64,000 nt of DNA from Aggregatibacter segnis ATCC 33393. GTDB lineage: Bacteria; Pseudomonadota; Gammaproteobacteria; Enterobacterales; Pasteurellaceae. This document shows positions 1 through 64,000 of this stretch, one piece after another; within the stretch, counting starts at the first letter, position 1, and every line of letters starts with the position of its first letter. Location: the NCBI RefSeq assembly GCF_000185305.1, contig NZ_GL622200.1, positions 1,282,427 to 1,346,426 on the forward strand, in the 5' to 3' direction. The notes beneath the pieces are model-generated. The model saw nothing but the letters and a program-made list of their open reading frames with translations, did no database searches and had not been told where the DNA came from. The position numbers and the translations under genes are program-made.

Positions 1-440
1 CCTTCGGGTAATCTTCCCGCTGAATAGTTTTATAGATAGCCGCTGCTTTTTTCTGTTCTCCTTTTTTTTTCCAAAGAAAACCTAAATTAAACAGAGCCTT
101 AGCAAAAGTTTCCTTATCATCTTGCTGCTGAATGGCTTCATAAGCCGAAATCGCCTTTTCCTGCTCGCCTTTTTCATCCCAAATAACACCTAAATTAAAT
201 TGAGCTTTAGCAAAAGCTTCCTTATCATCTTCTCGCTGAATGGCTTTATAAGCAGAAACCACTTTTTTATGGTCGTCTTTTTCTGCCCAAATAAGCGCTA
301 AATTATATTGAGCTTTAGCAAAAGCTTTTGGGTTATCTTCTCGCTGAATGGTTTCATAGATAGCAATCGCCTTTTCTTGCTCGCCTTTTTTTCTCCAAAT
401 AAGTGCCAAATTTAATTGGGCCCTCGCAAAAGTTTCTGGT
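1..440 (-). repeat. 108-bp tandem repeat array coding for TPR units
   Basis: Four in-register units of 108 bp, each encoding one 36-residue TPR, are seen within the partial gene, and the array continues beyond the edge. Neighbouring units are very similar at DNA level, so unit number may vary between strains by slippage or recombination. Confidence 0.7.
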
Positions 441-550
441 GAATCCTCTCTTTTTATTGATTGAAAAATATCAATCGCTTCATCTAATTTCTCATCTTGA
501 TATAACTTTTTAGCCTGTGAAAATAATTGTCTCGCTTCATCCTGTGACAT
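1..550 (-). CDS. TPR-repeat protein, 5' part only (cut by window edge)
   Basis: An open reading frame on the minus strand starts with ATG at 550 and runs off the left edge after 183 codons. After an N-terminal stretch of about 35 residues rich in charged and aromatic residues, it consists of 36-residue repeats. Each has a core resembling FAKAQFNLGVIWDEKGEQ followed by KAISAYEAIQ, the helix-turn-helix pattern of tetratricopeptide repeats. The DNA repeat is 108 bp, with anchor points at 22, 130, 238 and 346. TPR proteins act as protein-protein scaffolds. No signal peptide is visible, so it is probably cytoplasmic. No specific function can be given. It is divergent from glnE. Confidence 0.75.
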   Translation of the reverse strand, partial: MSQDEARQLFSQAKKLYQDEKLDEAIDIFQSIKREDSPETFARAQLNLALIWRKKGEQEKAIAIYETIQREDNPKAFAKAQYNLALIWAEKDDHKKVVSAYKAIQREDDKEAFAKAQFNLGVIWDEKGEQEKAISAYEAIQQQDDKETFAKALFNLGFLWKKKGEQKKAAAIYKTIQREDYPK

Positions 551-729
551 GAGTGATTCCTTTAGTTTAATGAAAGAAAAAATATTTTATTTATGTAATA
601 AGAATACCAAATCTATCCTTATCTCCCCAGCCTCTATATTTAATTCCTTGACACCTATCACACTTCTCCTCTCTCAAAATACCCCATTTCATGCTAAAGT
701 TGACGCACCATTTTTCATAAGGATTCATC

Positions 730-3663
730 ATGTCTTTTGTTGCGCCATTCACCGATAAACTCCATTCCCTTGCTGAAGTGCTGATCCAATCTTTTCCGGA
801 ACAATTTGATGCGACGTTGTTTGAACAAATCGAACAACAAATAGAAGATCCCGCAACGAATATCGGGCAAATGGCTGTGGCGGTGGCGATGTCGGATTTT
901 GTGGCGGAGGCGTGGCAGAAACAGCCTGCGTTTTTAGCAAAATGTTGGGAAAAACTACCGCACTTTGAGGACTGTGACCAGTACGCCGAGCGGTTGAATG
1001 AGGTGTTGCAGGATGTGCAGACGGAAGAACAGCTTTATCGGGAATTACGTCTGTTTCGTGCCCGTGAAATGGTGAAATTGAGTGTTTGTCAAAGTCTTAA
1101 TTTCGCCACGGTAGAACAGGTTTTTATTCGCTTGTCGCAACTGGCGGAAAGCCTGATTATTGGTGCGCGCGATTGGCTTTATGCACGGGCTTGTGAAGAA
1201 ATGGGTACGCCAATGGATGCGCAGTGCAACGCGCAGCAGTTATATATTCTCGGCATGGGGAAATTGGGTGGCTTTGAACTGAATTTTTCTTCCGACATTG
1301 ATTTGATTTTTACTTATCCAAGCCAAGGGGAAACCGTGGGTGCGCGCCGCAGCGTGGATAATGCGAAGTTTTTCACCCGTTTGGGGCAACGCTTGATTAA
1401 CGCGTTAGATCAATACACAGCCGATGGTTTTGTGTACCGCACGGATATGCGTTTACGTCCCTTTGGCGACAGTGGCGCGCTGGCACTCAGTTTTAACGCC
1501 ATGGAACAGTATTATCAGGATCAAGGGCGCGATTGGGAACGTTACGCCATGATCAAAGGTCGCATTTTAGGTGCGCAAGCAACGGATCCCAATGTTGCCG
1601 TTTTACAGAATTTATTGCGCCCGTTTGTATATCGTCGCTACATTGATTTCAGCGTGATTCAGGCGTTGCGTGAGATGAAACAAAAAATCGAACGGGAAGT
1701 ACGCCGCCGCAACCTCACCGATAACATCAAATTGGGCGCGGGCGGCATTCGTGAAATTGAGTTTATCGTGCAGGTTTTCCAGTTAATTCGCGGTGGGCGG
1801 GAAATTGCCTTGCAGCAGCACGAATTGCTGAATTTATTGCCGGAACTGAGCAGGCTGAATTTGATTTCCATCGAACAGGAATCCGATTTGCGCCACGCCT
1901 ATTTATTTCTACGTCGCGCGGAAAATGTGCTGCAAGCCATCAAAGATCAACAAACCCAACAACTGCCCGAGAATGAATGGGATCGTCAACGTTTAATCTT
2001 CGCCTGCGCGGAATTTACCCAATGGAGTGCGCAACAAGAAAGTGTTTCCGTCACTTACCCGATTCACGATTGGGCGAGTTTTCTCGCCGTGTTACACGAA
2101 CATCAGCGCAAAGTGCGGTCGGTATTTCAGTCATTAATTGGCGATGAACAAGAAGAAAATACATCGGAAAATGCGTGGGAAGATTTCCTCGAAACGGATT
2201 TTGACGAACAAGAATTGCTCGGCATTTTGCAACAAAACGGTGTGCCGGAGGCGGAACAAGATGCGGTGTTGGATCGCCTGTTACAATTTCGCAACGAACT
2301 GCCCCGTTATGCTATTGGTGTGCGCGGGCGGGCGGTACTGAATCGCTTAATGCCAAACCTGCTGGAACAAGTTTTACATACGCCCAACAGCCCTGTTTTA
2401 CTGCCACGCATTTTGACGATTATTGAAAAAATCCTCACGCGTACCACTTATCTCGAGCTATTAGCAGAAAATCCGCAAGCCTTGACACAGCTTATTGAAC
2501 TGTGTGCCCAATCAAAATTTATTGCGGAACAAGTGGCGCGCCACCCGATTTTGCTCGATGAATTGCTCGATCAAAAATCCCTGCGAAATCCACCGCACTT
2601 TACCGAGTACGCCTCCGAATTACAGCAATATTTATTGCGCCTGCCGCAAGATGACGAAGAACAATTTATCGATGGCTTGCGCCAGTTTAAGCACGCTGCC
2701 CTGCTCCGCATTGCCGCCGCCGATATTCTCGGTGTGTTGCCGGTAATGAAAGTGAGCGACCATCTCACCTATTTGGCTGAGGCCATTATCGGCGCGGTGG
2801 TCAATTTGGCGTGGCAACAAATCGCCGTCCGTTTTGGGGTGCCCGAACATTTGGCAGAAGGAGAGAAAAACTTCCTCGTGGTGGGCTACGGCAAATTGGG
2901 CGGCATTGAATTAGGCTATAAATCTGACTTAGATCTCGTCTTCTTATACGATCCCGCTAGCAATAGCCAAACCGTTGGTGGCAAAAAAGTCATCGACAGC
3001 AACCAATTCTATTTACGTTTGGCGCAAAAAATCGTCAGTATTTTCAGCATGAATACCAGCGCCGGGATTTTATATGACGTGGATATGCGCCTACGCCCGT
3101 CAGGCGATGCGGGATTGCTTGGTTGCTCTTTCGCCGCCTTTGAAAACTATCAACTAAACGAAGCCTGGACCTGGGAAAAACAAGCCTTGGTGCGTAGCCG
3201 TGCAGTGTTCGGCGAACAGAAACTCCGAGATGAATTTGAAACCATTCGCCACAAGGTACTTTCTGCCCCGCGGGACTTAGTTCAACTGAAACAGGATGTC
3301 TGCGAAATGCGGGAAAAAATGTATGAACATTTGGCAAAACATGATGACGCCCAATTCAACATTAAAACCGACCAAGGCGGCATTACGGACATTGAATTTA
3401 TCGCCCAATATTTGGTGTTAGCGCATTCGCCGCAGCAGCCCGCACTCACACGTTGGTCAGATAACGTGCGGATTTTCGAAATCATGGCAGAATACGGCAT
3501 GATTTCTGACACCGATAGCGAACGTTTAAAACAATGTTATGTGGATCTGCGCAACCGTATTCACCATTTGAATTTACTCGGTTTACCCTCTGTGGTGGAC
3601 GGAGCGGAATTTTGTGCAGAACGGGCGTTTGTACGAGAGATGTGGGCGCGACTATTCCATTAA
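730..3663 (+). CDS. glnE: Bifunctional glutamine synthetase adenylyltransferase/deadenylase GlnE
   Basis: A 977-residue cytoplasmic enzyme that adds AMP to, and removes it from, glutamine synthetase, tuning nitrogen assimilation through PII signalling. Two nucleotidyltransferase domains are visible. The first has GMGKLGG followed by a SDIDLIF metal-binding pair at about residue 175. The second has GYGKLGG followed by SDLDLVF at about residue 719. In the family the N-terminal copy is the deadenylase and the C-terminal copy the adenylylase. Length is close to the E. coli enzyme (about 946). The ATG at 730 has an AAGGA about 8 bases upstream. It stands alone, followed by about 180 bases without a clear gene. 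Confidence 0.96.
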
Positions 3664-3841
3664 AGTGTGGTTATTTTTAATAACGTTTTTTCATCACTCA
3701 AAAACGTGAATTGATTATGAAAATAAAAAAATTCATGTTTTCTCCTTTTTTGCCCCGAAAATATTTTTTCATTTCCCCTATTTTCTGCTATGTTGACTAC
3801 CTTTTTTCACTACTCGTACTTTTAATTTTTAAGGATTTTTT

Positions 3842-4789
3842 ATGCACGCATTGCTTAAATTTACCCAATTTGTTAGTAAAACCTTTGCCCTTTGGGTGTT
3901 ACTTTTCGCTCTCCTTGCGTTTCTCTCACCGGAAACCTTCTTATGGCTCCGCCAATATATTCCTTACTTGCTCGGTATTGTCATGTTCGGCATGGGGATT
4001 ACGCTTACTTTCAATGATTTCAGTGAAGTCGCCAAACACCCGAAAGCCGTCATTGTGGGCGTAGTCGGGCAATTTGTAATCATGCCATCCATCGCTTTTG
4101 TCCTCGCAAAAGCATTGAATTTGCCGGATGATTTGGCCGCTGGTGTGATTCTTGTCGGCTCCTGCCCGGGTGGTACGTCTTCTAACGTGATGACCTATTT
4201 AGCCCGTGGTAACACCGCACTTTCTGTAGCCTGTACCACCATTTCCACCTTGTTAGCCCCGTTATTAACGCCGGTGATTTTCTATGTGTTGGCCAGCCAA
4301 TGGATCGAAATTAACGCCAGTGCGATGTTTATTTCCGTGTTGGAAATGGTGCTTTTCCCAATTTTCTTGGGCCTAGTAATTCGCGCGCTATTCAAAAAAC
4401 AAATGTCGCAAATCAGCCAAACCATGCCTTTGGTTTCTGTCATCGCGATTGTCTTAATTCTTGCTGCAGTCGTTGCCGGTAGCAAAGACAAAATCATCGA
4501 CTCCGGTTTATTGATTTTCGGTGTGGTTGTGTTGCACAACTGCTTGGGTTACCTCATCGGCTTTATTGCAGCCAAATTACTCAAATTAAATAACTATGAC
4601 AGCAAAGCCATCGCCATTGAAGTGGGTATGCAAAACTCCGGTTTAGGCGCAGCACTTGCCACTGCGCATTTGAACCCAATCGCTGCCGTACCAAGCGCCG
4701 TGTTCAGTTTCTGGCACAACGTTTCCGGCCCGATTTTAGCAAACTACTTCTCCACCTTGAAAAACGGTAATGAAGAAGAAAACAAGTAA
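3842..4789 (+). CDS. Bile acid:sodium symporter (BASS) family transporter
   Basis: A 315-residue inner-membrane protein with about nine to ten hydrophobic helices. The segment with GSCPGGTSSNVMTYLARG (about residues 105-122) is the conserved sodium-site crossover region of the BASS fold, and EVGMQNSGLG near residue 260 is the second family signature. Bacterial relatives carry organic anions; PanS of Salmonella moves ketopantoate. The actual substrate cannot be told from sequence. The start at 3842 follows AAGGA. An uptake-sequence hairpin at 4807-4840 ends the gene and separates it from the convergent prfC. Confidence 0.85.
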   Translation: MHALLKFTQFVSKTFALWVLLFALLAFLSPETFLWLRQYIPYLLGIVMFGMGITLTFNDFSEVAKHPKAVIVGVVGQFVIMPSIAFVLAKALNLPDDLAAGVILVGSCPGGTSSNVMTYLARGNTALSVACTTISTLLAPLLTPVIFYVLASQWIEINASAMFISVLEMVLFPIFLGLVIRALFKKQMSQISQTMPLVSVIAIVLILAAVVAGSKDKIIDSGLLIFGVVVLHNCLGYLIGFIAAKLLKLNNYDSKAIAIEVGMQNSGLGAALATAHLNPIAAVPSAVFSFWHNVSGPILANYFSTLKNGNEEENK

Positions 4790-4806
4790 ATAAAAACACC
4801 TAGAAA

Positions 4807-4846
4807 AAGACCGCACTTTAATCCCTTAAAGTGCGGTCTTCTTTTT
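4807..4846. terminator. Bidirectional terminator built from paired uptake sequences
   Basis: Two inverted uptake signals form a perfect 15-bp stem (4807-4821 with 4826-4840) around a TCCC loop, followed by a T-rich run on the plus strand. The gap lies between convergent genes, so it can serve both. Confidence 0.85.
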
Positions 4847-4863
4847 TAATGTTTTTGAACAAA

Positions 4864-6447
4864 TTAATGTTCGCGGGTTTTGAAGAATGTCACATCCGGA
4901 TAACGCTCTTGCGCAAGATTGAGATTCACCATCGTTGGGGCGATGTAAGTGAGGTTATCGCCACCGTCTAACGCCAAGTTTTGCTCATTTTTACGTTTAA
5001 ACTCTTCAAATTTTTTCGCGTCGCCACATTCCACCCAACGGGCCGTTGACACGTTGACGGTTTCATAAATGGCTTCGACGTTATATTCGGATTTCAAACG
5101 CGAAACGACCACATCAAACTGCAACACACCCACTGCACCAACAATCAAATCGTTATTCAGCAACGGACGGAAAACCTGTACGGCGCCTTCCTCGGAAAGC
5201 TGTACCAAGCCTTTTAATAATTGTTTTTGCTTGAGAGGATCTTTCAAACGAATACGGCGGAATAACTCCGGTGCAAAGTTTGGAATGCCCGTGAATTTTA
5301 ACTCTTCCCCTTGGGTAAAGGTATCACCAATTTGAATCGTACCGTGATTGTGCAAACCGATAATATCGCCGGCATAGGCTTCTTCTGCATGCGAACGGTC
5401 GCCCGCCATAAAGGTTAACGCATCAGAAATCACCACCTCTTTGCCGATACGTACATGTTTGAGTTTCATGCCTTTTTCATATTTGCCGGACACGACACGT
5501 AAGAATGCAACACGGTCGCGGTGTTTCGGATCCATATTGGCTTGAATCTTGAACACGAAACCACTGAATTTTTCTTCATCGGCAGACACTTTACGCACAT
5601 CGGTTTGACGGGCTTGTGGCGCAGGCGCCCATTCGGTTAAGCCGTCAAGGAAATGATCCACGCCGAAATTCCCTAACGCCGTACCGAAAAAGACCGGCGT
5701 CAATTCACCGTTTAAGAACAAATCTAAATCAAATTCGTTGCTAGCGCCTTTGACCAATTCCAATTCATCACGTAATTGTTGTGCCAAATCGTCACCTACG
5801 GCATTATCCAATTCCGGATTATTTAAGCCTTTCACAATGCGCACTTCTTGAATCGTGTGTCCTTGCCCGGTTTGATAGAGATAGGTTTCGTCTTTGTATA
5901 AGTGATATACGCCTTTAAACAATTTGCCGCAACCGATAGGCCAAGTAATTGGCGCGCAGTGAATTTTCAATACGTTTTCTACTTCATCCAATAATTCCAT
6001 CGGATCACGAATATCACGGTCAAGTTTGTTCATAAACGTGATAATCGGCGTGTCGCGCAAACGGGCGACTTCCATCAATTTAATGGTACGATCCTCAACC
6101 CCTTTGGCGGAGTCAATGACCATCAAGCAGCTGTCCACCGCCGTTAAAGTGCGGTAGGTATCTTCAGAGAAATCCTCATGCCCCGGAGTATCCAGCAGGT
6201 TGACCAAACAATCGTTGTATGGAAATTGCATCACGGAAGTGGTAATAGAAATCCCACGTTGTTTTTCCATTTCCATCCAGTCGGATTTCGCGTGCTGTGC
6301 GGAACCTTTGCCTTTCACCGAACCGGCTTTTTGAATGGCGTTACCATAAAGCAAAACCTTTTCGGTAATCGTGGTTTTACCTGCATCGGGGTGAGAAATA
6401 ATCGCAAAAGTGCGGCGTTTATTAACTTGTTCTTGTGGGTATGTCAT
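4864..6447 (-). CDS. prfC: Peptide chain release factor 3 (RF3)
   Basis: A 527-residue translational GTPase that uses GTP hydrolysis to remove RF1 or RF2 from the ribosome after termination. Visible motifs are the P-loop SHPDAGKTT at residues 18-26, DTPGHEDF (G3) and NKLDRD (G4), followed by the elongation-factor-like domains II and III. The reading frame stays open upstream to 6549. The ATG at 6447 gives the [20 protein letters not shown] start and the usual family length (529 in E. coli), so it is preferred. No strong ribosome-binding site is seen. The gene stands alone, convergent with the BASS transporter. Confidence 0.95.
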
Positions 6448-6755
6448 CTGTTCTGTCTGTGTTGTTTGATGAAGAAATAAAGAAACCGCCTTAAACGACG
6501 GTCCAAAAATAAGTGGCGCAACTATATGCTTTTTAGCCACTTTTTTCAAGTTTGAGAAGCATTAATGCCGACAGGTTGTAACAAAGTGCGGTATGTTTTC
6601 TGCCTATTTTTAATTTACGATATGAATATGTTAAGCACTGACAAAACGCTTACTATTTATTCAAGCCTTCACTTGTCAAATAAAAATGTATTTCAAATGG
6701 AGTGAAAGACTTTTCCCATCCCATTGTTTTTAAAGGCGAATTCTGTCAATTATTA

Positions 6756-6771
6756 CGTGATCAGCATCACA
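6756..6771. promoter_or_regulatory. CRP-like box upstream of porin gene
   Basis: CGTGA-N6-TCACA matches the CRP consensus TGTGA-N6-TCACA at nine of ten positions. It lies about 400 bases before the porin start. An FNR reading fits less well. Confidence 0.5.
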
Positions 6772-6912
6772 AAAATAAGATGAAATCCAAAATAAATCAC
6801 TTATCTATTTATTTTATTAAACACTCATTTTAGTAAATAAAAAAATTAAAATAAAAATCAATAAGTTAAATCAAATCCAGTAGAAAATAGCCGATCAAAA
6901 AAATATAAAAAT

Positions 6913-6928
6913 TGTGATCCAGATAACA
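6913..6928. promoter_or_regulatory. Second CRP-like box upstream of porin gene
   Basis: TGTGA-N6-TAACA matches the CRP consensus at nine of ten positions and lies about 100 bases before the possible -35 at 7014. Together with the first box it suggests catabolite control of the porin. Confidence 0.5.
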
Positions 6929-7154
6929 CTTTTCGCCACTAAACAAAAATGGAAGAATCACATAACCCTTTGAAAAATAATGGTTTTAAAAACCACGTAA
7001 AATTTCTCGTTTATTGACAGCACTTAAAAGTTTTATTAGCGTTAAACCGAAATCGAGAAAAACACCATTTAATAAAAACAAAATGGAGTGAAATATCCAA
7101 TTTTATACAATAAGAACGTCAATTTTGTTAAAACTAAAACTCAAGGTGATTAAC

Positions 7155-8207
7155 ATGAAAAAAACACTTATCGCACTAGTAGTAACAGCAATGGCTGCGG
7201 CTTCAGCAAATGCTGTTGTCGTTTATAAAAACGAAGGCACAAAAGTTGAATTAGACGGACGTGGCGCATTCGAAATCGTTAACATGAAAGATAAAAAAGT
7301 CGACACTAGTGGCAAACGCACTGATTTAGTTGACCGTGGTTCTCGTGTTCGCGTTCGCGCAAGCCAAGAGATTGGCAACGGTTTCAGCGCATTAGCGGCA
7401 TTTGAAATTCGTTTCACACAAAACGGTACTGTCGGTGATGGCATCAACACCAAACGCTTATTCGGTGGATTCGCACATAAAGATATCGGTTCATTGACTT
7501 TCGGTAACCAATTGACTTTGGGTGACCACATTCCTAAAGCTAACTACTCTTACGAATTAAGTGGTAACGTATTACACGATAGCGCAGCAAAAGCGGTTCA
7601 CTTTATGTCTAGCAAATTTGCCGGCTTCCGTGTTGCTGCAGACTATTACTTTGGCGAAGCAAATAAAGCTAAAGCAGATGAGGGTCAAGGTTTTGGCGTA
7701 GGTGCTTTCTATGATGGTCAATGGGGCGATGTGGGTGTAAGATTCGGTTCCGGCTATATCGAAGTGAAAAAAGCTGACGCGATGACTAAAGACTACAAAC
7801 AAAAAATTGCCGGCGTTGGTTTTGACGTGAAATATAAAATCGTTAGCGTTGGTTTTGACTGGGCTCATGGTACATCAATGAAAGGTCACAGAGACTACAA
7901 CTTCAAACACAGTATGGGTAATAAAGCTACTGGCGTTGGCAGATACGAAAAAATTGACCGTTTTGACTTAGGTTTGAAAGTCGATTTAACCGAGCAAAAT
8001 GCCCTTTACGGTGCATACTTATGGGGTACCGGTAAAAATGAAGGCCAAGCTAACGGTAAATACAGAGGCTGGGTAATGGGTGTTGACCACAGATTTAACA
8101 AACACGTTGCTGTTTACCTTGAAGGCGGCAAAGCGAATGTTAAAGAAAACGGTGAAAAAGTTTCCGATGCAACCCGTATCGGCTTAGGTACCCGTATCAT
8201 GTTCTAA
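7155..8207 (+). CDS. Major outer-membrane porin, OmpP2/OmpC-like general porin
   Basis: A 350-residue exported beta-barrel. Residues 1-20 form a signal peptide ending ASANA before VVVYKNEG. The mature chain has the VELDGRGAFEIV opening, many alternating amphipathic strands and a C-terminal phenylalanine (TRIMF), the signal for the BAM complex. Porins of this family form trimers that let small hydrophilic solutes through the outer membrane. The frame is open from 7125, but ATG 7155 follows AAGGTGA and gives the signal peptide, so it is chosen. A strong terminator follows at 8245. It resembles Haemophilus OmpP2, but the exact ortholog name is uncertain. Confidence 0.9.
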   Translation: MKKTLIALVVTAMAAASANAVVVYKNEGTKVELDGRGAFEIVNMKDKKVDTSGKRTDLVDRGSRVRVRASQEIGNGFSALAAFEIRFTQNGTVGDGINTKRLFGGFAHKDIGSLTFGNQLTLGDHIPKANYSYELSGNVLHDSAAKAVHFMSSKFAGFRVAADYYFGEANKAKADEGQGFGVGAFYDGQWGDVGVRFGSGYIEVKKADAMTKDYKQKIAGVGFDVKYKIVSVGFDWAHGTSMKGHRDYNFKHSMGNKATGVGRYEKIDRFDLGLKVDLTEQNALYGAYLWGTGKNEGQANGKYRGWVMGVDHRFNKHVAVYLEGGKANVKENGEKVSDATRIGLGTRIMF

Positions 8208-8244
8208 TTCTTATTATTCATAAAATACATACTACTGTCTTTTT

Positions 8245-8273
8245 GACCGATAGCGAAAGCTATCGGTCTTTTT
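8245..8273 (+). terminator. Rho-independent terminator of the porin gene
   Basis: Stem GACCGATAG (8245-8253) with CTATCGGTC (8260-8268), loop CGAAAG, then a T-run. It lies 37 bases after the porin stop codon. Confidence 0.9.
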
Positions 8274-8371
8274 ATTTTGAATAATCCACTTAAAAACATT
8301 CTTTTTTCTGACCGCACTTTATTTCCTTACGCAGGCATCAATCCAGCACAAAATAAAATTCTCACTAAAAA

Positions 8372-8387
8372 ATGCAAACGTTTGCGT
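8372..8387. promoter_or_regulatory. PurR operator in purC promoter
   Basis: ATGCAAACGTTTGCGT matches the PurR consensus ACGCAAACGTTTGCGT at 15 of 16 positions, with an unbroken palindromic core. It lies 55 bases before the purC ATG, just upstream of a TACAAT -10 candidate at 8399-8404, so PurR with hypoxanthine or guanine would block transcription. Confidence 0.88.
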
Positions 8388-8442
8388 AAAAAGTGCGGTA
8401 CAATACGCACCATTATTTTTACGCAGATAAAAAGGAAATGAA

Positions 8443-9303
8443 ATGACACAACTTAGTCTAAAAAAAATCTATTCCGGCAAAGTACGGGATTTGTATGAAA
8501 TTGATGACAAACGAATGTTGATGGTCGCCAGTGACAGATTGTCGGCGTTCGATGTGATTTTAGATGATCCGATTCCGCGTAAAGGCGAAATCCTGACACA
8601 AATTTCTAACTTTTGGTTTAACAAACTGGCGCACATTATGCCGAATCATTTTACCGGTGACAGCGTTTACGATGTGTTACCCAAAGCGGAAGCCGATTTA
8701 GTGAAAGAGCGTGCGGTGGTGTGCAAACGCTTAACCCCAATTAAAATTGAATCTATCGTGCGCGGTTATTTAACCGGCAGCGGTCTGAAAGATTACAAAC
8801 AAACCGGCACCATTTGCGGTTTAGTCTTGCCAAAAGGGTTAATAGAAGCCAGTAAATTGCCTGAGCCGATTTTCACGCCATCCAGCAAAGAAGAAATCGG
8901 CAATCACGATATTAATATTAGCTATGCCGAGTGCGAAAAATTGATCGGCAAAGATTTGGCGGCGCAAGTGAAAGAAAAAGCCATCGCCCTTTATACCGAA
9001 GCGGCCAAATATGCCTTAACCAAAGGTATCATCATTTGTGACACCAAATTTGAATTCGGCTTAGATGAAAACGGCACGTTAACTTTGATGGATGAGGTAT
9101 TAACGCCGGATTCCAGCCGTTTCTGGTCAGTAGAGACTTATCAAGAAGGCACAAACCCACCGTCTTTTGATAAACAATTTATTCGTGACTGGTTGGAAAA
9201 CAGCGGTTGGAATAAACAGCCACCAGCGCCGAAAGTGCCGTCGGATGTCATTCAGAAGACCGTAGATAAATACCAAGAAGCCTTGGATTTATTAACAAAA
9301 TAA
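8443..9303 (+). CDS. purC: Phosphoribosylaminoimidazole-succinocarboxamide (SAICAR) synthase
   Basis: A 286-residue cytoplasmic enzyme that joins CAIR and aspartate with ATP to make SAICAR in purine synthesis. Family motifs are the N-terminal YSGKVRDLYEIDDKRMLMVASDRLSAFD-type ATP-binding region, RGYLTGSG and DTKFEFG followed by LMDEVLTPDSSRFW. It belongs to the longer form of the family (E. coli PurC has 237 residues). AAGGA precedes the ATG. A consensus PurR box in the promoter shows the gene is in the purine regulon. It is transcribed alone and closed by the hairpin at 9314. Confidence 0.95.
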   Translation: MTQLSLKKIYSGKVRDLYEIDDKRMLMVASDRLSAFDVILDDPIPRKGEILTQISNFWFNKLAHIMPNHFTGDSVYDVLPKAEADLVKERAVVCKRLTPIKIESIVRGYLTGSGLKDYKQTGTICGLVLPKGLIEASKLPEPIFTPSSKEEIGNHDINISYAECEKLIGKDLAAQVKEKAIALYTEAAKYALTKGIIICDTKFEFGLDENGTLTLMDEVLTPDSSRFWSVETYQEGTNPPSFDKQFIRDWLENSGWNKQPPAPKVPSDVIQKTVDKYQEALDLLTK

Positions 9304-9313
9304 CACTTAAAGG

Positions 9314-9349
9314 AATTCCCGCTATGCATTAGAATAGTGGGAATTTTTT
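9314..9349 (+). terminator. Terminator after purC
   Basis: AATTCCCGCTA (9314-9324) pairs with TAGTGGGAATT (9335-9345), with one G-T pair, and is followed by a T-run. Confidence 0.8.
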
Positions 9350-9368
9350 GTAACCGGATAGGAGTAAT

Positions 9369-11622
<2,254 letters not shown>

Positions 11623-11660
11623 AACGCTCTCTTTGGGAACCGCACTTTACAGCGAAAAAA

Positions 11661-11688
11661 AAGCAAGCCTTTTGGCTTGCTTTTTTAT
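11661..11688 (+). terminator. Terminator after argG
   Basis: AAGCAAGCC (11661-11669) pairs with GGCTTGCTT (11674-11682), followed by a long T-run. Confidence 0.9.
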
Positions 11689-11720
11689 TTTCATAAAACC
11701 TATTCAACAGCATCAAATAA

Positions 11721-11750
11721 AAAAGTGCGGTGAAAATTCACCGCACTTTT
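11721..11750. terminator. Paired uptake-sequence hairpin between argG and qseC
   Basis: AAAAGTGCGGTGAA and its exact complement are separated by a very short A/T loop. It can serve as a terminator for qseC on the minus strand, whose stop lies about 20 bases away. Confidence 0.8.
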
Positions 11751-11771
11751 AGCTCCGCCTTTTTATCGACT

Positions 11772-13142
11772 TTACAACAAAATCTCCGCACACAAACCGA
11801 TGCGTTCACCGGCAGCATTTTTACGGTTAGAAAGGTTGAGTTGGTAATGATGTAATTCGGCAATGCGGCGAACAATAGACAAGCCCAAGCCGCTGCCTTT
11901 TTCGTTTTGGCCGGCCGGGCGATAGAAACGTTGTCCGAGTTTGACTAGATCGGCTTCATCGACACCGCCGCCGTTGTCTTCCACCAAAATCTTATTTTTT
12001 TCCAACCGTACTTTGACCTGACTGCCCGCCGGGCAATAACGAATGGCGTTATCTATTAGATTACGCAGCATAAGCGCCAACAACAACGGCTGCCCCATTT
12101 TTACCGGAGGCGCGGCGACGGGCTCAAATGCCAACGTGATTTGGTGTTTTTCCGCATGAAAATACAATTCCCCCATCAGCGACGGAATCAACTGTTCCCA
12201 ATGAATTTCCTGTAAATTCTCCAGTTCTTTCAAATTATCCAAGCGAGAAAGGGTTAATAATTGCTCGATCAACTGGGTTGCGCGATCGATGCCTTTAGTC
12301 AGATTTTCCAATGCCTGCTCACGCAAGTGAGCGTCATCACCGGCAAGTTGCGCCACTTCCGTTTGAATACGCAAAGCGGCAAGCGGGCTACGCAATTCAT
12401 GAGCCGCATCGGAAGTAAAACGACGTTCACGCAATAAGGTGGCAGAAGTGCGGTCAAAAAATTGATTTAAATTTTCAATTAACGGCAAAATTTCCGTCGG
12501 CAGATTGTCAGTTGGCAACAATGAGGTATCGTCCGGTGGGCGTTTCGCCACTTGCTCGCCCACTTGTTTTAGGCTGCGTAATTCTCGGCGAATAATCAAC
12601 CCGAGTGCCGCCAATAAAAACGGCAAACCGGCAAACCAAATCCACATTTGCCCGAATACCATTTTATTGATCAGTTCATCGCGATATTCCTGTTCCTGTC
12701 CCACGGCAACGATTAAACGGCCACCGGCGACAGGCAACCAGAAAATACGCCAGTCATCGTCGTCCTCACGAATTTTACTGAGTGAAAAGCCTTTTTTAGG
12801 TTCATAAACAAAGTTTTCGCCATTTTCACCGTCACTGAGTACGATGTTGCCGTCTGTAGTAAAAATCGCAAAGGCCAACGCATCATCGTCAAAACGATGC
12901 TTTTTAAAAGGGCGGCGCGGTTGTGGGTTGTGACGATCGATTAAAAGATGGCGTAAGTCAGAGGAAGCTAGCCGTTCGGCAAATAAAATTTGTTGGGCGT
13001 CAAAAACTTGATTCACTTCTTTACGGACTTGAAACCACGCTACCGCCGTGGAGATCAACCACACTAAAACGGACACCAAAGACAAGGTGGCAATTAATCG
13101 AAAACGGAGGCTGCGCTTGTGCCAATTAAGTTTCTTCATCAT
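11772..13142 (-). CDS. qseC: Sensor histidine kinase QseC
   Basis: A 456-residue inner-membrane sensor kinase and partner of QseB. Two membrane helices (about residues 18-38 and 166-188) frame a periplasmic sensor region. Then come the H-box [13 protein letters not shown] (phosphorylated His), the N-box [16 protein letters not shown] and GSGLGLSIV of the ATPase domain. It overlaps the end of qseB by 17 bases, so the two are coupled. Starts at 13142 or 13139 are both possible. In A. actinomycetemcomitans the ygiW-qseBC operon is known to affect biofilm growth and respond to iron and catecholamines. Confidence 0.92.
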
Positions 13143-13797
13143 TTTTTCCTAAGGCATAGCCCACGCCATGCACGGTGCGAATAAATTGTTTACCGAGTTT
13201 TTGGCGCAAATTATAAATATGCACTTCCAAGGCATTGCTGTTGACTTCGTCATCCCAGTTGTAAAGTTTTTCTTCAATAAAATCACGGGTGAGGACGCGT
13301 TCTTTATTCAGCATAAACAGCTCAAGCAGTTTATATTCACGCGTGGTTAATGCAATTTCCTGTTCATTTAACAACACTTTACGTTGATTCGGATCGAATT
13401 TGACGCAGCTATGCTGAATAATCGGGCTGGCATGCCCATAACGACGACGAATCAATGCTTGCAAGCGTGCCACTACTTCCACCAGCGCAAACGGCTTGCA
13501 TAAATAATCGTCTGCACCGCGTTGTAAGCCGGTAATGCGTTCATCTAAGGTATCTCGCGCCGTTAAAATCAACACAGGCACATCCTGCCCGTTTTTACGC
13601 CATGCCTGCAGCACGTCTAAGCCGTCCATTTTCGGCAACGTTAAATCTAACACCACCGCATCATAAGGCGCAGCTTGCGCTGCCGCCAATCCGCTTTTGC
13701 CGTCGGTAAACCAATCCACCGCAAAACCTGATTTGGTCAAACCGATTTGAATGCCGTTGCCGATAAGCGCATCGTCTTCGATTAATAAAATTCGCAT
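13126..13797 (-). CDS. qseB: Response regulator QseB
   Basis: A 223-residue OmpR/PhoB-type regulator. The receiver domain has the acidic pair D8/D9, the phosphoryl-accepting D51 in [12 protein letters not shown], and the conserved T and K further on ([15 protein letters not shown]). The C-terminus is a winged helix ([15 protein letters not shown], then [13 protein letters not shown]-like text). It is phosphorylated by QseC and is expected to bind the CTTAA-N6-CTTAA repeat in front of ygiW, controlling its own operon. It lies 88 bases after ygiW and overlaps qseC. Confidence 0.94.
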
Positions 13798-13885
13798 AAA
13801 AAAATCACCGCACTTTTACTTGAGAAATCGCCATAATAAAAACAAACAAAAAGTGGCTCATCACCACTTTCTGTTTTTGGTCGGA

Positions 13886-14302
13886 TTATTTTACAATTTT
13901 TTCGACACGATCAATATCGACTTCCGTTTTATTCCAAGATTTATCCACTTCGCCGTAAAGTTTCACTTCATCGCTTGGGGAAATATCCTGACCACGCCAT
14001 GCTTTGCGGTCGATTTCTACTTGTAGTTCACCGCTGGCATCTTTGAAAATATAGTCATCTTTACCCACTTGTTTAACGATATTGCCTTGTAAAATCACAT
14101 ATTGATCGTCAACCCACGAAGTGGCGTCTGCTGCTTTGCTTAGTGTTTGTTCGCCATTAACAAACCCACCACGTTTAAAATCCCCTTTTTGATGGTGTTG
14201 TACTTGTGACGCATTAGGATCTTGGAAACCGCCTTGGGCAAAGGCACCGCTTGCGGCAATGGTTGCTAATACGAAAATTGTTGCTAAACTGCGTTTCTTC
14301 AT
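13886..14302 (-). CDS. ygiW: Periplasmic OB-fold stress protein YgiW
   Basis: A 138-residue exported protein, first gene of ygiW-qseBC. Residues 1-22 form a signal peptide ending GAFA. The rest is a BOF domain (bacterial OB-fold, DUF388), visible as SWVDDQYVILQGNIVKQVGKDDYIFKD-type strands ending in VDIDRVEKIVK. Family members are induced by peroxide, metals and acid and are thought to bind a ligand in the periplasm. GAAGGAG lies 8 bases before the ATG. Confidence 0.9.
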   Translation of the reverse strand: MKKRSLATIFVLATIAASGAFAQGGFQDPNASQVQHHQKGDFKRGGFVNGEQTLSKAADATSWVDDQYVILQGNIVKQVGKDDYIFKDASGELQVEIDRKAWRGQDISPSDEVKLYGEVDKSWNKTEVDIDRVEKIVK

Positions 14303-14340
14303 TTGAAATCTCCTTCGTAAAGTTTATTATCACAAAGCCC

Positions 14341-14369
14341 CTTGCTTTGTTGAGAGCTATTAAAGCAAG
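14341..14369. repeat. Inverted repeat in ygiW leader
   Basis: CTTGCTTT (14341-14348) and AAAGCAAG (14362-14369) face each other between the ygiW start and its promoter region. It could fold in the ygiW mRNA leader or be part of the promoter's control region. Confidence 0.4.
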
Positions 14370-14375
14370 TAAAAA

Positions 14376-14391
14376 TTAAGAAAAGATTAAG
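14376..14391 (-). promoter_or_regulatory. QseB-type direct repeat CTTAA-N6-CTTAA
   Basis: Read on the minus strand, CTTAA is repeated with exactly six bases between, about 75-90 bases before the ygiW start. This matches the repeat known to bind QseB in the A. actinomycetemcomitans ygiW-qseBC promoter. It points toward ygiW and lies only 42 bases from the divergent aminotransferase start. Confidence 0.85.
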
Positions 14392-14432
14392 AAGCTTAAA
14401 ATTTTTTAAAAAAAGAGAAAAAAGGAAATATT

Positions 14433-15548
14433 ATGCGTTACGACAACATGTCCGCTTTTATTGTGATGGATATTGTACGAGAAGCGGCGAAATACCCTAA
14501 CGCCATTCATTTTGAAATCGGTCAGCCGGATTTACCGCCTTCCGATAAGGTTAAAGCCGCACTGCAAAATGCCGTGCAGCACAATCAATTTAGTTACACA
14601 GAAAGCCTTGGACTTCTGGCGTTGCGAGAAAAAATCGCCGCGTATTATGACCGCACTTATCAGGTGAAAATCAATCCGAATCGGATTTTGCTTACGCCCG
14701 GTACCAGCGGTGCATTCCTAGTGGCTTATGCCCTCACCTTAAATAACGGTGATAAATTAGGTTTAACGGATCCGTCTTATCCTTGCTATAAAAATTTTGC
14801 TTACATGATGGATATTCAGCCGGAATTCATGCCGGTGGATAAACAAGATTGTTATCAATTAAGCGTGGAACAATTAAAACGCCATCAAATTAAAGCGTTA
14901 CAAATTTCCTCGCCGGCAAACCCGACAGGCAATATTTACACCACCGAACGCTTGAAAGCGCTTAACGAATATTGTCGTGAGCATGACATTGCGTTTATTT
15001 CCGATGAGTTGTATCACGGTTTGGTGTATGACGAAACTGCTGCAACCGCATTGCAATTTAACGATAAAGCATATGTCATCAACGGTTTTTCTAAATATTT
15101 CTGTATGCCGGGCTTACGTTTAGGCTGGATTATCGTGCCGGAAGACAAAGTGCGTGAAGCTGAAATCATTGCGCAAAATATCTTTATTTCTGCACCAACA
15201 TTAAGCCAATATGCGGCATTAGAAGCCTTTGATGAAGCCCATCTTGCACAGGTAAAACAGCAATTCCAAGCCCGTCGCGATTTTTTATATAACGCCTTAA
15301 AAGACATTTTTACCATTGAATTTAAACCCCAAGGCGCTTTTTATTTGTGGGCGGATGTATCCAAATACACTAATGACAGCTATGAATTTGCCAAACAAAT
15401 GCTCCATGAAATCCAAGTCGCCACTACGCCGGGCATTGATTTTGGGAAAAACGGCACGAAGCATTATTTGCGTTTTGCTTACACACGCAACATCGAGCAT
15501 TTGCAAGAAGGGGTAAACCGCATTAAACAATGGCTGGAAAATAAATAA
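14433..15548 (+). CDS. PLP-dependent class I/II aminotransferase
   Basis: A 371-residue cytoplasmic enzyme of fold type I. The N-terminus has IHFEIGQPDLPP (substrate-binding loop), then SPANPTGNIY with the conserved PLP-ring Asn and ISDELYHGLVYDE with the Asp. The PLP-binding lysine is K221 in GFSKYFCMPGLRLGW, and the arginine that holds the substrate carboxylate is in LRFAYTRN near the end. It resembles aspartate/alanine-type aminotransferases, but the amino donor is not evident. AAAGGA precedes the ATG. It is divergent from ygiW. Confidence 0.88.
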   Translation: MRYDNMSAFIVMDIVREAAKYPNAIHFEIGQPDLPPSDKVKAALQNAVQHNQFSYTESLGLLALREKIAAYYDRTYQVKINPNRILLTPGTSGAFLVAYALTLNNGDKLGLTDPSYPCYKNFAYMMDIQPEFMPVDKQDCYQLSVEQLKRHQIKALQISSPANPTGNIYTTERLKALNEYCREHDIAFISDELYHGLVYDETAATALQFNDKAYVINGFSKYFCMPGLRLGWIIVPEDKVREAEIIAQNIFISAPTLSQYAALEAFDEAHLAQVKQQFQARRDFLYNALKDIFTIEFKPQGAFYLWADVSKYTNDSYEFAKQMLHEIQVATTPGIDFGKNGTKHYLRFAYTRNIEHLQEGVNRIKQWLENK

Positions 15549-15638
15549 AAATTACCCGTTTCGGTCATTGAACAGTAAATTTATGCGCCTATAATAGGCA
15601 TGAATTTTCACTTTCTATTAACAATAAGCCCTAAAATT

Positions 15639-16556
15639 ATGAGTATCCGAATTCTTCCTGAAAATGAAATTAAACAAGCGGCAGCCTCTTATACCGCGCC
15701 GCCGCTGTTGTTTTCCAACCCGAAAAACTTATATCAACGCCGTGCCGCACGTTTAAGAGAATTAGCGCAGGATCATCCGCTCGCTGATTATCTGTTGTTT
15801 GCCGCCGCGATTGCCGATGCACAGTTAGCCTTGCTTGAAAGCATGCCGATTCCACAAGATCCACGTCTGCAAGCACTTTCCGGTGAACAATTAGCAAATA
15901 AACCGCTAGATGTGAAAAACTGGCAGCGTGACCCAATTTGGCGCAAATTATTGACCGCACTTTTAGAGAAATTAAAACCTTCTGCCAACGACCAGATTCT
16001 CACCACGATTGAATGGTTAGAAAAAGCCGCTGACAGTGAATTGGAAGACCTTGCCGATAAAGTATTGGCACAAGAATTTGCCACCATTTCCAGCGATAAA
16101 GCGGTGTTTGTATGGGCGGCATTATCCTTATATTGGTTCCAATTAGTACAACAAATTCCGCACAACGCCAAACAAGAAAGTACCGAAGATTTACATCTTT
16201 GCCCGGTTTGCAGCGCCTCTCCAACGGCCAGCATGATTCATTTAGGCACCAATCAAGGCTTGCGCTACATGCACTGTTCTTTATGTGAAAGCGAATGGAA
16301 TATGGTGCGCACACAATGCACTAACTGCGGAGAAAGTAGCGATTTAGATTATTGGTCCCTTGATGAGCATTTAGCCGCAGTTCGTAGCGAAAGTTGTGGA
16401 AGCTGCCACAGCTACCTTAAAGCCTTATACCAAGAAAAAGATCCGAAAATGGAAGTGATTGCTGATGATTTAGCGTCTATCTTTTTGGATATGGAAATGG
16501 AGAAAAAAGGTTTTATGAAAAGCGGTTTGAATCCGTTTGTGTTCCCGGCGGAATAA
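15639..16556 (+). CDS. fdhE: Formate dehydrogenase accessory protein FdhE
   Basis: A 305-residue cytoplasmic protein needed to make active membrane-bound formate dehydrogenase; in E. coli it binds the enzyme subunits and an iron centre. The C-terminal third has the four family CxxC motifs: CPVC, CSLC, CTNC and CGSC. The frame opens at 15600, but the ATG at 15639 gives [11 protein letters not shown], like other FdhE proteins (309 in E. coli). No formate dehydrogenase gene is nearby, so its partner is encoded elsewhere. It implies anaerobic formate respiration and fits the hydrogenase maturation genes found later in the window. Confidence 0.92.
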
Positions 16557-16607
16557 ATCAAATGGTTAAAAAAACGTTTGAAAAAACTACCGCACTTTAA
16601 CAATAAA

Positions 16608-16634
16608 AAAGGCATCCATAGGATGCCTTTTATT
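16608..16634. terminator. Terminator between fdhE and cpdB
   Basis: AAAGGCATCC (16608-16617) pairs with GGATGCCTTT (16621-16630), loop ATA; A-run before and T-run after allow use in both directions by the convergent genes. Confidence 0.88.
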
Positions 16635-16644
16635 TTGGGGTGAA

Positions 16645-18621
16645 TTATTTGCCTGATAAATCAATTTGATACACGGCAAAGCCCACTTCATCAGTACCTA
16701 CTTGTTTCATTGGGTATTGAGCATTTTCTTTGATAAATTGCGCCGTTTGTTCGCTTGGTGACGTTTCAAAGCGCACATCTAATTTATCATTGCCTTTAAT
16801 TGGTACGAAGCGCCAGTTCTTGTCTGCACGTGGATTCACTGCGCCGTCTTTTTCACTGGTAGCTTTGATGTAATCTGCCAATACTTGACGGTTTTCATCC
16901 GGTGACGCGTAAACAATGTGCTTATCGCCGGTACCTGGGAATTTATTACCATAAGCACGGTAGTTATTGGTGGCGATTAAAAATTCCGCTTTCGGATCCA
17001 CCGGTTTGCCTTGGTAAGTCAGATTCAGCACGCGGTGGGCATTCGGGTTGATTAACTTGCACTCGCCGTCATAACGTGGCGGTTGGGTTAAATCGTATTC
17101 GTAATTGACACCGTCGATCACATCGAAGTTATAGGTGCGGAAACCTTCCCAATCCAATAACGATTGTGGTTTATCGCTTGCCTGGTCGATTTGCTTAAAC
17201 ATCCCTGCACTGCACTCCAACCATTCTTTCAGCTGTTCGCCGCTGACTTTCACCACGACCAAGGTATTCGGATACAAATACAAATCTGCCGCATTGCGGA
17301 ACGTTAACTCGCCTTTGTTCACTTCGGTGTAGCCTGTCGGATCGTTTTTACGTCCGCCCGCTTTAAACGGTGCGCCCGCACTTAAAATTGGCAAGCCAGC
17401 CATGGCAGGTACGCTTGGGGCAACTTTTTCCACATAGGCTTTTTGCGCTTGGTTAACAATTTGAATGGTCGGGTCGTCTTGCACCAATGCCAAATAACTA
17501 TACATATTGTCGGTAGCTTTACCAATCGGCTGTGCCACGAATTTACGGGTCGCTTCATGAGTTTCTTTTAAAAGTGCGGTCACTTCCGGGTCATTTTCTG
17601 CCAACGCCTTTTTGTTTTCCGCATCATAAATCGGACGCAATACCGCTTTGCCGTCGGTCACAATCCATTTGCCGTTATGCTCGCTCAATACTAAATCTAC
17701 GACACTGATATTGTTCGCCCAATAGCCCGCCATGCTTTCCGGCACGCCTTTTACGGTACCTTTAGCAATATCTGCGTTCGGTGATTTGGCAAATTCTTTA
17801 TTCGGGAACAAGCGGTGGGAGTGACCGAAAATCACCGCGTCAATGTGCGGCATATCCGCAAGATAGAACGCGGAATTTTCTGCGCCTTCATGGTACGGCT
17901 CATCGGATGGGCCGGTGTGCGCCAACGCCACGATAATATCCGCGCCTTTTTTCTTCATTTCCCGCACATATTTTTGCGCACTTTTTACGATGTCGCGGGT
18001 TTCCACTTTGCCCGTTAAATTGGCTTTATCCCACACCATAATTTGCGGCGGCACAAAACCGATATAACCGATTTTTAGCTTATGCGACTTGCCTTTATTG
18101 TCCACCACCGTTTTTTCCTGAATCACATAAGGCGTGTAATAAGGCTCCTCTGTTCCCACTTTCACCACGTTGGCGTTCACAATCGGGAAATTTGCCTGTT
18201 TAATAGCATCGGCTAAATAATCCAAACCATAATTAAACTCGTGATTGCCCAGGGTGCCCACTTCATAATGCATAGCATTTAAGCAATCTACAGCTGGGTT
18301 TGATTTGCCTTCTTTATAGCCCACTGCTGCTTGATAATCGGCAATCGGATTACCTTGAATTAAATCGCCGTTATCCACCAACACGCTGTTTTTTACTTCC
18401 GCACGAGCTTGACGAATTAAACTTGCCGCACGGGTAAAACCGAATTTCTCTGTCGGGGCGTCTTTGTAATAGTCAAAGTCCGTCAAAAAACTGTGAATAT
18501 CAGTAGTACCGATAATGCGTAAATCGACTTGATTATCGCTTTTTGCGAACGCCATGCGATTACAACTAAGCGCTAACACACTGGTCGCACCGATTTGAAT
18601 AAAACGTCTTCTATTCATCAT
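16645..18621 (-). CDS. cpdB: 2',3'-cyclic-nucleotide 2'-phosphodiesterase / 3'-nucleotidase
   Basis: A 658-residue periplasmic enzyme that hydrolyses 2',3'-cyclic nucleotides and 3'-nucleotides so the cell can take up nucleosides. The metallophosphatase motifs are in order: [33 protein letters not shown] and GHSH; the C-terminal 5'-nucleotidase domain follows ([22 protein letters not shown]-type region). The frame is open to 18720, but ATG pairs at 18621 and 18618 sit just after AAGGAG. The N-terminus has [11 protein letters not shown] before a hydrophobic core, which looks like a twin-arginine signal rather than a plain Sec signal. It stands alone. Confidence 0.93.
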
Positions 18622-18820
18622 AATAAACTCCTTCGTTAGGGAAAATGGGTTAAAAAATACGGCGTTATTGTAAGGAAATTGAGGGGCTTTGAAAGGAAAA
18701 GTGCGGTTGTTTTTGACCATAAATTTTGCCCCGGCAAGACAATAAATTTGCCGAAAAAAATGACCGTACTTTAGAACAACACGGAGGTTGACAAAAGTGC
18801 GGTCGAAATTTCAGCTGTTT

Positions 18821-21046
18821 TTAAAACTCATAACGAATACCGACGTTAAAATTGCGTCCCGGTGCGCTGTAACGATCAGCATTTCCGGAAGTAATCGCCA
18901 ATGGAATACTGCTCGGATCGCGACCTTGATCCTGCGTAGCTTTACTTAACAGGGCAAGATAAGAAATGTCGTTCCAGTTCCAGTATTTTTTATTAAACAG
19001 ATTGTTTACATTGGCGGTTAACGTCAGATTTTCCACCGGCTTCCAATAAACGCCTAAATCAAACAATGAATAACCACCTGTCGGGTTGTACAAGTACGCG
19101 GAAGATTGTTCAATATCTTTATCGGATTTACCACGGTTATAAGTCCATTGAATATTGGCGCCATAGGTGTCACCTTCATAGCCTAAACCGAATTTCACTT
19201 TTAACGGTTGAATACTATTAATTGGTGTTTTAATGCCATTATTGGTGGCTCTGCCGCGACTATAAGAAATGCCTTTCGTCAAATAGAAATCATCATAAAA
19301 CGTCCATTTCACATCGGCAGTAAAACCATACACTTTGGCCTTATCCAAATTGTCGTATTGAATAAAGGTGGTATAACCTTGCGTTGGTTTGGATACCCAA
19401 TCAATAAAGTTTTTATAGTGGTTGTAATAGCCGGTGACCAAATATTGCAGTTTTTCATTTTGACCTTTCACCCCGATTTCAAAGTTATCGGCGGTTTCGG
19501 AACGCAAATTCGGGTTACCGACCACCGCGACATTAGCGGTTTGAGGCCCTAATCCCGGAATGAAATAATTAACGCTTTCAAAGAAATAAGAGGTTAATTG
19601 TTGTGGTGACGGCGTTCTTACACCACGAGAATATTGCACATACGGAATAAATTCCGGTGCAGCACGATATTCTAAACTTAACTTCGGCGCAAATTTAGTT
19701 TCGGAACGTTTTGCCGGTTGGAATTGAGCCACGTCACTGTTACCACCGGAAGGTGTCATCCGATAATGCACAAAACTGACTTGTGGCGTAACGACCCATT
19801 TTCCAAAAGCAATTTCATCTTCAAAATAACCCGTAACTTTATGCTGTTTCGTGTCTGATGTCGGTTTTCCGTTGAAATAGGCGTGGCGGGAATTGCCGTA
19901 AGCAGGACGTTCATAGTGCAAATAATTTGTCGCTTTGGTGTGGTTATAACTTAAACCATAACGCAGAACTTGCGGAATATCTCCATCAATAAAACTCATT
20001 AAATTGCTGTTAATACCATAGGTTTTATAGTTAACGTTTGATTCTTCAAAGCGGTAATTATTCGTTCCTAAACGATGACGATAATTATCGGTACCGGCAT
20101 TTTGATAATAAACCTGTGTTTTCGCATTTTGTAACCAACCGTGCTCATTATTATAATCGTGGCTTAATGAAAAACGGCTACGTTTCACACGATCAATGGA
20201 ATTGCCTTTGGTTTGAATACCGGTGGCTCTGTCAATGTTGATATCATTTAATGTCAGTAAATCGGTCTTAATTTTTTTACGTTGATATTCAAAAGCGGCA
20301 CCAACCTGATGTTGATCATTTAACTGATAGTAATGTTTGGTAAGAACATAATTATTTTGCGTGTCTGCCGGATTTGGTTCGGTACGGTTTACGCCGGTAC
20401 CAGCATTAGTGCCTTTGTTTTTGGTTTGATCGCCGTTACGAATGGTGGTCATTACCATGCCTTGATAAGCACCGATTTTGCCTGCGCCGCCAACAGTGCC
20501 GTAAACGGAATTATCGGCGCTGTTATAACCGCTTCCGATAAAGCCCCCGAGGGTACGACCTTTCAACAAATCAACAGGTTCTAATGTAGCAAAATTCACG
20601 CTGCCCGATAAACTGTTGGCAGAACCGGCATATTGCACATCGGCGCTACGCAAACTACTCACATCCACATAATCGGCACGTCCGAATTCCACACCGTAAG
20701 AAATAAAATGTTTGCTTTCTTGTGCTTCCGGCAATGGGATACCATCTACCGTTGTGGTCATACGGTTCCCCTGCAAACCACGAATATTCACGCCTTCTCC
20801 GCCGGAACGTGCCGTTTGCAATTGACTGACGTTGACGTCTAATTTATTGGAAAATAAATCTTTAACATCTTTTGCTTGGCGTAAGAAAATACTGTTACGA
20901 TCCACTTTGGTATTGACCAACGTATCGCTGGTTTCAATTTCAACCACAGAAATTTCTTCTAACTGACTGGTTTCTTCCGCCCATGCCATATTTTGATAGG
21001 TACAAACCGCTGCAACCAATACCGCCAACTTTGTTTTTTTAAGCAT
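18821..21046 (-). CDS. TonB-dependent outer-membrane receptor, haemoglobin/heme family type
   Basis: A 741-residue outer-membrane receptor. A signal peptide (about residues 1-23, ending AWA) is followed by a TonB-box-like ISVVEI and the plug domain with VNIRGLQGNRMTTTVDG. The 22-strand barrel ends in GRNFNVGIRYEF with the C-terminal aromatic residue. The plug and barrel wording is that of the haemoglobin/transferrin/lactoferrin receptor group, so heme or haemoglobin is likely. The neighbouring transporter is of siderophore type, so a siderophore ligand is also possible. A Fur-like box lies just upstream and the gene is divergent from the transporter. Confidence 0.85.
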   Translation of the reverse strand: MLKKTKLAVLVAAVCTYQNMAWAEETSQLEEISVVEIETSDTLVNTKVDRNSIFLRQAKDVKDLFSNKLDVNVSQLQTARSGGEGVNIRGLQGNRMTTTVDGIPLPEAQESKHFISYGVEFGRADYVDVSSLRSADVQYAGSANSLSGSVNFATLEPVDLLKGRTLGGFIGSGYNSADNSVYGTVGGAGKIGAYQGMVMTTIRNGDQTKNKGTNAGTGVNRTEPNPADTQNNYVLTKHYYQLNDQHQVGAAFEYQRKKIKTDLLTLNDINIDRATGIQTKGNSIDRVKRSRFSLSHDYNNEHGWLQNAKTQVYYQNAGTDNYRHRLGTNNYRFEESNVNYKTYGINSNLMSFIDGDIPQVLRYGLSYNHTKATNYLHYERPAYGNSRHAYFNGKPTSDTKQHKVTGYFEDEIAFGKWVVTPQVSFVHYRMTPSGGNSDVAQFQPAKRSETKFAPKLSLEYRAAPEFIPYVQYSRGVRTPSPQQLTSYFFESVNYFIPGLGPQTANVAVVGNPNLRSETADNFEIGVKGQNEKLQYLVTGYYNHYKNFIDWVSKPTQGYTTFIQYDNLDKAKVYGFTADVKWTFYDDFYLTKGISYSRGRATNNGIKTPINSIQPLKVKFGLGYEGDTYGANIQWTYNRGKSDKDIEQSSAYLYNPTGGYSLFDLGVYWKPVENLTLTANVNNLFNKKYWNWNDISYLALLSKATQDQGRDPSSIPLAITSGNADRYSAPGRNFNVGIRYEF

Positions 21047-21062
21047 AGTAACTCCATATTTA

Positions 21063-21085
21063 TAATTAAGAATTATTCTCGATTA
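21063..21085 (-). promoter_or_regulatory. Fur-like box for the TonB receptor
   Basis: The segment reads GAGAATAATTCTTAATTA on the minus strand, an alternating GATAAT-like pattern as in Fur sites, 17-40 bases before the receptor start. Confidence 0.6.
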
Positions 21086-21191
21086 TATAGGTGAATAATG
21101 GGATAACCAACTAAAATTCTAGGAATATGAAAAATCGTTTTTAGCATACGAAAATTTAGGTTTACCTTCTAATAAATCTCGTTAAAATACA

Positions 21192-21210
21192 TGAGAATTA
21201 TTTTCAATTA
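21192..21210 (+). promoter_or_regulatory. Fur-like box for the iron ABC transporter
   Basis: TGAGAATTATTTTCAATTA resembles the 19-bp Fur consensus GATAATGATAATCATTATC and lies 17 bases before the binding-protein start. Iron-loaded Fur would repress the operon. Confidence 0.7.
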
Positions 21211-21226
21211 TATTTTAAGGAGATTT

Positions 21227-22129
21227 ATGATGTTGAAAAAAACACTGCTAACATTAACCTGTATCGCGATGGCGACATCTGCGTTAGCGAAAGAAATCAG
21301 CATTCCAACGGCACGAGGAGAAGTGACATTAGCAGCACCGCCAGCCAAAATTGCAGTATTTGATACGGGAAGCCTTGATACCTTGCAAGCATTAGGTGTG
21401 AAAGTAGATGGTGCGGCGGATGTCGGCAAAATACTTCCTTATTTAAAACCAACACTAGAAAAAGCCAAAAATGTCGGTACTATTTTTGAGCCCAATTTAG
21501 AGGCTTTAAATGAATTAAAACCAGACTTAATTATTGTCGGCACCCGCACGGCAAAAAAATTTGATGATGTCAGCGCTATTGCAAAAACGATCGATTTAAC
21601 CGATAACGGCGATAAATTAGTGGAAAGCGGCATTCAACGCATTGACAGTTTCGGTCGTTTATTTGATAAACAAGCGGCAGCAGACAAGTTAAAAGGTGAA
21701 TTGGAAACCTTATTAAAAGACACTAAAGCCGCCGTGAAAGACAAAGGCAACGGTTTAATTATTTTAGTCAACGGTGGCAAAATTTCCGCATTCGGTAGCG
21801 GTTATCGTTTAAGTTTTATTCATGATGAACTTGGCGTACCAATGGCGGATCCGAGCATTAAAGGTACCGGTCATGGCCAACCGGCGAGCTTTGAGTTTAT
21901 TGAAAAAACCAATCCTGACTGGTTGTTTGTGTTAGATCGCATTTCTGCTATTGGCGAAGAAGGTAAAACCGCCAAAGAAGTATTGGATAATGAATTGGTT
22001 CGTCGCACTAAAGCCTGGAAAAACGGTAATGTCGTTTATCTCAGTAGCGCTTCCTACTTAGCGCCGGGCGGTGCGGAACAATTAAAAACGGACTTAAACG
22101 CGATTAAAACCGCTTTCGAGAAAAAATAA
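21227..22129 (+). CDS. Siderophore-type ABC transporter, periplasmic binding protein (FatB/CeuE/YclQ-like)
   Basis: A 300-residue periplasmic binding protein of the class III metal-chelate type. A signal peptide MLKKTLLTLTCIAMATSALA is followed by two lobes joined by a long helix. KIAVFDTGSLDTLQALG, FEPNLEALNELKPDLIIVG and ASYLAPGGAEQLKTDL are typical of catecholate-siderophore binders (FatB, CeuE, YclQ). AAGGAG precedes paired ATGs at 21227 and 21230; the second has the better spacing. No lipobox is visible, so the protein is probably soluble. It is the first gene of a four-gene importer and is followed by its own hairpin terminator. Confidence 0.88.
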   Translation: MMLKKTLLTLTCIAMATSALAKEISIPTARGEVTLAAPPAKIAVFDTGSLDTLQALGVKVDGAADVGKILPYLKPTLEKAKNVGTIFEPNLEALNELKPDLIIVGTRTAKKFDDVSAIAKTIDLTDNGDKLVESGIQRIDSFGRLFDKQAAADKLKGELETLLKDTKAAVKDKGNGLIILVNGGKISAFGSGYRLSFIHDELGVPMADPSIKGTGHGQPASFEFIEKTNPDWLFVLDRISAIGEEGKTAKEVLDNELVRRTKAWKNGNVVYLSSASYLAPGGAEQLKTDLNAIKTAFEKK

Positions 22130-22139
22130 TCATGCTTAT

Positions 22140-22187
22140 CGTTCTCTCCGTTGTATCGCCTTCATGCCAAGCGGAGAGAACGTTTTT
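22140..22187 (+). terminator. Intra-operon terminator after the binding-protein gene
   Basis: CGTTCTCTCCG (22140-22150) pairs perfectly with CGGAGAGAACG (22172-22182), followed by five T. It sits between the binding protein and permease genes and would let only part of the transcription through. Confidence 0.8.
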
Positions 22188-22204
22188 ATTACTTAAAAAA
22201 CATC

Positions 22205-23170
22205 ATGTCTGGAATTTTCACGTTAAATCGGATTAATTTTTTAATTCTTGTATTACTCGCCGCATTAAGTATTACCGTGGGCGTAGCCGATTTCCATTGG
22301 TCTCAATTTTTTTCTCAACCGGAACAAATGCAAGTACTGTTAGTCAGTCGATTGCCTCGTACCTTCGCCGTGATTTTAGTAGGGGCGACTCTTGGCGTGG
22401 CAGGCATGGTATTACAAATTGTCTTAAAAAATCGCTTTATTGAGCCGGGCATGATCGGCGCCAGTCAAAGCGCGGCATTGGGGATTTTATTAACCAGCCT
22501 ATTATTTCCAAGCGCCGCCTTGCTTCTCAAAATGTCCGTCGCCACCGTCTCCGCACTCATTAGCATGGGCATTTTTACCTTATTGTTACAGCAATTGCCG
22601 CCACATCAACGTCTCATGGTGCCGTTGGTGGGGATTATGTTCGGCAATATTATTGAGGCGATGACGACCTTTCTTGCCTACGAAACAGACAGCTTACAAA
22701 CCTTGTCCATTTGGTTTTCTGGCGATTTTTCCGGCATCTTGGCAGGACGTTATGAATTATTATGGCTTACCGCCGCCCTTGCTGTGGTGGTTTATATTAT
22801 GGCCGATCGTCTGAGCATTACCGGACTGGGGAAAAATATCAGTACCGGCTTAGGGATTAATTATCGTCAAATGACGTGGTTTGCGTTAATTGTGGTGGCG
22901 ATGATTACTGCGGTAGTCGTAGTCACCGTTGGGCAAATTCCCTTTATCGGCCTGGTTGTACCAAATATTATTTCCCGCTTAGCCGGTGACCGATTACGCC
23001 AAAATCTGCCTTCGGTTGTGTTGCTCGGCGCCAATTTGGTCTTGATTTGCGACATTATAGGCCGAGTCATTAACGCACCTTATGAAGTACCGATTTCGAC
23101 CATTTTCGGCATTGTCGGCACATTGATTTTCCTCTATTTATTATTTAAGGGGAAAGCCAATGCAAAATAA
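22205..23170 (+). CDS. Siderophore-type ABC transporter permease (FecCD family), first subunit
   Basis: A 321-residue inner-membrane protein of the FecCD/BtuC family with about nine to ten helices. GATLGVAGMVLQIVLKNRFIEPGMIGASQSAALG is the conserved segment after helix 2, and GQIPFIGLVVPNIISRLAGDRLRQNLP is the cytoplasmic coupling loop that meets the ATPase. The frame opens at 22151, but this runs through the terminator stem, so ATG 22205 (MSGIFTLNRINF) is used. It overlaps the second permease by 11 bases, which suggests translational coupling and a heterodimer. Relatives are FatD, CeuB and YclN. Confidence 0.88.
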   Translation: MSGIFTLNRINFLILVLLAALSITVGVADFHWSQFFSQPEQMQVLLVSRLPRTFAVILVGATLGVAGMVLQIVLKNRFIEPGMIGASQSAALGILLTSLLFPSAALLLKMSVATVSALISMGIFTLLLQQLPPHQRLMVPLVGIMFGNIIEAMTTFLAYETDSLQTLSIWFSGDFSGILAGRYELLWLTAALAVVVYIMADRLSITGLGKNISTGLGINYRQMTWFALIVVAMITAVVVVTVGQIPFIGLVVPNIISRLAGDRLRQNLPSVVLLGANLVLICDIIGRVINAPYEVPISTIFGIVGTLIFLYLLFKGKANAK

Positions 23171-24101
23171 TCGCGTCATGTTATTACTCGGTGCCCTACT
23201 CACGTTTGCTTGCGTCTTTTTTATGACTTACCACGCGAATGGTAACTGGGATTTCATTTTGCCGTTTCGTGGAAAGAAACTGTTGTTATTGCTGATGATG
23301 GCCTACACCATTGGCATATCTACATTGCTATTTCAAACCTTAACCAATAACCCGATTCTAACACCCAGCATTTTAGGCTTTGACTCCTTATATTTATTGG
23401 TGCAAAGCATTTTAGTGTTTCTCTTCGGCGGGATTGGATTTACACAACTCAATGTGGCCGGCAAATTTGCCTTTGAAACCTTACTTATGTTGCTTGGCGC
23501 ACTCCTGTTATTCCGTACACTCAGCAAAAACAACAGCGATCTCGCCCGTATGATTTTGGTAGGGATTATTTTCGGTGTGCTTTTCCGCAGTGTAAATAAC
23601 CTGCTACAGCGCATGATCGATCCGAATGAATTCGCCGTTGCACAAGGATCTTCCTTTGCCAGTTTTAACACGGTGAACCCAACCTTATTATGGATTGGTA
23701 CTGTCATTACATTGGTCAGCGCTCTGTGGATTTGGCAACAACGTTTTAAATTAGATGTACTACTACTGGGGCGTGAACGCGCTATCGGATTAGGCTTGGA
23801 ATATCATCAGTTCAGCCGCCAATTACTCATTTGCTGCGCATTTTTAGTGTCAATTTCCACCGCACTTGTGGGACCGATTCTGTTTTTAGGCTTATTGGTA
23901 TGTGCCATCGTCAATGCCATTAGCCCGACCATGCACCACAGCATTCGCATCCCAATGACGTTTATGGTGTCGGCCATCACATTAGTAAGCGGTCAAGCCG
24001 TGTTCGAACAGGTAATGAAGATGCAGGGTGTGCTTAGCGTAGTTATCGAATTTGTCGGTGGGTTAGTCTTTATCTACCTAATTTTAAGACGGGCAAAATA
24101 A
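23160..24101 (+). CDS. Siderophore-type ABC transporter permease (FecCD family), second subunit
   Basis: A 313-residue inner-membrane protein, partner of the preceding permease. It has about nine helices and the family pattern TLTNNPILTPSILGFDSLYLLVQ and GPILFLGLLVCAIVNAISP in the coupling-loop region. AAGGGG precedes the ATG, which lies inside the end of the previous gene. It is followed after 11 bases by the ATPase gene. Relatives are FatC, CeuC and YclO. An uptake signal lies in frame within a membrane helix (Thr-Ala-Leu codons, 23859-23867). Confidence 0.88.
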   Translation: MQNNRVMLLLGALLTFACVFFMTYHANGNWDFILPFRGKKLLLLLMMAYTIGISTLLFQTLTNNPILTPSILGFDSLYLLVQSILVFLFGGIGFTQLNVAGKFAFETLLMLLGALLLFRTLSKNNSDLARMILVGIIFGVLFRSVNNLLQRMIDPNEFAVAQGSSFASFNTVNPTLLWIGTVITLVSALWIWQQRFKLDVLLLGRERAIGLGLEYHQFSRQLLICCAFLVSISTALVGPILFLGLLVCAIVNAISPTMHHSIRIPMTFMVSAITLVSGQAVFEQVMKMQGVLSVVIEFVGGLVFIYLILRRAK

Positions 24102-24112
24102 GGGAATTTCTT

Positions 24113-24871
24113 GTGATAAAAATTGAAAATATAACCTATAAAATTAATCAGGCGACGATTTTAAATAACATTAATCTCACCATCCCAAACGGTGGTATTA
24201 CCGCATTGATCGGCGCTAATGGTGCTGGTAAATCCACGCTACTCTCTTTGGTTGCGCGCTTAAATCCGATTCAACAAGGGCAAATTTGGCTAAATGATAT
24301 GGATATTGGCGCCACGCCATCACGCACAATTGCGCAAAACCTGGCAATTCTGACCCAAGATAACGTGATTCATAGTCGCATTACGGTAAAAGATTTGTTG
24401 ATTTTCGGCCGTTATCCTCACCATCAGGGGCGCCCGACGGAAGAAGACAATGCCATTATCCGCGATGCCTTACAACGTTTTGAATTAGCGCCATTGGCCA
24501 ATCGTTTTCTTAGCGAACTTTCCGGCGGTCAACGTCAACGCGCCCTGATTGCCATGACCTTCTGTCAAAAAACCGATCATGTACTGCTTGATGAACCATT
24601 AAATAACCTCGATATGTTCCACGCCCGCGAGCTGATGCGCTTGCTACGCCAACTGACCGATGAACTTGCACTGACCACGGTCATGGTAGTGCATGACATC
24701 AATATGGCTGCCGCCTACGCCGACACCATTGTCGCCATGAAAAACGGTGAAATCGCAATGATTGGCACACCTACCGAAATTATCACAAAAGAAAACTTAA
24801 AATCTGTGTTTAATTTGGATGCAGACGTGTTGGATTATCAAGGGAAAAGATTAGTGATACATCATATTTGA
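24113..24871 (+). CDS. Siderophore-type ABC transporter ATP-binding protein
   Basis: A 252-residue cytoplasmic ATPase that drives the importer. It has Walker A GANGAGKST at about residue 35, the Q-loop, signature LSGGQRQRA, Walker B HVLLDEPLNNLD and the switch histidine in MVVHDINMA. The start codon is GTG at 24113 with AGGG eight bases upstream; no ATG fits the full domain. Relatives are CeuD, FatE and YclP. It ends the operon; paired uptake signals (24897-24906 and 24944-24953) follow. Confidence 0.9.
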   Translation: MIKIENITYKINQATILNNINLTIPNGGITALIGANGAGKSTLLSLVARLNPIQQGQIWLNDMDIGATPSRTIAQNLAILTQDNVIHSRITVKDLLIFGRYPHHQGRPTEEDNAIIRDALQRFELAPLANRFLSELSGGQRQRALIAMTFCQKTDHVLLDEPLNNLDMFHARELMRLLRQLTDELALTTVMVVHDINMAAAYADTIVAMKNGEIAMIGTPTEIITKENLKSVFNLDADVLDYQGKRLVIHHI

Positions 24872-24896
24872 TAAATGGTGGTATGGCTTTTATAAA

Positions 24897-24953
24897 AAAG
24901 TGCGGTCGATTTTCACAATGTTTTTAAAACAGCGGGAAAAACCACCGCACTTT
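24897..24953. repeat. Inverted uptake-sequence pair with long loop
   Basis: AAAGTGCGGT (24897-24906) faces ACCGCACTTT (24944-24953) across 37 bases, between the convergent ATPase gene and mepM. It may act as a weak bidirectional terminator. Confidence 0.55.
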
Positions 24954-24958
24954 CAAAA

Positions 24959-26488
24959 CTAACGTAACAAGCGTTCTACTTCATTGGCTTTGACAAGGAA
25001 TTCTTTACGTTCAGCCGTTGCCATACCGCTGCTTCCTCCCGGAAGTTTGACCGTAAGCGGATTCACAGGGCGTCCGTTAATATGAAATTCATAGTGTAAG
25101 TGCGGTCCGGTTGAACGTCCGGTATTTCCCGACAATGCAATACGTTCCCCTTTCTTCACACTTTGCCCGGCTTTAACTAAAGGACGGCTCAAGTGCATAT
25201 ACACGGTTTGGTATTCTCGAGAATGACGAATGACCACGTAGCGACCGGCACCATTTGCCTGATACGCAATTTTTTCAACCGTACCATCTGCCGGCGCAAT
25301 AACCGGCGTGCCTATCGGCATAGAAAAATCCACGCCTTTATGGGGGGCAATACGACCTGTAACAGGATGCAGACGACGTGGGTTAAACGGTGAAGATACA
25401 CGCGCTTGACGCTGCAATGGATAACGTGAGAAGCCTTTACCTAAGGTTTCCCCTTGGCGGTTATAATAACGTCCGTTCGCTGCTTGAATCGCGTAATAAC
25501 CTTTTCCTCCAGTCATAATATGAATGGCTTCTACGTTACCTTGACCGGTACGCTTCTCTTCTAAATATTCGCGAGAAACTAAAATCGATATTTTGGTGTC
25601 TTTTTTCAGTTGTTTTAAACTCACCTGCCACTGTAACGCAGAAGTCAGTTGATAAATTTGACGATTATCTAAACCTAATTTTTTCAAGCTATTAACAAAA
25701 GAACCATCCATTTCGCCACGTAATACTTCCCGTTTCCAAACGCTTTTCTTTTCCAGAATTTGACGGGTAAACTTACCTTCTGACTGTAATTCGTAGATGT
25801 ATTCTTTTTTCTGTGAAACCAACCAATTCAAATATTCCAATTCACCGTCATTATTCAAAATCCAATAGAACTGTTGCCCTGCTTGTAAATGTTTGAGTTC
25901 CGGATAAGCCGCAATCAGTTGTTTACTAGTATCATCCTCTAAACCGGAAAGCTCCAATACATCCTTTAAACTATCGCCTTTCACCACCGTATGACTAAAT
26001 TGATCTTTGATTCGAATCGCTTGATCCGCCACATCTAAAATATTTACGACAGCATCTTTCGCATCACTTGGCAAAGTATCTAGATCATCAAATTCGTCGT
26101 GGGTTTTAACTTCTTCCGATTCGTCATCTTTCCCCACATCATCATAAGAAGTTGCCTCTTCTACGGCATTGAGACTAAAAGTATCAGCTAAAATTTGTGT
26201 TTCTTGAACAGCTTCATTAGTAAAAGAAACAACATAGGCGGAAACAGGATAAAGCTCACCTAAAGAGAGAATCTCCTGTAGCAGATTATTCGTATCGAAA
26301 AGTGTATTTTTGGTCGAAAGATTGGTATAAGTAGGATTTTTGACGCTCTCGATTTTGTCTTCTGCCGTATCGTTTAAATGCAGAAAAAAACCGGTAAAAA
26401 TCAACAAAAGTGCCAAAAAGAAAATAAGCGCTTTAATACGCGACTTTCTTTGACGACGCTCTCTTGCTAATTTTACGTGTTGTACCAC
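24959..26488 (-). CDS. mepM: Murein DD-endopeptidase MepM (M23 peptidase)
   Basis: A 509-residue protein anchored in the inner membrane by one N-terminal helix (about residues 20-41), with the rest in the periplasm. It has an OapA/LysM-like region ([18 protein letters not shown], about 160-180) for binding cell wall. Near the end is the zinc peptidase domain: [20 protein letters not shown], then [15 protein letters not shown] with the catalytic H-x-H. It cuts cross-links in peptidoglycan so the wall can grow. It is divergent from znuCB, the arrangement known from E. coli and H. influenzae. Confidence 0.9.
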
Positions 26489-26661
26489 TTTTGGGTTTCC
26501 TTACAACGAATAAGATTTAAGTTTACTTATGACTCAATAAAAATAAAAAAATTCAACGGATAAAGCGAAATTCCTGACAAACGGCGCAATTATACACATA
26601 AATTATCGGGGAACTTGTTAAATCATAAAAAATAAGCTATTTTTAGCGCAATTTTTCTCCA

Positions 26662-27459
26662 ATGAAATCTCAAATAGAACCCATCATGCAAATCAATGCA
26701 ATAAAAGTGCCCTTGGTCGAATTAAAGGACATCAATGTAAAATACGGGCAACAAATCGCACTCAACCACATTAACCTCACCATTTACCCAAACTCGATTA
26801 TTACTATTGTAGGGCCCAACGGCGGTGGTAAATCTACACTATTAAAAGTCTTACTCAAACTACAACAACCAACGTCCGGTTCTGTGCGCTACAACAAAAA
26901 TATTCGTATCGGTTACGTTCCGCAAAAGATTCATTTAGACCATAACTTACCTATTACCGTTGAAAAATTTTTATCCTTAAAAAAAGGAATTTCTCGGCAG
27001 GATATCCAAGATGCCATGGCGTTGTTGTCCATTAGCCATCTCATTCACAACAGTATGCAAAAACTTTCCGGTGGCGAAATGCAACGGGTTTTACTGGCAC
27101 GAGCGATTTTAAATAAACCCAATTTATTGGTGTTGGATGAGCCCACTCAGGGCGTAGATATGACCGGTCAGGCAGAGCTTTATCAACTGATTCAGCAGAC
27201 CCGTGAAAAATTAAATTGTGCAATTTTGATGGTGTCACATGATTTACATATTGTCATGGCTGACACTAACGAAGTGCTGTGTATTAACCAGCATATTTGT
27301 TGCGCCGGCACGCCTGAAACTGTTTCAAACGATCCAACGTTTATTCACTTTTTCGGCAATCAGTTTTCTAAAAATATTGCGGTTTATACCCATCACCACA
27401 ATCATCGTCATGATATGCACGGCGACATTTGCGGCATGGAATCGCCCCATTCACACTAA
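26662..27459 (+). CDS. znuC: Zinc ABC transporter ATP-binding protein ZnuC
   Basis: A 265-residue cytoplasmic ATPase of the high-affinity zinc importer. Walker [10 protein letters not shown] (about residue 52), signature LSGGEMQRV, Walker [13 protein letters not shown] and the switch HD are all present. The C-terminal 25 residues are rich in histidine ([12 protein letters not shown] and SPHSH), fitting zinc binding or sensing. No strong ribosome-binding site is seen at 26662, and ATG 26686 is an alternative. znuB follows after 11 bases. znuA is not in this cluster and must be encoded elsewhere, as in H. influenzae. Confidence 0.92.
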
Positions 27460-27470
27460 CGATTCATATT

Positions 27471-28256
27471 ATGTTTGATATTCTTTTTCCCGCCTGGATT
27501 ACAGGCATGGTACTTTCGCTGATTACGGCTCCGCTCGGAGCGTTTGTGGTCTGGCGCAAAATGGCCTATTTCGGTGATACGCTTTCCCACTCGGCGTTAT
27601 TGGGTGTTGCGCTTGGTATTTTTTTGCAAATCAACCCTTACATCGCCATTTTAGTCCTCACGATCTTGCTTTCCATTGCCATGGTTTGGTTGGAAAATAA
27701 TACGCAATTTTCTGTGGATACGTTACTTGGCATTATTGCACATAGCTGTCTTTCTATCGGCGTTGTCACGGTCGGTTTGCTCCAAAATGTGCGGGTCGAT
27801 TTAATGTCCTATTTATTCGGCGATTTACTGGCTATCACTTATGACGATCTCATTTACATCAGTCTTGGCGCCATTGTCGTACTTACTGCATTAATCTATT
27901 TTTGGAAACCGCTAATTTCCACCACGATCAGCCCGGAATTGGCTCAAGTGGAAGGGATTAATGTGAAAAGAATGCGCTTTATTCTGATGATCTTAACGGC
28001 CTTAACCATTGCCTTGAGTATGAAATTTGTTGGCGCATTAATTATCACCTCCCTCCTCATTATTCCGGCTGCCGCCGCTAAGCGCTTTGCCCGCACCCCG
28101 GAAAGCATGGTCGGTATTGCCGTAATTGTTAGTATGCTTGCCGTTTCTATGGGGCTAACTTTATCCGCCTATTACGACACCGCTGCAGGCCCTTCTGTCG
28201 TCATTTGCGCCACGTTTCTCTTTTTGTGTTCATTACTGAAAAAAGAACCGAATTAA
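27471..28256 (+). CDS. znuB: Zinc ABC transporter permease ZnuB
   Basis: A 261-residue inner-membrane permease of the ABC-3 family, the same length as E. coli ZnuB. It has about seven to eight helices. ITAPLGAFVVWRKMAYFGDTLSHSALLG near the N-terminus and the KFVGALIITSLLIIPAAAA region near residue 190 are typical. The frame opens at 27429 inside znuC, but ATG 27471 gives the normal MFDILFPAWI start. The paired uptake signals at 28290-28326 end the operon. Confidence 0.93.
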   Translation: MFDILFPAWITGMVLSLITAPLGAFVVWRKMAYFGDTLSHSALLGVALGIFLQINPYIAILVLTILLSIAMVWLENNTQFSVDTLLGIIAHSCLSIGVVTVGLLQNVRVDLMSYLFGDLLAITYDDLIYISLGAIVVLTALIYFWKPLISTTISPELAQVEGINVKRMRFILMILTALTIALSMKFVGALIITSLLIIPAAAAKRFARTPESMVGIAVIVSMLAVSMGLTLSAYYDTAAGPSVVICATFLFLCSLLKKEPN

Positions 28257-28289
28257 ATTTGCATTCACCACAACCAATACATAAAAAAA

Positions 28290-28331
28290 CGACCGCACTT
28301 TAAGAGGAAAACCTAAAGTGCGGTCGCTTTT
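28290..28331. terminator. Paired uptake-sequence terminator between znuB and metF
   Basis: CGACCGCACTTTA (28290-28302) pairs exactly with TAAAGTGCGGTCG (28314-28326), with T-runs on both outward sides; it serves the convergent znuB and metF. Confidence 0.85.
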
Positions 28332-28346
28332 TTTCATTTTTTTAAA

Positions 28347-29246
<900 letters not shown>

Positions 29247-29307
29247 TCAACTCTGTCAAAGATGTTATTTAAATTAAAGAGAAAGGGAATATGTGTCAAT
29301 TTCAAAT

Positions 29308-29332
29308 ATTTCATTCATTGAATGAATGAAAT
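29308..29332. promoter_or_regulatory. 25-bp perfect palindrome upstream of metF
   Basis: Two 12-base arms (29308-29319 and 29321-29332) are exact complements around one central G at 29320; the arms consist of repeated TTCA/TGAA words. It lies upstream of metF and could be the operator of a methionine or other regulator. It does not match the MetJ AGACGTCT repeats. Confidence 0.55.
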
Positions 29333-29345
29333 TAATGTTTAGTAT

Positions 29346-29374
29346 AAAAAGCCCGTGACAATCACGGGCTTTAA
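29346..29374 (-). terminator. Terminator after lptG
   Basis: AAAGCCCGTGA (29348-29358) pairs with TCACGGGCTTT (29362-29372). On the minus strand a T-run follows, so it ends the lptFG transcript before the metF promoter. Confidence 0.85.
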
Positions 29375-29404
29375 AAACATTGTTTTTTCTTACCGCACTT
29401 TTGT

Positions 29405-30472
29405 CTAATTTCGACGTCGCGCTAACAACCACCAAGTAATAAGCAGGAACAGCACACTTGGCATCAACGCGCCAATAAGCGGCGTGGTGTTATACACCAA
29501 GCTGAATTTACCAAACAACTCATTCACTACATAGAACAAGAAACCGAAAGAAATCCCGATAAGAATACGCGCCCCGGCAGTCACGCTACGCAACGGACCA
29601 AAAATAAAGGAAAGCGCCAACATCATCATCACGCCTACAGAAACCGGTTGGAGCAATTTACGCCAATAGGTCAACTCGAAATTTCTGGAATCCTGTCCGG
29701 TTTCTTTCAGGAAGGCGATGTAATTCGATAACCCCGAAATAGACAATGATGTTGGACGCAATGATGCCACACCTAGTTTATCCGGCGTTAAGTTGGTCTC
29801 CCAGTCTTCATTTAAACGATTGATAGTCACCACTTCATCGGGTTGAATACGGGATTCATTGACTTGTCGTAACGTCCATTTGCCATTGTTAAAAGACGCT
29901 TGATTCGCATGTTTCATTTTTTCTAATTGGCGTTGTTCATTGAAGGTATAAATATAAATATCGTTTAATTCCACATCATCAGAAATGCTACGCACATACA
30001 CGAAATTATTGCCGTCTTTTGCCCAAATGCCATTTTTCACCGAAAGCATAGAACCGCCGGAAATAGCTTTGGATCGCATATCACGCGCAAATTGCTCGGT
30101 TTGTGGGATTCCCCATTCACCAATCACCATTGTCAACAAGACTAATGGAATAGTCGTTTTCATCACCGCAATGCCGATGCGTATGCGTGAAAATCCTGAT
30201 GATTGCATCACCACTAATTCACTACGACTGGCAAGATTCCCCAAGGCAATTAATGCACCAAGCAATGCCGCCATAGGGAAAAAGGTTTCTACATCTTTCG
30301 GCATAGTCAACACCGTATAAGCAATAGCCTGTAAGATGTCGTAAGTGCCTTTCCCCACACTACGGAATTGCTCTACAAATTTAATAATGGCGGATAATCC
30401 CACTAACATGAACAAGGTGGCGAAAATCGTGCCTAAAATACTTTTACCGATATATCGTTCTAAGGTATTCAT
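29405..30472 (-). CDS. lptG: LPS export permease LptG
   Basis: A 355-residue inner-membrane subunit of the LptB2FG transporter that lifts lipopolysaccharide from the inner membrane into the periplasmic bridge. It has three helices at each end around a periplasmic jellyroll domain. The N-terminus MNTLERYIGKSILGTIFATLFMLVGL and the C-terminal GISFGFLFYVVNELFGKFSLVY are typical of LptG. It lies 15 bases after lptF in one operon and has its own terminator at 29348-29372. LptF and LptG pair with the ATPase LptB encoded elsewhere. Confidence 0.93.
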   Translation of the reverse strand: MNTLERYIGKSILGTIFATLFMLVGLSAIIKFVEQFRSVGKGTYDILQAIAYTVLTMPKDVETFFPMAALLGALIALGNLASRSELVVMQSSGFSRIRIGIAVMKTTIPLVLLTMVIGEWGIPQTEQFARDMRSKAISGGSMLSVKNGIWAKDGNNFVYVRSISDDVELNDIYIYTFNEQRQLEKMKHANQASFNNGKWTLRQVNESRIQPDEVVTINRLNEDWETNLTPDKLGVASLRPTSLSISGLSNYIAFLKETGQDSRNFELTYWRKLLQPVSVGVMMMLALSFIFGPLRSVTAGARILIGISFGFLFYVVNELFGKFSLVYNTTPLIGALMPSVLFLLITWWLLARRRN

Positions 30473-30487
30473 TCAGTTATCCCTGTT

Positions 30488-31582
30488 TTAGCGCTTTTTA
30501 TTCAATGAATAACGAATACGATACATGAATGCGCTATCCCAACTGTTGAGCAAAATCGCCAATAAGAAAAAGCCCCCATTCACCAATGGCATAAATAACG
30601 AGGCATCCAATTTGCCTGCACCACCGGCTGATTTCAATGAGCTTTGTAATAAGAAGTAAATTAAATACAACAATAACGCCGGTAACACTTTGGCAAAACG
30701 ACCTTGGCGTGGATTAACACGACTTAATGGCACGGCTAACAATGCCATGATAGGCACAGCAAGAATTAAGGTTAAACGCCAATGAAATTCGGTTTTCATC
30801 GCCGGCGTATCGGCATTTAACAGTTGCATAAGGCTCATTTCACCCGCTTCATTTGAATCATCTTCAACGGCTTTATGACCTAAATAGGCTTGGTATTCAT
30901 CAAAATGGGTGATGCGGAAATCCGGCAAAATCGCGGTGCCTTCAAAACGATCACTATTTTGCAAACGAAGGATTTGATCACCGTTTGGTAAAGATTTTAA
31001 CTCCCCTTGCTCCGCCACAATGACTGACGGCTTAGTTTGCCCTTTTGGCTGGGTTTGGAACACATAAACGTTATTAATTTGATTTTCTTGAATGTCATCA
31101 ATAAACAACACAAAATCACTGTTATTTGCCGTCATAAATTGACCGGCAGACAAGGCGCCCATATTCGGATTTGCCTTTGCCTCCTCAATGATCGCCACTT
31201 GTTTATTAATTGCCCATGGACTCAACCATAATGCATTGTATGCTGCCAACGCCCCGGTAAATAACGATAAAATCAAAACGACTTTCACTAAAATTTTTGA
31301 GCCTACACCACAGGCGCGCATGACGGTGATTTCACTTTCTGCGTATAAACGACCTAAGGTCAACAAAATCGCAATGAACAAACAAAGTGGCAACATCAGT
31401 TGTGCCATGGTCGGCATGCCTAAACCTAGCAAAGAAAAGACTAAATCTGCCGGCACCTGGCCATTCGCGGCAGAGCCCAGTACGCGAACGAGCTGCTGAC
31501 AAAAAAAGATCAGCAACAGAATAAACAAAATCGCAATCTGGCTTTTAAAAACTTCTTTGGTTAAATATCGGGTTAAAATCAC
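30488..31582 (-). CDS. lptF: LPS export permease LptF
   Basis: A 364-residue inner-membrane partner of LptG. The same plan is seen: N-terminal helices ([30 protein letters not shown]), a periplasmic domain and C-terminal helices with [31 protein letters not shown], the coupling region contacting LptB. It is divergent from pepA, with about 150 bases of shared promoter region, the same order as in E. coli and H. influenzae. Confidence 0.93.
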
Positions 31583-31734
31583 TTTTTTTGCCTATTTTTC
31601 TCTTGCTATTTCAGCAAAAGAGATTAAATTCGTTTCACTTTGAAAAAACCAAATTGGGTTTGGCTTACCTAAAGAATAGGTGGCGTATGATACCTTAATT
31701 TGACATTTAAAACAGCAAAATAAGCGAGGAAAAA

Positions 31735-33225
31735 ATGAAGTTTAGCGCACAACATTATGCCGTAAATCAAGCGGCAGATTGCCTGATTGTGGGCATTTTT
31801 GAAGAAAAAAACCTATCCCAAAGTGCGGTGGAAATTAACAAGATTTCCGATAATTATCTCCTCCATTTGGTGGAAAGCGGTGAACTTAGCGGCAAACTTG
31901 GGCAAACCACATTATTGCGCAATGTGCCAAACCTTGCTGCCGAACGACTTCTCGTCGTGGGGTGTGGTAAACGCGGTGAACTCAACGAGCGTCAATTTAA
32001 GCAACTTATGCAAAAAACAGCGCAAACATTAAAGGAAACCCAAGCCAAAAGTGCGGTCAGTTTTTTAACTGAAATTCCGCTTAATCAAAGGACGCTTTAC
32101 TGGAACATCCGCTTTGCTATTGAAACTATCGAACAGGATTTATATCAATTCACTCAATTCAAAAGTCAAAAAACAGCAGAAAAATCTACCGCACTTTCAG
32201 AGGTGATTTTTAACGTTGGCGCAGATGAGCTGGCATCCGCCGAACAAGCGATTCAGCATGCCTCTGCAATCGCCCTCGGCGTACGCCTTGCCAAAGATGT
32301 GGCAAACTGTCCTCCAAATGTGTGTAACCCGGCATATTTGGCAGACAAAGCGCTAAACTTAGCCGAAACCTCACCGCTGATTAAAACCACCATTGTCAAC
32401 GAAGCAGAAATGGAAAAATTAGGCATGGGTGCCTATCTTGCCGTATCACGCGGAGCGCACAATGAGGCAAAATTAGCGATTATGGAATACCGTAATGCCC
32501 CGAATCCGAACGCAAAACCGATCGTGTTAGTGGGCAAAGGGTTAACCTTTGATGCCGGCGGTATTTCCCTAAAACCGGCTGCGGACATGGACGAAATGAA
32601 ATACGACATGTGCGGCGCAGCCTCCGTTTATGGCGTGATGAATGCCTTAGCACAACTACAACTGCCGTTAAACGTAATCGGCGTCATGGCAGGCTGTGAA
32701 AATCTCCCAGACGGCAACGCTTATCGCCCGGGCGATATTCTCACCACCATGAACGGCTTAACCGTGGAAGTATTAAACACCGATGCAGAAGGTCGCTTGG
32801 TGCTATGTGATACGCTCACTTACGTAGAACGTTTCGATCCTGAACTGGTCATTGACATTGCCACCTTAACAGGCGCTTGCGTAGTCGCATTAGGGCAACA
32901 CAACAGTGGTTTGGTTTCCACCCATGACGACATCGCAGCTGCGCTTGAACAAGCCGCACAACAAAGTGCCGACAAAGCATGGCGTTTACCGTTAAGTGAA
33001 GAATACCAAGAACAGTTAAAATCCAACTTTGCCGATTTAGCCAATATTGGTGGACGTTGGGGCGGTGCAATCACGGCAGGTGCGTTCCTCGCCAATTTCA
33101 CCAAGAAATACCCATGGGCGCACCTCGACATTGCCGGTACCGCATGGCTACAAGGGGCAAACAAAGGTGCTACCGGCAGACCGGTTTCCTTGCTCGTACA
33201 ATTCCTGTTAAATCAAGTGAAATAA
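31735..33225 (+). CDS. pepA: Leucyl (cytosol) aminopeptidase PepA
   Basis: A 496-residue M17 metallo-aminopeptidase that removes N-terminal residues from peptides in the cytoplasm. In E. coli it also binds DNA in Xer recombination and carAB control. Active-site motifs are [15 protein letters not shown] (residues 266-280, metal-binding Lys268 and Asp273) and [10 protein letters not shown] (348-357). GAGG precedes the ATG. It is divergent from lptFG. An uptake signal lies within the coding region near 31820, where its wording is tolerated in the variable N-terminal domain. Confidence 0.95.
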
Positions 33226-33292
33226 AACACGAAGAACGGCACAGGTTTTGAACATTGGCAGCGCCAATTATCTTCAAAAAAATGAGAAAAAA

Positions 33293-33330
33293 ATGACCGC
33301 ACTTTGAGAACAGTCCCAAAGTGCGGTCAT
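33293..33330. terminator. Paired uptake-sequence hairpin after pepA
   Basis: ATGACCGCACTTT (33293-33305) pairs exactly with AAAGTGCGGTCAT (33318-33330). The following T-run is poor, so termination may be weak. Confidence 0.65.
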
Positions 33331-33365
33331 GCTTATGGTTGTTCATTCTTCAAAAAAATTATTCC

Positions 33366-33379
33366 TTGATAAAGATCAT
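33366..33379 (+). promoter_or_regulatory. FNR-like box upstream of hypF
   Basis: TTGAT-N4-ATCAT matches the FNR consensus TTGAT-N4-ATCAA at nine of ten positions. It lies about 140 bases before hypF. The same variant is found before hypB, which supports anaerobic induction of both. Confidence 0.6.
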
Positions 33380-33518
33380 CATTTTTAATGGTTTTCGCAA
33401 AACCACCTCATCGCTAAGCCCTAAATCCAGTAAAATAATTCGATAAAAATAAATAACTTGTTCATACTGTTAAATATTTTTCATAGTTAAAAGCAATAAA
33501 AAACGCAACAGGAAGCAT

Positions 33519-35801
33519 ATGCAGGGCATTGAATTACGCATAAAAGGCAAAGTGCAAGGCGTGGGGTTTCGTCCTTTCGTCTGGTTATTGGCGAATCAAT
33601 ACGAATTACGCGGCGATGTCAACAACGACGGGCAAGGCGTACTCATCCGCCTGCTTGAACCAACAGCGCAGCAACTGCAACAATTCTTGCATGATCTGCA
33701 AACCCAACTTCCCCCGCTTGCGCTGATTACCGATATTCAGCAGCAGGAAAAACCGTGGGAAAATCCACCGTACTTTGACGGCTTTGAAATCCGTGAAAGC
33801 GAAAACAACGCCATGGATACCCAAATCGTGCCTGATGCCGCCACTTGCCCCGCCTGTTTGAAGGAGTTATTTGACCCGACCAATCGACGCTATCATTATC
33901 CTTTTATCAACTGCACCCACTGCGGTCCGCGTTTTACGATTATTAAAGCCATTCCATACGATCGCAAAAACACCTCGATGGCCGATTTTCCCCTCTGTCC
34001 TGATTGCGCAGAAGAATATAAAAATCCTGCCGACCGTCGTTTTCATGCGCAACCGAACGCCTGTGCCGTGTGCGGCCCTCATGTTTGGTTAAGCAATCAA
34101 GAAGGCGCGCTTATCGATGAAAAAACACCGATAAAAACCACCGCACTTTTCTTACAACAAGGCAAGATCGTTGCAGTAAAAGGCATCGGCGGTTTTCATC
34201 TTGCCTGTGATGCAACTCAGGCTGATGCGGTGCAATTACTGCGCGACCGCAAACACCGCCCAAGTAAACCTTTGGCGGTGATGGTGCCGGATGTGTCTTT
34301 TTTAAAGGATCTCACCGAAAAGGAAATCAAATTACTCACCAGCACGGCAGCACCCATTGTGCTATTGGCAAAACACAAAGTCCCCTCATTAGCGGAACAG
34401 ATTGCACCACAACTCAATGAAATCGGCGTGATGTTGCCAAGCAACCCGTTACAGCATTTATTATTGAGAGAAGTGAATCGCCCATTAGTGATGACCTCTG
34501 CCAACCCAAGCGGACAACCGCCGGTATTGGATAATCAAAGTGCGGTGGAATATTTAAGTGACTTGGCGGATTATTTCCTCTGCCACAATCGCGACATTTT
34601 GCAACGCGCTGACGATTCCTTAGTGCGTGCGGTGTTTGATGGTGTGGAAATTCTACGTCGCGCAAGAGGCTATGTGCCTGACGAAACCCTGTTGGATCAC
34701 CACAGCGCACACAATGTGCTGGCATTAGGGTCTGATTTAAAAAACACCTTCTGTTTATTGCGCCAAAATAAAGCCATCGTCAGCCAACACATTGGCGACA
34801 CCTCGAACGAAAAAGTGCGGTCACAATTAGAAGCGAATATCGCCCTCTTCTGCCAAATCTACCAATTCAAACCGGAACTTATCGCCATTGATTCACACGC
34901 CGGTTATTTTACCCATGAAATGGGTAAGCGCTTGGCTGCACAATACCAAATCCCTTATGTAGAAGTGCTCCATCATCACGCCCATATTGTCAGCGTCATG
35001 GCGGAACACCATTGCCATGAACAGGTTATCGGGCTTGCGTTGGACGGTATCGGCATGGGTGAAAACGGACAACTTTGGGGCGGAGAATGTCTGTTGGTCG
35101 ATGAAAAACACTGCCGCTATTTAGGGGGGCTACCTGCGGTAGCGTTGCCGGGGGGCGATCTTGCCGCCAAACAACCTTGGCGCAACTGGTTAGCGCATTT
35201 GCATCAATTCGTGCCAAATTGGCAAGAAATCGCCGCCCAAACCTGCGCCAACTATGACTGGCAACTGCTCTCTAAAGCGATTGAACGCAACCTTAACAGC
35301 CCACGGATTTCCTCCGCCGGACGCTTATTTGACGCAGTGGCATTTGGCTTGGGCATCACGCCGCCACAACTGAGCTGGGAAGGCGAAGCCGCCTGCCAAT
35401 TGGAAGTGCTCGCCTCGCAATCGGCGCTCGCCAGTTTGCCATTCGATAAAAGAGAGCTTCCAACCTTAATGCCGCTTAACGCTGAAAATAAATTGGATCT
35501 TGCCCATTTCTGGCAAGCATGGATTGCGCTCGATTCGTCCAACGCTGACAAAGCCTTTATTTTTCATTATGCGTTAGCAGAAGGTTTCGCTCAATTGGCT
35601 CGCCAACAGGCGCAACGCCATCATTGCGAAACGCTCGTGCTTTCCGGTGGCGTATGGCATAACCAATTATTACGGCGATTGATAAAAGAACAGTTAGCTG
35701 AATTTAAGGTATTGAGTGCGCATCAATTTCCGATGGGAGATGGCGGCTTGAGTTTGGGGCAGGCCGTCATCGCAAGTCAATTCAATCTTATTTGTGCATA
35801 A
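33519..35801 (+). CDS. hypF: [NiFe]-hydrogenase maturation carbamoyltransferase HypF
   Basis: A 760-residue cytoplasmic enzyme that turns carbamoyl phosphate into the cyanide ligand of the hydrogenase iron, working with HypE. Domains in order are acylphosphatase (ELRIKGKVQGVGFRPFVWLL, residues 4-23), a zinc-finger pair (CPACL, CTHCG, CPDC, CAVCG, about 105-190), a YrdC-like domain (GKIVAVKGIGGFHLACDA, about 225) and a Kae1-like domain (HHHAHIVSVMAEH near 490, LSGGVWHN near 710). AGGAAG precedes the ATG. It is separated from hypBDE by the accessory patch and lies on the opposite strand. Confidence 0.96.
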   Translation: MQGIELRIKGKVQGVGFRPFVWLLANQYELRGDVNNDGQGVLIRLLEPTAQQLQQFLHDLQTQLPPLALITDIQQQEKPWENPPYFDGFEIRESENNAMDTQIVPDAATCPACLKELFDPTNRRYHYPFINCTHCGPRFTIIKAIPYDRKNTSMADFPLCPDCAEEYKNPADRRFHAQPNACAVCGPHVWLSNQEGALIDEKTPIKTTALFLQQGKIVAVKGIGGFHLACDATQADAVQLLRDRKHRPSKPLAVMVPDVSFLKDLTEKEIKLLTSTAAPIVLLAKHKVPSLAEQIAPQLNEIGVMLPSNPLQHLLLREVNRPLVMTSANPSGQPPVLDNQSAVEYLSDLADYFLCHNRDILQRADDSLVRAVFDGVEILRRARGYVPDETLLDHHSAHNVLALGSDLKNTFCLLRQNKAIVSQHIGDTSNEKVRSQLEANIALFCQIYQFKPELIAIDSHAGYFTHEMGKRLAAQYQIPYVEVLHHHAHIVSVMAEHHCHEQVIGLALDGIGMGENGQLWGGECLLVDEKHCRYLGGLPAVALPGGDLAAKQPWRNWLAHLHQFVPNWQEIAAQTCANYDWQLLSKAIERNLNSPRISSAGRLFDAVAFGLGITPPQLSWEGEAACQLEVLASQSALASLPFDKRELPTLMPLNAENKLDLAHFWQAWIALDSSNADKAFIFHYALAEGFAQLARQQAQRHHCETLVLSGGVWHNQLLRRLIKEQLAEFKVLSAHQFPMGDGGLSLGQAVIASQFNLICA

Positions 35802-35897
35802 TTCATGAAAGTGCGGTCGGTTTTCTAAACGTTTTATGGATTATCATTTGCTATACTGAGCGCATCCTTTTTTATCTATACCAATGTGAGGCTTCTT

Positions 35898-36713
35898 ATG
35901 CTTAACAAAGATACCCAACTCTGTATGTCTCTGTCCGGTCGTCCCGGCAACTTTGGCACCACATTTCATAATTATCTTTATCAAAAACTTGGTTTGAATT
36001 TCATTTACAAAGCCTTCACTACCGATGATATCGAACACGCCGTCAAAGGCATTCGCGCGTTGGGTATTCGAGGCAGTGCAGTGTCTATGCCGTTCAAAGA
36101 AAGTTGCATGCCGTTTTTAGACGAAATCTCGCCTTCCGCACAAGCCATTGAATCGGTCAATACCATCGTCAACGATAACGGCATTTTACGCGCCTACAAC
36201 ACCGACTACATTGCCATTGTTAAACTTATCGAAAAATACCAATTGAATAAGAACGATCGCGTGATCGTACATGGCAGCGGCGGCATGGCAAAAGCAGTCG
36301 TGGCGGCATTTAAGCATTCAGGCTTTGAAAAGCTCAACGTCTTCGCCCGTAACGAAAAAACAGGTAACTATTTAGCCACACTTTATGGCTACGATTACAT
36401 ATCTTCCCTCGACAATCAAACCGCCGACATACTCGTTAACATCACGCCAATCGGCATGAAAGGTGGAAAAGAAGCTTTCGATCTTGCATTCCCCGAAGCC
36501 ATGATCCGTCAAGCCAAAACCGCGTTTGATGTGGTCGCTCAACCTGCCGACACACCATTAATCAAAACCGCCCAAGCCTTAGGTAAACAAACCATCTCCG
36601 GCGCAGAAGTGATTGTGTTACAAGCTGTCGAACAATTTGAACTCTACACCGGTAAAAGACCAAGCGAAGCTCTCATCGCCGAAGCGGCAGATTATGCGAG
36701 GAAAAATGTCTAA
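35898..36713 (+). CDS. Shikimate dehydrogenase-like protein (AroE paralogue, SDH-L type)
   Basis: A 271-residue cytoplasmic protein with the two-domain AroE fold. The substrate domain has GSAVSMPFKES with the catalytic Lys and NTDYIAI with the Asp. The Rossmann part has HGSGGMAKAVVAAFK and the usual ending SGAEVIVLQAVEQFELYTGK. It differs from true AroE and resembles the H. influenzae SDH-like protein HI0607, whose in vivo substrate is unclear. The frame opens with GTG at 35886, but ATG 35898 (MLNKDTQLCMSL) is preferred. It ends the normal core stretch before the repeat-rich patch. Confidence 0.85.
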   Translation: MLNKDTQLCMSLSGRPGNFGTTFHNYLYQKLGLNFIYKAFTTDDIEHAVKGIRALGIRGSAVSMPFKESCMPFLDEISPSAQAIESVNTIVNDNGILRAYNTDYIAIVKLIEKYQLNKNDRVIVHGSGGMAKAVVAAFKHSGFEKLNVFARNEKTGNYLATLYGYDYISSLDNQTADILVNITPIGMKGGKEAFDLAFPEAMIRQAKTAFDVVAQPADTPLIKTAQALGKQTISGAEVIVLQAVEQFELYTGKRPSEALIAEAADYARKNV

Positions 36714-36775
36714 AGTGTGGTGGGGTTTGAGCGTGTTTTATCATTTAGACTTTATCGATAGCGTGTGTCGCCGTT

Positions 36776-36870
36776 GATAGCACCAGCGTCCACGCTGGTG
36801 CTTCTTTGGTCCAAGCGTGGACGCTTGAACCATCATAAAGTTACAGCACAGGCTGGGAAGCGTGCGCTAT
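36776..36870. repeat. Triple-hairpin repeat, copy A
   Basis: A 95-bp element with three short hairpins in a row: GCACCAGCGT/ACGCTGGTGC, CAAGCGT/ACGCTTG and AGCACAGGCT/AGCGTGCGCT. All share an AGCGT/ACGCT core. Copies B and C (37739-37832, 37946-38040) are nearly identical. It stands directly upstream of the AT-rich orphan gene. Confidence 0.9.
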
Positions 36871-36895
36871 TGGAACCATAGGAGAAAAAACATTT

Positions 36896-37717
36896 ATGAA
36901 AATATTAAAAAATTTTACCTTATTTTTTATGACTATCATCATTTCATTTGAAACGATAGGTGTTGAATTAGTCAATTCAACAAAAAAGCAAAATAAAATT
37001 AAAGAAGATAACCAAGTAACCAAAACTTATTCCCCTAGACCGGACTTAACCGGGAAACAGATAGGGAGTTTAGAGTTATTTTATCAATTTGACATTAAAG
37101 CAACGGGAGAATACGAACCCGAACTTGGGTTACCCCTATATGATATTTATAAACGTACTAATACTGCAGATGGAAAGACTCTATTTTATGAGAAGGAATA
37201 CTCTGGCGACATAAAACCCAGACCGCCTAAAAACCACCACAAAAAGGAGATAATTAAATTTATAAAAAACGGAGAGGAGCGCTGGATTACAATAGATCAT
37301 TACTACGAAACCACAGGTACGCCAAGTTACATTAAACAATATCGCTTATGGGATGATATAAATAATGAAATTAAGGTGGCTTTTGACAAAGGAAAAGTAG
37401 AGAGGCTTTATATAGACACCGATAAGTTTAACGAAGTATTGGGGATATTTTCGGACGTTAATTATATTTCCTACACCAACGGAAAACCAACTCAAAAACA
37501 CTATATAACGGTGCAAAATGGAGTAAAGGAAGATCTTTATGAAAATTATGATGAACAAGGGACACTAGAAAGAGTAAATTATCTTAAAAACACTGATTTT
37601 ATTTATACAAAATATTTTTATCCAAATGGCAAAATAAAATCATACGTAAACCATCATAAAAATATTGAACAAGACTTTAATGAAAATGGGATATTAATCA
37701 AAAAATTGTCAAAATAA
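36896..37717 (+). CDS. Orphan exported protein with MORN-like repeats
   Basis: A 273-residue protein of unknown function. A hydrophobic N-terminus (about residues 6-22) looks like a signal peptide or anchor. The last 65 residues hold three degenerate units of the form YDEQGTLERVNYLK, FYPNGKIKSYVNHHK and FNENGILIKK, which resemble the MORN-variant repeats of YwqK-family proteins. The middle is rich in K, Y and E. The DNA is much richer in A and T than the genes around it, and the gene sits between repeat copies A and B, so recent acquisition is likely. GGAG lies 11 bases before the ATG. Confidence 0.65.
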   Translation: MKILKNFTLFFMTIIISFETIGVELVNSTKKQNKIKEDNQVTKTYSPRPDLTGKQIGSLELFYQFDIKATGEYEPELGLPLYDIYKRTNTADGKTLFYEKEYSGDIKPRPPKNHHKKEIIKFIKNGEERWITIDHYYETTGTPSYIKQYRLWDDINNEIKVAFDKGKVERLYIDTDKFNEVLGIFSDVNYISYTNGKPTQKHYITVQNGVKEDLYENYDEQGTLERVNYLKNTDFIYTKYFYPNGKIKSYVNHHKNIEQDFNENGILIKKLSK

Positions 37718-37738
37718 ATTTCCTCTTGTCGTCTCCAA

Positions 37739-37832
37739 TAGCCTCGGCGTCCACGCTGGTGCTTCTTTGGGCCCAAGCGTGGACGCTTGAACCATCATAA
37801 AGTTACAGCACACGCTGGGAAGCGTGCGCTAT
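37739..37832. repeat. Triple-hairpin repeat, copy B
   Basis: Second copy of the 95-bp element in the same orientation as copy A, starting 21 bases after the orphan gene stop. The first hairpin arm is slightly changed (CTCGGCGT), the rest almost identical. Confidence 0.9.
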
Positions 37833-37945
37833 CATGGGGGTTATGTAAACCTATTGTAGATACGTTTCTGAAAACGTGGCAATTATCTGTTTAATTTCAG
37901 CAAGTACGTTTTACGTTGTGCGCTAAATTTTTTGATAGCCTCTTT

Positions 37946-38040
37946 GATAGCGCCAGCGTCCACGCTGGTGCTTCTTTGGTCCAAGCGTGGACGCTTGAAC
38001 CATCATGAAGTTACAGCACACTCGAGGAAGCGTGCGCTAT
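37946..38040. repeat. Triple-hairpin repeat, copy C
   Basis: Third copy, same orientation, about 110 bases after copy B. The third hairpin has changed bases (CACACTCGAGGAAG). The 113 bases between B and C contain no gene. Confidence 0.9.
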
Positions 38041-38052
38041 CATGGGATTTTC

Positions 38053-38124
38053 GTAGGGACAGGCTCTATGCCTGTCCGATAATCTGATGATATAAATAAG
38101 GACAGACATAAAGTCTGTCCCTAC
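38053..38124. repeat. REP pair (BIME-like) with GTAG heads
   Basis: GTAG (38053-38056) precedes hairpin GGACAGGC/GCCTGTCC (38057-38077). The mirror copy GGACAGAC/GTCTGTCC (38100-38120) is followed by CTAC (38121-38124), so the two units face each other. A GTAG head next to a short hairpin is the mark of REP elements moved by RAYT (REP-associated tyrosine) transposases. Confidence 0.75.
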
Positions 38125-38139
38125 CAAACAAAAATCTAG

Positions 38140-38202
38140 AAGTGCGGTTGAAATCCCAAACGTTTTTCACCGCAAAAAACAATCCAAAATCCCACCGCAC
38201 TT
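38140..38202. repeat. Inverted uptake-sequence pair near hypE end
   Basis: AAGTGCGGT (38140-38148) faces ACCGCACTT (38194-38202) with 45 bases between. No T-run is attached; it may be a remnant of a terminator. Confidence 0.5.
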
Positions 38203-38261
38203 TTATCCAATAGCGCTCAAATAAAATCCCCGTATAAATTGCCCGAACGACTTGGCATTTT

Positions 38262-38400
38262 TAGGAAAATTTCGCTTTGTTTGAGCCACGCAGTGGCGAG
38301 TTCGAAATTTTCCGTGAAGAAAATGACAATAAAGAGAGGAGCAGCAATTTATCCGGGGTGTGTTCTTTGCTACTTTCTTGCACAAGCAAGAAAGTAGAAC
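38262..38400. repeat. Mobile-looking non-coding repeat ending in hairpin
   Basis: The stretch holds TTTGAGCCACGCAGTGGCGA, TTCGAAATTTTCCGTGAA and GGGGTGTGTTCTTTGC, followed by a perfect 12-bp stem (38371-38382 with 38387-38398, loop ACAA). Similar text is widespread between genes in other Pasteurellaceae and beyond. No protein-coding frame is supported. The hairpin lies a few bases after the hypE stop on the minus strand. Confidence 0.5.
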
Positions 38401-38403
38401 AAC

Positions 38404-39417
38404 CTAACAAATCCTCGGCAACGGCTCATTCATCGGTAAATCCAGCAACCGTGACTGCCCAAAACTGCCTAATAATCTGACTTTTTTATCCGCGGTCACT
38501 TCGCCAATCACGGTGGCATTTTTGCCTAATTCATGGGAATGAAGTGCAGTCAGAATTTCAGGTGTTTTTTCAGGAGAGGCGATGATCACCAGTTTACCCT
38601 CGTTAGCGAAGTTTAAGGCCTCTAACCCAAGTAATTCGCAAATGCCACGCACTTCAGAACGGATAGGTAAATCGTCTTCGTTGATTTGTATGCCTAATTG
38701 TTGGGCGGCGGCAAATTCGTGCAATACTGCATTCACCCCGCCACGGGTGGCATCACGTACGGCTTTTACGCCCTCAATCGGGCGCAATAAATCGATGAGG
38801 GGCGCAAGAACTACACAGTCGCTTTTGAGATCTGTTTGAATCCCCAGGTTTTCGCGCAAATTAAGAATGGTTGCGCCGTGTTCACCAATGGTGCCGCTGA
38901 CGATAATCTTGTCGCCCGCTTCAATACGATGCATCCCCCAATCGATGCCTTGCGGAATGACACCGATGCCGCTGGTGTTAATAAAGATTTTATCCACCGC
39001 ACCTTTTTGCACCACTTTGGTGTCACCCGTCACCACTTTCACACCGGCGGCCTGGCAGGTTTCTGCCATAGCTTGAATGATGTCTTTGAGTTCAGGTAAG
39101 GGCAGGCCCTCTTCTAAAATAAAACCGCAAGAGAGATATTTCGGCACGGCGCCACACACTGCCACATCATTTAACGTGCCGCACACAGCAAGTTTGCCGA
39201 TATTACCGCCGGGAAAGAAAATCGGGTCGATAACGAAACTGTCGGTACTAAAAGAAAGCTGTTCCCCTTGTGCCATAAGTTCTGCTAAGGGTAAACGGGC
39301 TTGGTCTTCCCCTTGTGCAAGAATGGGATTATCAAAGGCTTCGACGAAATAGTCCTGAATGAGTTTTTGCATGGCACCGCCGCCGTTGCCGTGTGCCATG
39401 GTAATGAAATCTGTCAT
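38404..39417 (-). CDS. hypE: [NiFe]-hydrogenase maturation protein HypE
   Basis: A 337-residue cytoplasmic ATPase of the PurM-like family that dehydrates the carbamoyl group from HypF to a thiocyanate on its C-terminal cysteine. The ATP-binding region MAHGNGGGAMQKLIQ is at the N-terminus, and the protein ends in PRIC, the conserved acceptor Cys. The frame is open to 39450, but ATG 39417 shares its A with the hypD stop (TAATG), which shows coupling and gives the normal length. The partners HypF and HypD are in the window; HypC is not. Confidence 0.95.
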   Translation of the reverse strand: MTDFITMAHGNGGGAMQKLIQDYFVEAFDNPILAQGEDQARLPLAELMAQGEQLSFSTDSFVIDPIFFPGGNIGKLAVCGTLNDVAVCGAVPKYLSCGFILEEGLPLPELKDIIQAMAETCQAAGVKVVTGDTKVVQKGAVDKIFINTSGIGVIPQGIDWGMHRIEAGDKIIVSGTIGEHGATILNLRENLGIQTDLKSDCVVLAPLIDLLRPIEGVKAVRDATRGGVNAVLHEFAAAQQLGIQINEDDLPIRSEVRGICELLGLEALNFANEGKLVIIASPEKTPEILTALHSHELGKNATVIGEVTADKKVRLLGSFGQSRLLDLPMNEPLPRIC

Positions 39418-40529
39418 TATTCTCTCCGATATTGATAGTAGGCGGCGCACGCCCCTTCTGAGGAGACCATCAACGCGCCATAGGCATTGTCCGGGTTACA
39501 TTGCGTGCCAAATAACGGGCAATCTGAAGGTTTACATTTGCCGGTGAGCACGTCGCCGCAACGAGAATTCGGGTCATCTGCCACTTGTTGCGGTTGGCTG
39601 TGGAAATACACTTCCGCATCAAAGCGTTTATAAGCGTCGGTCAGCTCTACACCCGACTCTTCAATTTCACCCAAGCCACGCCATTCGCTGGATTTTTTCA
39701 GTTGGAACACTTCACGCATGGCTTGTTGCGCCAGCAAGTTACCTTCGGAATGCACGATACGTTTATATTGATTTTCAATTTCGCAACGTCCGTCCACAAA
39801 TTGCTGCACCAACATCACGATGGCTTGCAAAATATCTAACGGCTCAAAACCCGTGATAACAAAAGGTTTGTGATATTTATCCACGATGGATTGATAAGGC
39901 GATGTGCCGATCACCATGCTCACATGCCCCGGCGCAAGGAAGCCGTCAATTTTCACATAATCTTGTGAAAGCAAACTATGTAGCGTCGGAATGATGGTAA
40001 TGTTTTGGCACACCACCCAGAAATTCTGAATATTTAGCTTATTCGCCTGTTGCAAAGTCACCGCAGCGCTCGGCATGGTGGTTTCAAAACCAAGAGAGAA
40101 GAACACCACTTTTTTGTCAGGATTGTTCACTGCGATATTCATCGCATCCAGCGGTGAATACACGATTCGCACGTCAGCACCTTTCGCTTTGGCTTCCAAC
40201 AAGGAGCCTCGACGCCCTTTCACCCGCATAGCATCGCCAAAAGTACAGAAAATGACATCCGATTTCTGCGCAATTTCAATGCACACGTCAATGCGTCCCA
40301 TCGGCAAGACACATACCGGGCAACCGGGGCCATGGATAAATTCAATGCTCTTCGGCAACAAACGATCCAAACCAAATTTAAAAATGGTATGCGTATGCCC
40401 GCCGCAAACTTCCATTAAATAGAGCGGATTCTCCGCTGTATATTGCGGCAATTTCGCCATGAATTCATTCAGGCGATTGACTAAACTTTTAGCTAATTTC
40501 GGATCACGAAACTCATCAATAAACTGCAT
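39417..40529 (-). CDS. hypD: [NiFe]-hydrogenase maturation iron-sulfur protein HypD
   Basis: A 370-residue cytoplasmic [4Fe-4S] protein on which the Fe(CN)2CO group is put together with HypC. Conserved text includes YLMEVCGGHTHTIFKFGLD, FIHGPGCPVCVLP, GFETTMPS, LAPGHVS and the cysteine-rich end (DPNSRCGDVLTGKCKPSDCPLFGTQC). The frame opens 12 bases earlier (40541), but MQFIDEFRDP at 40529 matches the family start. AAGGA lies upstream. It follows hypB after 15 bases, so the usual hypC between them is missing. Confidence 0.95.
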   Translation of the reverse strand: MQFIDEFRDPKLAKSLVNRLNEFMAKLPQYTAENPLYLMEVCGGHTHTIFKFGLDRLLPKSIEFIHGPGCPVCVLPMGRIDVCIEIAQKSDVIFCTFGDAMRVKGRRGSLLEAKAKGADVRIVYSPLDAMNIAVNNPDKKVVFFSLGFETTMPSAAVTLQQANKLNIQNFWVVCQNITIIPTLHSLLSQDYVKIDGFLAPGHVSMVIGTSPYQSIVDKYHKPFVITGFEPLDILQAIVMLVQQFVDGRCEIENQYKRIVHSEGNLLAQQAMREVFQLKKSSEWRGLGEIEESGVELTDAYKRFDAEVYFHSQPQQVADDPNSRCGDVLTGKCKPSDCPLFGTQCNPDNAYGALMVSSEGACAAYYQYRRE

Positions 40530-40544
40530 TTTGTTCCACAATCC

Positions 40545-41351
40545 TTATTGAGCCTGTAACCAATCCAACCAAGCCTTTAAGCCTTCGCCGGTGGTCGCAG
40601 AAAGTTGAATCACGTCAATTTGCGGGTTCACTTGTTTGGCATAAGCGATACATTTTTCCACATCAAAATGAAGGTATGGCAATAAATCAACTTTATTTAA
40701 AATCATTAACTTAGATGCTGCAAACATGTGCGGGTATTTCAGCGGTTTGTCTTCACCTTCAGTGACGGACAAAATCACTACTTTGGCTTTTTCACCTAAA
40801 TCAAATTCGGACGGGCAAACCAGATTGCCCACGTTTTCGATAAACAGCAGACTGTTTTGTTTCGGCTCAAGTTTGAACAAGGCGTCATTGATCATTTGAG
40901 CATCTAAATGGCACCCTTTGCCCGTGTTGACTTGAATCGCCGCGACACCGGTGGCACGAATACGATCCGCATCATTTTCCGTTTGTTGATCCCCTTCGAT
41001 CACATAACAAGTGCGGTCATTTTTCAGTGCATTTAACGTGGTGGTGAGCAAGGTGGTTTTACCGGAACCCGGGCTGGACACCAAATTCAGTACAAGAATA
41101 TGTTGTTGCTGGAAAAGAAAGCGGTTGTGCGCCGCGATTTGATTATTTTTACCTAACACATCCTGTTCCACTTTCAACAGGCGTTTTTGTGTTTCATTGG
41201 CTTCCGAAGCTGATTCTACCGAGTGAAATTTGAAGTGAGAAAAGTTCGGATTTTTGACCGCACTTTGTGTGCCGTCATGGTCATGATGAGAATGTGCTAC
41301 CTCACCGATTCTGACTTGTTCCGGATGTCCACAACCACAAGTTGTACACAT
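40545..41351 (-). CDS. hypB: Hydrogenase nickel-insertion GTPase HypB
   Basis: A 268-residue cytoplasmic GTPase that delivers nickel to the hydrogenase large subunit together with HypA. The N-terminus [11 protein letters not shown] contains the CxxCGC high-affinity nickel site, followed by a short HSHHDHDG patch. The G-domain has [42 protein letters not shown] (metal-binding Cys) and LNKVDLLPY. An FNR-like box is centred 41 bases before a possible start site (-10 TACCCT at 41392-41397). It starts the hypBDE operon. Confidence 0.95.
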
Positions 41352-41419
41352 AATATTGCCCCTTTACTATCTGGTTACAAAAAACCTCGCTAGGGTAGCA
41401 CAACCTTTGATTTTTCGGG

Positions 41420-41433
41420 TTGATTGAGATCAT
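41420..41433 (-). promoter_or_regulatory. FNR-like box upstream of hypB
   Basis: TTGAT-N4-ATCAT (plus-strand reading) overlaps the nikO stop codon. With the -10 candidate at 41392-41397 it is centred near -41.5, the class II FNR activator position. Confidence 0.65.
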
Positions 41434-42053
41434 AAAGTCAGAACATCATCAGCCAATTCAGCCGTAAATCCTTGATGATGAGACGCCACCAACATAGGCA
41501 ACGACAGCTCACGCAAAAGTGCGGTCAATTTTTCCGTATTTTTACGATCCAATCCATTCGTCGGCTCGTCTAACAGTAACATTTTCGGTTGCATCGCCAA
41601 CACGCCTGCCAACGCCGTAAAATTTTTCTCTCCACCGGACAGGGTATGTACTGTGCGATCCTGCAAATGAGCAATACCTAAACGTTCCAGTTGCTGCAAA
41701 GCAACAGCATACGCTTGCTGGCGTGACAAACCTTGATTTAACGGCCCGAAGGCAACATCGTCTAATACGGTTGGTCCGAACAGTTGGTCATCGGCGTGCT
41801 GAAAACAAAGCCCCACGGTGCCACGAAAAGGCGCAAAATCTTTTTCTTCCCGACACAACTGCCCGAATAGACGAATCTCGCCGCGCGCAACAGGCACAAA
41901 ACCTAACAAAGCAAGTAATAAGGTGGTTTTGCCTGTGCCGATTTCGCCCTGCACAAAAAAGCGTTGTCCCGCTTCAATTTGAAAAGACAGATTGTCGATA
42001 ATCTGCCGTTCTCCTCGTTTAATTTGCAATCCATTGACTTGTAAAACTGTCAT
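41430..42053 (-). CDS. nikO: Nickel ECF transporter ATP-binding protein NikO
   Basis: A 207-residue cytoplasmic ATPase of the CbiO/EcfA type. Walker A GEIGTGKTTLL (about residue 36), Q-loop, signature LSGGEKN, Walker B MLLLDEPTNGLD and the switch histidine in VASHHQG are present. It overlaps nikQ by 4 bases and is last in nikKLMQO. It energises the nickel uptake that feeds the adjacent HypB. Cobalt cannot be excluded from the ATPase alone, but the NikK and NikL partners point to nickel. Confidence 0.88.
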   Translation of the reverse strand: MTVLQVNGLQIKRGERQIIDNLSFQIEAGQRFFVQGEIGTGKTTLLLALLGFVPVARGEIRLFGQLCREEKDFAPFRGTVGLCFQHADDQLFGPTVLDDVAFGPLNQGLSRQQAYAVALQQLERLGIAHLQDRTVHTLSGGEKNFTALAGVLAMQPKMLLLDEPTNGLDRKNTEKLTALLRELSLPMLVASHHQGFTAELADDVLTL

Positions 42054-42724
42054 TTTTCCCCACTTAAATTTGTCTTTTCACCAAAGCGAAAGCCGCGGCA
42101 TTTGAGTGCAATTTGTGCCGTTTCAGCTTTGAGTAAAGCATGCACCAGTAAAAGCGCGACCCGTTGTGCGGTGACATATAACGTTCGACGATTCAATCCG
42201 GCATGATACCCTCGCGCACGCATCGCCAAATCCATTTTTTGTTGCAACTCACCTAACAGGGCAATATAACGCACCGTGAGGACAAAAAGCCAAATTAATT
42301 TGGGTGGCAAGGGTAATTTACCAATGGCTTGTACCAACACCGTGTCATTCATTTTCCACAACAATAACCATACGGAAAACAACAACAGGTTCATACGTAA
42401 GCTAATTAACAAGGCTGTTTCCATGCCCTCGGGATTAAGTTCAATGCCTTCCGTGCCGATACGCCAACTTAAGGTCGCCCAAAGTAATAAAGTAAAACTA
42501 TTGAAAACCAGCCAGCGTTTTAGATAAGGAAAATAAGGATCACGACAACGATAAATCAGGATCACCAATAAAATTAAGGCGATTCCGTTTAACCATAGCA
42601 ACAAAGAAGGTTGAGATAAGGCACTGATCACCAAGCCCCAAAGGAATAGGTAAATCAGGCGCAAGTGAGTTGCACAAAAGTGCGGTGGAAAAAAACGCTG
42701 AAAAACGGGGCTCATTGTGTGCAC
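42050..42724 (-). CDS. nikQ: Nickel ECF transporter transmembrane protein NikQ
   Basis: A 224-residue inner-membrane scaffold of the CbiQ/EcfT family. It has about five helices, and the cytoplasmic coupling helices carry the AMRARGYHAG and ALKCRGF signatures that touch the ATPases. The start overlaps the end of nikM; ATG 42724 or 42715 are both possible. It links the substrate-binding NikM to NikO. Confidence 0.88.
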   Translation of the reverse strand: MHTMSPVFQRFFPPHFCATHLRLIYLFLWGLVISALSQPSLLLWLNGIALILLVILIYRCRDPYFPYLKRWLVFNSFTLLLWATLSWRIGTEGIELNPEGMETALLISLRMNLLLFSVWLLLWKMNDTVLVQAIGKLPLPPKLIWLFVLTVRYIALLGELQQKMDLAMRARGYHAGLNRRTLYVTAQRVALLLVHALLKAETAQIALKCRGFRFGEKTNLSGEK

Positions 42725-43362
42725 CGTTTGGTATCGTCAACGTTCAGTGAAGTGTCAATAGATTGTAATGCACTCGGGTACATTTTGCTGAGGAGAGAAA
42801 TCACGCCGTAGCTGATAATGCCGTCTAATACGAATACCGGTAAATGTAACAACAGCAATAAGGCGATTAAATCCTGATAATGTTTGCCGCCATCTAACGC
42901 TAAGACGAGAGAGGCTAATGCACCAGCGCCACCAACACCAATAATGCCTGCGCTCAAGCCGGTCAACAGTTTTGCTATAGCTCCCATATCCGGCCTTAAA
43001 TAACTACGCAATAAATAATGCGCCGCGACCGCCGGCAATGCCATGACACATAAATTCACGCCCAATACGGCAAAGCCGCCAAAAGAGAAGAACAGCACTT
43101 GCAACAACAATGCAATAAGAAAAGCCGGGAAGACTGCCCAGCCAAGAAATAAACCCGCCATGCCATTTAAAATCAAGTGAACGCTGCCGATGCCCACGGG
43201 AACATGAATGGTGCCTGCAACAAAAAATGCCGCCGCAAACAACGCCGTTAAAGGCAAACGTTCACTCTCTAAACGACGTAATCCGACAGCAACACCAACT
43301 ACCGCCAAAGCAACGCCCGCTAATAACACCCGCGTATGCAATACGCCTTCCGACAAATGCAT
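42712..43362 (-). CDS. nikM: Nickel ECF transporter substrate-binding membrane protein NikM
   Basis: A 216-residue inner-membrane protein with about six to seven helices. It begins MHLSEGVLH, whose N-terminal Met-His gives the buried metal site seen in NikM2/CbiM structures, and has HVPVGIGSVHLILNGMAGLFLGW in the second metal-site region. It directly follows nikL (2 bases between) and overlaps nikQ. Confidence 0.9.
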   Translation of the reverse strand: MHLSEGVLHTRVLLAGVALAVVGVAVGLRRLESERLPLTALFAAAFFVAGTIHVPVGIGSVHLILNGMAGLFLGWAVFPAFLIALLLQVLFFSFGGFAVLGVNLCVMALPAVAAHYLLRSYLRPDMGAIAKLLTGLSAGIIGVGGAGALASLVLALDGGKHYQDLIALLLLLHLPVFVLDGIISYGVISLLSKMYPSALQSIDTSLNVDDTKRCTQ

Positions 43363-43364
43363 GA

Positions 43365-43865
43365 TTAACGCCCTTTTCTTAATTTACGGGCGCTTAACCA
43401 AGCGGCGATGCCCGCAATGCCAACGATGTAACCAATACCACCTAAAATATCGTGCAGGTAAATCTTGTCGCGTAACTGCGCAATATCCTCCCGCAACAGT
43501 AACAGGCTTTCATCGCTCGCTTGCGTTGGCGCATTTGACGTTGCGGTGATGCGATCCGCCACCACAGTCGCCCGATGTCCTTCTTCCCCTTCAACCACCA
43601 CTTTTAAGGCGACTTTCGGTTCGACCACTAATGGAAAGTGAAAATAACCACGGTTATCGGTTTTCCCCGCCATTAATGGCTGATTTTCCCCATGGCGTAA
43701 AACTTCCACATAGGTTTCCGCAGCAGGGGTCATATCGGAATAATAGGATTTTCCCGTCACAGTTTGCCCATCATACTGGGCGAACACATAAAGTGCGTGC
43801 GCCAACGCATGAGGGGCAACCAACAAAGGAAAAAGTGCGGTCAGAATACGCAACGTTTTTTTCAT
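43365..43865 (-). CDS. nikL: Nickel transporter auxiliary protein NikL
   Basis: A 166-residue protein with a signal peptide (MKKTLRILTALFPLLVAPHALA), a small beta-rich periplasmic domain (HALYVFAQYDGQTVTGKSYYSDMTPA) and one C-terminal membrane helix (DILGGIGYIVGIAGIAAWLSARK). This plan is typical of NikL, which together with NikK replaces the NikN of other nickel ECF systems. The frame is open to 43883, overlapping nikK, but ATG 43865 gives the clean signal peptide. An uptake signal at 43833-43841 codes Thr-Ala-Leu inside that peptide. Confidence 0.85.
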   Translation of the reverse strand: MKKTLRILTALFPLLVAPHALAHALYVFAQYDGQTVTGKSYYSDMTPAAETYVEVLRHGENQPLMAGKTDNRGYFHFPLVVEPKVALKVVVEGEEGHRATVVADRITATSNAPTQASDESLLLLREDIAQLRDKIYLHDILGGIGYIVGIAGIAAWLSARKLRKGR

Positions 43866-43869
43866 TCGA

Positions 43870-44565
43870 TTACTCGGCATCAAAGGTCAGCATATATTCC
43901 ACTGAGCGGCTATCGTAATCCGGATTGTCTTTGACGTTTTCCTCAAATTCAGCCCAAACTTTGTTGTAACCTGCTTGTGGTGTAAATTCAGCGATACCTT
44001 TGTCGTTGGTTAAGTTGAATGGCGCATCTTCGCCCAATCCCACTTTAATGTCTTTCACCGGTTTACCTTTATGCAACACTAAAATTTGCAATGGTTTTCC
44101 GGCTTTTGGTTGCGCTTGTGGCACCAATTCATATTCCATACCATGCGCTTTCATCGCTTGTTCGTCCCAGTGTAATACGGCTTTACCGAATTTCACCGGA
44201 TTCACAGAAAGTTCGGCTGTCGGTTCTTGTTGTTTGGTTTTTTCTACATATTTACCGCTTGGCAATTTAGACCAAACACCGTTATCAAAACGGATGAATA
44301 CTTGGGAGGCTTTCTCAGCATTAAGATAAGCTTCGCCTTCTTTAAATTGATAGGTTGCGTTAGTGACATTGCCTTTATTATCTAGCAACTTAACCGCTTT
44401 CAATTTTTGTTCAGGGTAAGTTTCTGTCTGTTCGTGACCAAATTTCACCACATATTGTCCGGTGGCATTGGCATCTTTAACAGGTTCCAACCAAACGTTA
44501 TGGGCGTTAGCAAAGGATGCGGCGAAAAGTGCGGTGCAAATTACACTTGTTTTTAGAAATCTCAT
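43870..44565 (-). CDS. nikK: Nickel transporter periplasmic protein NikK (DUF4198)
   Basis: A 231-residue exported protein with a signal peptide ending SFANA before HNVWLEP. The mature N-terminal HNVWLEP and the strands with KVWAEFEEN are typical of the DUF4198 domain. The free N-terminal histidine is expected to bind metal. It is first in nikKLMQO; AGGAGA precedes the ATG. The promoter at 44598-44628 has the 19-bp spacer of MerR-type control. Confidence 0.87.
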   Translation of the reverse strand: MRFLKTSVICTALFAASFANAHNVWLEPVKDANATGQYVVKFGHEQTETYPEQKLKAVKLLDNKGNVTNATYQFKEGEAYLNAEKASQVFIRFDNGVWSKLPSGKYVEKTKQQEPTAELSVNPVKFGKAVLHWDEQAMKAHGMEYELVPQAQPKAGKPLQILVLHKGKPVKDIKVGLGEDAPFNLTNDKGIAEFTPQAGYNKVWAEFEENVKDNPDYDSRSVEYMLTFDAE

Positions 44566-44597
44566 TTGATGTCTCCTTTTATCGTTGAGTTTCGCTC

Positions 44598-44628
44598 ATG
44601 ATAAAATATGAAGTAACTCTAGAATCAA
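44598..44628 (-). promoter_or_regulatory. MerR-type promoter of nikKLMQO
   Basis: On the minus strand -35 TTGATT (44628-44623) and -10 TATCAT (44603-44598) are separated by 19 bases, the long spacer that MerR-family regulators untwist. The spacer holds a partial dyad (CTAGAGT/ACTTCAT). In H. influenzae nikKLMQO is under the MerR-family nickel regulator NimR; no such gene is next to this operon here. Confidence 0.6.
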
Positions 44629-44718
44629 GTGTTTTTTAGGAAAATAGACGAAAAATGAGAGAGATAGGTAAGAAAATATTGTCCGCGTACGATAGAAACC
44701 GCACGCGGAAAGAAAGGA

Positions 44719-45411
44719 TTAATTCAATTCCGCCAACATGGCAACAACCATGTCAGAGGATTGTTTCGCCGCCAACGGAAGGAATTCTTCAAAGGACATA
44801 TTCGCTTTGCCATCCCCCGCATCAGAAATCGCACGAACGACCACAAAAGGCACATTAAACGCATGGCACACTTGCGCAATCGCGGTGGCTTCCATTTCCA
44901 CGGCAATGACATTCGGAAAATCCTGTTTAATTTTTGCCAAGCGTTCACCGCCTTGAATAAAGCTGTCGCCGGAACAAATTAACCCACGTTTCACGTGTTG
45001 TCCTAATTGGGTTGCAACGCGCTCTACCAATTCAACAAGTTTCGTATCAGACACAAACGTGACCGGACACGCCGGTAATTGCCCTTTGGCATAACCGAAA
45101 GCCGTCACATCCGCATCATGATATTGCGTTTCAGTGGAAACGATCACATCGCCAACCTTCAAGCCTTCCGCCACACCACCGGCAGAACCGGTATTAATCA
45201 CAAGATCCGGCTGAGTTAATTGCAATAACGCCGTCGTTCCCATGGCTGCCGCAACTTTGCCGATACCGGATTGCAACAAAACAATCTGTTTTCCTTGAAT
45301 GTTGCCTTCATAAATCGTGCCGGAGGCCAATTTTGTCACGATCTTATCTGTCATTAAATTGACTAAAATTTCTACTTCTTGCGCCATTGCGCCAACAATA
45401 CCGATTTTCAT
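44719..45411 (-). CDS. mtnN: 5'-Methylthioadenosine/S-adenosylhomocysteine nucleosidase
   Basis: A 230-residue cytoplasmic enzyme that splits adenine from methylthioadenosine and S-adenosylhomocysteine, recycling methyl by-products and feeding AI-2 synthesis through LuxS. Visible are [16 protein letters not shown] with the catalytic Glu, [20 protein letters not shown] (ribose-binding ME pair) and RAISDAGD with the catalytic Asp. Length matches E. coli (232). It stands alone after nikK and before the DsbA-like gene. Confidence 0.95.
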
Positions 45412-45433
45412 AACGATCCTTTGTACTGGTTTG

Positions 45434-46096
45434 CTATTGTTTTTTGTTAATTAAAAAATCTAATACCGCGAGGGCATAATCGTCATTATATAAGGTGCTC
45501 GCGGTCAACACATATTTGCCGTCAATAATGACATAAGGAAACGTAAATACACCGTAATCTTCTGTTAAACGCACAGCCTCATCTACCTGTTGTTTAATCT
45601 GCTCTGAAGTATAGGTTTGTAAAAAACGGTTTCGCTCAATGCCTTGCTGCTCAAGCCAAGTCAATAGATTTTCCTGCTGAGCAAGTTTGATATATTGGCT
45701 TTTTTCAGCCGTTTCAAACATTAATGCAGAGGATACATTGTCGGCATTTAACGCCTGCAGACTGTAAAAAACCGTCGCAGAAAAACGCGCTTTGGCTGTT
45801 GCCACCGGATATTCGCTGAATACCACGCGATCGCGGTTAATTTGACTATAAAGTTCAAGAATGTCTTGTGCAGAAGAGCAAACGCGACAATCGTAATCAA
45901 AAAAGAATTGAATCGGGATACGATTATCTTCCCGAGGCGGAAGCGTTAGTGGTTCTTGATAAGAAAAATAGTCTTTGCCATCTTCAAACGGGTGATTGGC
46001 TTCATCTGCTGCAGGCAGATGAGACACGCTTTCTTGCGCAACGGCAAATCCGCTGATAAAGAATAAGACGATGAGCAATCCGACCCGTGACATCAT
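45434..46096 (-). CDS. DsbA-like periplasmic thiol-disulfide protein
   Basis: A 220-residue periplasmic protein with a signal peptide (residues 1-20, ending FAVA) and a thioredoxin fold with a helical insert. The active site [10 protein letters not shown] has Cys70 and Cys73. [16 protein letters not shown] carries the cis-proline loop, as in DsbA. The C-R-V-C pair differs from the C-P-H-C of E. coli DsbA, so redox strength and partner may differ. It starts just after the recJ stop (ATG 46096 or 46093) and is likely co-transcribed with dsbC and recJ. Confidence 0.82.
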
Positions 46097-46100
46097 GTGC

Positions 46101-47834
46101 CTAACTTTCCAATGGTTCAATATAATCCACTAACAACTGAAGATCGCGATTACCACGAAATTCATTGATATCTAATTTATACGCAAATCTTGCTGTTTTT
46201 ATAGATAAATCAGGATAATAGCGCGTATCTATGTTAAAGGCGATAGCATCTAACAAAGGTCCGCCCAGTTTGGGTTCCACCATCATTTTCAAGTGTTTTT
46301 CGCCCACTAAGCGTTGTTGCAAAATTTTAAATTCGCCGTCGAACAAGGGTTCAGGGAATGCCTGTCCCCAAGGACCACCTTGACGCAAAGTTTCAGCTGT
46401 CGCCAAGTTTAACAAGTTCGCATTTAATTCGCCGTCAGTCCAAATCGTGCCTTGTAATTGGTCTTCCGCCAATAATTCGCTGACCGTCTGATTAAAAATC
46501 TGACGAAAATCGTCAAAGCGGCTTTCCTGAATACTCAATCCTGCCGCCATGGCATGCCCACCAAATTTCAGGATTAAATCAGGGTGCTGTGAATAAACCC
46601 GCTCCAACACATCGCGAATATGCAAACCGGGAATGGAACGTGCAGACCCTTTCAACATGCCTGCTTGATCTTGAGCAAACGCAATCACCGGACGGTGAAA
46701 CTGTTCTTTAATGCGTGAGGCGAGAATGCCAAGCACACCTTGGTGCCAATCCGATTGATACAACACAATAGAATGCGGAATGTCTGTTTCAAGTGCGGTG
46801 GTATTTGCAAATAAATTTTGGCAGATGGTTAAGGCTTCTAACTTCATCCCCTGCTCGATTTCTTTGCGCGCTTGATTTAAACCATCCAGCTCCAATGCCA
46901 ACGCGCGAGCCGTTTCCATATTTTCGGCTAACAAAAGCTCCACGCCCACGGACATATTATCCAGCCGTCCCGCCGCATTTAAACGTGGGCCAATGGAAAA
47001 GCCTAAATCCGCTGCCACGAAACGGGTCACGTCCCGCTTCGCCACTTCCGCCAATGCACGAATGCCGCAACGACAACGTTCGGCGCGAATACGGGCAATG
47101 CCTTGATAAACTAAAATACGATTATTTTGATCCAATGGCACCACATCGGAGACTGTGCCTAACGCCACCAAATCTAACAATTCCGTGAAATTCGGCTGAT
47201 TTTTGGTATCAAATAGACCAAGTTCGCGGAATTTTGCCCGCAAGGCAAGCATAAGATAAAAAGTAACGCCCACACCGGCCAGATGTTTGGAGGGAAAACC
47301 GCAATGCACCAAATTCGGATTCACAATCGCATCGGCATTGGGCAGCGTTTCCGGTGGCAAATGGTGATCGGTCACAATCACCTTCCCGCCCTGTGCCTTT
47401 AAAAATGCCACGCCCTCATGGGAAGAAACGCCATTATCCACGGTCATTAACAACTCAACGCCTAAAGCCAAAGCCTCTTGGGCAACGGCAACACTGAGCC
47501 CATAACCTTGCTCGAAACGGTTCGGCACTAAATAGGTGACATTGGCAAAGCCCAGTTGACGTAGCGCGAGTACAGCCAATGCGGTACTGGTTGCACCATC
47601 GGCATCAAAATCGCCCACAATGACGATTTTCTGTTGTTTTTGATAAGCTTCAAGTAGAAATGTTACTGCGGTATCCATGCCCGACATAAGGTTCGGATGA
47701 TGCATGGCACTTAAAGTGCGGTCTAATTGGTTGGCGTTTTTAATGTGGCGCGAACGATAAAGACGATCCAACAAGGGATCGTCACAGAGTTTATCGCCTG
47801 CCGGCACATCGCGGCGTAAGATACGTTTTTGCAC
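46101..47834 (-). CDS. recJ: Single-stranded-DNA-specific 5'-3' exonuclease RecJ
   Basis: A 577-residue cytoplasmic nuclease of the DHH superfamily used in recombination and mismatch repair (577 in E. coli). Metal motifs include VGDFDADGATSTA (about residue 74), MTVDNGVSSHEG, VTDHHLPPE and the C-terminal KFGGHAMAAGLSI of the DHHA1 domain. It lies 12 bases after dsbC, the classic dsbC-recJ order, and is followed at once by the DsbA-like gene. In naturally competent relatives RecJ also affects incoming DNA. Confidence 0.95.
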   Translation of the reverse strand: MQKRILRRDVPAGDKLCDDPLLDRLYRSRHIKNANQLDRTLSAMHHPNLMSGMDTAVTFLLEAYQKQQKIVIVGDFDADGATSTALAVLALRQLGFANVTYLVPNRFEQGYGLSVAVAQEALALGVELLMTVDNGVSSHEGVAFLKAQGGKVIVTDHHLPPETLPNADAIVNPNLVHCGFPSKHLAGVGVTFYLMLALRAKFRELGLFDTKNQPNFTELLDLVALGTVSDVVPLDQNNRILVYQGIARIRAERCRCGIRALAEVAKRDVTRFVAADLGFSIGPRLNAAGRLDNMSVGVELLLAENMETARALALELDGLNQARKEIEQGMKLEALTICQNLFANTTALETDIPHSIVLYQSDWHQGVLGILASRIKEQFHRPVIAFAQDQAGMLKGSARSIPGLHIRDVLERVYSQHPDLILKFGGHAMAAGLSIQESRFDDFRQIFNQTVSELLAEDQLQGTIWTDGELNANLLNLATAETLRQGGPWGQAFPEPLFDGEFKILQQRLVGEKHLKMMVEPKLGGPLLDAIAFNIDTRYYPDLSIKTARFAYKLDINEFRGNRDLQLLVDYIEPLES

Positions 47835-47846
47835 GGATGACCTGCA

Positions 47847-48530
47847 TTAACCTTCTAAGGCAGCAAGTAAATCAGCCGGTTTCAAATAACCACCGATAAC
47901 ATCGCCTTCAGATGTAATAATTGTCGGTGTACCGGTGACGCCCAGTTGCACGCCAAGCATATAATGTTTTTTCACCATATTCGGCGTTTTCAATTCTTTC
48001 GGCAAATTGCCTTTTTCTGCGTCATTCAACGCAAACATCGGATCTTTTGCCGTCCAAATCGCTTCCATTTGACGTGCTGTTTGATTATCCAAACCACCAC
48101 GCGGGAACGCCAAATAGCGTACGGTAATGCCTAAGTCGTTATATTCTTTAAGTTGTTGATGCAATAAATGGCAGTAATGACAGGTAATATCCATGAAAAC
48201 CGTCACAACATGTTTTTCATTTTTTGCTGGATACACAATCATTTCGTCTTTCAACGCATTGACTTTTTCCATCAGCAATTGATTAGAAACGTTGCTAATG
48301 CCTTTGTCGGTAAGTTTATAAATTTTACCTTGAACTAAATAATCGCCATCTTCGCTGGCGTAGAAAATACCTTGATCGCTTACAACAGTTTTCAATCCCT
48401 TAATTGGTGAGGTTTGAATTTCAATGTCTTTTGCGCCTAATTTTTCTAATTTACTTTTCAGCACCGCATCGTTCGCTGATGCTTGAAATGCCAAGGTGAT
48501 AAGGGAAAGTGCGGTTAAAATTTTTTTCAT
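47847..48530 (-). CDS. dsbC: Thiol:disulfide isomerase DsbC
   Basis: A 227-residue periplasmic isomerase that corrects wrong disulfide bonds. The signal peptide is residues 1-19, followed by the dimerisation domain (LEKLGAKDIEIQTSPIKGLKTV) and a thioredoxin domain with active site CHYC (Cys117, Cys120) and GVTGTPTIIT with the cis-proline. An uptake signal at 48507-48515 codes Thr-Ala-Leu in the signal peptide. It is first in dsbC-recJ-dsbA-like. Confidence 0.92.
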   Translation of the reverse strand: MKKILTALSLITLAFQASANDAVLKSKLEKLGAKDIEIQTSPIKGLKTVVSDQGIFYASEDGDYLVQGKIYKLTDKGISNVSNQLLMEKVNALKDEMIVYPAKNEKHVVTVFMDITCHYCHLLHQQLKEYNDLGITVRYLAFPRGGLDNQTARQMEAIWTAKDPMFALNDAEKGNLPKELKTPNMVKKHYMLGVQLGVTGTPTIITSEGDVIGGYLKPADLLAALEG

Positions 48531-48624
48531 TTTTTGTTCCTAAATTGTGAAAATGACGGCAAATTATAAAAGTAATTGGCGGCTTATGCAAAATTGGGCG
48601 CATTATACTAACCCAACAAAATAC

Positions 48625-48653
48625 TTGACTATAATACTCAACTTTTATATTCT
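48625..48653 (+). promoter_or_regulatory. Promoter candidate for the small periplasmic protein
   Basis: TTGACT (48625-48630) is followed by an AT-rich stretch containing TATATT (15-base spacing) or TATTCT (17-base spacing). It leaves a leader of about 60 bases before ATG 48721. Confidence 0.45.
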
Positions 48654-48720
48654 CAAAAGCGTATAAGCTTTCTTGTACAACAACTTTACATTTTAAATTT
48701 ACTCATAAGAGGTAATCCTA

Positions 48721-49191
48721 ATGAAAAAACTTTTCAAAGTCGCTGCAGTATCTGCGCTCACATTAGTTTCCGTTAGCGCATTCGCTGCGTCTCAACAAGC
48801 TGAAGAAGTGAAAAAATTTAAAGCTTGGGAAGAAACAGCCGGCCAAAAACTTGAAGCAAGTTTTGATGCAATTGCTACTGCCTCTGCAAGTAGCAATGTG
48901 GCCGCAACTGAAACTGCTGTTGCAGAATTTGATAAAAAAGCAGCAGAACATGTAGCTGAATTAGAAGCATTAGGTATTAAAAGTGAAGAAGTTTCACCAC
49001 TTGTTGCTATGTATAAAGAATATGTAGACGCTGAAAAAGAAGTAGCTCAGCTAATTTTATCTCAAGTCAAATCACCATCTGCTGACAATGCTGGTAAAGT
49101 TCCTGAAGCTGTCGCAAAAGCAAACGCAAAAGACGATGCTATTGACAAATTAGCAGATCAATTAGAAGAAAAATTCCCTGCTGACGAATAA
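48721..49191 (+). CDS. Small helical periplasmic protein of unknown function
   Basis: A 156-residue protein I do not recognise. A clear signal peptide (MKKLFKVAAVSALTLVSVSAFA) is followed by a highly helical, Ala/Glu/Lys-rich mature chain without cysteine, containing patches such as VAEFDKKAAEHVAELEALG. It could form coiled coils or a helical bundle. GAGGTAATC lies upstream, a fair promoter exists, and a strong terminator follows at 49217-49250, so it is a free-standing, probably well-expressed gene. Confidence 0.75.
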   Translation: MKKLFKVAAVSALTLVSVSAFAASQQAEEVKKFKAWEETAGQKLEASFDAIATASASSNVAATETAVAEFDKKAAEHVAELEALGIKSEEVSPLVAMYKEYVDAEKEVAQLILSQVKSPSADNAGKVPEAVAKANAKDDAIDKLADQLEEKFPADE

Positions 49192-49216
49192 TTCATTTCT
49201 AATAGAGTAAATTTAA

Positions 49217-49250
49217 AACCTTATTCATGACTAATGAATAAGGTTTTTTA
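49217..49250 (+). terminator. Terminator after the small periplasmic protein
   Basis: A 12-bp stem (49217-49228 with 49234-49245), loop GACTA, followed by a T-run. Confidence 0.88.
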
Positions 49251-49330
49251 TTATTCCATCACCTACCAAATCCCCGCAAAATCCCTTATAATTTCGCACT
49301 TAATTTAGTCTTTAAACACAGTTAATCATC

Positions 49331-50429
49331 ATGTTTGAAATCAATCCTATCAAAAATAAAATCACCGATTTAACCGACCGCACTTCCGTGCTTCGGGGGT
49401 ATCTTTGACTTCGACGCCAAAACCGAGCGTTTAGAAGAAGTCAACGCAGAATTGGAACAGCCTGATGTATGGAACGACGCAGATAAAGCGCAAGCACTTG
49501 GCAAAGAGCGCGTTTCTTTAGAACAGGTGGTCAACACCATTAAAAATTTAGAGCAAGGCTTGGAAGATGTGGACGGCTTGTTGGAACTCGCCGTAGAAGC
49601 GGGAGACGAAGACACTTTCAACGAAGCTGTTGCCGAATTAGACGAACTGGAACAACAACTCGCCAAACTGGAATTTCGCCGTATGTTCAGCGGCGAACAC
49701 GATGCTTGTGATTGCTACGTGGATTTGCAAGCAGGATCCGGCGGTACCGAAGCGCAAGACTGGACGGAAATGTTACTTCGTATGTATTTGCGTTGGGCAG
49801 AAAGCAAAGGATTCAAAACCGAATTGATGGAAGTATCTGACGGCGATGTGGCAGGTGTTAAATCTGCTACCATTCGTGTTAGCGGCGAATATGCCTTCGG
49901 TTGGCTACGCACAGAAACCGGTATTCACCGTTTGGTGCGTAAAAGCCCATTTGATTCCAATAACCGTCGTCATACCTCATTCAGCGCAGCTTTCGTCTAT
50001 CCTGAAATTGATGATGATATTGATATCGAAATCAATCCAGCTGATTTGCGTATCGATGTGTATCGTGCCTCCGGTGCGGGCGGTCAGCACGTGAACAAAA
50101 CCGAAAGTGCGGTACGAATCACCCACATGCCAAGCGGCATTGTGGTGCAATGTCAGAACGATCGTTCCCAACACAAGAACAAAGATCAGGCAATGAAACA
50201 ACTTAAAGCGAAGTTGTACGAGCTGGAATTACAAAAGAAAAATGCCGACAAACAAGCCATGGAAGACAACAAATCCGACATCGGCTGGGGCAGCCAAATT
50301 CGTTCTTATGTGTTAGATGATTCTCGTATTAAAGATTTACGTACCGGTGTAGAGAACCGCAATACACAAGCCGTATTAGACGGTGATTTAGATCGGTTTA
50401 TTGAAGCCAGTCTCAAGGCCGGACTCTAA
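49331..50429 (+). CDS. prfB: Peptide chain release factor 2, with programmed +1 frameshift
   Basis: A 365-residue protein that reads UGA and UAA stop codons. The first 25 codons from ATG 49331 end in an in-frame TGA (49406-49408). The ribosome shifts +1 on CTT-TGA so that GAC (49407) is read next and the frame continues to 50429. The stop-recognition motif SPF ([14 protein letters not shown]) and the GGQ of peptide release ([12 protein letters not shown]) are present. The shift is the known autoregulation: low RF2 lets the ribosome pause at UGA and shift. Length equals E. coli RF2. lysS follows, as in many gammaproteobacteria. Confidence 0.96.
49391..49408 (+). promoter_or_regulatory. prfB programmed +1 frameshift site
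   Basis: CGGGGG (49394-49399) acts as internal Shine-Dalgarno-like element 3 bases before CTT TGA C. This matches the AGGGGGTATCTTTGA signal of E. coli prfB except for the first base. An uptake-sequence core overlaps the codons just before it. Confidence 0.95.
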
Positions 50430-50478
50430 AAGTGCGGTCGTTTTTAAACTCGTTTTTTAAAATTAAAGGTAAACAAAA

Positions 50479-51987
50479 ATGTCAGAACAAGAAGTGAAAG
50501 AATTAGATTTAAACGGCGAAATGTTAGTCCGTCGTGAAAAATTAGCTGCCCTGCGCGCAAAAGGTAATGCGTTCCCAAACCAATTCCGTCGTGACTCACT
50601 TGCCCAAGATTTGCATGATAAATATGATGCGGAAGAAGGCGAAGCATTAAAAGAACAACATATTGAAGTGGCGGTTGCCGGTCGTATCATGACGCGTCGT
50701 GCTATGGGTAAAGCCACGTTTATCACCATCCAAGATATGAGCGGTAAAATCCAGCTTTATGTTGCACGCGACAATCTACCTGAAGGCGTGTATGGTGATG
50801 ATGTCGGTCACTGGGATTTAGGCGATATCGTAGGCGTAAAAGGCTCATTATTCAAAACCAAAACCAACGAACTCACCGTTAAAGCCACCGACGTACAATT
50901 GCTGACCAAAGCATTGCGTCCGTTACCGGATAAATTCCATGGCTTAACTGACCAAGAAGTGCGCTACCGTCAACGTTACTTGGATTTAATTTCTAACGAA
51001 GAATCCCGCCGCACTTTTATCATTCGGTCAAAAGTGGTTGCAGGCATTCGTGACTACTTTATTTCCAAAGGCTTTATGGAAGTAGAAACTCCGATGTTAC
51101 AAGTCATCCCAGGCGGCGCTTCAGCACGTCCTTTCGTAACACACCATAATGCATTAGACGTAGATATGTACTTGCGTATTGCACCTGAGCTTTACTTAAA
51201 ACGCTTAGTGGTCGGTGGCTTTGAGCGTGTATTTGAATTGAACCGCAACTTCCGTAACGAAGGCGTATCCGTTCGTCACAACCCGGAATTCACCATGCTT
51301 GAATACTACCAAGCCTATGCCGACTACCACGATTTAATGGATAACACCGAAGAATTGTTACGCAAACTTGCCATCGACATTTTAGGCACAACCATCGTGA
51401 AATACGGCGAATACGAATTCGACTTCGGCAAACCATTCGAGCGTATTACCTTACACGACGCCACCATTAAATATGGTGCAGACAAAGGTATAGTAAAAGA
51501 AGATTTATACGATATTGATCGCGCGAAAGCAGTTGCCGCTCGCTTAGGTATCGAAGTACAAAAATCTTGGGGCTTAGGCAGCATTGTCAACGCGATTTTT
51601 GAAGAAGTGGCAGAGCATCATTTAATTCAACCAACTTTCTTAATGGCACATCCGGCGGAAATTTCTCCGTTAGCTCGTCGTAACGATGAAAACCCGGAAG
51701 TCACCGATCGCTTTGAACTCTTCATCGGTGGACGCGAAATCGGTAACGGTTTCTCCGAGCTTAACGATGCGGAAGACCAAAATGAACGCTTTGACGCCCA
51801 AGTGGCCGCCAAAGAAGCCGGTGATGATGAAGCGATGTTCAAAGACGAAGATTTCGTTGTCGCCCTTGAACACGGTTTACCACCAACAGCCGGCGAAGGA
51901 TTGGGTATCGACCGTCTCGCCATGCTTTACGCCAACGCCCCATCCATCCGCGATGTGATTTTATTCCCGGCAATGCGTCAGAAATAA
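50479..51987 (+). CDS. lysS: Lysyl-tRNA synthetase (class II)
   Basis: A 502-residue cytoplasmic enzyme charging tRNA-Lys. An N-terminal OB-fold anticodon-binding domain ([21 protein letters not shown]) is followed by the class II core with motif 1 near residue 180, motif 2 ([18 protein letters not shown]) and motif 3 ([12 protein letters not shown]) near the end. Length is as in E. coli (505). AAGGT precedes the ATG 49 bases after prfB, so they may share a transcript. A terminator follows at 52007. Confidence 0.96.
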
Positions 51988-52006
51988 TTAAAATCAAATC
52001 ATCCAA

Positions 52007-52037
52007 AAAAGGAAGTCATTCGACTTCCTTTTTTATT
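52007..52037 (+). terminator. Terminator after lysS
   Basis: AAAAGGAAGTC (52007-52017) pairs with GACTTCCTTTT (52022-52032), loop ATTC, followed by T-run. Confidence 0.9.
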
Positions 52038-52124
52038 TACCTTTTATTTTCAACATGTTAATTACATACACACCAAACTCATCAACATGAAATAAACTTT
52101 TTTAGCCACATCGTTAAATTTCAC

Positions 52125-52254
52125 TTGATCGCTATATAATAATTTGTATAATGAATCCGTTTTCATTTAAGATAGTCGTCATTCTTAAACACAGTGGCCG
52201 GTGCAAACACTCCCCCACGTCTTTATCAAAGATATTCGCACCGGCCATTTTTTT
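52125..52254 (+). ncRNA. Candidate small RNA with strong promoter and terminator
   Basis: A near-consensus promoter is seen: TTGATC (52125-52130), 16-base spacer, TATAAT (52147-52152), predicting a start near 52159. The RNA would end about 95 nt later at a 10-bp GC-rich hairpin (TGGCCGGTGC 52195-52204 with GCACCGGCCA 52238-52247) and seven T. The hairpin loop carries the C-rich word ACTCCCCCAC and a small inner TCTTT/AAAGA hairpin. No translated frame with a ribosome-binding site fits. It could be a free sRNA or a leader of the gene starting at 52318. Confidence 0.6.
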
Positions 52255-52317
52255 CTTCTTATTCCTCGCTAAAGTCATTATCATTACGCCATTCTTTTCT
52301 TCATTCAGAGAACGTTT

Positions 52318-53073
52318 ATGCATAATTTAGCCCTAGAAAACCTACTTAATCAAAAGCTCAATAGCGATACCATCAACGACTACGCACCCAATGGCTTACA
52401 AGTGGAAGGCAAGGTCGAAGTCAAAAAAATCATCACCGGCGTCACCGCCAGCCAAGCGTTAATTGATTATGCTGTTGAACAAAAAGCCGATGCATTGCTC
52501 GTTCATCATGGTTATTTTTGGAAAAGCGAAAATCCTTGTATTCGCGGCATGAAGGGCAAACGAATCAAAACATTATTAGTCAATGACATCAATTTATACG
52601 GCTATCATTTGCCTTTAGATGTTCACCCAGAGCTAGGCAACAACGCTCAGCTCGCCCAATTGCTCGGTATCGAAAATCTTCAACCGCTAGAACAAAACGC
52701 AATCAGCATTCCTGTTTGGGGAACCTTAAAAGAACCGTTAACTGCCGAACAATTTGCTAAACGCATCGAACAGATGTTAAAGCGCAGACCATTAATTTGC
52801 ACAGAAAACGGACCGCACGTTATCCGCAAAATCGGTATCTGCACCGGTGGTGGTCAAGGTTATATTGATCTTGCAGCAGCCCAAGGTTGTGACGCCTTTA
52901 TCACCGGAGAAGTATCTGAACAAACGATCCATTCTGCGAGGGAGCAAGGAATTCATTTCTTTGCTGCAGGTCACCACGCCACTGAACGTTATGGCGTAAA
53001 AGCGTTAGGTGAATGGCTGGCAAACGAACAGGGATTTGAGGTGGAATTTAAGGATATAGATAACCCGGCATAA
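52318..53073 (+). CDS. NIF3/YbgI family metal-binding protein
   Basis: A 251-residue cytoplasmic protein of the NIF3 family (YbgI in E. coli, often labelled GTP cyclohydrolase type 2-like). Metal ligands are seen in ALLVHHGYFWK (His pair, about residue 62), YHLPLDVHPELGNN (about 98) and GHHATERYGV near the C-terminus (about 217). It forms toroidal hexamers with a di-metal centre. Its true job is unsettled; roles in cofactor repair and DNA damage have been proposed. The gene follows the candidate sRNA by about 60 bases. Confidence 0.88.
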   Translation: MHNLALENLLNQKLNSDTINDYAPNGLQVEGKVEVKKIITGVTASQALIDYAVEQKADALLVHHGYFWKSENPCIRGMKGKRIKTLLVNDINLYGYHLPLDVHPELGNNAQLAQLLGIENLQPLEQNAISIPVWGTLKEPLTAEQFAKRIEQMLKRRPLICTENGPHVIRKIGICTGGGQGYIDLAAAQGCDAFITGEVSEQTIHSAREQGIHFFAAGHHATERYGVKALGEWLANEQGFEVEFKDIDNPA

Positions 53074-53190
53074 CTGATTTACCCTTGACTTATCTATAAA
53101 ATATATGCATAGAATAGTAACCATGTAGGAATAGAGGTATTATTTCTGCTGGTATTTTAATTATTACATTTTAACAAGAGGAGAAACACT

Positions 53191-53502
53191 ATGAGTAAAG
53201 AATTTGATGCAAAACGCAAAGAACTATTAGAAGAACTAAATGACATTTTAAATAATGCTGAAGAGCTTTTTAATGAAAAAAGTGAAGCAGGCGCAGAAGA
53301 ACTGAAAAAATTGAAAAAAAATTTAAGTTCTCAAATTAAAACAATTAAAGGACAATTTAGTTCTCTTCAAGAAGAAGCCGTTGAAAAAACCAAAGAGGTG
53401 ATTAAGAACACTGATACTCTAGTACAAGAAAACCCCTACAAAGCCATCGGCACTGCCGCTGTTATCGGGTTATTGCTAGGCGTGCTCATCAGTAAAAAAT
53501 AG
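53191..53502 (+). CDS. ElaB/YqjD/DUF883 family membrane-anchored protein
   Basis: A 103-residue protein with a long charged helical N-terminal part (Glu/Lys-rich, about residues 1-75) and one C-terminal membrane helix (NPYKAIGTAAVIGLLLGVLIS). YqjD-type proteins bind ribosomes in stationary phase and hold them at the membrane. The downstream YqjE- and YqjK-like genes repeat the E. coli yqjDEK order. GAGGAG precedes the ATG. A hairpin at 53535-53565 separates it from the next gene. Confidence 0.82.
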   Translation: MSKEFDAKRKELLEELNDILNNAEELFNEKSEAGAEELKKLKKNLSSQIKTIKGQFSSLQEEAVEKTKEVIKNTDTLVQENPYKAIGTAAVIGLLLGVLISKK

Positions 53503-53534
53503 TTGTTACCTACCAAAAGCGTTCTAATGAATAA

Positions 53535-53572
53535 TGGCTGCGTATACTCATTTTCTGCGCAGCCACTTTTAG
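53535..53572 (+). terminator. Weak terminator-like hairpin after yqjD-like gene
   Basis: TGGCTGCG (53535-53542) pairs with CGCAGCCA (53558-53565), followed by CTTTTAG. It may reduce but not end transcription into the yqjE-like gene. Confidence 0.5.
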
Positions 53573-53597
53573 TTTCAGAGAGCCTTAAGGAGACGGA

Positions 53598-53981
53598 ATG
53601 CAAATCATACAAAAAATTAAAAATACATTGATTACAACCCTTGATTTAACACAAATCCGTTTGCAAATGCTTCGGATTGACTTTATCCAGCTAAAAAATT
53701 CTTTGTTATCAACTCTTATTATTATACTGTTCTCATTCTTACTTTTATTAATTTCTTTCATCAGTTTATTATTTGGTCTAAATTCCTACCTTTCTCCAGA
53801 AAATAAAATCATCGTATTTTTCTCTATCAGTGTTATTGCCCTATTCATTGTTTTTCTTTTAGCCTTTGGTTTATCGCGTTTTTTGAAAAAACAAAAAACA
53901 TTTATGATGGATACCGTAATAGAAATACAACAAGATATTAGTGCATTAAAAAATATTATAGGTAAATCCAAACAAGAGTAG
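53598..53981 (+). CDS. YqjE-like membrane protein
   Basis: A 127-residue inner-membrane protein with two strong hydrophobic segments (about residues 37-60 and 70-93), a short linker and a charged C-terminal tail. This agrees with the phage-holin-like superfamily III fold of YqjE. It is co-directional with the YqjD- and YqjK-like genes; 5 bases separate it from the next GTG/ATG region. GGAG precedes the ATG. Function unknown. Confidence 0.75.
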   Translation: MQIIQKIKNTLITTLDLTQIRLQMLRIDFIQLKNSLLSTLIIILFSFLLLLISFISLLFGLNSYLSPENKIIVFFSISVIALFIVFLLAFGLSRFLKKQKTFMMDTVIEIQQDISALKNIIGKSKQE

Positions 53982-53992
53982 GAGAAGTGATA

Positions 53993-54271
53993 ATGCGTTT
54001 AGAAGAAGAAAAAGAACTTTTAGTACTCAAGGGCAATATATTGCGACTTAAATTACGTTCACAGGGTAATACGACAAAACGGGAAATCTCATCTCCTCTC
54101 CAGAATATAAATTTCTTAGGTTCAGTGTTAAATCAACCCCTAATACGTTCTTTACTATTTACGGCAGTAAGTAAAAAAATGTTTACCGCCCGCAGTATTA
54201 TTGTTACTGGATTTGGCTTAGTTACGCTCTATGCACTTGGCAAACATAGTCAGCATAATCAATCTGAATAA
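53993..54271 (+). CDS. YqjK-like small protein
   Basis: A 92-residue protein beginning MRLEEEKELLVLKGN, with basic residues and one weak hydrophobic stretch near the C-terminus (SIIVTGFGLVTLYALG). GGAG lies 8 bases before ATG 53993; the frame is open 6 bases earlier at a GTG. Position after the YqjE-like gene suggests YqjK, a family without known function. Confidence 0.65.
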   Translation: MRLEEEKELLVLKGNILRLKLRSQGNTTKREISSPLQNINFLGSVLNQPLIRSLLFTAVSKKMFTARSIIVTGFGLVTLYALGKHSQHNQSE

Positions 54272-54387
54272 ATTAGCTTTTAATAAATCACCCTAACATA
54301 TCGGAACACTTACTCTGATAATTGCTCCTATAAGGCAAAACAAGTATAATTTCGCCAATTTTTTCACTAAAACAAACAGGAATAATT

Positions 54388-55176
54388 ATGGGTTTCTTAA
54401 CAGGTAAACGTATTTTAGTCACAGGTCTCGCCAGCAATCGTTCTATCGCCTACGGCATCGCAAAAGCGATGAAAGAGCAAGGCGCAGAATTAGCGTTCAC
54501 TTATTTAAATGAAAAATTACAACCGCGTGTTGAAGAATTTGCCAAAGAATTCGGCGCAAACATCGTTCTTCCATTAGACGTTGCTACTGATGAAAGCATT
54601 CAAAACTGTTTCGCAGAATTAAGCAAACATTGGAATAAATTCGATGGTTTCGTACACGCTATCGCATTCGCACCGGGCGATCAATTAGACGGCGACTATG
54701 TGAATGCGGCAACCCGCGAAGGTTATCGCATTGCCCACGACATCAGCGCATACAGCTTCGTGGCAATGGCGCAAGCGGCACGTCCATATTTGAATCCTAA
54801 CGCAGCATTATTAACCCTTTCTTACTTAGGTGCAGAACGTGCCATTCCAAACTACAACGTGATGTGTTTAGCCAAAGCCTCTCTTGAAGCGGCAACCCGT
54901 GTGATGGCAGCTGATTTAGGCAAAGACGGCATTCGTGTGAACGCCATTTCTGCAGGCCCGATTCGTACCTTAGCGGCTTCCGGCATTAAAAACTTCAAGA
55001 AAATGTTGGCAACCTTCGAGAAAACCGCTGCATTACGCCGTACCGTGACTATCGAAGATGTAGGCAACTCCGCAGCGTTCTTATGCTCTGATTTAGCCTC
55101 CGGGATCACCGGTGAAATCGTCCATGTTGATGCAGGCTTCAGCATCACCGCCATGGGCGAACTAGGCGAAGAATAA
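54388..55176 (+). CDS. fabI: Enoyl-[acyl-carrier-protein] reductase FabI
   Basis: A 262-residue NADH-dependent enzyme doing the last reduction in each round of fatty-acid elongation and the target of triclosan. The SDR nucleotide-binding region [22 protein letters not shown] starts at residue 7. The catalytic Tyr-x6-Lys pair lies in [15 protein letters not shown], and the C-terminal [17 protein letters not shown] is typical. AGGA precedes the ATG. Length matches E. coli (262). Confidence 0.97.
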
Positions 55177-55197
55177 TTTTTTCTTCCTTTATTTATC

Positions 55198-55221
55198 GGC
55201 AGGTTTTTTAACCTGCCTTTT
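55198..55221 (+). terminator. Terminator after fabI
   Basis: GGCAGGTT (55198-55205) pairs with AACCTGCC (55210-55217), loop TTTT, followed by T-run. Confidence 0.85.
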
Positions 55222-55232
55222 CTATTTGTAAA

Positions 55233-55287
55233 GCGGAGTTCACTCCGCCATTTTATGATGATTTCGGCAGGCTCCAGTCTGCCCTAC
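55233..55287 (-). repeat. REP-like element with GTAG head upstream of rnb
   Basis: On the minus strand GTAG (55287-55284) precedes hairpin GGCAGAC/GCCTGCC (55283-55266, one G-T pair), then a second hairpin GCGGAGT/ACTCCGC (55248-55233). It resembles the REP pair at 38053-38124 and lies 13 bases before the rnb start codon. Confidence 0.7.
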
Positions 55288-55300
55288 GATAAAAATAATT

Positions 55301-57280
55301 ATGTTCCAAGACAACCCATTACTCGCACAACTCAAACAACAAATTCATGACAGCAAAGAACGTGTAGAAGGCACAGTAAAAGGCTCCGATAAAGCCTATG
55401 GTTTTTTAGAATGTGATAAAAAAAGCTACTTTATCACGCCACCTGCCATGAAAAAAGTCATGCACGGCGATAAGATCAGTGCCACGATCGAAAAACAAGG
55501 CGATAAAGAACAAGCCGAACCGGAGGCCTTAATCGAGCCGATGCTTACCCGTTTTATCGCGAAAGTGCGATTCAATAAAAACAAGAAATTGCAGGTGCTT
55601 GTTGATCACCCTAACATCAATCAGCCCATTGGCGCCGCGCAAAGCAAAGCTGTCAAAGAAGAATTACAGGAAGGCGATTGGGTTGTGGCAACCTTAAAAA
55701 CACACCCTTTGCGTGACGATCGTTTTTTCTATGCGCAAATCACTCAATTTATTTGCCACGCCGAAGATGAACTGGCACCTTGGTGGGTGACACTTGCGCG
55801 TCACGAACAACCGCGTGAACCGGTGCAAGGACAAGATCAGTATGAAATACAAGATCAAGAAACGCGCGAAAATCTGACCGCACTTCACTTCGTCACCATC
55901 GACTCTGAAACAACACAGGACATGGACGATGCCTTGTATATTGAGCCTATCACCTCAAACAGTGAACAAACCGGCTGGCAATTAGTGGTGGCCATTGCCG
56001 ACCCAACGGCTTACATCAGTTTAAATTCACAAATCGAAAAAGACGCCAAACAACGTTGTTTTACCAATTATCTGCCCGGCTTCAATATTCCGATGTTGCC
56101 GCGCGAACTTTCCGATGAGCTTTGTTCCTTAAAACCCCACGAAACCCGTCTGGCATTGGTTTGCTACATTCAAACGGACTTACAGGGCAACATCAGCGCG
56201 CCAGCAAAATTTGTGTTAGCCGATGTGCAATCAAAAGATAAATTGACGTATAACCAAGTTTCCGATTACTTAGAAGGCAAAGACAATGCTTGGCAGCCGG
56301 AAAATCCGGAAACGGCACAGCAAATTCACTGGTTGCACCAATTTACCCTGACCAGAACGCAATGGCGCAAAACTCACGCCCTGCTTTTTAAAGAAAAACC
56401 GGATTATTCTTTCGTGCTGGCAGAAAACGGCAAAGTGCAAGAAATTAAAGCGGAATACCGTCGTATTGCCAACCAAATCGTGGAAGAATCCATGATTATC
56501 GCGAATATCTGCGCTGCCCAATTTTTACATGAAAACCTGCAATGCGGCATTTTCAACACACACAGCGGATTCGATAAAAAATTCTTGGAAAACGCCCACA
56601 ATTTCTTGTTAGCTAATTTAGCCAATGATGAAAACAAAGCGGAATTACAAAGTCGTTATGCACCAGAAAATTTGGCAACCTTAAAAGGTTACTGCCAAAT
56701 GCGCCATGATATTGAACCGATTGAAGGGGATTATTTGGAATTCCGTTTGCGTCGTTTCCTCACTTTTGCAGAATTTAAAGCGGAATTGGCACCGCACTTT
56801 GGCCTGGGCTTAAACGGCTACGCCACGTGGACGTCGCCAATTCGAAAATATTCAGATATGGTGAACCATCGCTTAATCAAAGCCCATTTAGCGGGCCGAG
56901 ATTTTGCGAAACCGGAAGAAAGCGTACTCGCGCGTTTACAAGAAGCCCGTCGCCAAAATCGTTTGGTGGAACGTGATATTGCAGACTGGTTATATTGCCG
57001 TTATTTGGCGGATAAAGTCGCTGAAAAACCGGAATTTGAAGCGGAAGTGCAAGATGTGAGCCGCGGTGGTTTACGCGTGTTACTTCTGGAAAATGGTGCA
57101 TCCATGTTTATTCCGGCATCAACCTTACACGACAATAAAGACGAGGTCGCCATTAATACCGATGAAATTGCTTTTTATGTGAAAGATCAGCGTCAATACA
57201 AAATCGGCGATATCTTGCGTGTACAGTTAACCGAAGTCCGTGAAGACACACGCAGCATTGTCGGCGTAGTGATTAAATAA
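55301..57280 (+). CDS. rnb: Exoribonuclease II
   Basis: A 659-residue 3'-5' exoribonuclease (644 in E. coli) that degrades single-stranded mRNA. It has N-terminal cold-shock domains, the RNB domain with TIDSETTQDMDDALYIEP (catalytic Asp cluster, about residue 200) and LNGYATWTSPIRKYSDMVNHR (about 510), and a C-terminal S1 domain. No clear ribosome-binding site is seen before ATG 55301, where a REP element comes close. It is convergent with dps. Confidence 0.95.
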   Translation: MFQDNPLLAQLKQQIHDSKERVEGTVKGSDKAYGFLECDKKSYFITPPAMKKVMHGDKISATIEKQGDKEQAEPEALIEPMLTRFIAKVRFNKNKKLQVLVDHPNINQPIGAAQSKAVKEELQEGDWVVATLKTHPLRDDRFFYAQITQFICHAEDELAPWWVTLARHEQPREPVQGQDQYEIQDQETRENLTALHFVTIDSETTQDMDDALYIEPITSNSEQTGWQLVVAIADPTAYISLNSQIEKDAKQRCFTNYLPGFNIPMLPRELSDELCSLKPHETRLALVCYIQTDLQGNISAPAKFVLADVQSKDKLTYNQVSDYLEGKDNAWQPENPETAQQIHWLHQFTLTRTQWRKTHALLFKEKPDYSFVLAENGKVQEIKAEYRRIANQIVEESMIIANICAAQFLHENLQCGIFNTHSGFDKKFLENAHNFLLANLANDENKAELQSRYAPENLATLKGYCQMRHDIEPIEGDYLEFRLRRFLTFAEFKAELAPHFGLGLNGYATWTSPIRKYSDMVNHRLIKAHLAGRDFAKPEESVLARLQEARRQNRLVERDIADWLYCRYLADKVAEKPEFEAEVQDVSRGGLRVLLLENGASMFIPASTLHDNKDEVAINTDEIAFYVKDQRQYKIGDILRVQLTEVREDTRSIVGVVIK

Positions 57281-57281
57281 A

Positions 57282-57338
57282 AAAGTGCGGTAGGTTTTAC
57301 AGATGTTTTATAAAACACCATAAAAAATCACCGCACTT
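57282..57338. repeat. Inverted uptake-sequence pair after rnb
   Basis: AAAGTGCGGT (57282-57291) faces ACCGCACTT (57330-57338) with about 38 bases between, just before a strong terminator. Confidence 0.55.
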
Positions 57339-57345
57339 GCTATAA

Positions 57346-57387
57346 AAAATCCTGCTTAAACATCAAGCTTAAGCAGGATTTTCTTTT
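57346..57387. terminator. Bidirectional terminator between rnb and dps
   Basis: AAAATCCTGCTTAA (57346-57359) pairs perfectly with TTAAGCAGGATTTT (57369-57382), with an A-run before and T-rich text after. Confidence 0.9.
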
Positions 57388-57401
57388 ATGCAGGCTATGT
57401 T

Positions 57402-57884
57402 TTAGTTTGCACAAGTTTGGCAAGCGGCTTGGAACATCCAAACTAATTTTTCTTGCTCTTTAATGTAATCACTCATTTGTGAAGCGGTGCCTTCGTCATC
57501 GGCATCCCCAGCCAACGCGAGAATTTCACGTTGTTGTGTCAGCAACACTTTGAAACCTTCTAAAGTGCCTCTTAAACAAGCTGCCGCACTGCTCACTGCA
57601 ATTTCTTCTTTAATACGGGAATGGCTCAAATATTGGCTAAATGCGTTGTTCGGCGTATAACCTAAGGTCAAAATACGTTCTGCGACTTCATCCACTTTTT
57701 CCACAAGATCAGTATAAATTTCTTCAAATTTTGCATGTAATTCAAAGAAATTCACGTCTTTGATATTCCAGTGATATCCACGTACGTTGGTATAAAACAC
57801 TTGGTAAGTGGCCAATAATTCATTTAATTTTGTCGCTAAGACTTCAGATTTTGCAGTATCTAAACCAATCATTGTTTTTGACAT
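57402..57884 (-). CDS. dps: DNA-protection ferritin-like protein Dps
   Basis: A 160-residue protein forming 12-subunit shells that store iron as ferrihydrite, using peroxide, and shield DNA in starvation. YHWNIKDVNFFELHAKFEEIYTDLVEKVDEVAERIL carries the ferroxidase-site His, Asp and Glu residues. GGAGA lies upstream of the ATG. It is divergent from emrA across about 190 bases; no clear OxyR or Fur site was recognised there. Confidence 0.93.
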   Translation of the reverse strand: MSKTMIGLDTAKSEVLATKLNELLATYQVFYTNVRGYHWNIKDVNFFELHAKFEEIYTDLVEKVDEVAERILTLGYTPNNAFSQYLSHSRIKEEIAVSSAAACLRGTLEGFKVLLTQQREILALAGDADDEGTASQMSDYIKEQEKLVWMFQAACQTCAN

Positions 57885-58074
57885 AATGTGTTCTCCTATA
57901 CTTTGTTAATTTATAAAAGATGAACGATTTAAACCTCAAACCGTTCGTTTTTGTTGGCGTAAGTATAGAAAAAAGCACATAATAGCGCCAATTGTTACAC
58001 CGAATAGAATTGATAGATAATAAAAATTAAAAAATCAAAAAACAATTTTTAAAAGCTATCAAAAAGGAATATAA

Positions 58075-59235
58075 ATGACAGACACAACTCAAGAAACAAT
58101 TTCCACGCAAAAAAACACACGGAAAAAAGCCCTAAGTATTTTCTTCGTTATCCTCATTCTTATCACCGTTCTCACCGGATTATATTGGTTCTTTTTTATT
58201 AAAAATTACCAAACCACCGAAGACGCTTACGTGAGTGGCAATCAAGTCATGATTTCCTCGCAAATTGCTGGAAATGTGCGACAAATTAATGCAGAAAACA
58301 TGGATTTTGTGCACGCGGGAGATGTATTACTTGAGTTGGATGACACTGATTATCAACTGAGTTTCAATCAAGCGCAAAGTACCTTAGCAAGTGCAGTACG
58401 CCAAATTTCCCAGCTGGGCTATACCGTTAAACAACTGGAAGCAACGGTTCAAGCCAACCAAACGGCGTTGACGAAAGCACAAGGCGATTTAGCGCGCCGT
58501 GAACTGTTAGGGAAAAGCGGAGCGATTGATAAAGAATCGCTACAACACGCGAGAGAAGCAGTAATGACAGCGGAAGCTAACTTAAAAGCCGTGAAAAACC
58601 AACTTGCTGCCAATAAATCTTTATTAATGAATGTGCCGCTGAAAGAACAGCCGGAAATTCAAAAAGCCATCAGTTCGGTCAAACAGGCATGGCTCAATTT
58701 ACAACGCACCAAAATCACCAGCCCGGTCGATGGCTATGTGGCGCGCCGAAGCGCGCAAGTGGGACAAAAAGTTGCCGTGGGTAGCGCGCTAATGGCGATT
58801 GTTTCCAACGAACAAATGTGGGTAGATGCCAATTTCAAGGAAACGCAATTAAAAGACATGCGCATCGGTCAACCGGTGAAATTATCCTTTGATTTATACG
58901 GTCATGACGTGAAATTTGACGGCAAAGTAGAAGGTATCGAAATGGGTACCGGCAGCGCATTTTCTTTGCTCCCTGCCCAAAATGCCACCGGTAACTGGAT
59001 CAAAGTGGTGCAACGCGTGCCAGTTCGTATTAGCCTAGATGCACAACAAATTGCTAACTACCCTTTGCGTATGGGCTTATCTACCTTGGTTGAAGTGAAT
59101 ATTTCAGATACCCGTGGTGAAATGTTGTCGCAACAAAAACGTACTGCGCCGCTCTATTCCACCAATACGTTGAATTATGATCAAAGTGCGGTGGAAAATC
59201 TCATCGAAAAAATTATTCGCGATAACACAAACTAA
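58075..59235 (+). CDS. emrA: Multidrug efflux membrane fusion protein EmrA
   Basis: A 386-residue periplasmic adaptor (HlyD family) held by one N-terminal membrane helix (about residues 22-42). It has YQTTEDAYVSGNQVMISSQIAG (first lipoyl half), a long coiled-coil hairpin (about 95-190) and TKITSPVDGYVARRSAQVGQKVAVG (second lipoyl half), then beta-barrel text. It joins the pump EmrB to the outer-membrane TolC channel to expel hydrophobic toxins. AAGGAA precedes the ATG. emrB starts 3 bases after the stop. Confidence 0.93.
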   Translation: MTDTTQETISTQKNTRKKALSIFFVILILITVLTGLYWFFFIKNYQTTEDAYVSGNQVMISSQIAGNVRQINAENMDFVHAGDVLLELDDTDYQLSFNQAQSTLASAVRQISQLGYTVKQLEATVQANQTALTKAQGDLARRELLGKSGAIDKESLQHAREAVMTAEANLKAVKNQLAANKSLLMNVPLKEQPEIQKAISSVKQAWLNLQRTKITSPVDGYVARRSAQVGQKVAVGSALMAIVSNEQMWVDANFKETQLKDMRIGQPVKLSFDLYGHDVKFDGKVEGIEMGTGSAFSLLPAQNATGNWIKVVQRVPVRISLDAQQIANYPLRMGLSTLVEVNISDTRGEMLSQQKRTAPLYSTNTLNYDQSAVENLIEKIIRDNTN

Positions 59236-59238
59236 GGC

Positions 59239-60762
59239 TTGCCCATCATGCAAAAACCCATTGAAGGTGCTGCCCTTGGCATCATTACGTTAGCGCTGTC
59301 TCTTGCCACGTTCATGCAAGTATTGGATTCCACCATTGCAAACGTGGCGATCCCCACGATTTCGGGCGATCTCGGCTCATCGTTCAGCCAAGGCACTTGG
59401 GTGATTACCTCTTTCGGCGTCGCCAATGCCATTTCTATTCCCATTACCGGCTGGCTTGCCAAACGTTTCGGGGAAGTAAAATTATTCCTCATTTCCACCG
59501 CACTTTTTGTTTTAGCCTCTTGGCTATGCGGCATTTCTCATAGTTTGGAAATGTTAATTTTATGCCGTATTTTCCAAGGCTTGGCGGCAGGTCCGATTAT
59601 TCCGCTGTCTCAGAGTTTGCTACTCAATAACTATCCTCTGGAAAAACGGGGCATGGCATTGGCATTTTGGGCAATGACCATAGTAGTTGCACCGATTTTC
59701 GGTCCCATTCTCGGCGGTTGGATCAGTGATAATTTACATTGGGGGTGGATCTTCTTTATTAATGTGCCCGTTGGACTGTTCATTATCAGTACCAGTTGGA
59801 AAATATTAATGCCACGAGAAAGTAAAATTCAGCACCAACCGATTGATACGGTGGGATTAGTCTTATTGGTTTTGGGTGTAGGCTGCTTGCAATTAATGCT
59901 AGATCAAGGGCGTGAGCAGGATTGGTTCAACTCCACTGAAATCATCATTCTTGCCGTTATTTCCGCGGTAACCTTAACCGCACTTGTCATTTGGGAACTG
60001 ACGGATGACAACCCGGTAGTAGATATTTCCCTATTCAAGCAACGCAATTTCACTGTGGGCTGTTTGTCCACCAGCTTGGCATTTTTAATTTACCTCGGCT
60101 CAGTGGTGTTAATTCCCTTGTTGCTGCAACAGGTTTTTGGCTACACCGCCACTTGGGCAGGTTTAGCATCCGCCCCCGTAGGACTATTCCCGATTTTGTT
60201 ATCCCCTCTTATCGGTAAGTTTGGACATAAAATCGATATGCGTATTTTGGTCACCGTCAGCTTTGTGGTCTATGCCATTACCTTTTATTGGCGTGCCGTT
60301 ACCTTTGAGCCGGGAATGAGTTTTGCCGATGTAGCACTGCCGCAAATGGTGCAAGGGTTAGCCGTCGCCTGTTTTTTCATGCCACTTACGACTATTACGC
60401 TGTCCGATTTACCGGCACACAAAATGGCATCCGCCTCAAGCTTGTTTAACTTTTTGCGTACCCTTGCCGGATCCATCGGTACTTCCCTTACTACATTCTT
60501 GTGGTATAACCGTGAAGCCGTTCACCACTCACAGCTGACTGAAGCCATTACGCCGTATAACCCTACTGCACAACAGTATTACCAGATGATGGAGCGTTTC
60601 GGTCTGGGTGAAGAACAAACTTCTTCCCTGCTTGCCCGCAACATTACATCGCAAGGTTTTATCATCGGCGCCAACGAGATTTTTTGGTTATCCGCCGTGC
60701 TGTTTTTGGCATTATTTATTTTGGTCTGGTTTGCCAAACCGCCTTTTGGGAGCCGCCGCTAA
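59239..60762 (+). CDS. emrB: Multidrug efflux MFS pump EmrB
   Basis: A 507-residue inner-membrane proton antiporter of the DHA2 family with 14 helices (512 in E. coli). Helix 1 has ATFMQVLDSTIANVAIPTISGDL, the motif C region is FWAMTIVVAPIFGPILGGWISD, and the long loop SDNLHWGWIFFINVPVGLF is typical. Uptake signals at 59497-59505 and 59977-59985 code Thr-Ala-Leu inside membrane helices. It forms the tripartite pump with EmrA. Confidence 0.95.
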   Translation: MPIMQKPIEGAALGIITLALSLATFMQVLDSTIANVAIPTISGDLGSSFSQGTWVITSFGVANAISIPITGWLAKRFGEVKLFLISTALFVLASWLCGISHSLEMLILCRIFQGLAAGPIIPLSQSLLLNNYPLEKRGMALAFWAMTIVVAPIFGPILGGWISDNLHWGWIFFINVPVGLFIISTSWKILMPRESKIQHQPIDTVGLVLLVLGVGCLQLMLDQGREQDWFNSTEIIILAVISAVTLTALVIWELTDDNPVVDISLFKQRNFTVGCLSTSLAFLIYLGSVVLIPLLLQQVFGYTATWAGLASAPVGLFPILLSPLIGKFGHKIDMRILVTVSFVVYAITFYWRAVTFEPGMSFADVALPQMVQGLAVACFFMPLTTITLSDLPAHKMASASSLFNFLRTLAGSIGTSLTTFLWYNREAVHHSQLTEAITPYNPTAQQYYQMMERFGLGEEQTSSLLARNITSQGFIIGANEIFWLSAVLFLALFILVWFAKPPFGSRR

Positions 60763-60832
60763 AGTGCGGTCCAAAAAAGAAATATTTTTCACTTTTATTT
60801 ACAAATCAATAACAAACACCTATAGTAATGCG

Positions 60833-60924
60833 CGTTAGTCGGGGTGCTCCGTTGGCTTAAATAACGGAGCTGAGAAATACCCGTGAACCTGATACAGTTA
60901 GCACTGACGTAGGAAACTAATGCA
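60833..60924 (+). promoter_or_regulatory. TPP (thi-box) riboswitch
   Basis: The sequence carries the conserved parts of the thiamine pyrophosphate aptamer in order: GGGGTGC (60842-60848), a hairpin GCTCCGTT/AACGGAGC, CTGAGAAATACCC, GTGAACCTGATACAGTT and the 3' CTGACGTAGGAAAC. The P1 stem is GCGTTAGT with ACTAATGC. It lies about 90 bases before the binding-protein gene. No strong terminator hairpin was seen in the platform; the ATTAGT/TTAGTT words near 60967 may allow alternative pairing. Confidence 0.93.
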
Positions 60925-61014
60925 CTTCACTCTGCTTCCATGGCTTCTTTCAGCCTATTTCCCCGTTTAGTTGTTAGCTGGTTTTGTTTTTCAATCTCAC
61001 CAAGGATTAAATCA

Positions 61015-62070
61015 ATGACCAAGCTTTCTAAAAATTATTCACCACTAAAAACATCCTTAAAAACAACCGCACTTTGCTTACTTCCAATGCTGTTTTATAC
61101 ACAAAACGCCCAAGCGGAAGGCAAACTGACCATTTATTGCAGCGTACAAAATGTCACCTGCGAAAAAGTTACGAAACGCTTTGCCGAAAAATACAACGTC
61201 GATGCCCAATTTGTACGAAACAGTACTGGCACCGTACTCGGTAAAATCAAAGCAGAAAAAGAAAATCCACAAGCAGATGTGTGGTTTGGTGGCACATTTG
61301 AACCGCACTTACAAGCCGCCGATCAAGGTTTGCTCGCGACATACCGCTCACCATTACAAAAAAATATCATGCCGCAATTTAAGAAATTAATGGATGAACG
61401 AGGTGATTACACATCGATCATTTATTTAATGGAAGTCGCCATTGGCGTGAATACGGAAAAATTAAAACAGCTCAATATTCCGGAACCAAAATGCTTTGCC
61501 GATTTGCTCAAACCGGAATTCAAAAATCAAATTCAATATGCCGATCCCCGCGTATCCGGCACGGGCTATTCTTTTCTGACGACATTAGTGCAGCTTTGGG
61601 GCGAAGAAAAAGCATTTGATTACTTGAAAAAACTCAATGCGAACGTGGCGCAATATTCCAAAAGCGGCTTAGCCACCGGCAACTTAGCCACCGGCGAAGT
61701 GGGCGTTGATATTGCCTTTATGCACGGCTATGTGCGTGAAAAAGACAAAGGCGCACCGGTAAAAGGCATTTTACCTTGTGAAGGCGTGGGCTACACGTTA
61801 GGGTCGGTAAGCATCATCAAAGGCGCACGTAATCTAGAAAATGCCAAACACTTCGTGGACTTCGTTCTCGACACCGAAGCGCAAGAAATCCCATGGCGTG
61901 AGTCCGACTCTTACCAAATCCCCGCCAACATCCATGCGAAAGCGTCCCCAAAAGCCAGCGATCCAAGCAAATTAAAATTATTGGATATTGACTTCATCCG
62001 CTTTGGCGCCGACGCAGAAAGCAAACGCTTAATTGAGCGTTGGGTTGAAACAGTCAAAGGAGAAAAATAG
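61015..62070 (+). CDS. TPP-riboswitch-linked periplasmic binding protein, AfuA/FbpA-like, orphan
   Basis: A 351-residue exported binding protein of the family that includes AfuA, FbpA/FutA iron binders and phosphate-sugar or vitamin-phosphate binders. A signal peptide ends QNAQA before EGKLTIYCSVQNVTCEKVTKRF. Other family text is NSTGTVLGKIKAEKENPQADVWFGG, YADPRVSGTGYSFL and GVGYTLGSVSIIKGA. It differs from ThiB. AAGGA lies 9 bases before ATG 61015; the frame is open from 60940. No permease or ATPase follows. Its control by TPP suggests thiamine, a thiamine phosphate or a precursor as ligand, not iron. Confidence 0.8.
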   Translation: MTKLSKNYSPLKTSLKTTALCLLPMLFYTQNAQAEGKLTIYCSVQNVTCEKVTKRFAEKYNVDAQFVRNSTGTVLGKIKAEKENPQADVWFGGTFEPHLQAADQGLLATYRSPLQKNIMPQFKKLMDERGDYTSIIYLMEVAIGVNTEKLKQLNIPEPKCFADLLKPEFKNQIQYADPRVSGTGYSFLTTLVQLWGEEKAFDYLKKLNANVAQYSKSGLATGNLATGEVGVDIAFMHGYVREKDKGAPVKGILPCEGVGYTLGSVSIIKGARNLENAKHFVDFVLDTEAQEIPWRESDSYQIPANIHAKASPKASDPSKLKLLDIDFIRFGADAESKRLIERWVETVKGEK

Positions 62071-62110
62071 CTGAGAAAAAAGTGCGGTGGAAATTTTAAT
62101 CGTTTACAGA

Positions 62111-62130
62111 TTATATCGCATAGGATATAA
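62111..62130. promoter_or_regulatory. HipB-type operator candidate, distal
   Basis: TTATATC and GATATAA are perfect 7-base inverted arms around a 6-base spacer, 93-112 bases before hipB. E. coli HipB sites are TATCC-N8-GGATA; the spacing differs here. Confidence 0.5.
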
Positions 62131-62174
62131 AACATAAATTATACTTTACAAGATATAAAAAAGCTTTATACTTC

Positions 62175-62211
62175 ATAGCGTATAAAATAATTTCTATACG
62201 CTATAGCGTAT
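62175..62211. promoter_or_regulatory. HipB-type operator candidate, proximal
   Basis: ATAGCGTATA (62175-62184) faces TATACGCTAT (62195-62204), and ATACGCTATAGCGTAT (62196-62211) is itself a perfect 16-base palindrome. Three ATAGCGTAT half-sites thus stand directly before the hipB ribosome-binding site (GAGGAG). Confidence 0.65.
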
Positions 62212-62222
62212 GAGGAGTCACA

Positions 62223-62501
62223 ATGGTTATCACCACCGCAAAAATGCTTTCTCATGTAATTCGGGAATTTCGCTATCAAGGCGATCTGTCACAAACTGAT
62301 GTTGCTAAACTCGCCGGAACGACCCAAGCCCGAATTTCAGCGTTTGAGAATGAGCCGGAGCGTACTAAATTAGAAACGCTATTTAAAATTCTGGCAGGAC
62401 TAGAACTAGAGCTTATTGTGCAACCACGCAAAAAGTCATCTAATACCGCTCTCTCAATTAAGGAGCCAACAGCAACATACGATGACGATGAGGCATGGTG
62501 A
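62223..62501 (+). CDS. hipB: HipB-family antitoxin, Xre-type repressor
   Basis: A 92-residue DNA-binding protein with a helix-turn-helix (QTDVAKLAGTTQARISAFEN, about residues 23-42) and a short C-terminal tail. It overlaps hipA by 7 bases. As in E. coli, it should neutralise HipA and repress the operon through the palindromes at 62111-62211. GAGGAG lies 6 bases before the ATG. Confidence 0.88.
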   Translation: MVITTAKMLSHVIREFRYQGDLSQTDVAKLAGTTQARISAFENEPERTKLETLFKILAGLELELIVQPRKKSSNTALSIKEPTATYDDDEAW

Positions 62502-63781
62502 TGAGTAACTCGATTCTAAACGTCGCCATGAATGGCTTGTTAGTCGGTGAATGGCGAAAACTCACCAGTGGCGCAACCGAATTTCAGTATGCGGAAAAAT
62601 GGCTTGAATCTGTTCGCTCGCGCCCTATTTCATTGTCACTGCCCTTGTCGCACAAAATTTATCGAGGAGATTCCGTTTACAATTTCTTCGATAATCTCCT
62701 CCCGGACAATGAGCAGATCCGTTCACGCATTCAGCAACGTTTTCAAACCTCAACAAAATCCCCATTTGATTTACTTTCGGCGATTGGACAGGATTGTATC
62801 GGCGCAATTCAGCTTTATCAGGGTGAGAACCGGTCGGTACGTCAAATTTATGCAGAACCGTTAAATGACAAAGAGGTGGAAAACGTGCTGAAAAACTACC
62901 GCACTTTTCCTCTTGGTATGGAAGAAAGCGAGGATTTCCGAATTTCTTTAGCCGGCGCTCAGGAAAAAACAGCGCTGCTTTATTATCAAAATCAATGGCA
63001 GCGCCCTTTGCATTCCACCGCGACCAGCCATATTTTTAAACTCCCGATTGGTATGGTGGCACAAGGGCAACTTGATCTTTCCGGTAGCTGTGAAAATGAA
63101 TGGCTTTGCTTGAATATTATGAAAGCCTTCGGTTTGCCGGTTCCTCGAAGCCAAATTCAGTATTTCGGTGAAATGAAAGTGCTGATTGTGGAGCGCTTCG
63201 ATCGCCGTTGGTCTGAAAATAGAAGTTGGCTAATTCGTTTACCACAGGAGGATATGTGCCAAGCACTCAACATTGCCCCTGCGCGAAAATATGAAAATGA
63301 CGGCGGGCCGAGCATTCTTCAAATTATGTCGCTTCTCAAGGGTTCATCCAACGCCCAAGCAGATCGCAAGCAGTTTTTTAAAGCGCAAATTATTTTCTGG
63401 CTGCTTTGTGCCATTGACGGCCATGGCAAAAATTTCAGTCTATTTTTGGAACAAGAGAATCGCTATCGTCTAACGCCTTTTTATGACGTGATGTCCGCCT
63501 ATCCGCTCATCAACCACAACGGACTACAAAAACAAAAAGTCAAAATGGCAATGGCGTGGCACGGCAAAAATAAACATTATTTATGGGATAAAATACAACC
63601 CCGCCACATTTTCAACACCGCTAAACTCGCAGGCTTGTCAAAGGAAACAGTTGAAGACGTTTTGCATGAGATCAGTGCGCTATATCGAAGAGTCAGTGAA
63701 ATAAATACCCATGGATTGCCTGATGAAATTGTGGAGCCAATTTTAATGGGATTGGAAATGCAGATGAAAAAGATAAGTTAA
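62495..63781 (+). CDS. hipA: HipA-family serine/threonine kinase toxin
   Basis: A 428-residue cytoplasmic kinase, which in E. coli phosphorylates glutamyl-tRNA synthetase and halts translation, giving persister cells. Visible motifs are RISLAGAQEKTALL at about residues 148-160 (autophosphorylation/ejectable P-loop region), DGHGKNFSL with catalytic Asp308 and FYDVMSAYP with metal-binding Asp331. These match E. coli Asp309 and Asp332, so the kinase looks intact. It overlaps hipB by 7 bases. Paired uptake signals end it. Confidence 0.9.
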   Translation: MVMSNSILNVAMNGLLVGEWRKLTSGATEFQYAEKWLESVRSRPISLSLPLSHKIYRGDSVYNFFDNLLPDNEQIRSRIQQRFQTSTKSPFDLLSAIGQDCIGAIQLYQGENRSVRQIYAEPLNDKEVENVLKNYRTFPLGMEESEDFRISLAGAQEKTALLYYQNQWQRPLHSTATSHIFKLPIGMVAQGQLDLSGSCENEWLCLNIMKAFGLPVPRSQIQYFGEMKVLIVERFDRRWSENRSWLIRLPQEDMCQALNIAPARKYENDGGPSILQIMSLLKGSSNAQADRKQFFKAQIIFWLLCAIDGHGKNFSLFLEQENRYRLTPFYDVMSAYPLINHNGLQKQKVKMAMAWHGKNKHYLWDKIQPRHIFNTAKLAGLSKETVEDVLHEISALYRRVSEINTHGLPDEIVEPILMGLEMQMKKIS

Positions 63782-63812
63782 AAAAGTGCGGTGGAAATTC
63801 ACCGCACTTTTA
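63782..63812. terminator. Paired uptake-sequence terminator after hipA
   Basis: AAAAGTGCGGTG (63782-63793) pairs with CACCGCACTTTT (63800-63811), immediately after the hipA stop. It can serve the convergent gene at the right edge too. Confidence 0.85.
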
Positions 63813-63859
63813 CTATAAATAACCAAAACCTCATTATAAAAACTGTAATAAAACAATTT

Positions 63860-64000
63860 TTACTTTCTTTTTAATGGAAAAATCCAAACATTTCGCAACA
63901 ATCCATTCTTATCTTTTTGTTTTTCTTGGTAAGGTTCATCTGCCAAATAAACTTCACCAATATAGCTATATTTTTTAGGCTCAAATACCTCAAAAAGGTG
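63860..64000 (-). CDS. 3' end of an unidentified gene (partial)
   Basis: Only the last 46 codons are in the window; the stop TAA is at 63860-63862. The visible end contains KYSYIGEVYLADEPYQEKQ and ends NVWIFPLKRK. This ending resembles the C-terminal part of some HNH-type or modification-dependent restriction endonuclease genes, but the call is tentative because the main domain lies outside. The gene is convergent with hipA. Confidence 0.6.
   Translation of the reverse strand, partial: HLFEVFEPKKYSYIGEVYLADEPYQEKQKDKNGLLRNVWIFPLKRK

Follow-up and report, generated by a model that had tools for sequence, protein, structure and literature searches.

The gap between lysS and the NIF3 gene of Aggregatibacter segnis ATCC 33393 raises the question of whether it contains a gene for an RNA and, if so, what that RNA acts on and what controls it. 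The gap lies in a stretch of 64,000 nucleotides, referred to here as the window, in which all positions below are counted. An original prediction, made from the sequence of the window, placed a stand-alone small RNA of about 95 nt in the gap, with a C-rich loop that could mask G-rich ribosome-binding sites.

Anatomy of the element in the lysS-NIF3 gap

In the window, lysS occupies positions 50479-51987 and is followed by its own terminator at 52005-52034; the NIF3 gene begins downstream of the candidate and spans 52318-53073. A sigma-70-type promoter, TTGATC-N16-TATAAT, is located on the forward strand at 52125..52152, with the -35 hexamer at 52125-52130 and the -10 hexamer at 52147-52152, and its 16-nt spacing is constant across genera. 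It is the only sigma-70-like match of a pattern scan between 51500 and 53000, although by themselves such matches do not exceed chance expectation (shuffles yield 2.6). Placing the transcript start 7 nt past the -10 box gives a predicted RNA at 52159..52254 (+), of approximately 96 nt, in close agreement with the length first proposed. The predicted fold has an energy of -25.9 kcal/mol, compared with a mean of -11.3 for shuffled sequences (z = -5.9; 0/200 shuffles).

The 3' part of the RNA is a GC-rich hairpin, TGGCCGGTGC...GCACCGGCCA, which together with its seven T occupies 52195-52254. The stem has 10 pairs, formed by arms at 52195..52204 and 52238..52247 (+), and is followed by the U-tract of the intrinsic terminator, seven T at 52248..52254 (+). 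The C-rich loop ACTCCCCCAC, at 52209..52218 (+), has no pairing partner in the predicted fold and is found a single time in the window, versus 0.04 times expected; it is the predicted seed for target pairing. Promoter, loop and terminator thus all stand where the original prediction had put them, and its description of the loop as free to pair agrees with the fold. Within the loop, a small inner hairpin (GTCTTT/AAAGAT, 52219..52233, +) is indicated by the fold and by length variation among homologues, and is missing in Haemophilus. Ahead of the hairpin lies a conserved single-stranded 5' motif (52170..52180, +), which reads AGATAGTCGTC in the window and AGTAGTAA or AGATAGTAA in the relatives; it is perhaps an Hfq site or a second seed.

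Two overlapping open reading frames were dismissed as coding sequences, as they are not conserved. The ATG of one overlaps the -10 box, ahead of the transcript start; the other has a GTG start in the stem, and the loop lengths of the relatives differ by non-multiples of three. The earlier statement that the RNA has no supported frame is therefore upheld. It had also been described as not recognisable as 4.5S, 6S, tmRNA or GcvB. In the Rfam scan no family is matched at gathering score, none is credible up to an E value of 10, and the matches at permissive E values are chance ones, the best of which falls on the lysS terminator. The sole Rfam match in the window is a TPP riboswitch aptamer at 60830-60932 (+), with a score of 62.3 bits.

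Conservation, covariation and relocation

A DNA search detects the element in 9/9 genomes of the genus as well as in relatives. The family was surveyed with a covariance model over 140 Pasteurellaceae genomes and then with the promoter pattern, which added two carriers (G021 and G026). The promoter and C-rich hairpin are present in 46 of the 140 genomes, in 11 genera, among them Haemophilus, Pasteurella and Aggregatibacter, the carriers including A. kilianii, H. parainfluenzae, H. haemolyticus and Bisgaard Taxon 45. Over 28 distinct sequences, two-sided changes are seen in 8/10 pairs of the stem, with 97.8% of cells paired and 0/500 shuffles equal; slid controls give 20-44%. This alignment was fitted to the structure, but covariation of these pairs is also apparent to the eye in plain listings. 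The C-run of the loop is retained across genera despite the changes in stem sequence, and L125, L135, L136 and L138, from two genera, have a second C-run at the tip of an inner hairpin. The original prediction had staked itself on conservation of stem and loop in relatives; both are conserved. Since the element is present in every genome of the genus and in 46 of the 140 of the family, with strong covariation of its stem, it is beyond chance, and we regard it as highly probable that it is a real, conserved small RNA gene.

Several weaker matches were set aside. Apparent second copies in G007 and G008 (L145, L146), weak matches to the model, resemble coding sequence, a second match in G117 (L140) is a plain terminator, and most matches of model R2 in the other genomes are ordinary terminators. 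Among 80 NIF3 loci, strong matches occur in Pasteurellaceae only, and weak ones in Vibrio and Aliivibrio were taken as terminators. Three copies are decayed (L134, L137 and L139, in G144, G147 and G152): the promoter with its ModE box, described below, and the C-run are lost, while the terminator stem upstream of NIF3 is retained. Upstream of tyrS in G009 (L374, reverse strand, approximately 1501-1537), a hairpin, TACGCTGCATTCCCCCACAAAATGCAGCGT, with a T-run carries the same loop word, TTCCCCCAC, about 50 nt past a Fur-box-like TTGATAATTATTATCATTA; it matches model R2 with E = 1.3e-3 and is possibly a relative under iron control.

The location between lysS and NIF3 holds in the window, but in relatives the gene on the left is not always lysS; across the carriers the neighbours are lysS, queE, queC, mop, recR or NIF3. 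In L125, L135, L136 and L138 the element is oriented convergently with recR and has pepA or mop as its other neighbour; in L348 it is flanked by mop and a TonB-receptor gene, and in L131, too, it is away from NIF3. The promoter, 5' stretch, loop and terminator relocate as one unit, as the description of a stand-alone RNA would have it; like a trans-acting base-pairing RNA, the element has a promoter and an intrinsic terminator of its own, independent of the neighbouring gene. Five genomes from four other genera (G021, G026, G077 and two of g8) have it divergent from mop, whose product has two molybdenum-pterin-binding domains (TIGR00638, E = 1.6e-37).

These arrangements bear on two simpler explanations. 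Most carriers have NIF3 as their right-hand neighbour, as would suit a cis-acting leader or attenuator of that gene; however, the element is away from NIF3 in several genera and is therefore a gene of its own, it contains no anti-terminator-like alternative, and its conserved part is the loop and not the sequence of the stem. We consider a NIF3 leader very improbable. The hairpin also ends in a U-tract like any terminator, and could in principle be nothing else, with a C-rich loop arising by chance. Against this, the loop, the promoter approximately 45 nt upstream and the 5' motif are all conserved through relocation to new neighbours, and lysS already has its own terminator; this explanation can be given next to no weight.

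A putative ModE box and the predicted targets

The consensus of the E. coli ModE site is ATCGNTATATA-N6-TATATANCGAT (PMC545781). The promoter contains a putative ModE box, ATCGCTATATA-ATAATT-TGTATAATGAA, at 52128..52155 (no strand assigned), which spans the -35 to the -10 region and agrees with this consensus at 17/20 positions; it is the top site in the 64 kb, the next scoring 14. A ModE-type box is found at the same position in 27/27 intact homologous promoters scored, at 14-18/20; shuffles average approximately 12, and shuffles of the same upstream stretches seldom reach the score of the box. Conservation of the promoter extends past the two hexamers, and in the three decayed copies the box is lost. 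Related boxes (13-19/20) also occur at modA promoters in the same genomes. A ModE gene (TIGR00637) is over the cut-off in 104/140 genomes, including G000, and is present in 46/46 carriers; the candidate thus shares with the ModE regulon an operator at the promoter that matches the consensus, and its carriers also encode ModE. Co-occurrence of ModE with the small RNA is weak when counted by genus (p = 0.02), since relatives are not independent. The putative operator overlaps the -35 to -10 region, so that repression would be the likely direction of control.

The search for targets preceded any consideration of ModE and looked, in five genomes, for TGGGGGAR, the complement of the loop, a short distance ahead of an ATG; a general scan with TGGGGGN{2,13}ATG gave too many sites for use. 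The ribosome-binding-site matches common to two genera are those of napA and dmsA. Over 25 carriers, the napA site pairs with its cognate loop with a mean energy of -18.9 kcal/mol, compared with -8.0 for modA starts and -5.3 for NIF3 starts, values which are partly circular because the choice of targets began from the loop complement. The napA site is complementary to the loop in 25/25 carriers tested, with a longest perfect run of 6-12 nt, and the dmsA site has at least 5 G in most carriers that bear the gene, so that a conserved seed faces conserved target sites, as in trans-acting small RNAs.

In the window genome, fdnG (GUGGGGAGU) reaches -23.0, equalled by 0/55 background starts, and napA -16.8, equalled by 1/55; C-rich loops are promiscuous in their pairing, and napA is equalled in energy by one unrelated start of the window. 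Outside Aggregatibacter, in the other genera examined, the fdnG site is an ordinary AAGGAG, and the loop is CUCCCCC in Aggregatibacter versus UUCCCCC in Haemophilus. In G108, the loop (UUCCCACAC) and the napA site (GUGUGGGAA) have changed jointly relative to UUCCCCCAC/GUGGGGGAA. The napA site of G108 pairs poorly with the loops of H. influenzae and H. parainfluenzae (-11.0), although the loop of G108 itself also pairs well with the napA site of H. parainfluenzae (-15.5). In G144, one of the genomes with a decayed copy, the napA site is now GUGGGAGAAA. At least 5 G before napA are present in 7/22 non-carriers examined, and the G-run is thus not dependent on the small RNA alone. Independent support for the predicted targets comes from the link of both operator and neighbours to molybdenum, from the change at fdnG and from that in G108. 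At napA, dmsA and fdnG there are G-rich ribosome-binding sites that match the loop, of the kind that the original prediction had proposed it could mask; the ModE box and the molybdoenzyme theme are additions to a reading that is supported and largely right.

Other starts also match the loop. An ABC-transporter ATPase gene of the window (41433-42053, -), with the ribosome-binding site AGTGGGGAAAA, is the top loop match among 55 starts, at -17.4. In two Aggregatibacter species, ytfE, an iron-sulfur repair gene (L204/L256), and a yjjB-type threonine/serine exporter gene (L188/L252) have TGGGGGAA as ribosome-binding site and are possible further targets. Among the formate dehydrogenases (L446, L450-L453, L455-L461), several frames stop after approximately 145-225 residues, as would be expected with an in-frame selenocysteine TGA.

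A molybdate-sparing model and its relation to known systems

The anatomy of the gene, its conservation, the covarying stem, the ModE box and the loop-target complementarity with its one matched change, all read from sequence, are consistent with a stand-alone, trans-acting small RNA that is repressed by ModE and blocks translation of molybdoenzymes at low molybdate. According to this model, molybdate-bound ModE would repress the small RNA promoter. When molybdate is scarce, ModE would leave the operator over the -35 to -10 region and the RNA of approximately 96 nt would be made, perhaps with a role for Hfq. Its C-rich terminator loop would then pair with the G-rich ribosome-binding sites of the napA, dmsA and, in Aggregatibacter, fdnG mRNAs, and their translation would be blocked, sparing the cell the synthesis of enzymes that cannot be loaded with molybdenum. 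We hold this mechanism, as a whole, to be probable.

Two alternatives accept the RNA and dispute its regulator or its identity. It may be a trans-acting small RNA with G-rich targets and no ModE control, the match to the box arising from an AT-rich promoter. The right half-site does overlap the -10 box, whose conservation would be expected in any case, and the weakness of the co-occurrence by genus fits this explanation as well. However, the left half, ATCGNTATATA, lies in the end of the -35 hexamer and in the spacer, where it is dispensable for the promoter; the shuffled stretches rarely score as high; and mop is divergent from the element in four genera, while the best cross-genus targets are molybdoenzymes. 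A small RNA outside ModE control is thus unlikely, though it deserves more weight than the other alternatives. The element could also be one of the Fur-regulated small RNAs of A. actinomycetemcomitans (JA01-JA04) or HrrF, and JA03 and JA04 are described as widely conserved in Pasteurellaceae (PMC4144887). HrrF, on the other hand, is under Fur control and has its gene between pmbA and hpt (PMC4144887), and is hence a different RNA, and every intact promoter scored carries a ModE-type box at one fixed position. An identity with the JA RNAs or HrrF seems to us highly doubtful, and ModE repression remains the preferred reading.

Metal-sparing small RNAs are well known for iron; for molybdenum we know of none, and none was found in the literature searched. 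Literature on the loop sequence, on ModE or molybdate with small RNAs, and on small RNAs of Pasteurellaceae and Aggregatibacter contains no description of the candidate, of which an earlier, unnamed sighting is possible, for example among the 86 intergenic transcripts of H. influenzae 86-028NP. A ModE-controlled small RNA is likewise not described in the literature searched, nor is one named in the available part of a review of small RNAs in nitrate respiration (PMC8139620). It is likely, if somewhat less so than the mechanism itself, that this Pasteurellaceae family is the first described ModE-repressed, molybdate-sparing small RNA, turning off Nap, Dms and the formate dehydrogenase of Aggregatibacter, with loop and targets co-evolving. 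If so, ModE would act on molybdoenzymes through an RNA in addition to its direct control, and a post-transcriptional switch would couple anaerobic respiration in Haemophilus and Pasteurella (Nap, Dms, formate dehydrogenase) to the supply of molybdate. The loop-target complementarity lends itself to compensatory-mutation analysis.

Small RNAs that mask Shine-Dalgarno sequences with C-rich loops include RoxS/RsaE, LhrC and RepG. The candidate likewise has an exposed C-rich stretch that is predicted to pair with G-rich ribosome-binding sites, but the bacteria, sequences, regulators and targets differ, homology being judged here from the Rfam scan alone. HrrF, a Fur-regulated small RNA of H. influenzae of approximately 97 nt, lies between pmbA and hpt and lowers modABC (PMC4144887). 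Like the candidate it is a Pasteurellaceae small RNA of similar length that is tied to a metal; the candidate, in contrast, is not found between pmbA and hpt, and the reported targets of HrrF do not include napA or dmsA. The operator of the candidate is of the type (PMC545781) found in the E. coli ModE regulon, which comprises modABC, nap and other molybdenum genes. In E. coli, nap expression is tied to molybdate through ModE (PMC8139620); ModE there activates nap transcription directly. In the candidate system, the link to nap would instead run via the small RNA. The closest parallel in logic is RyhB, the iron-sparing small RNA of Enterobacterales, which is silenced by the metal-bound repressor Fur and, when the metal is scarce, represses proteins that use it. 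The candidate differs from RyhB in its metal and its ModE box, in its seed, which lies in the terminator loop, and in sequence, the RyhB family model of Rfam giving no match at gathering score and no credible one at E values up to 10. What the two would share is the arrangement itself: a metal-controlled repressor, a small RNA, and the proteins of that metal.
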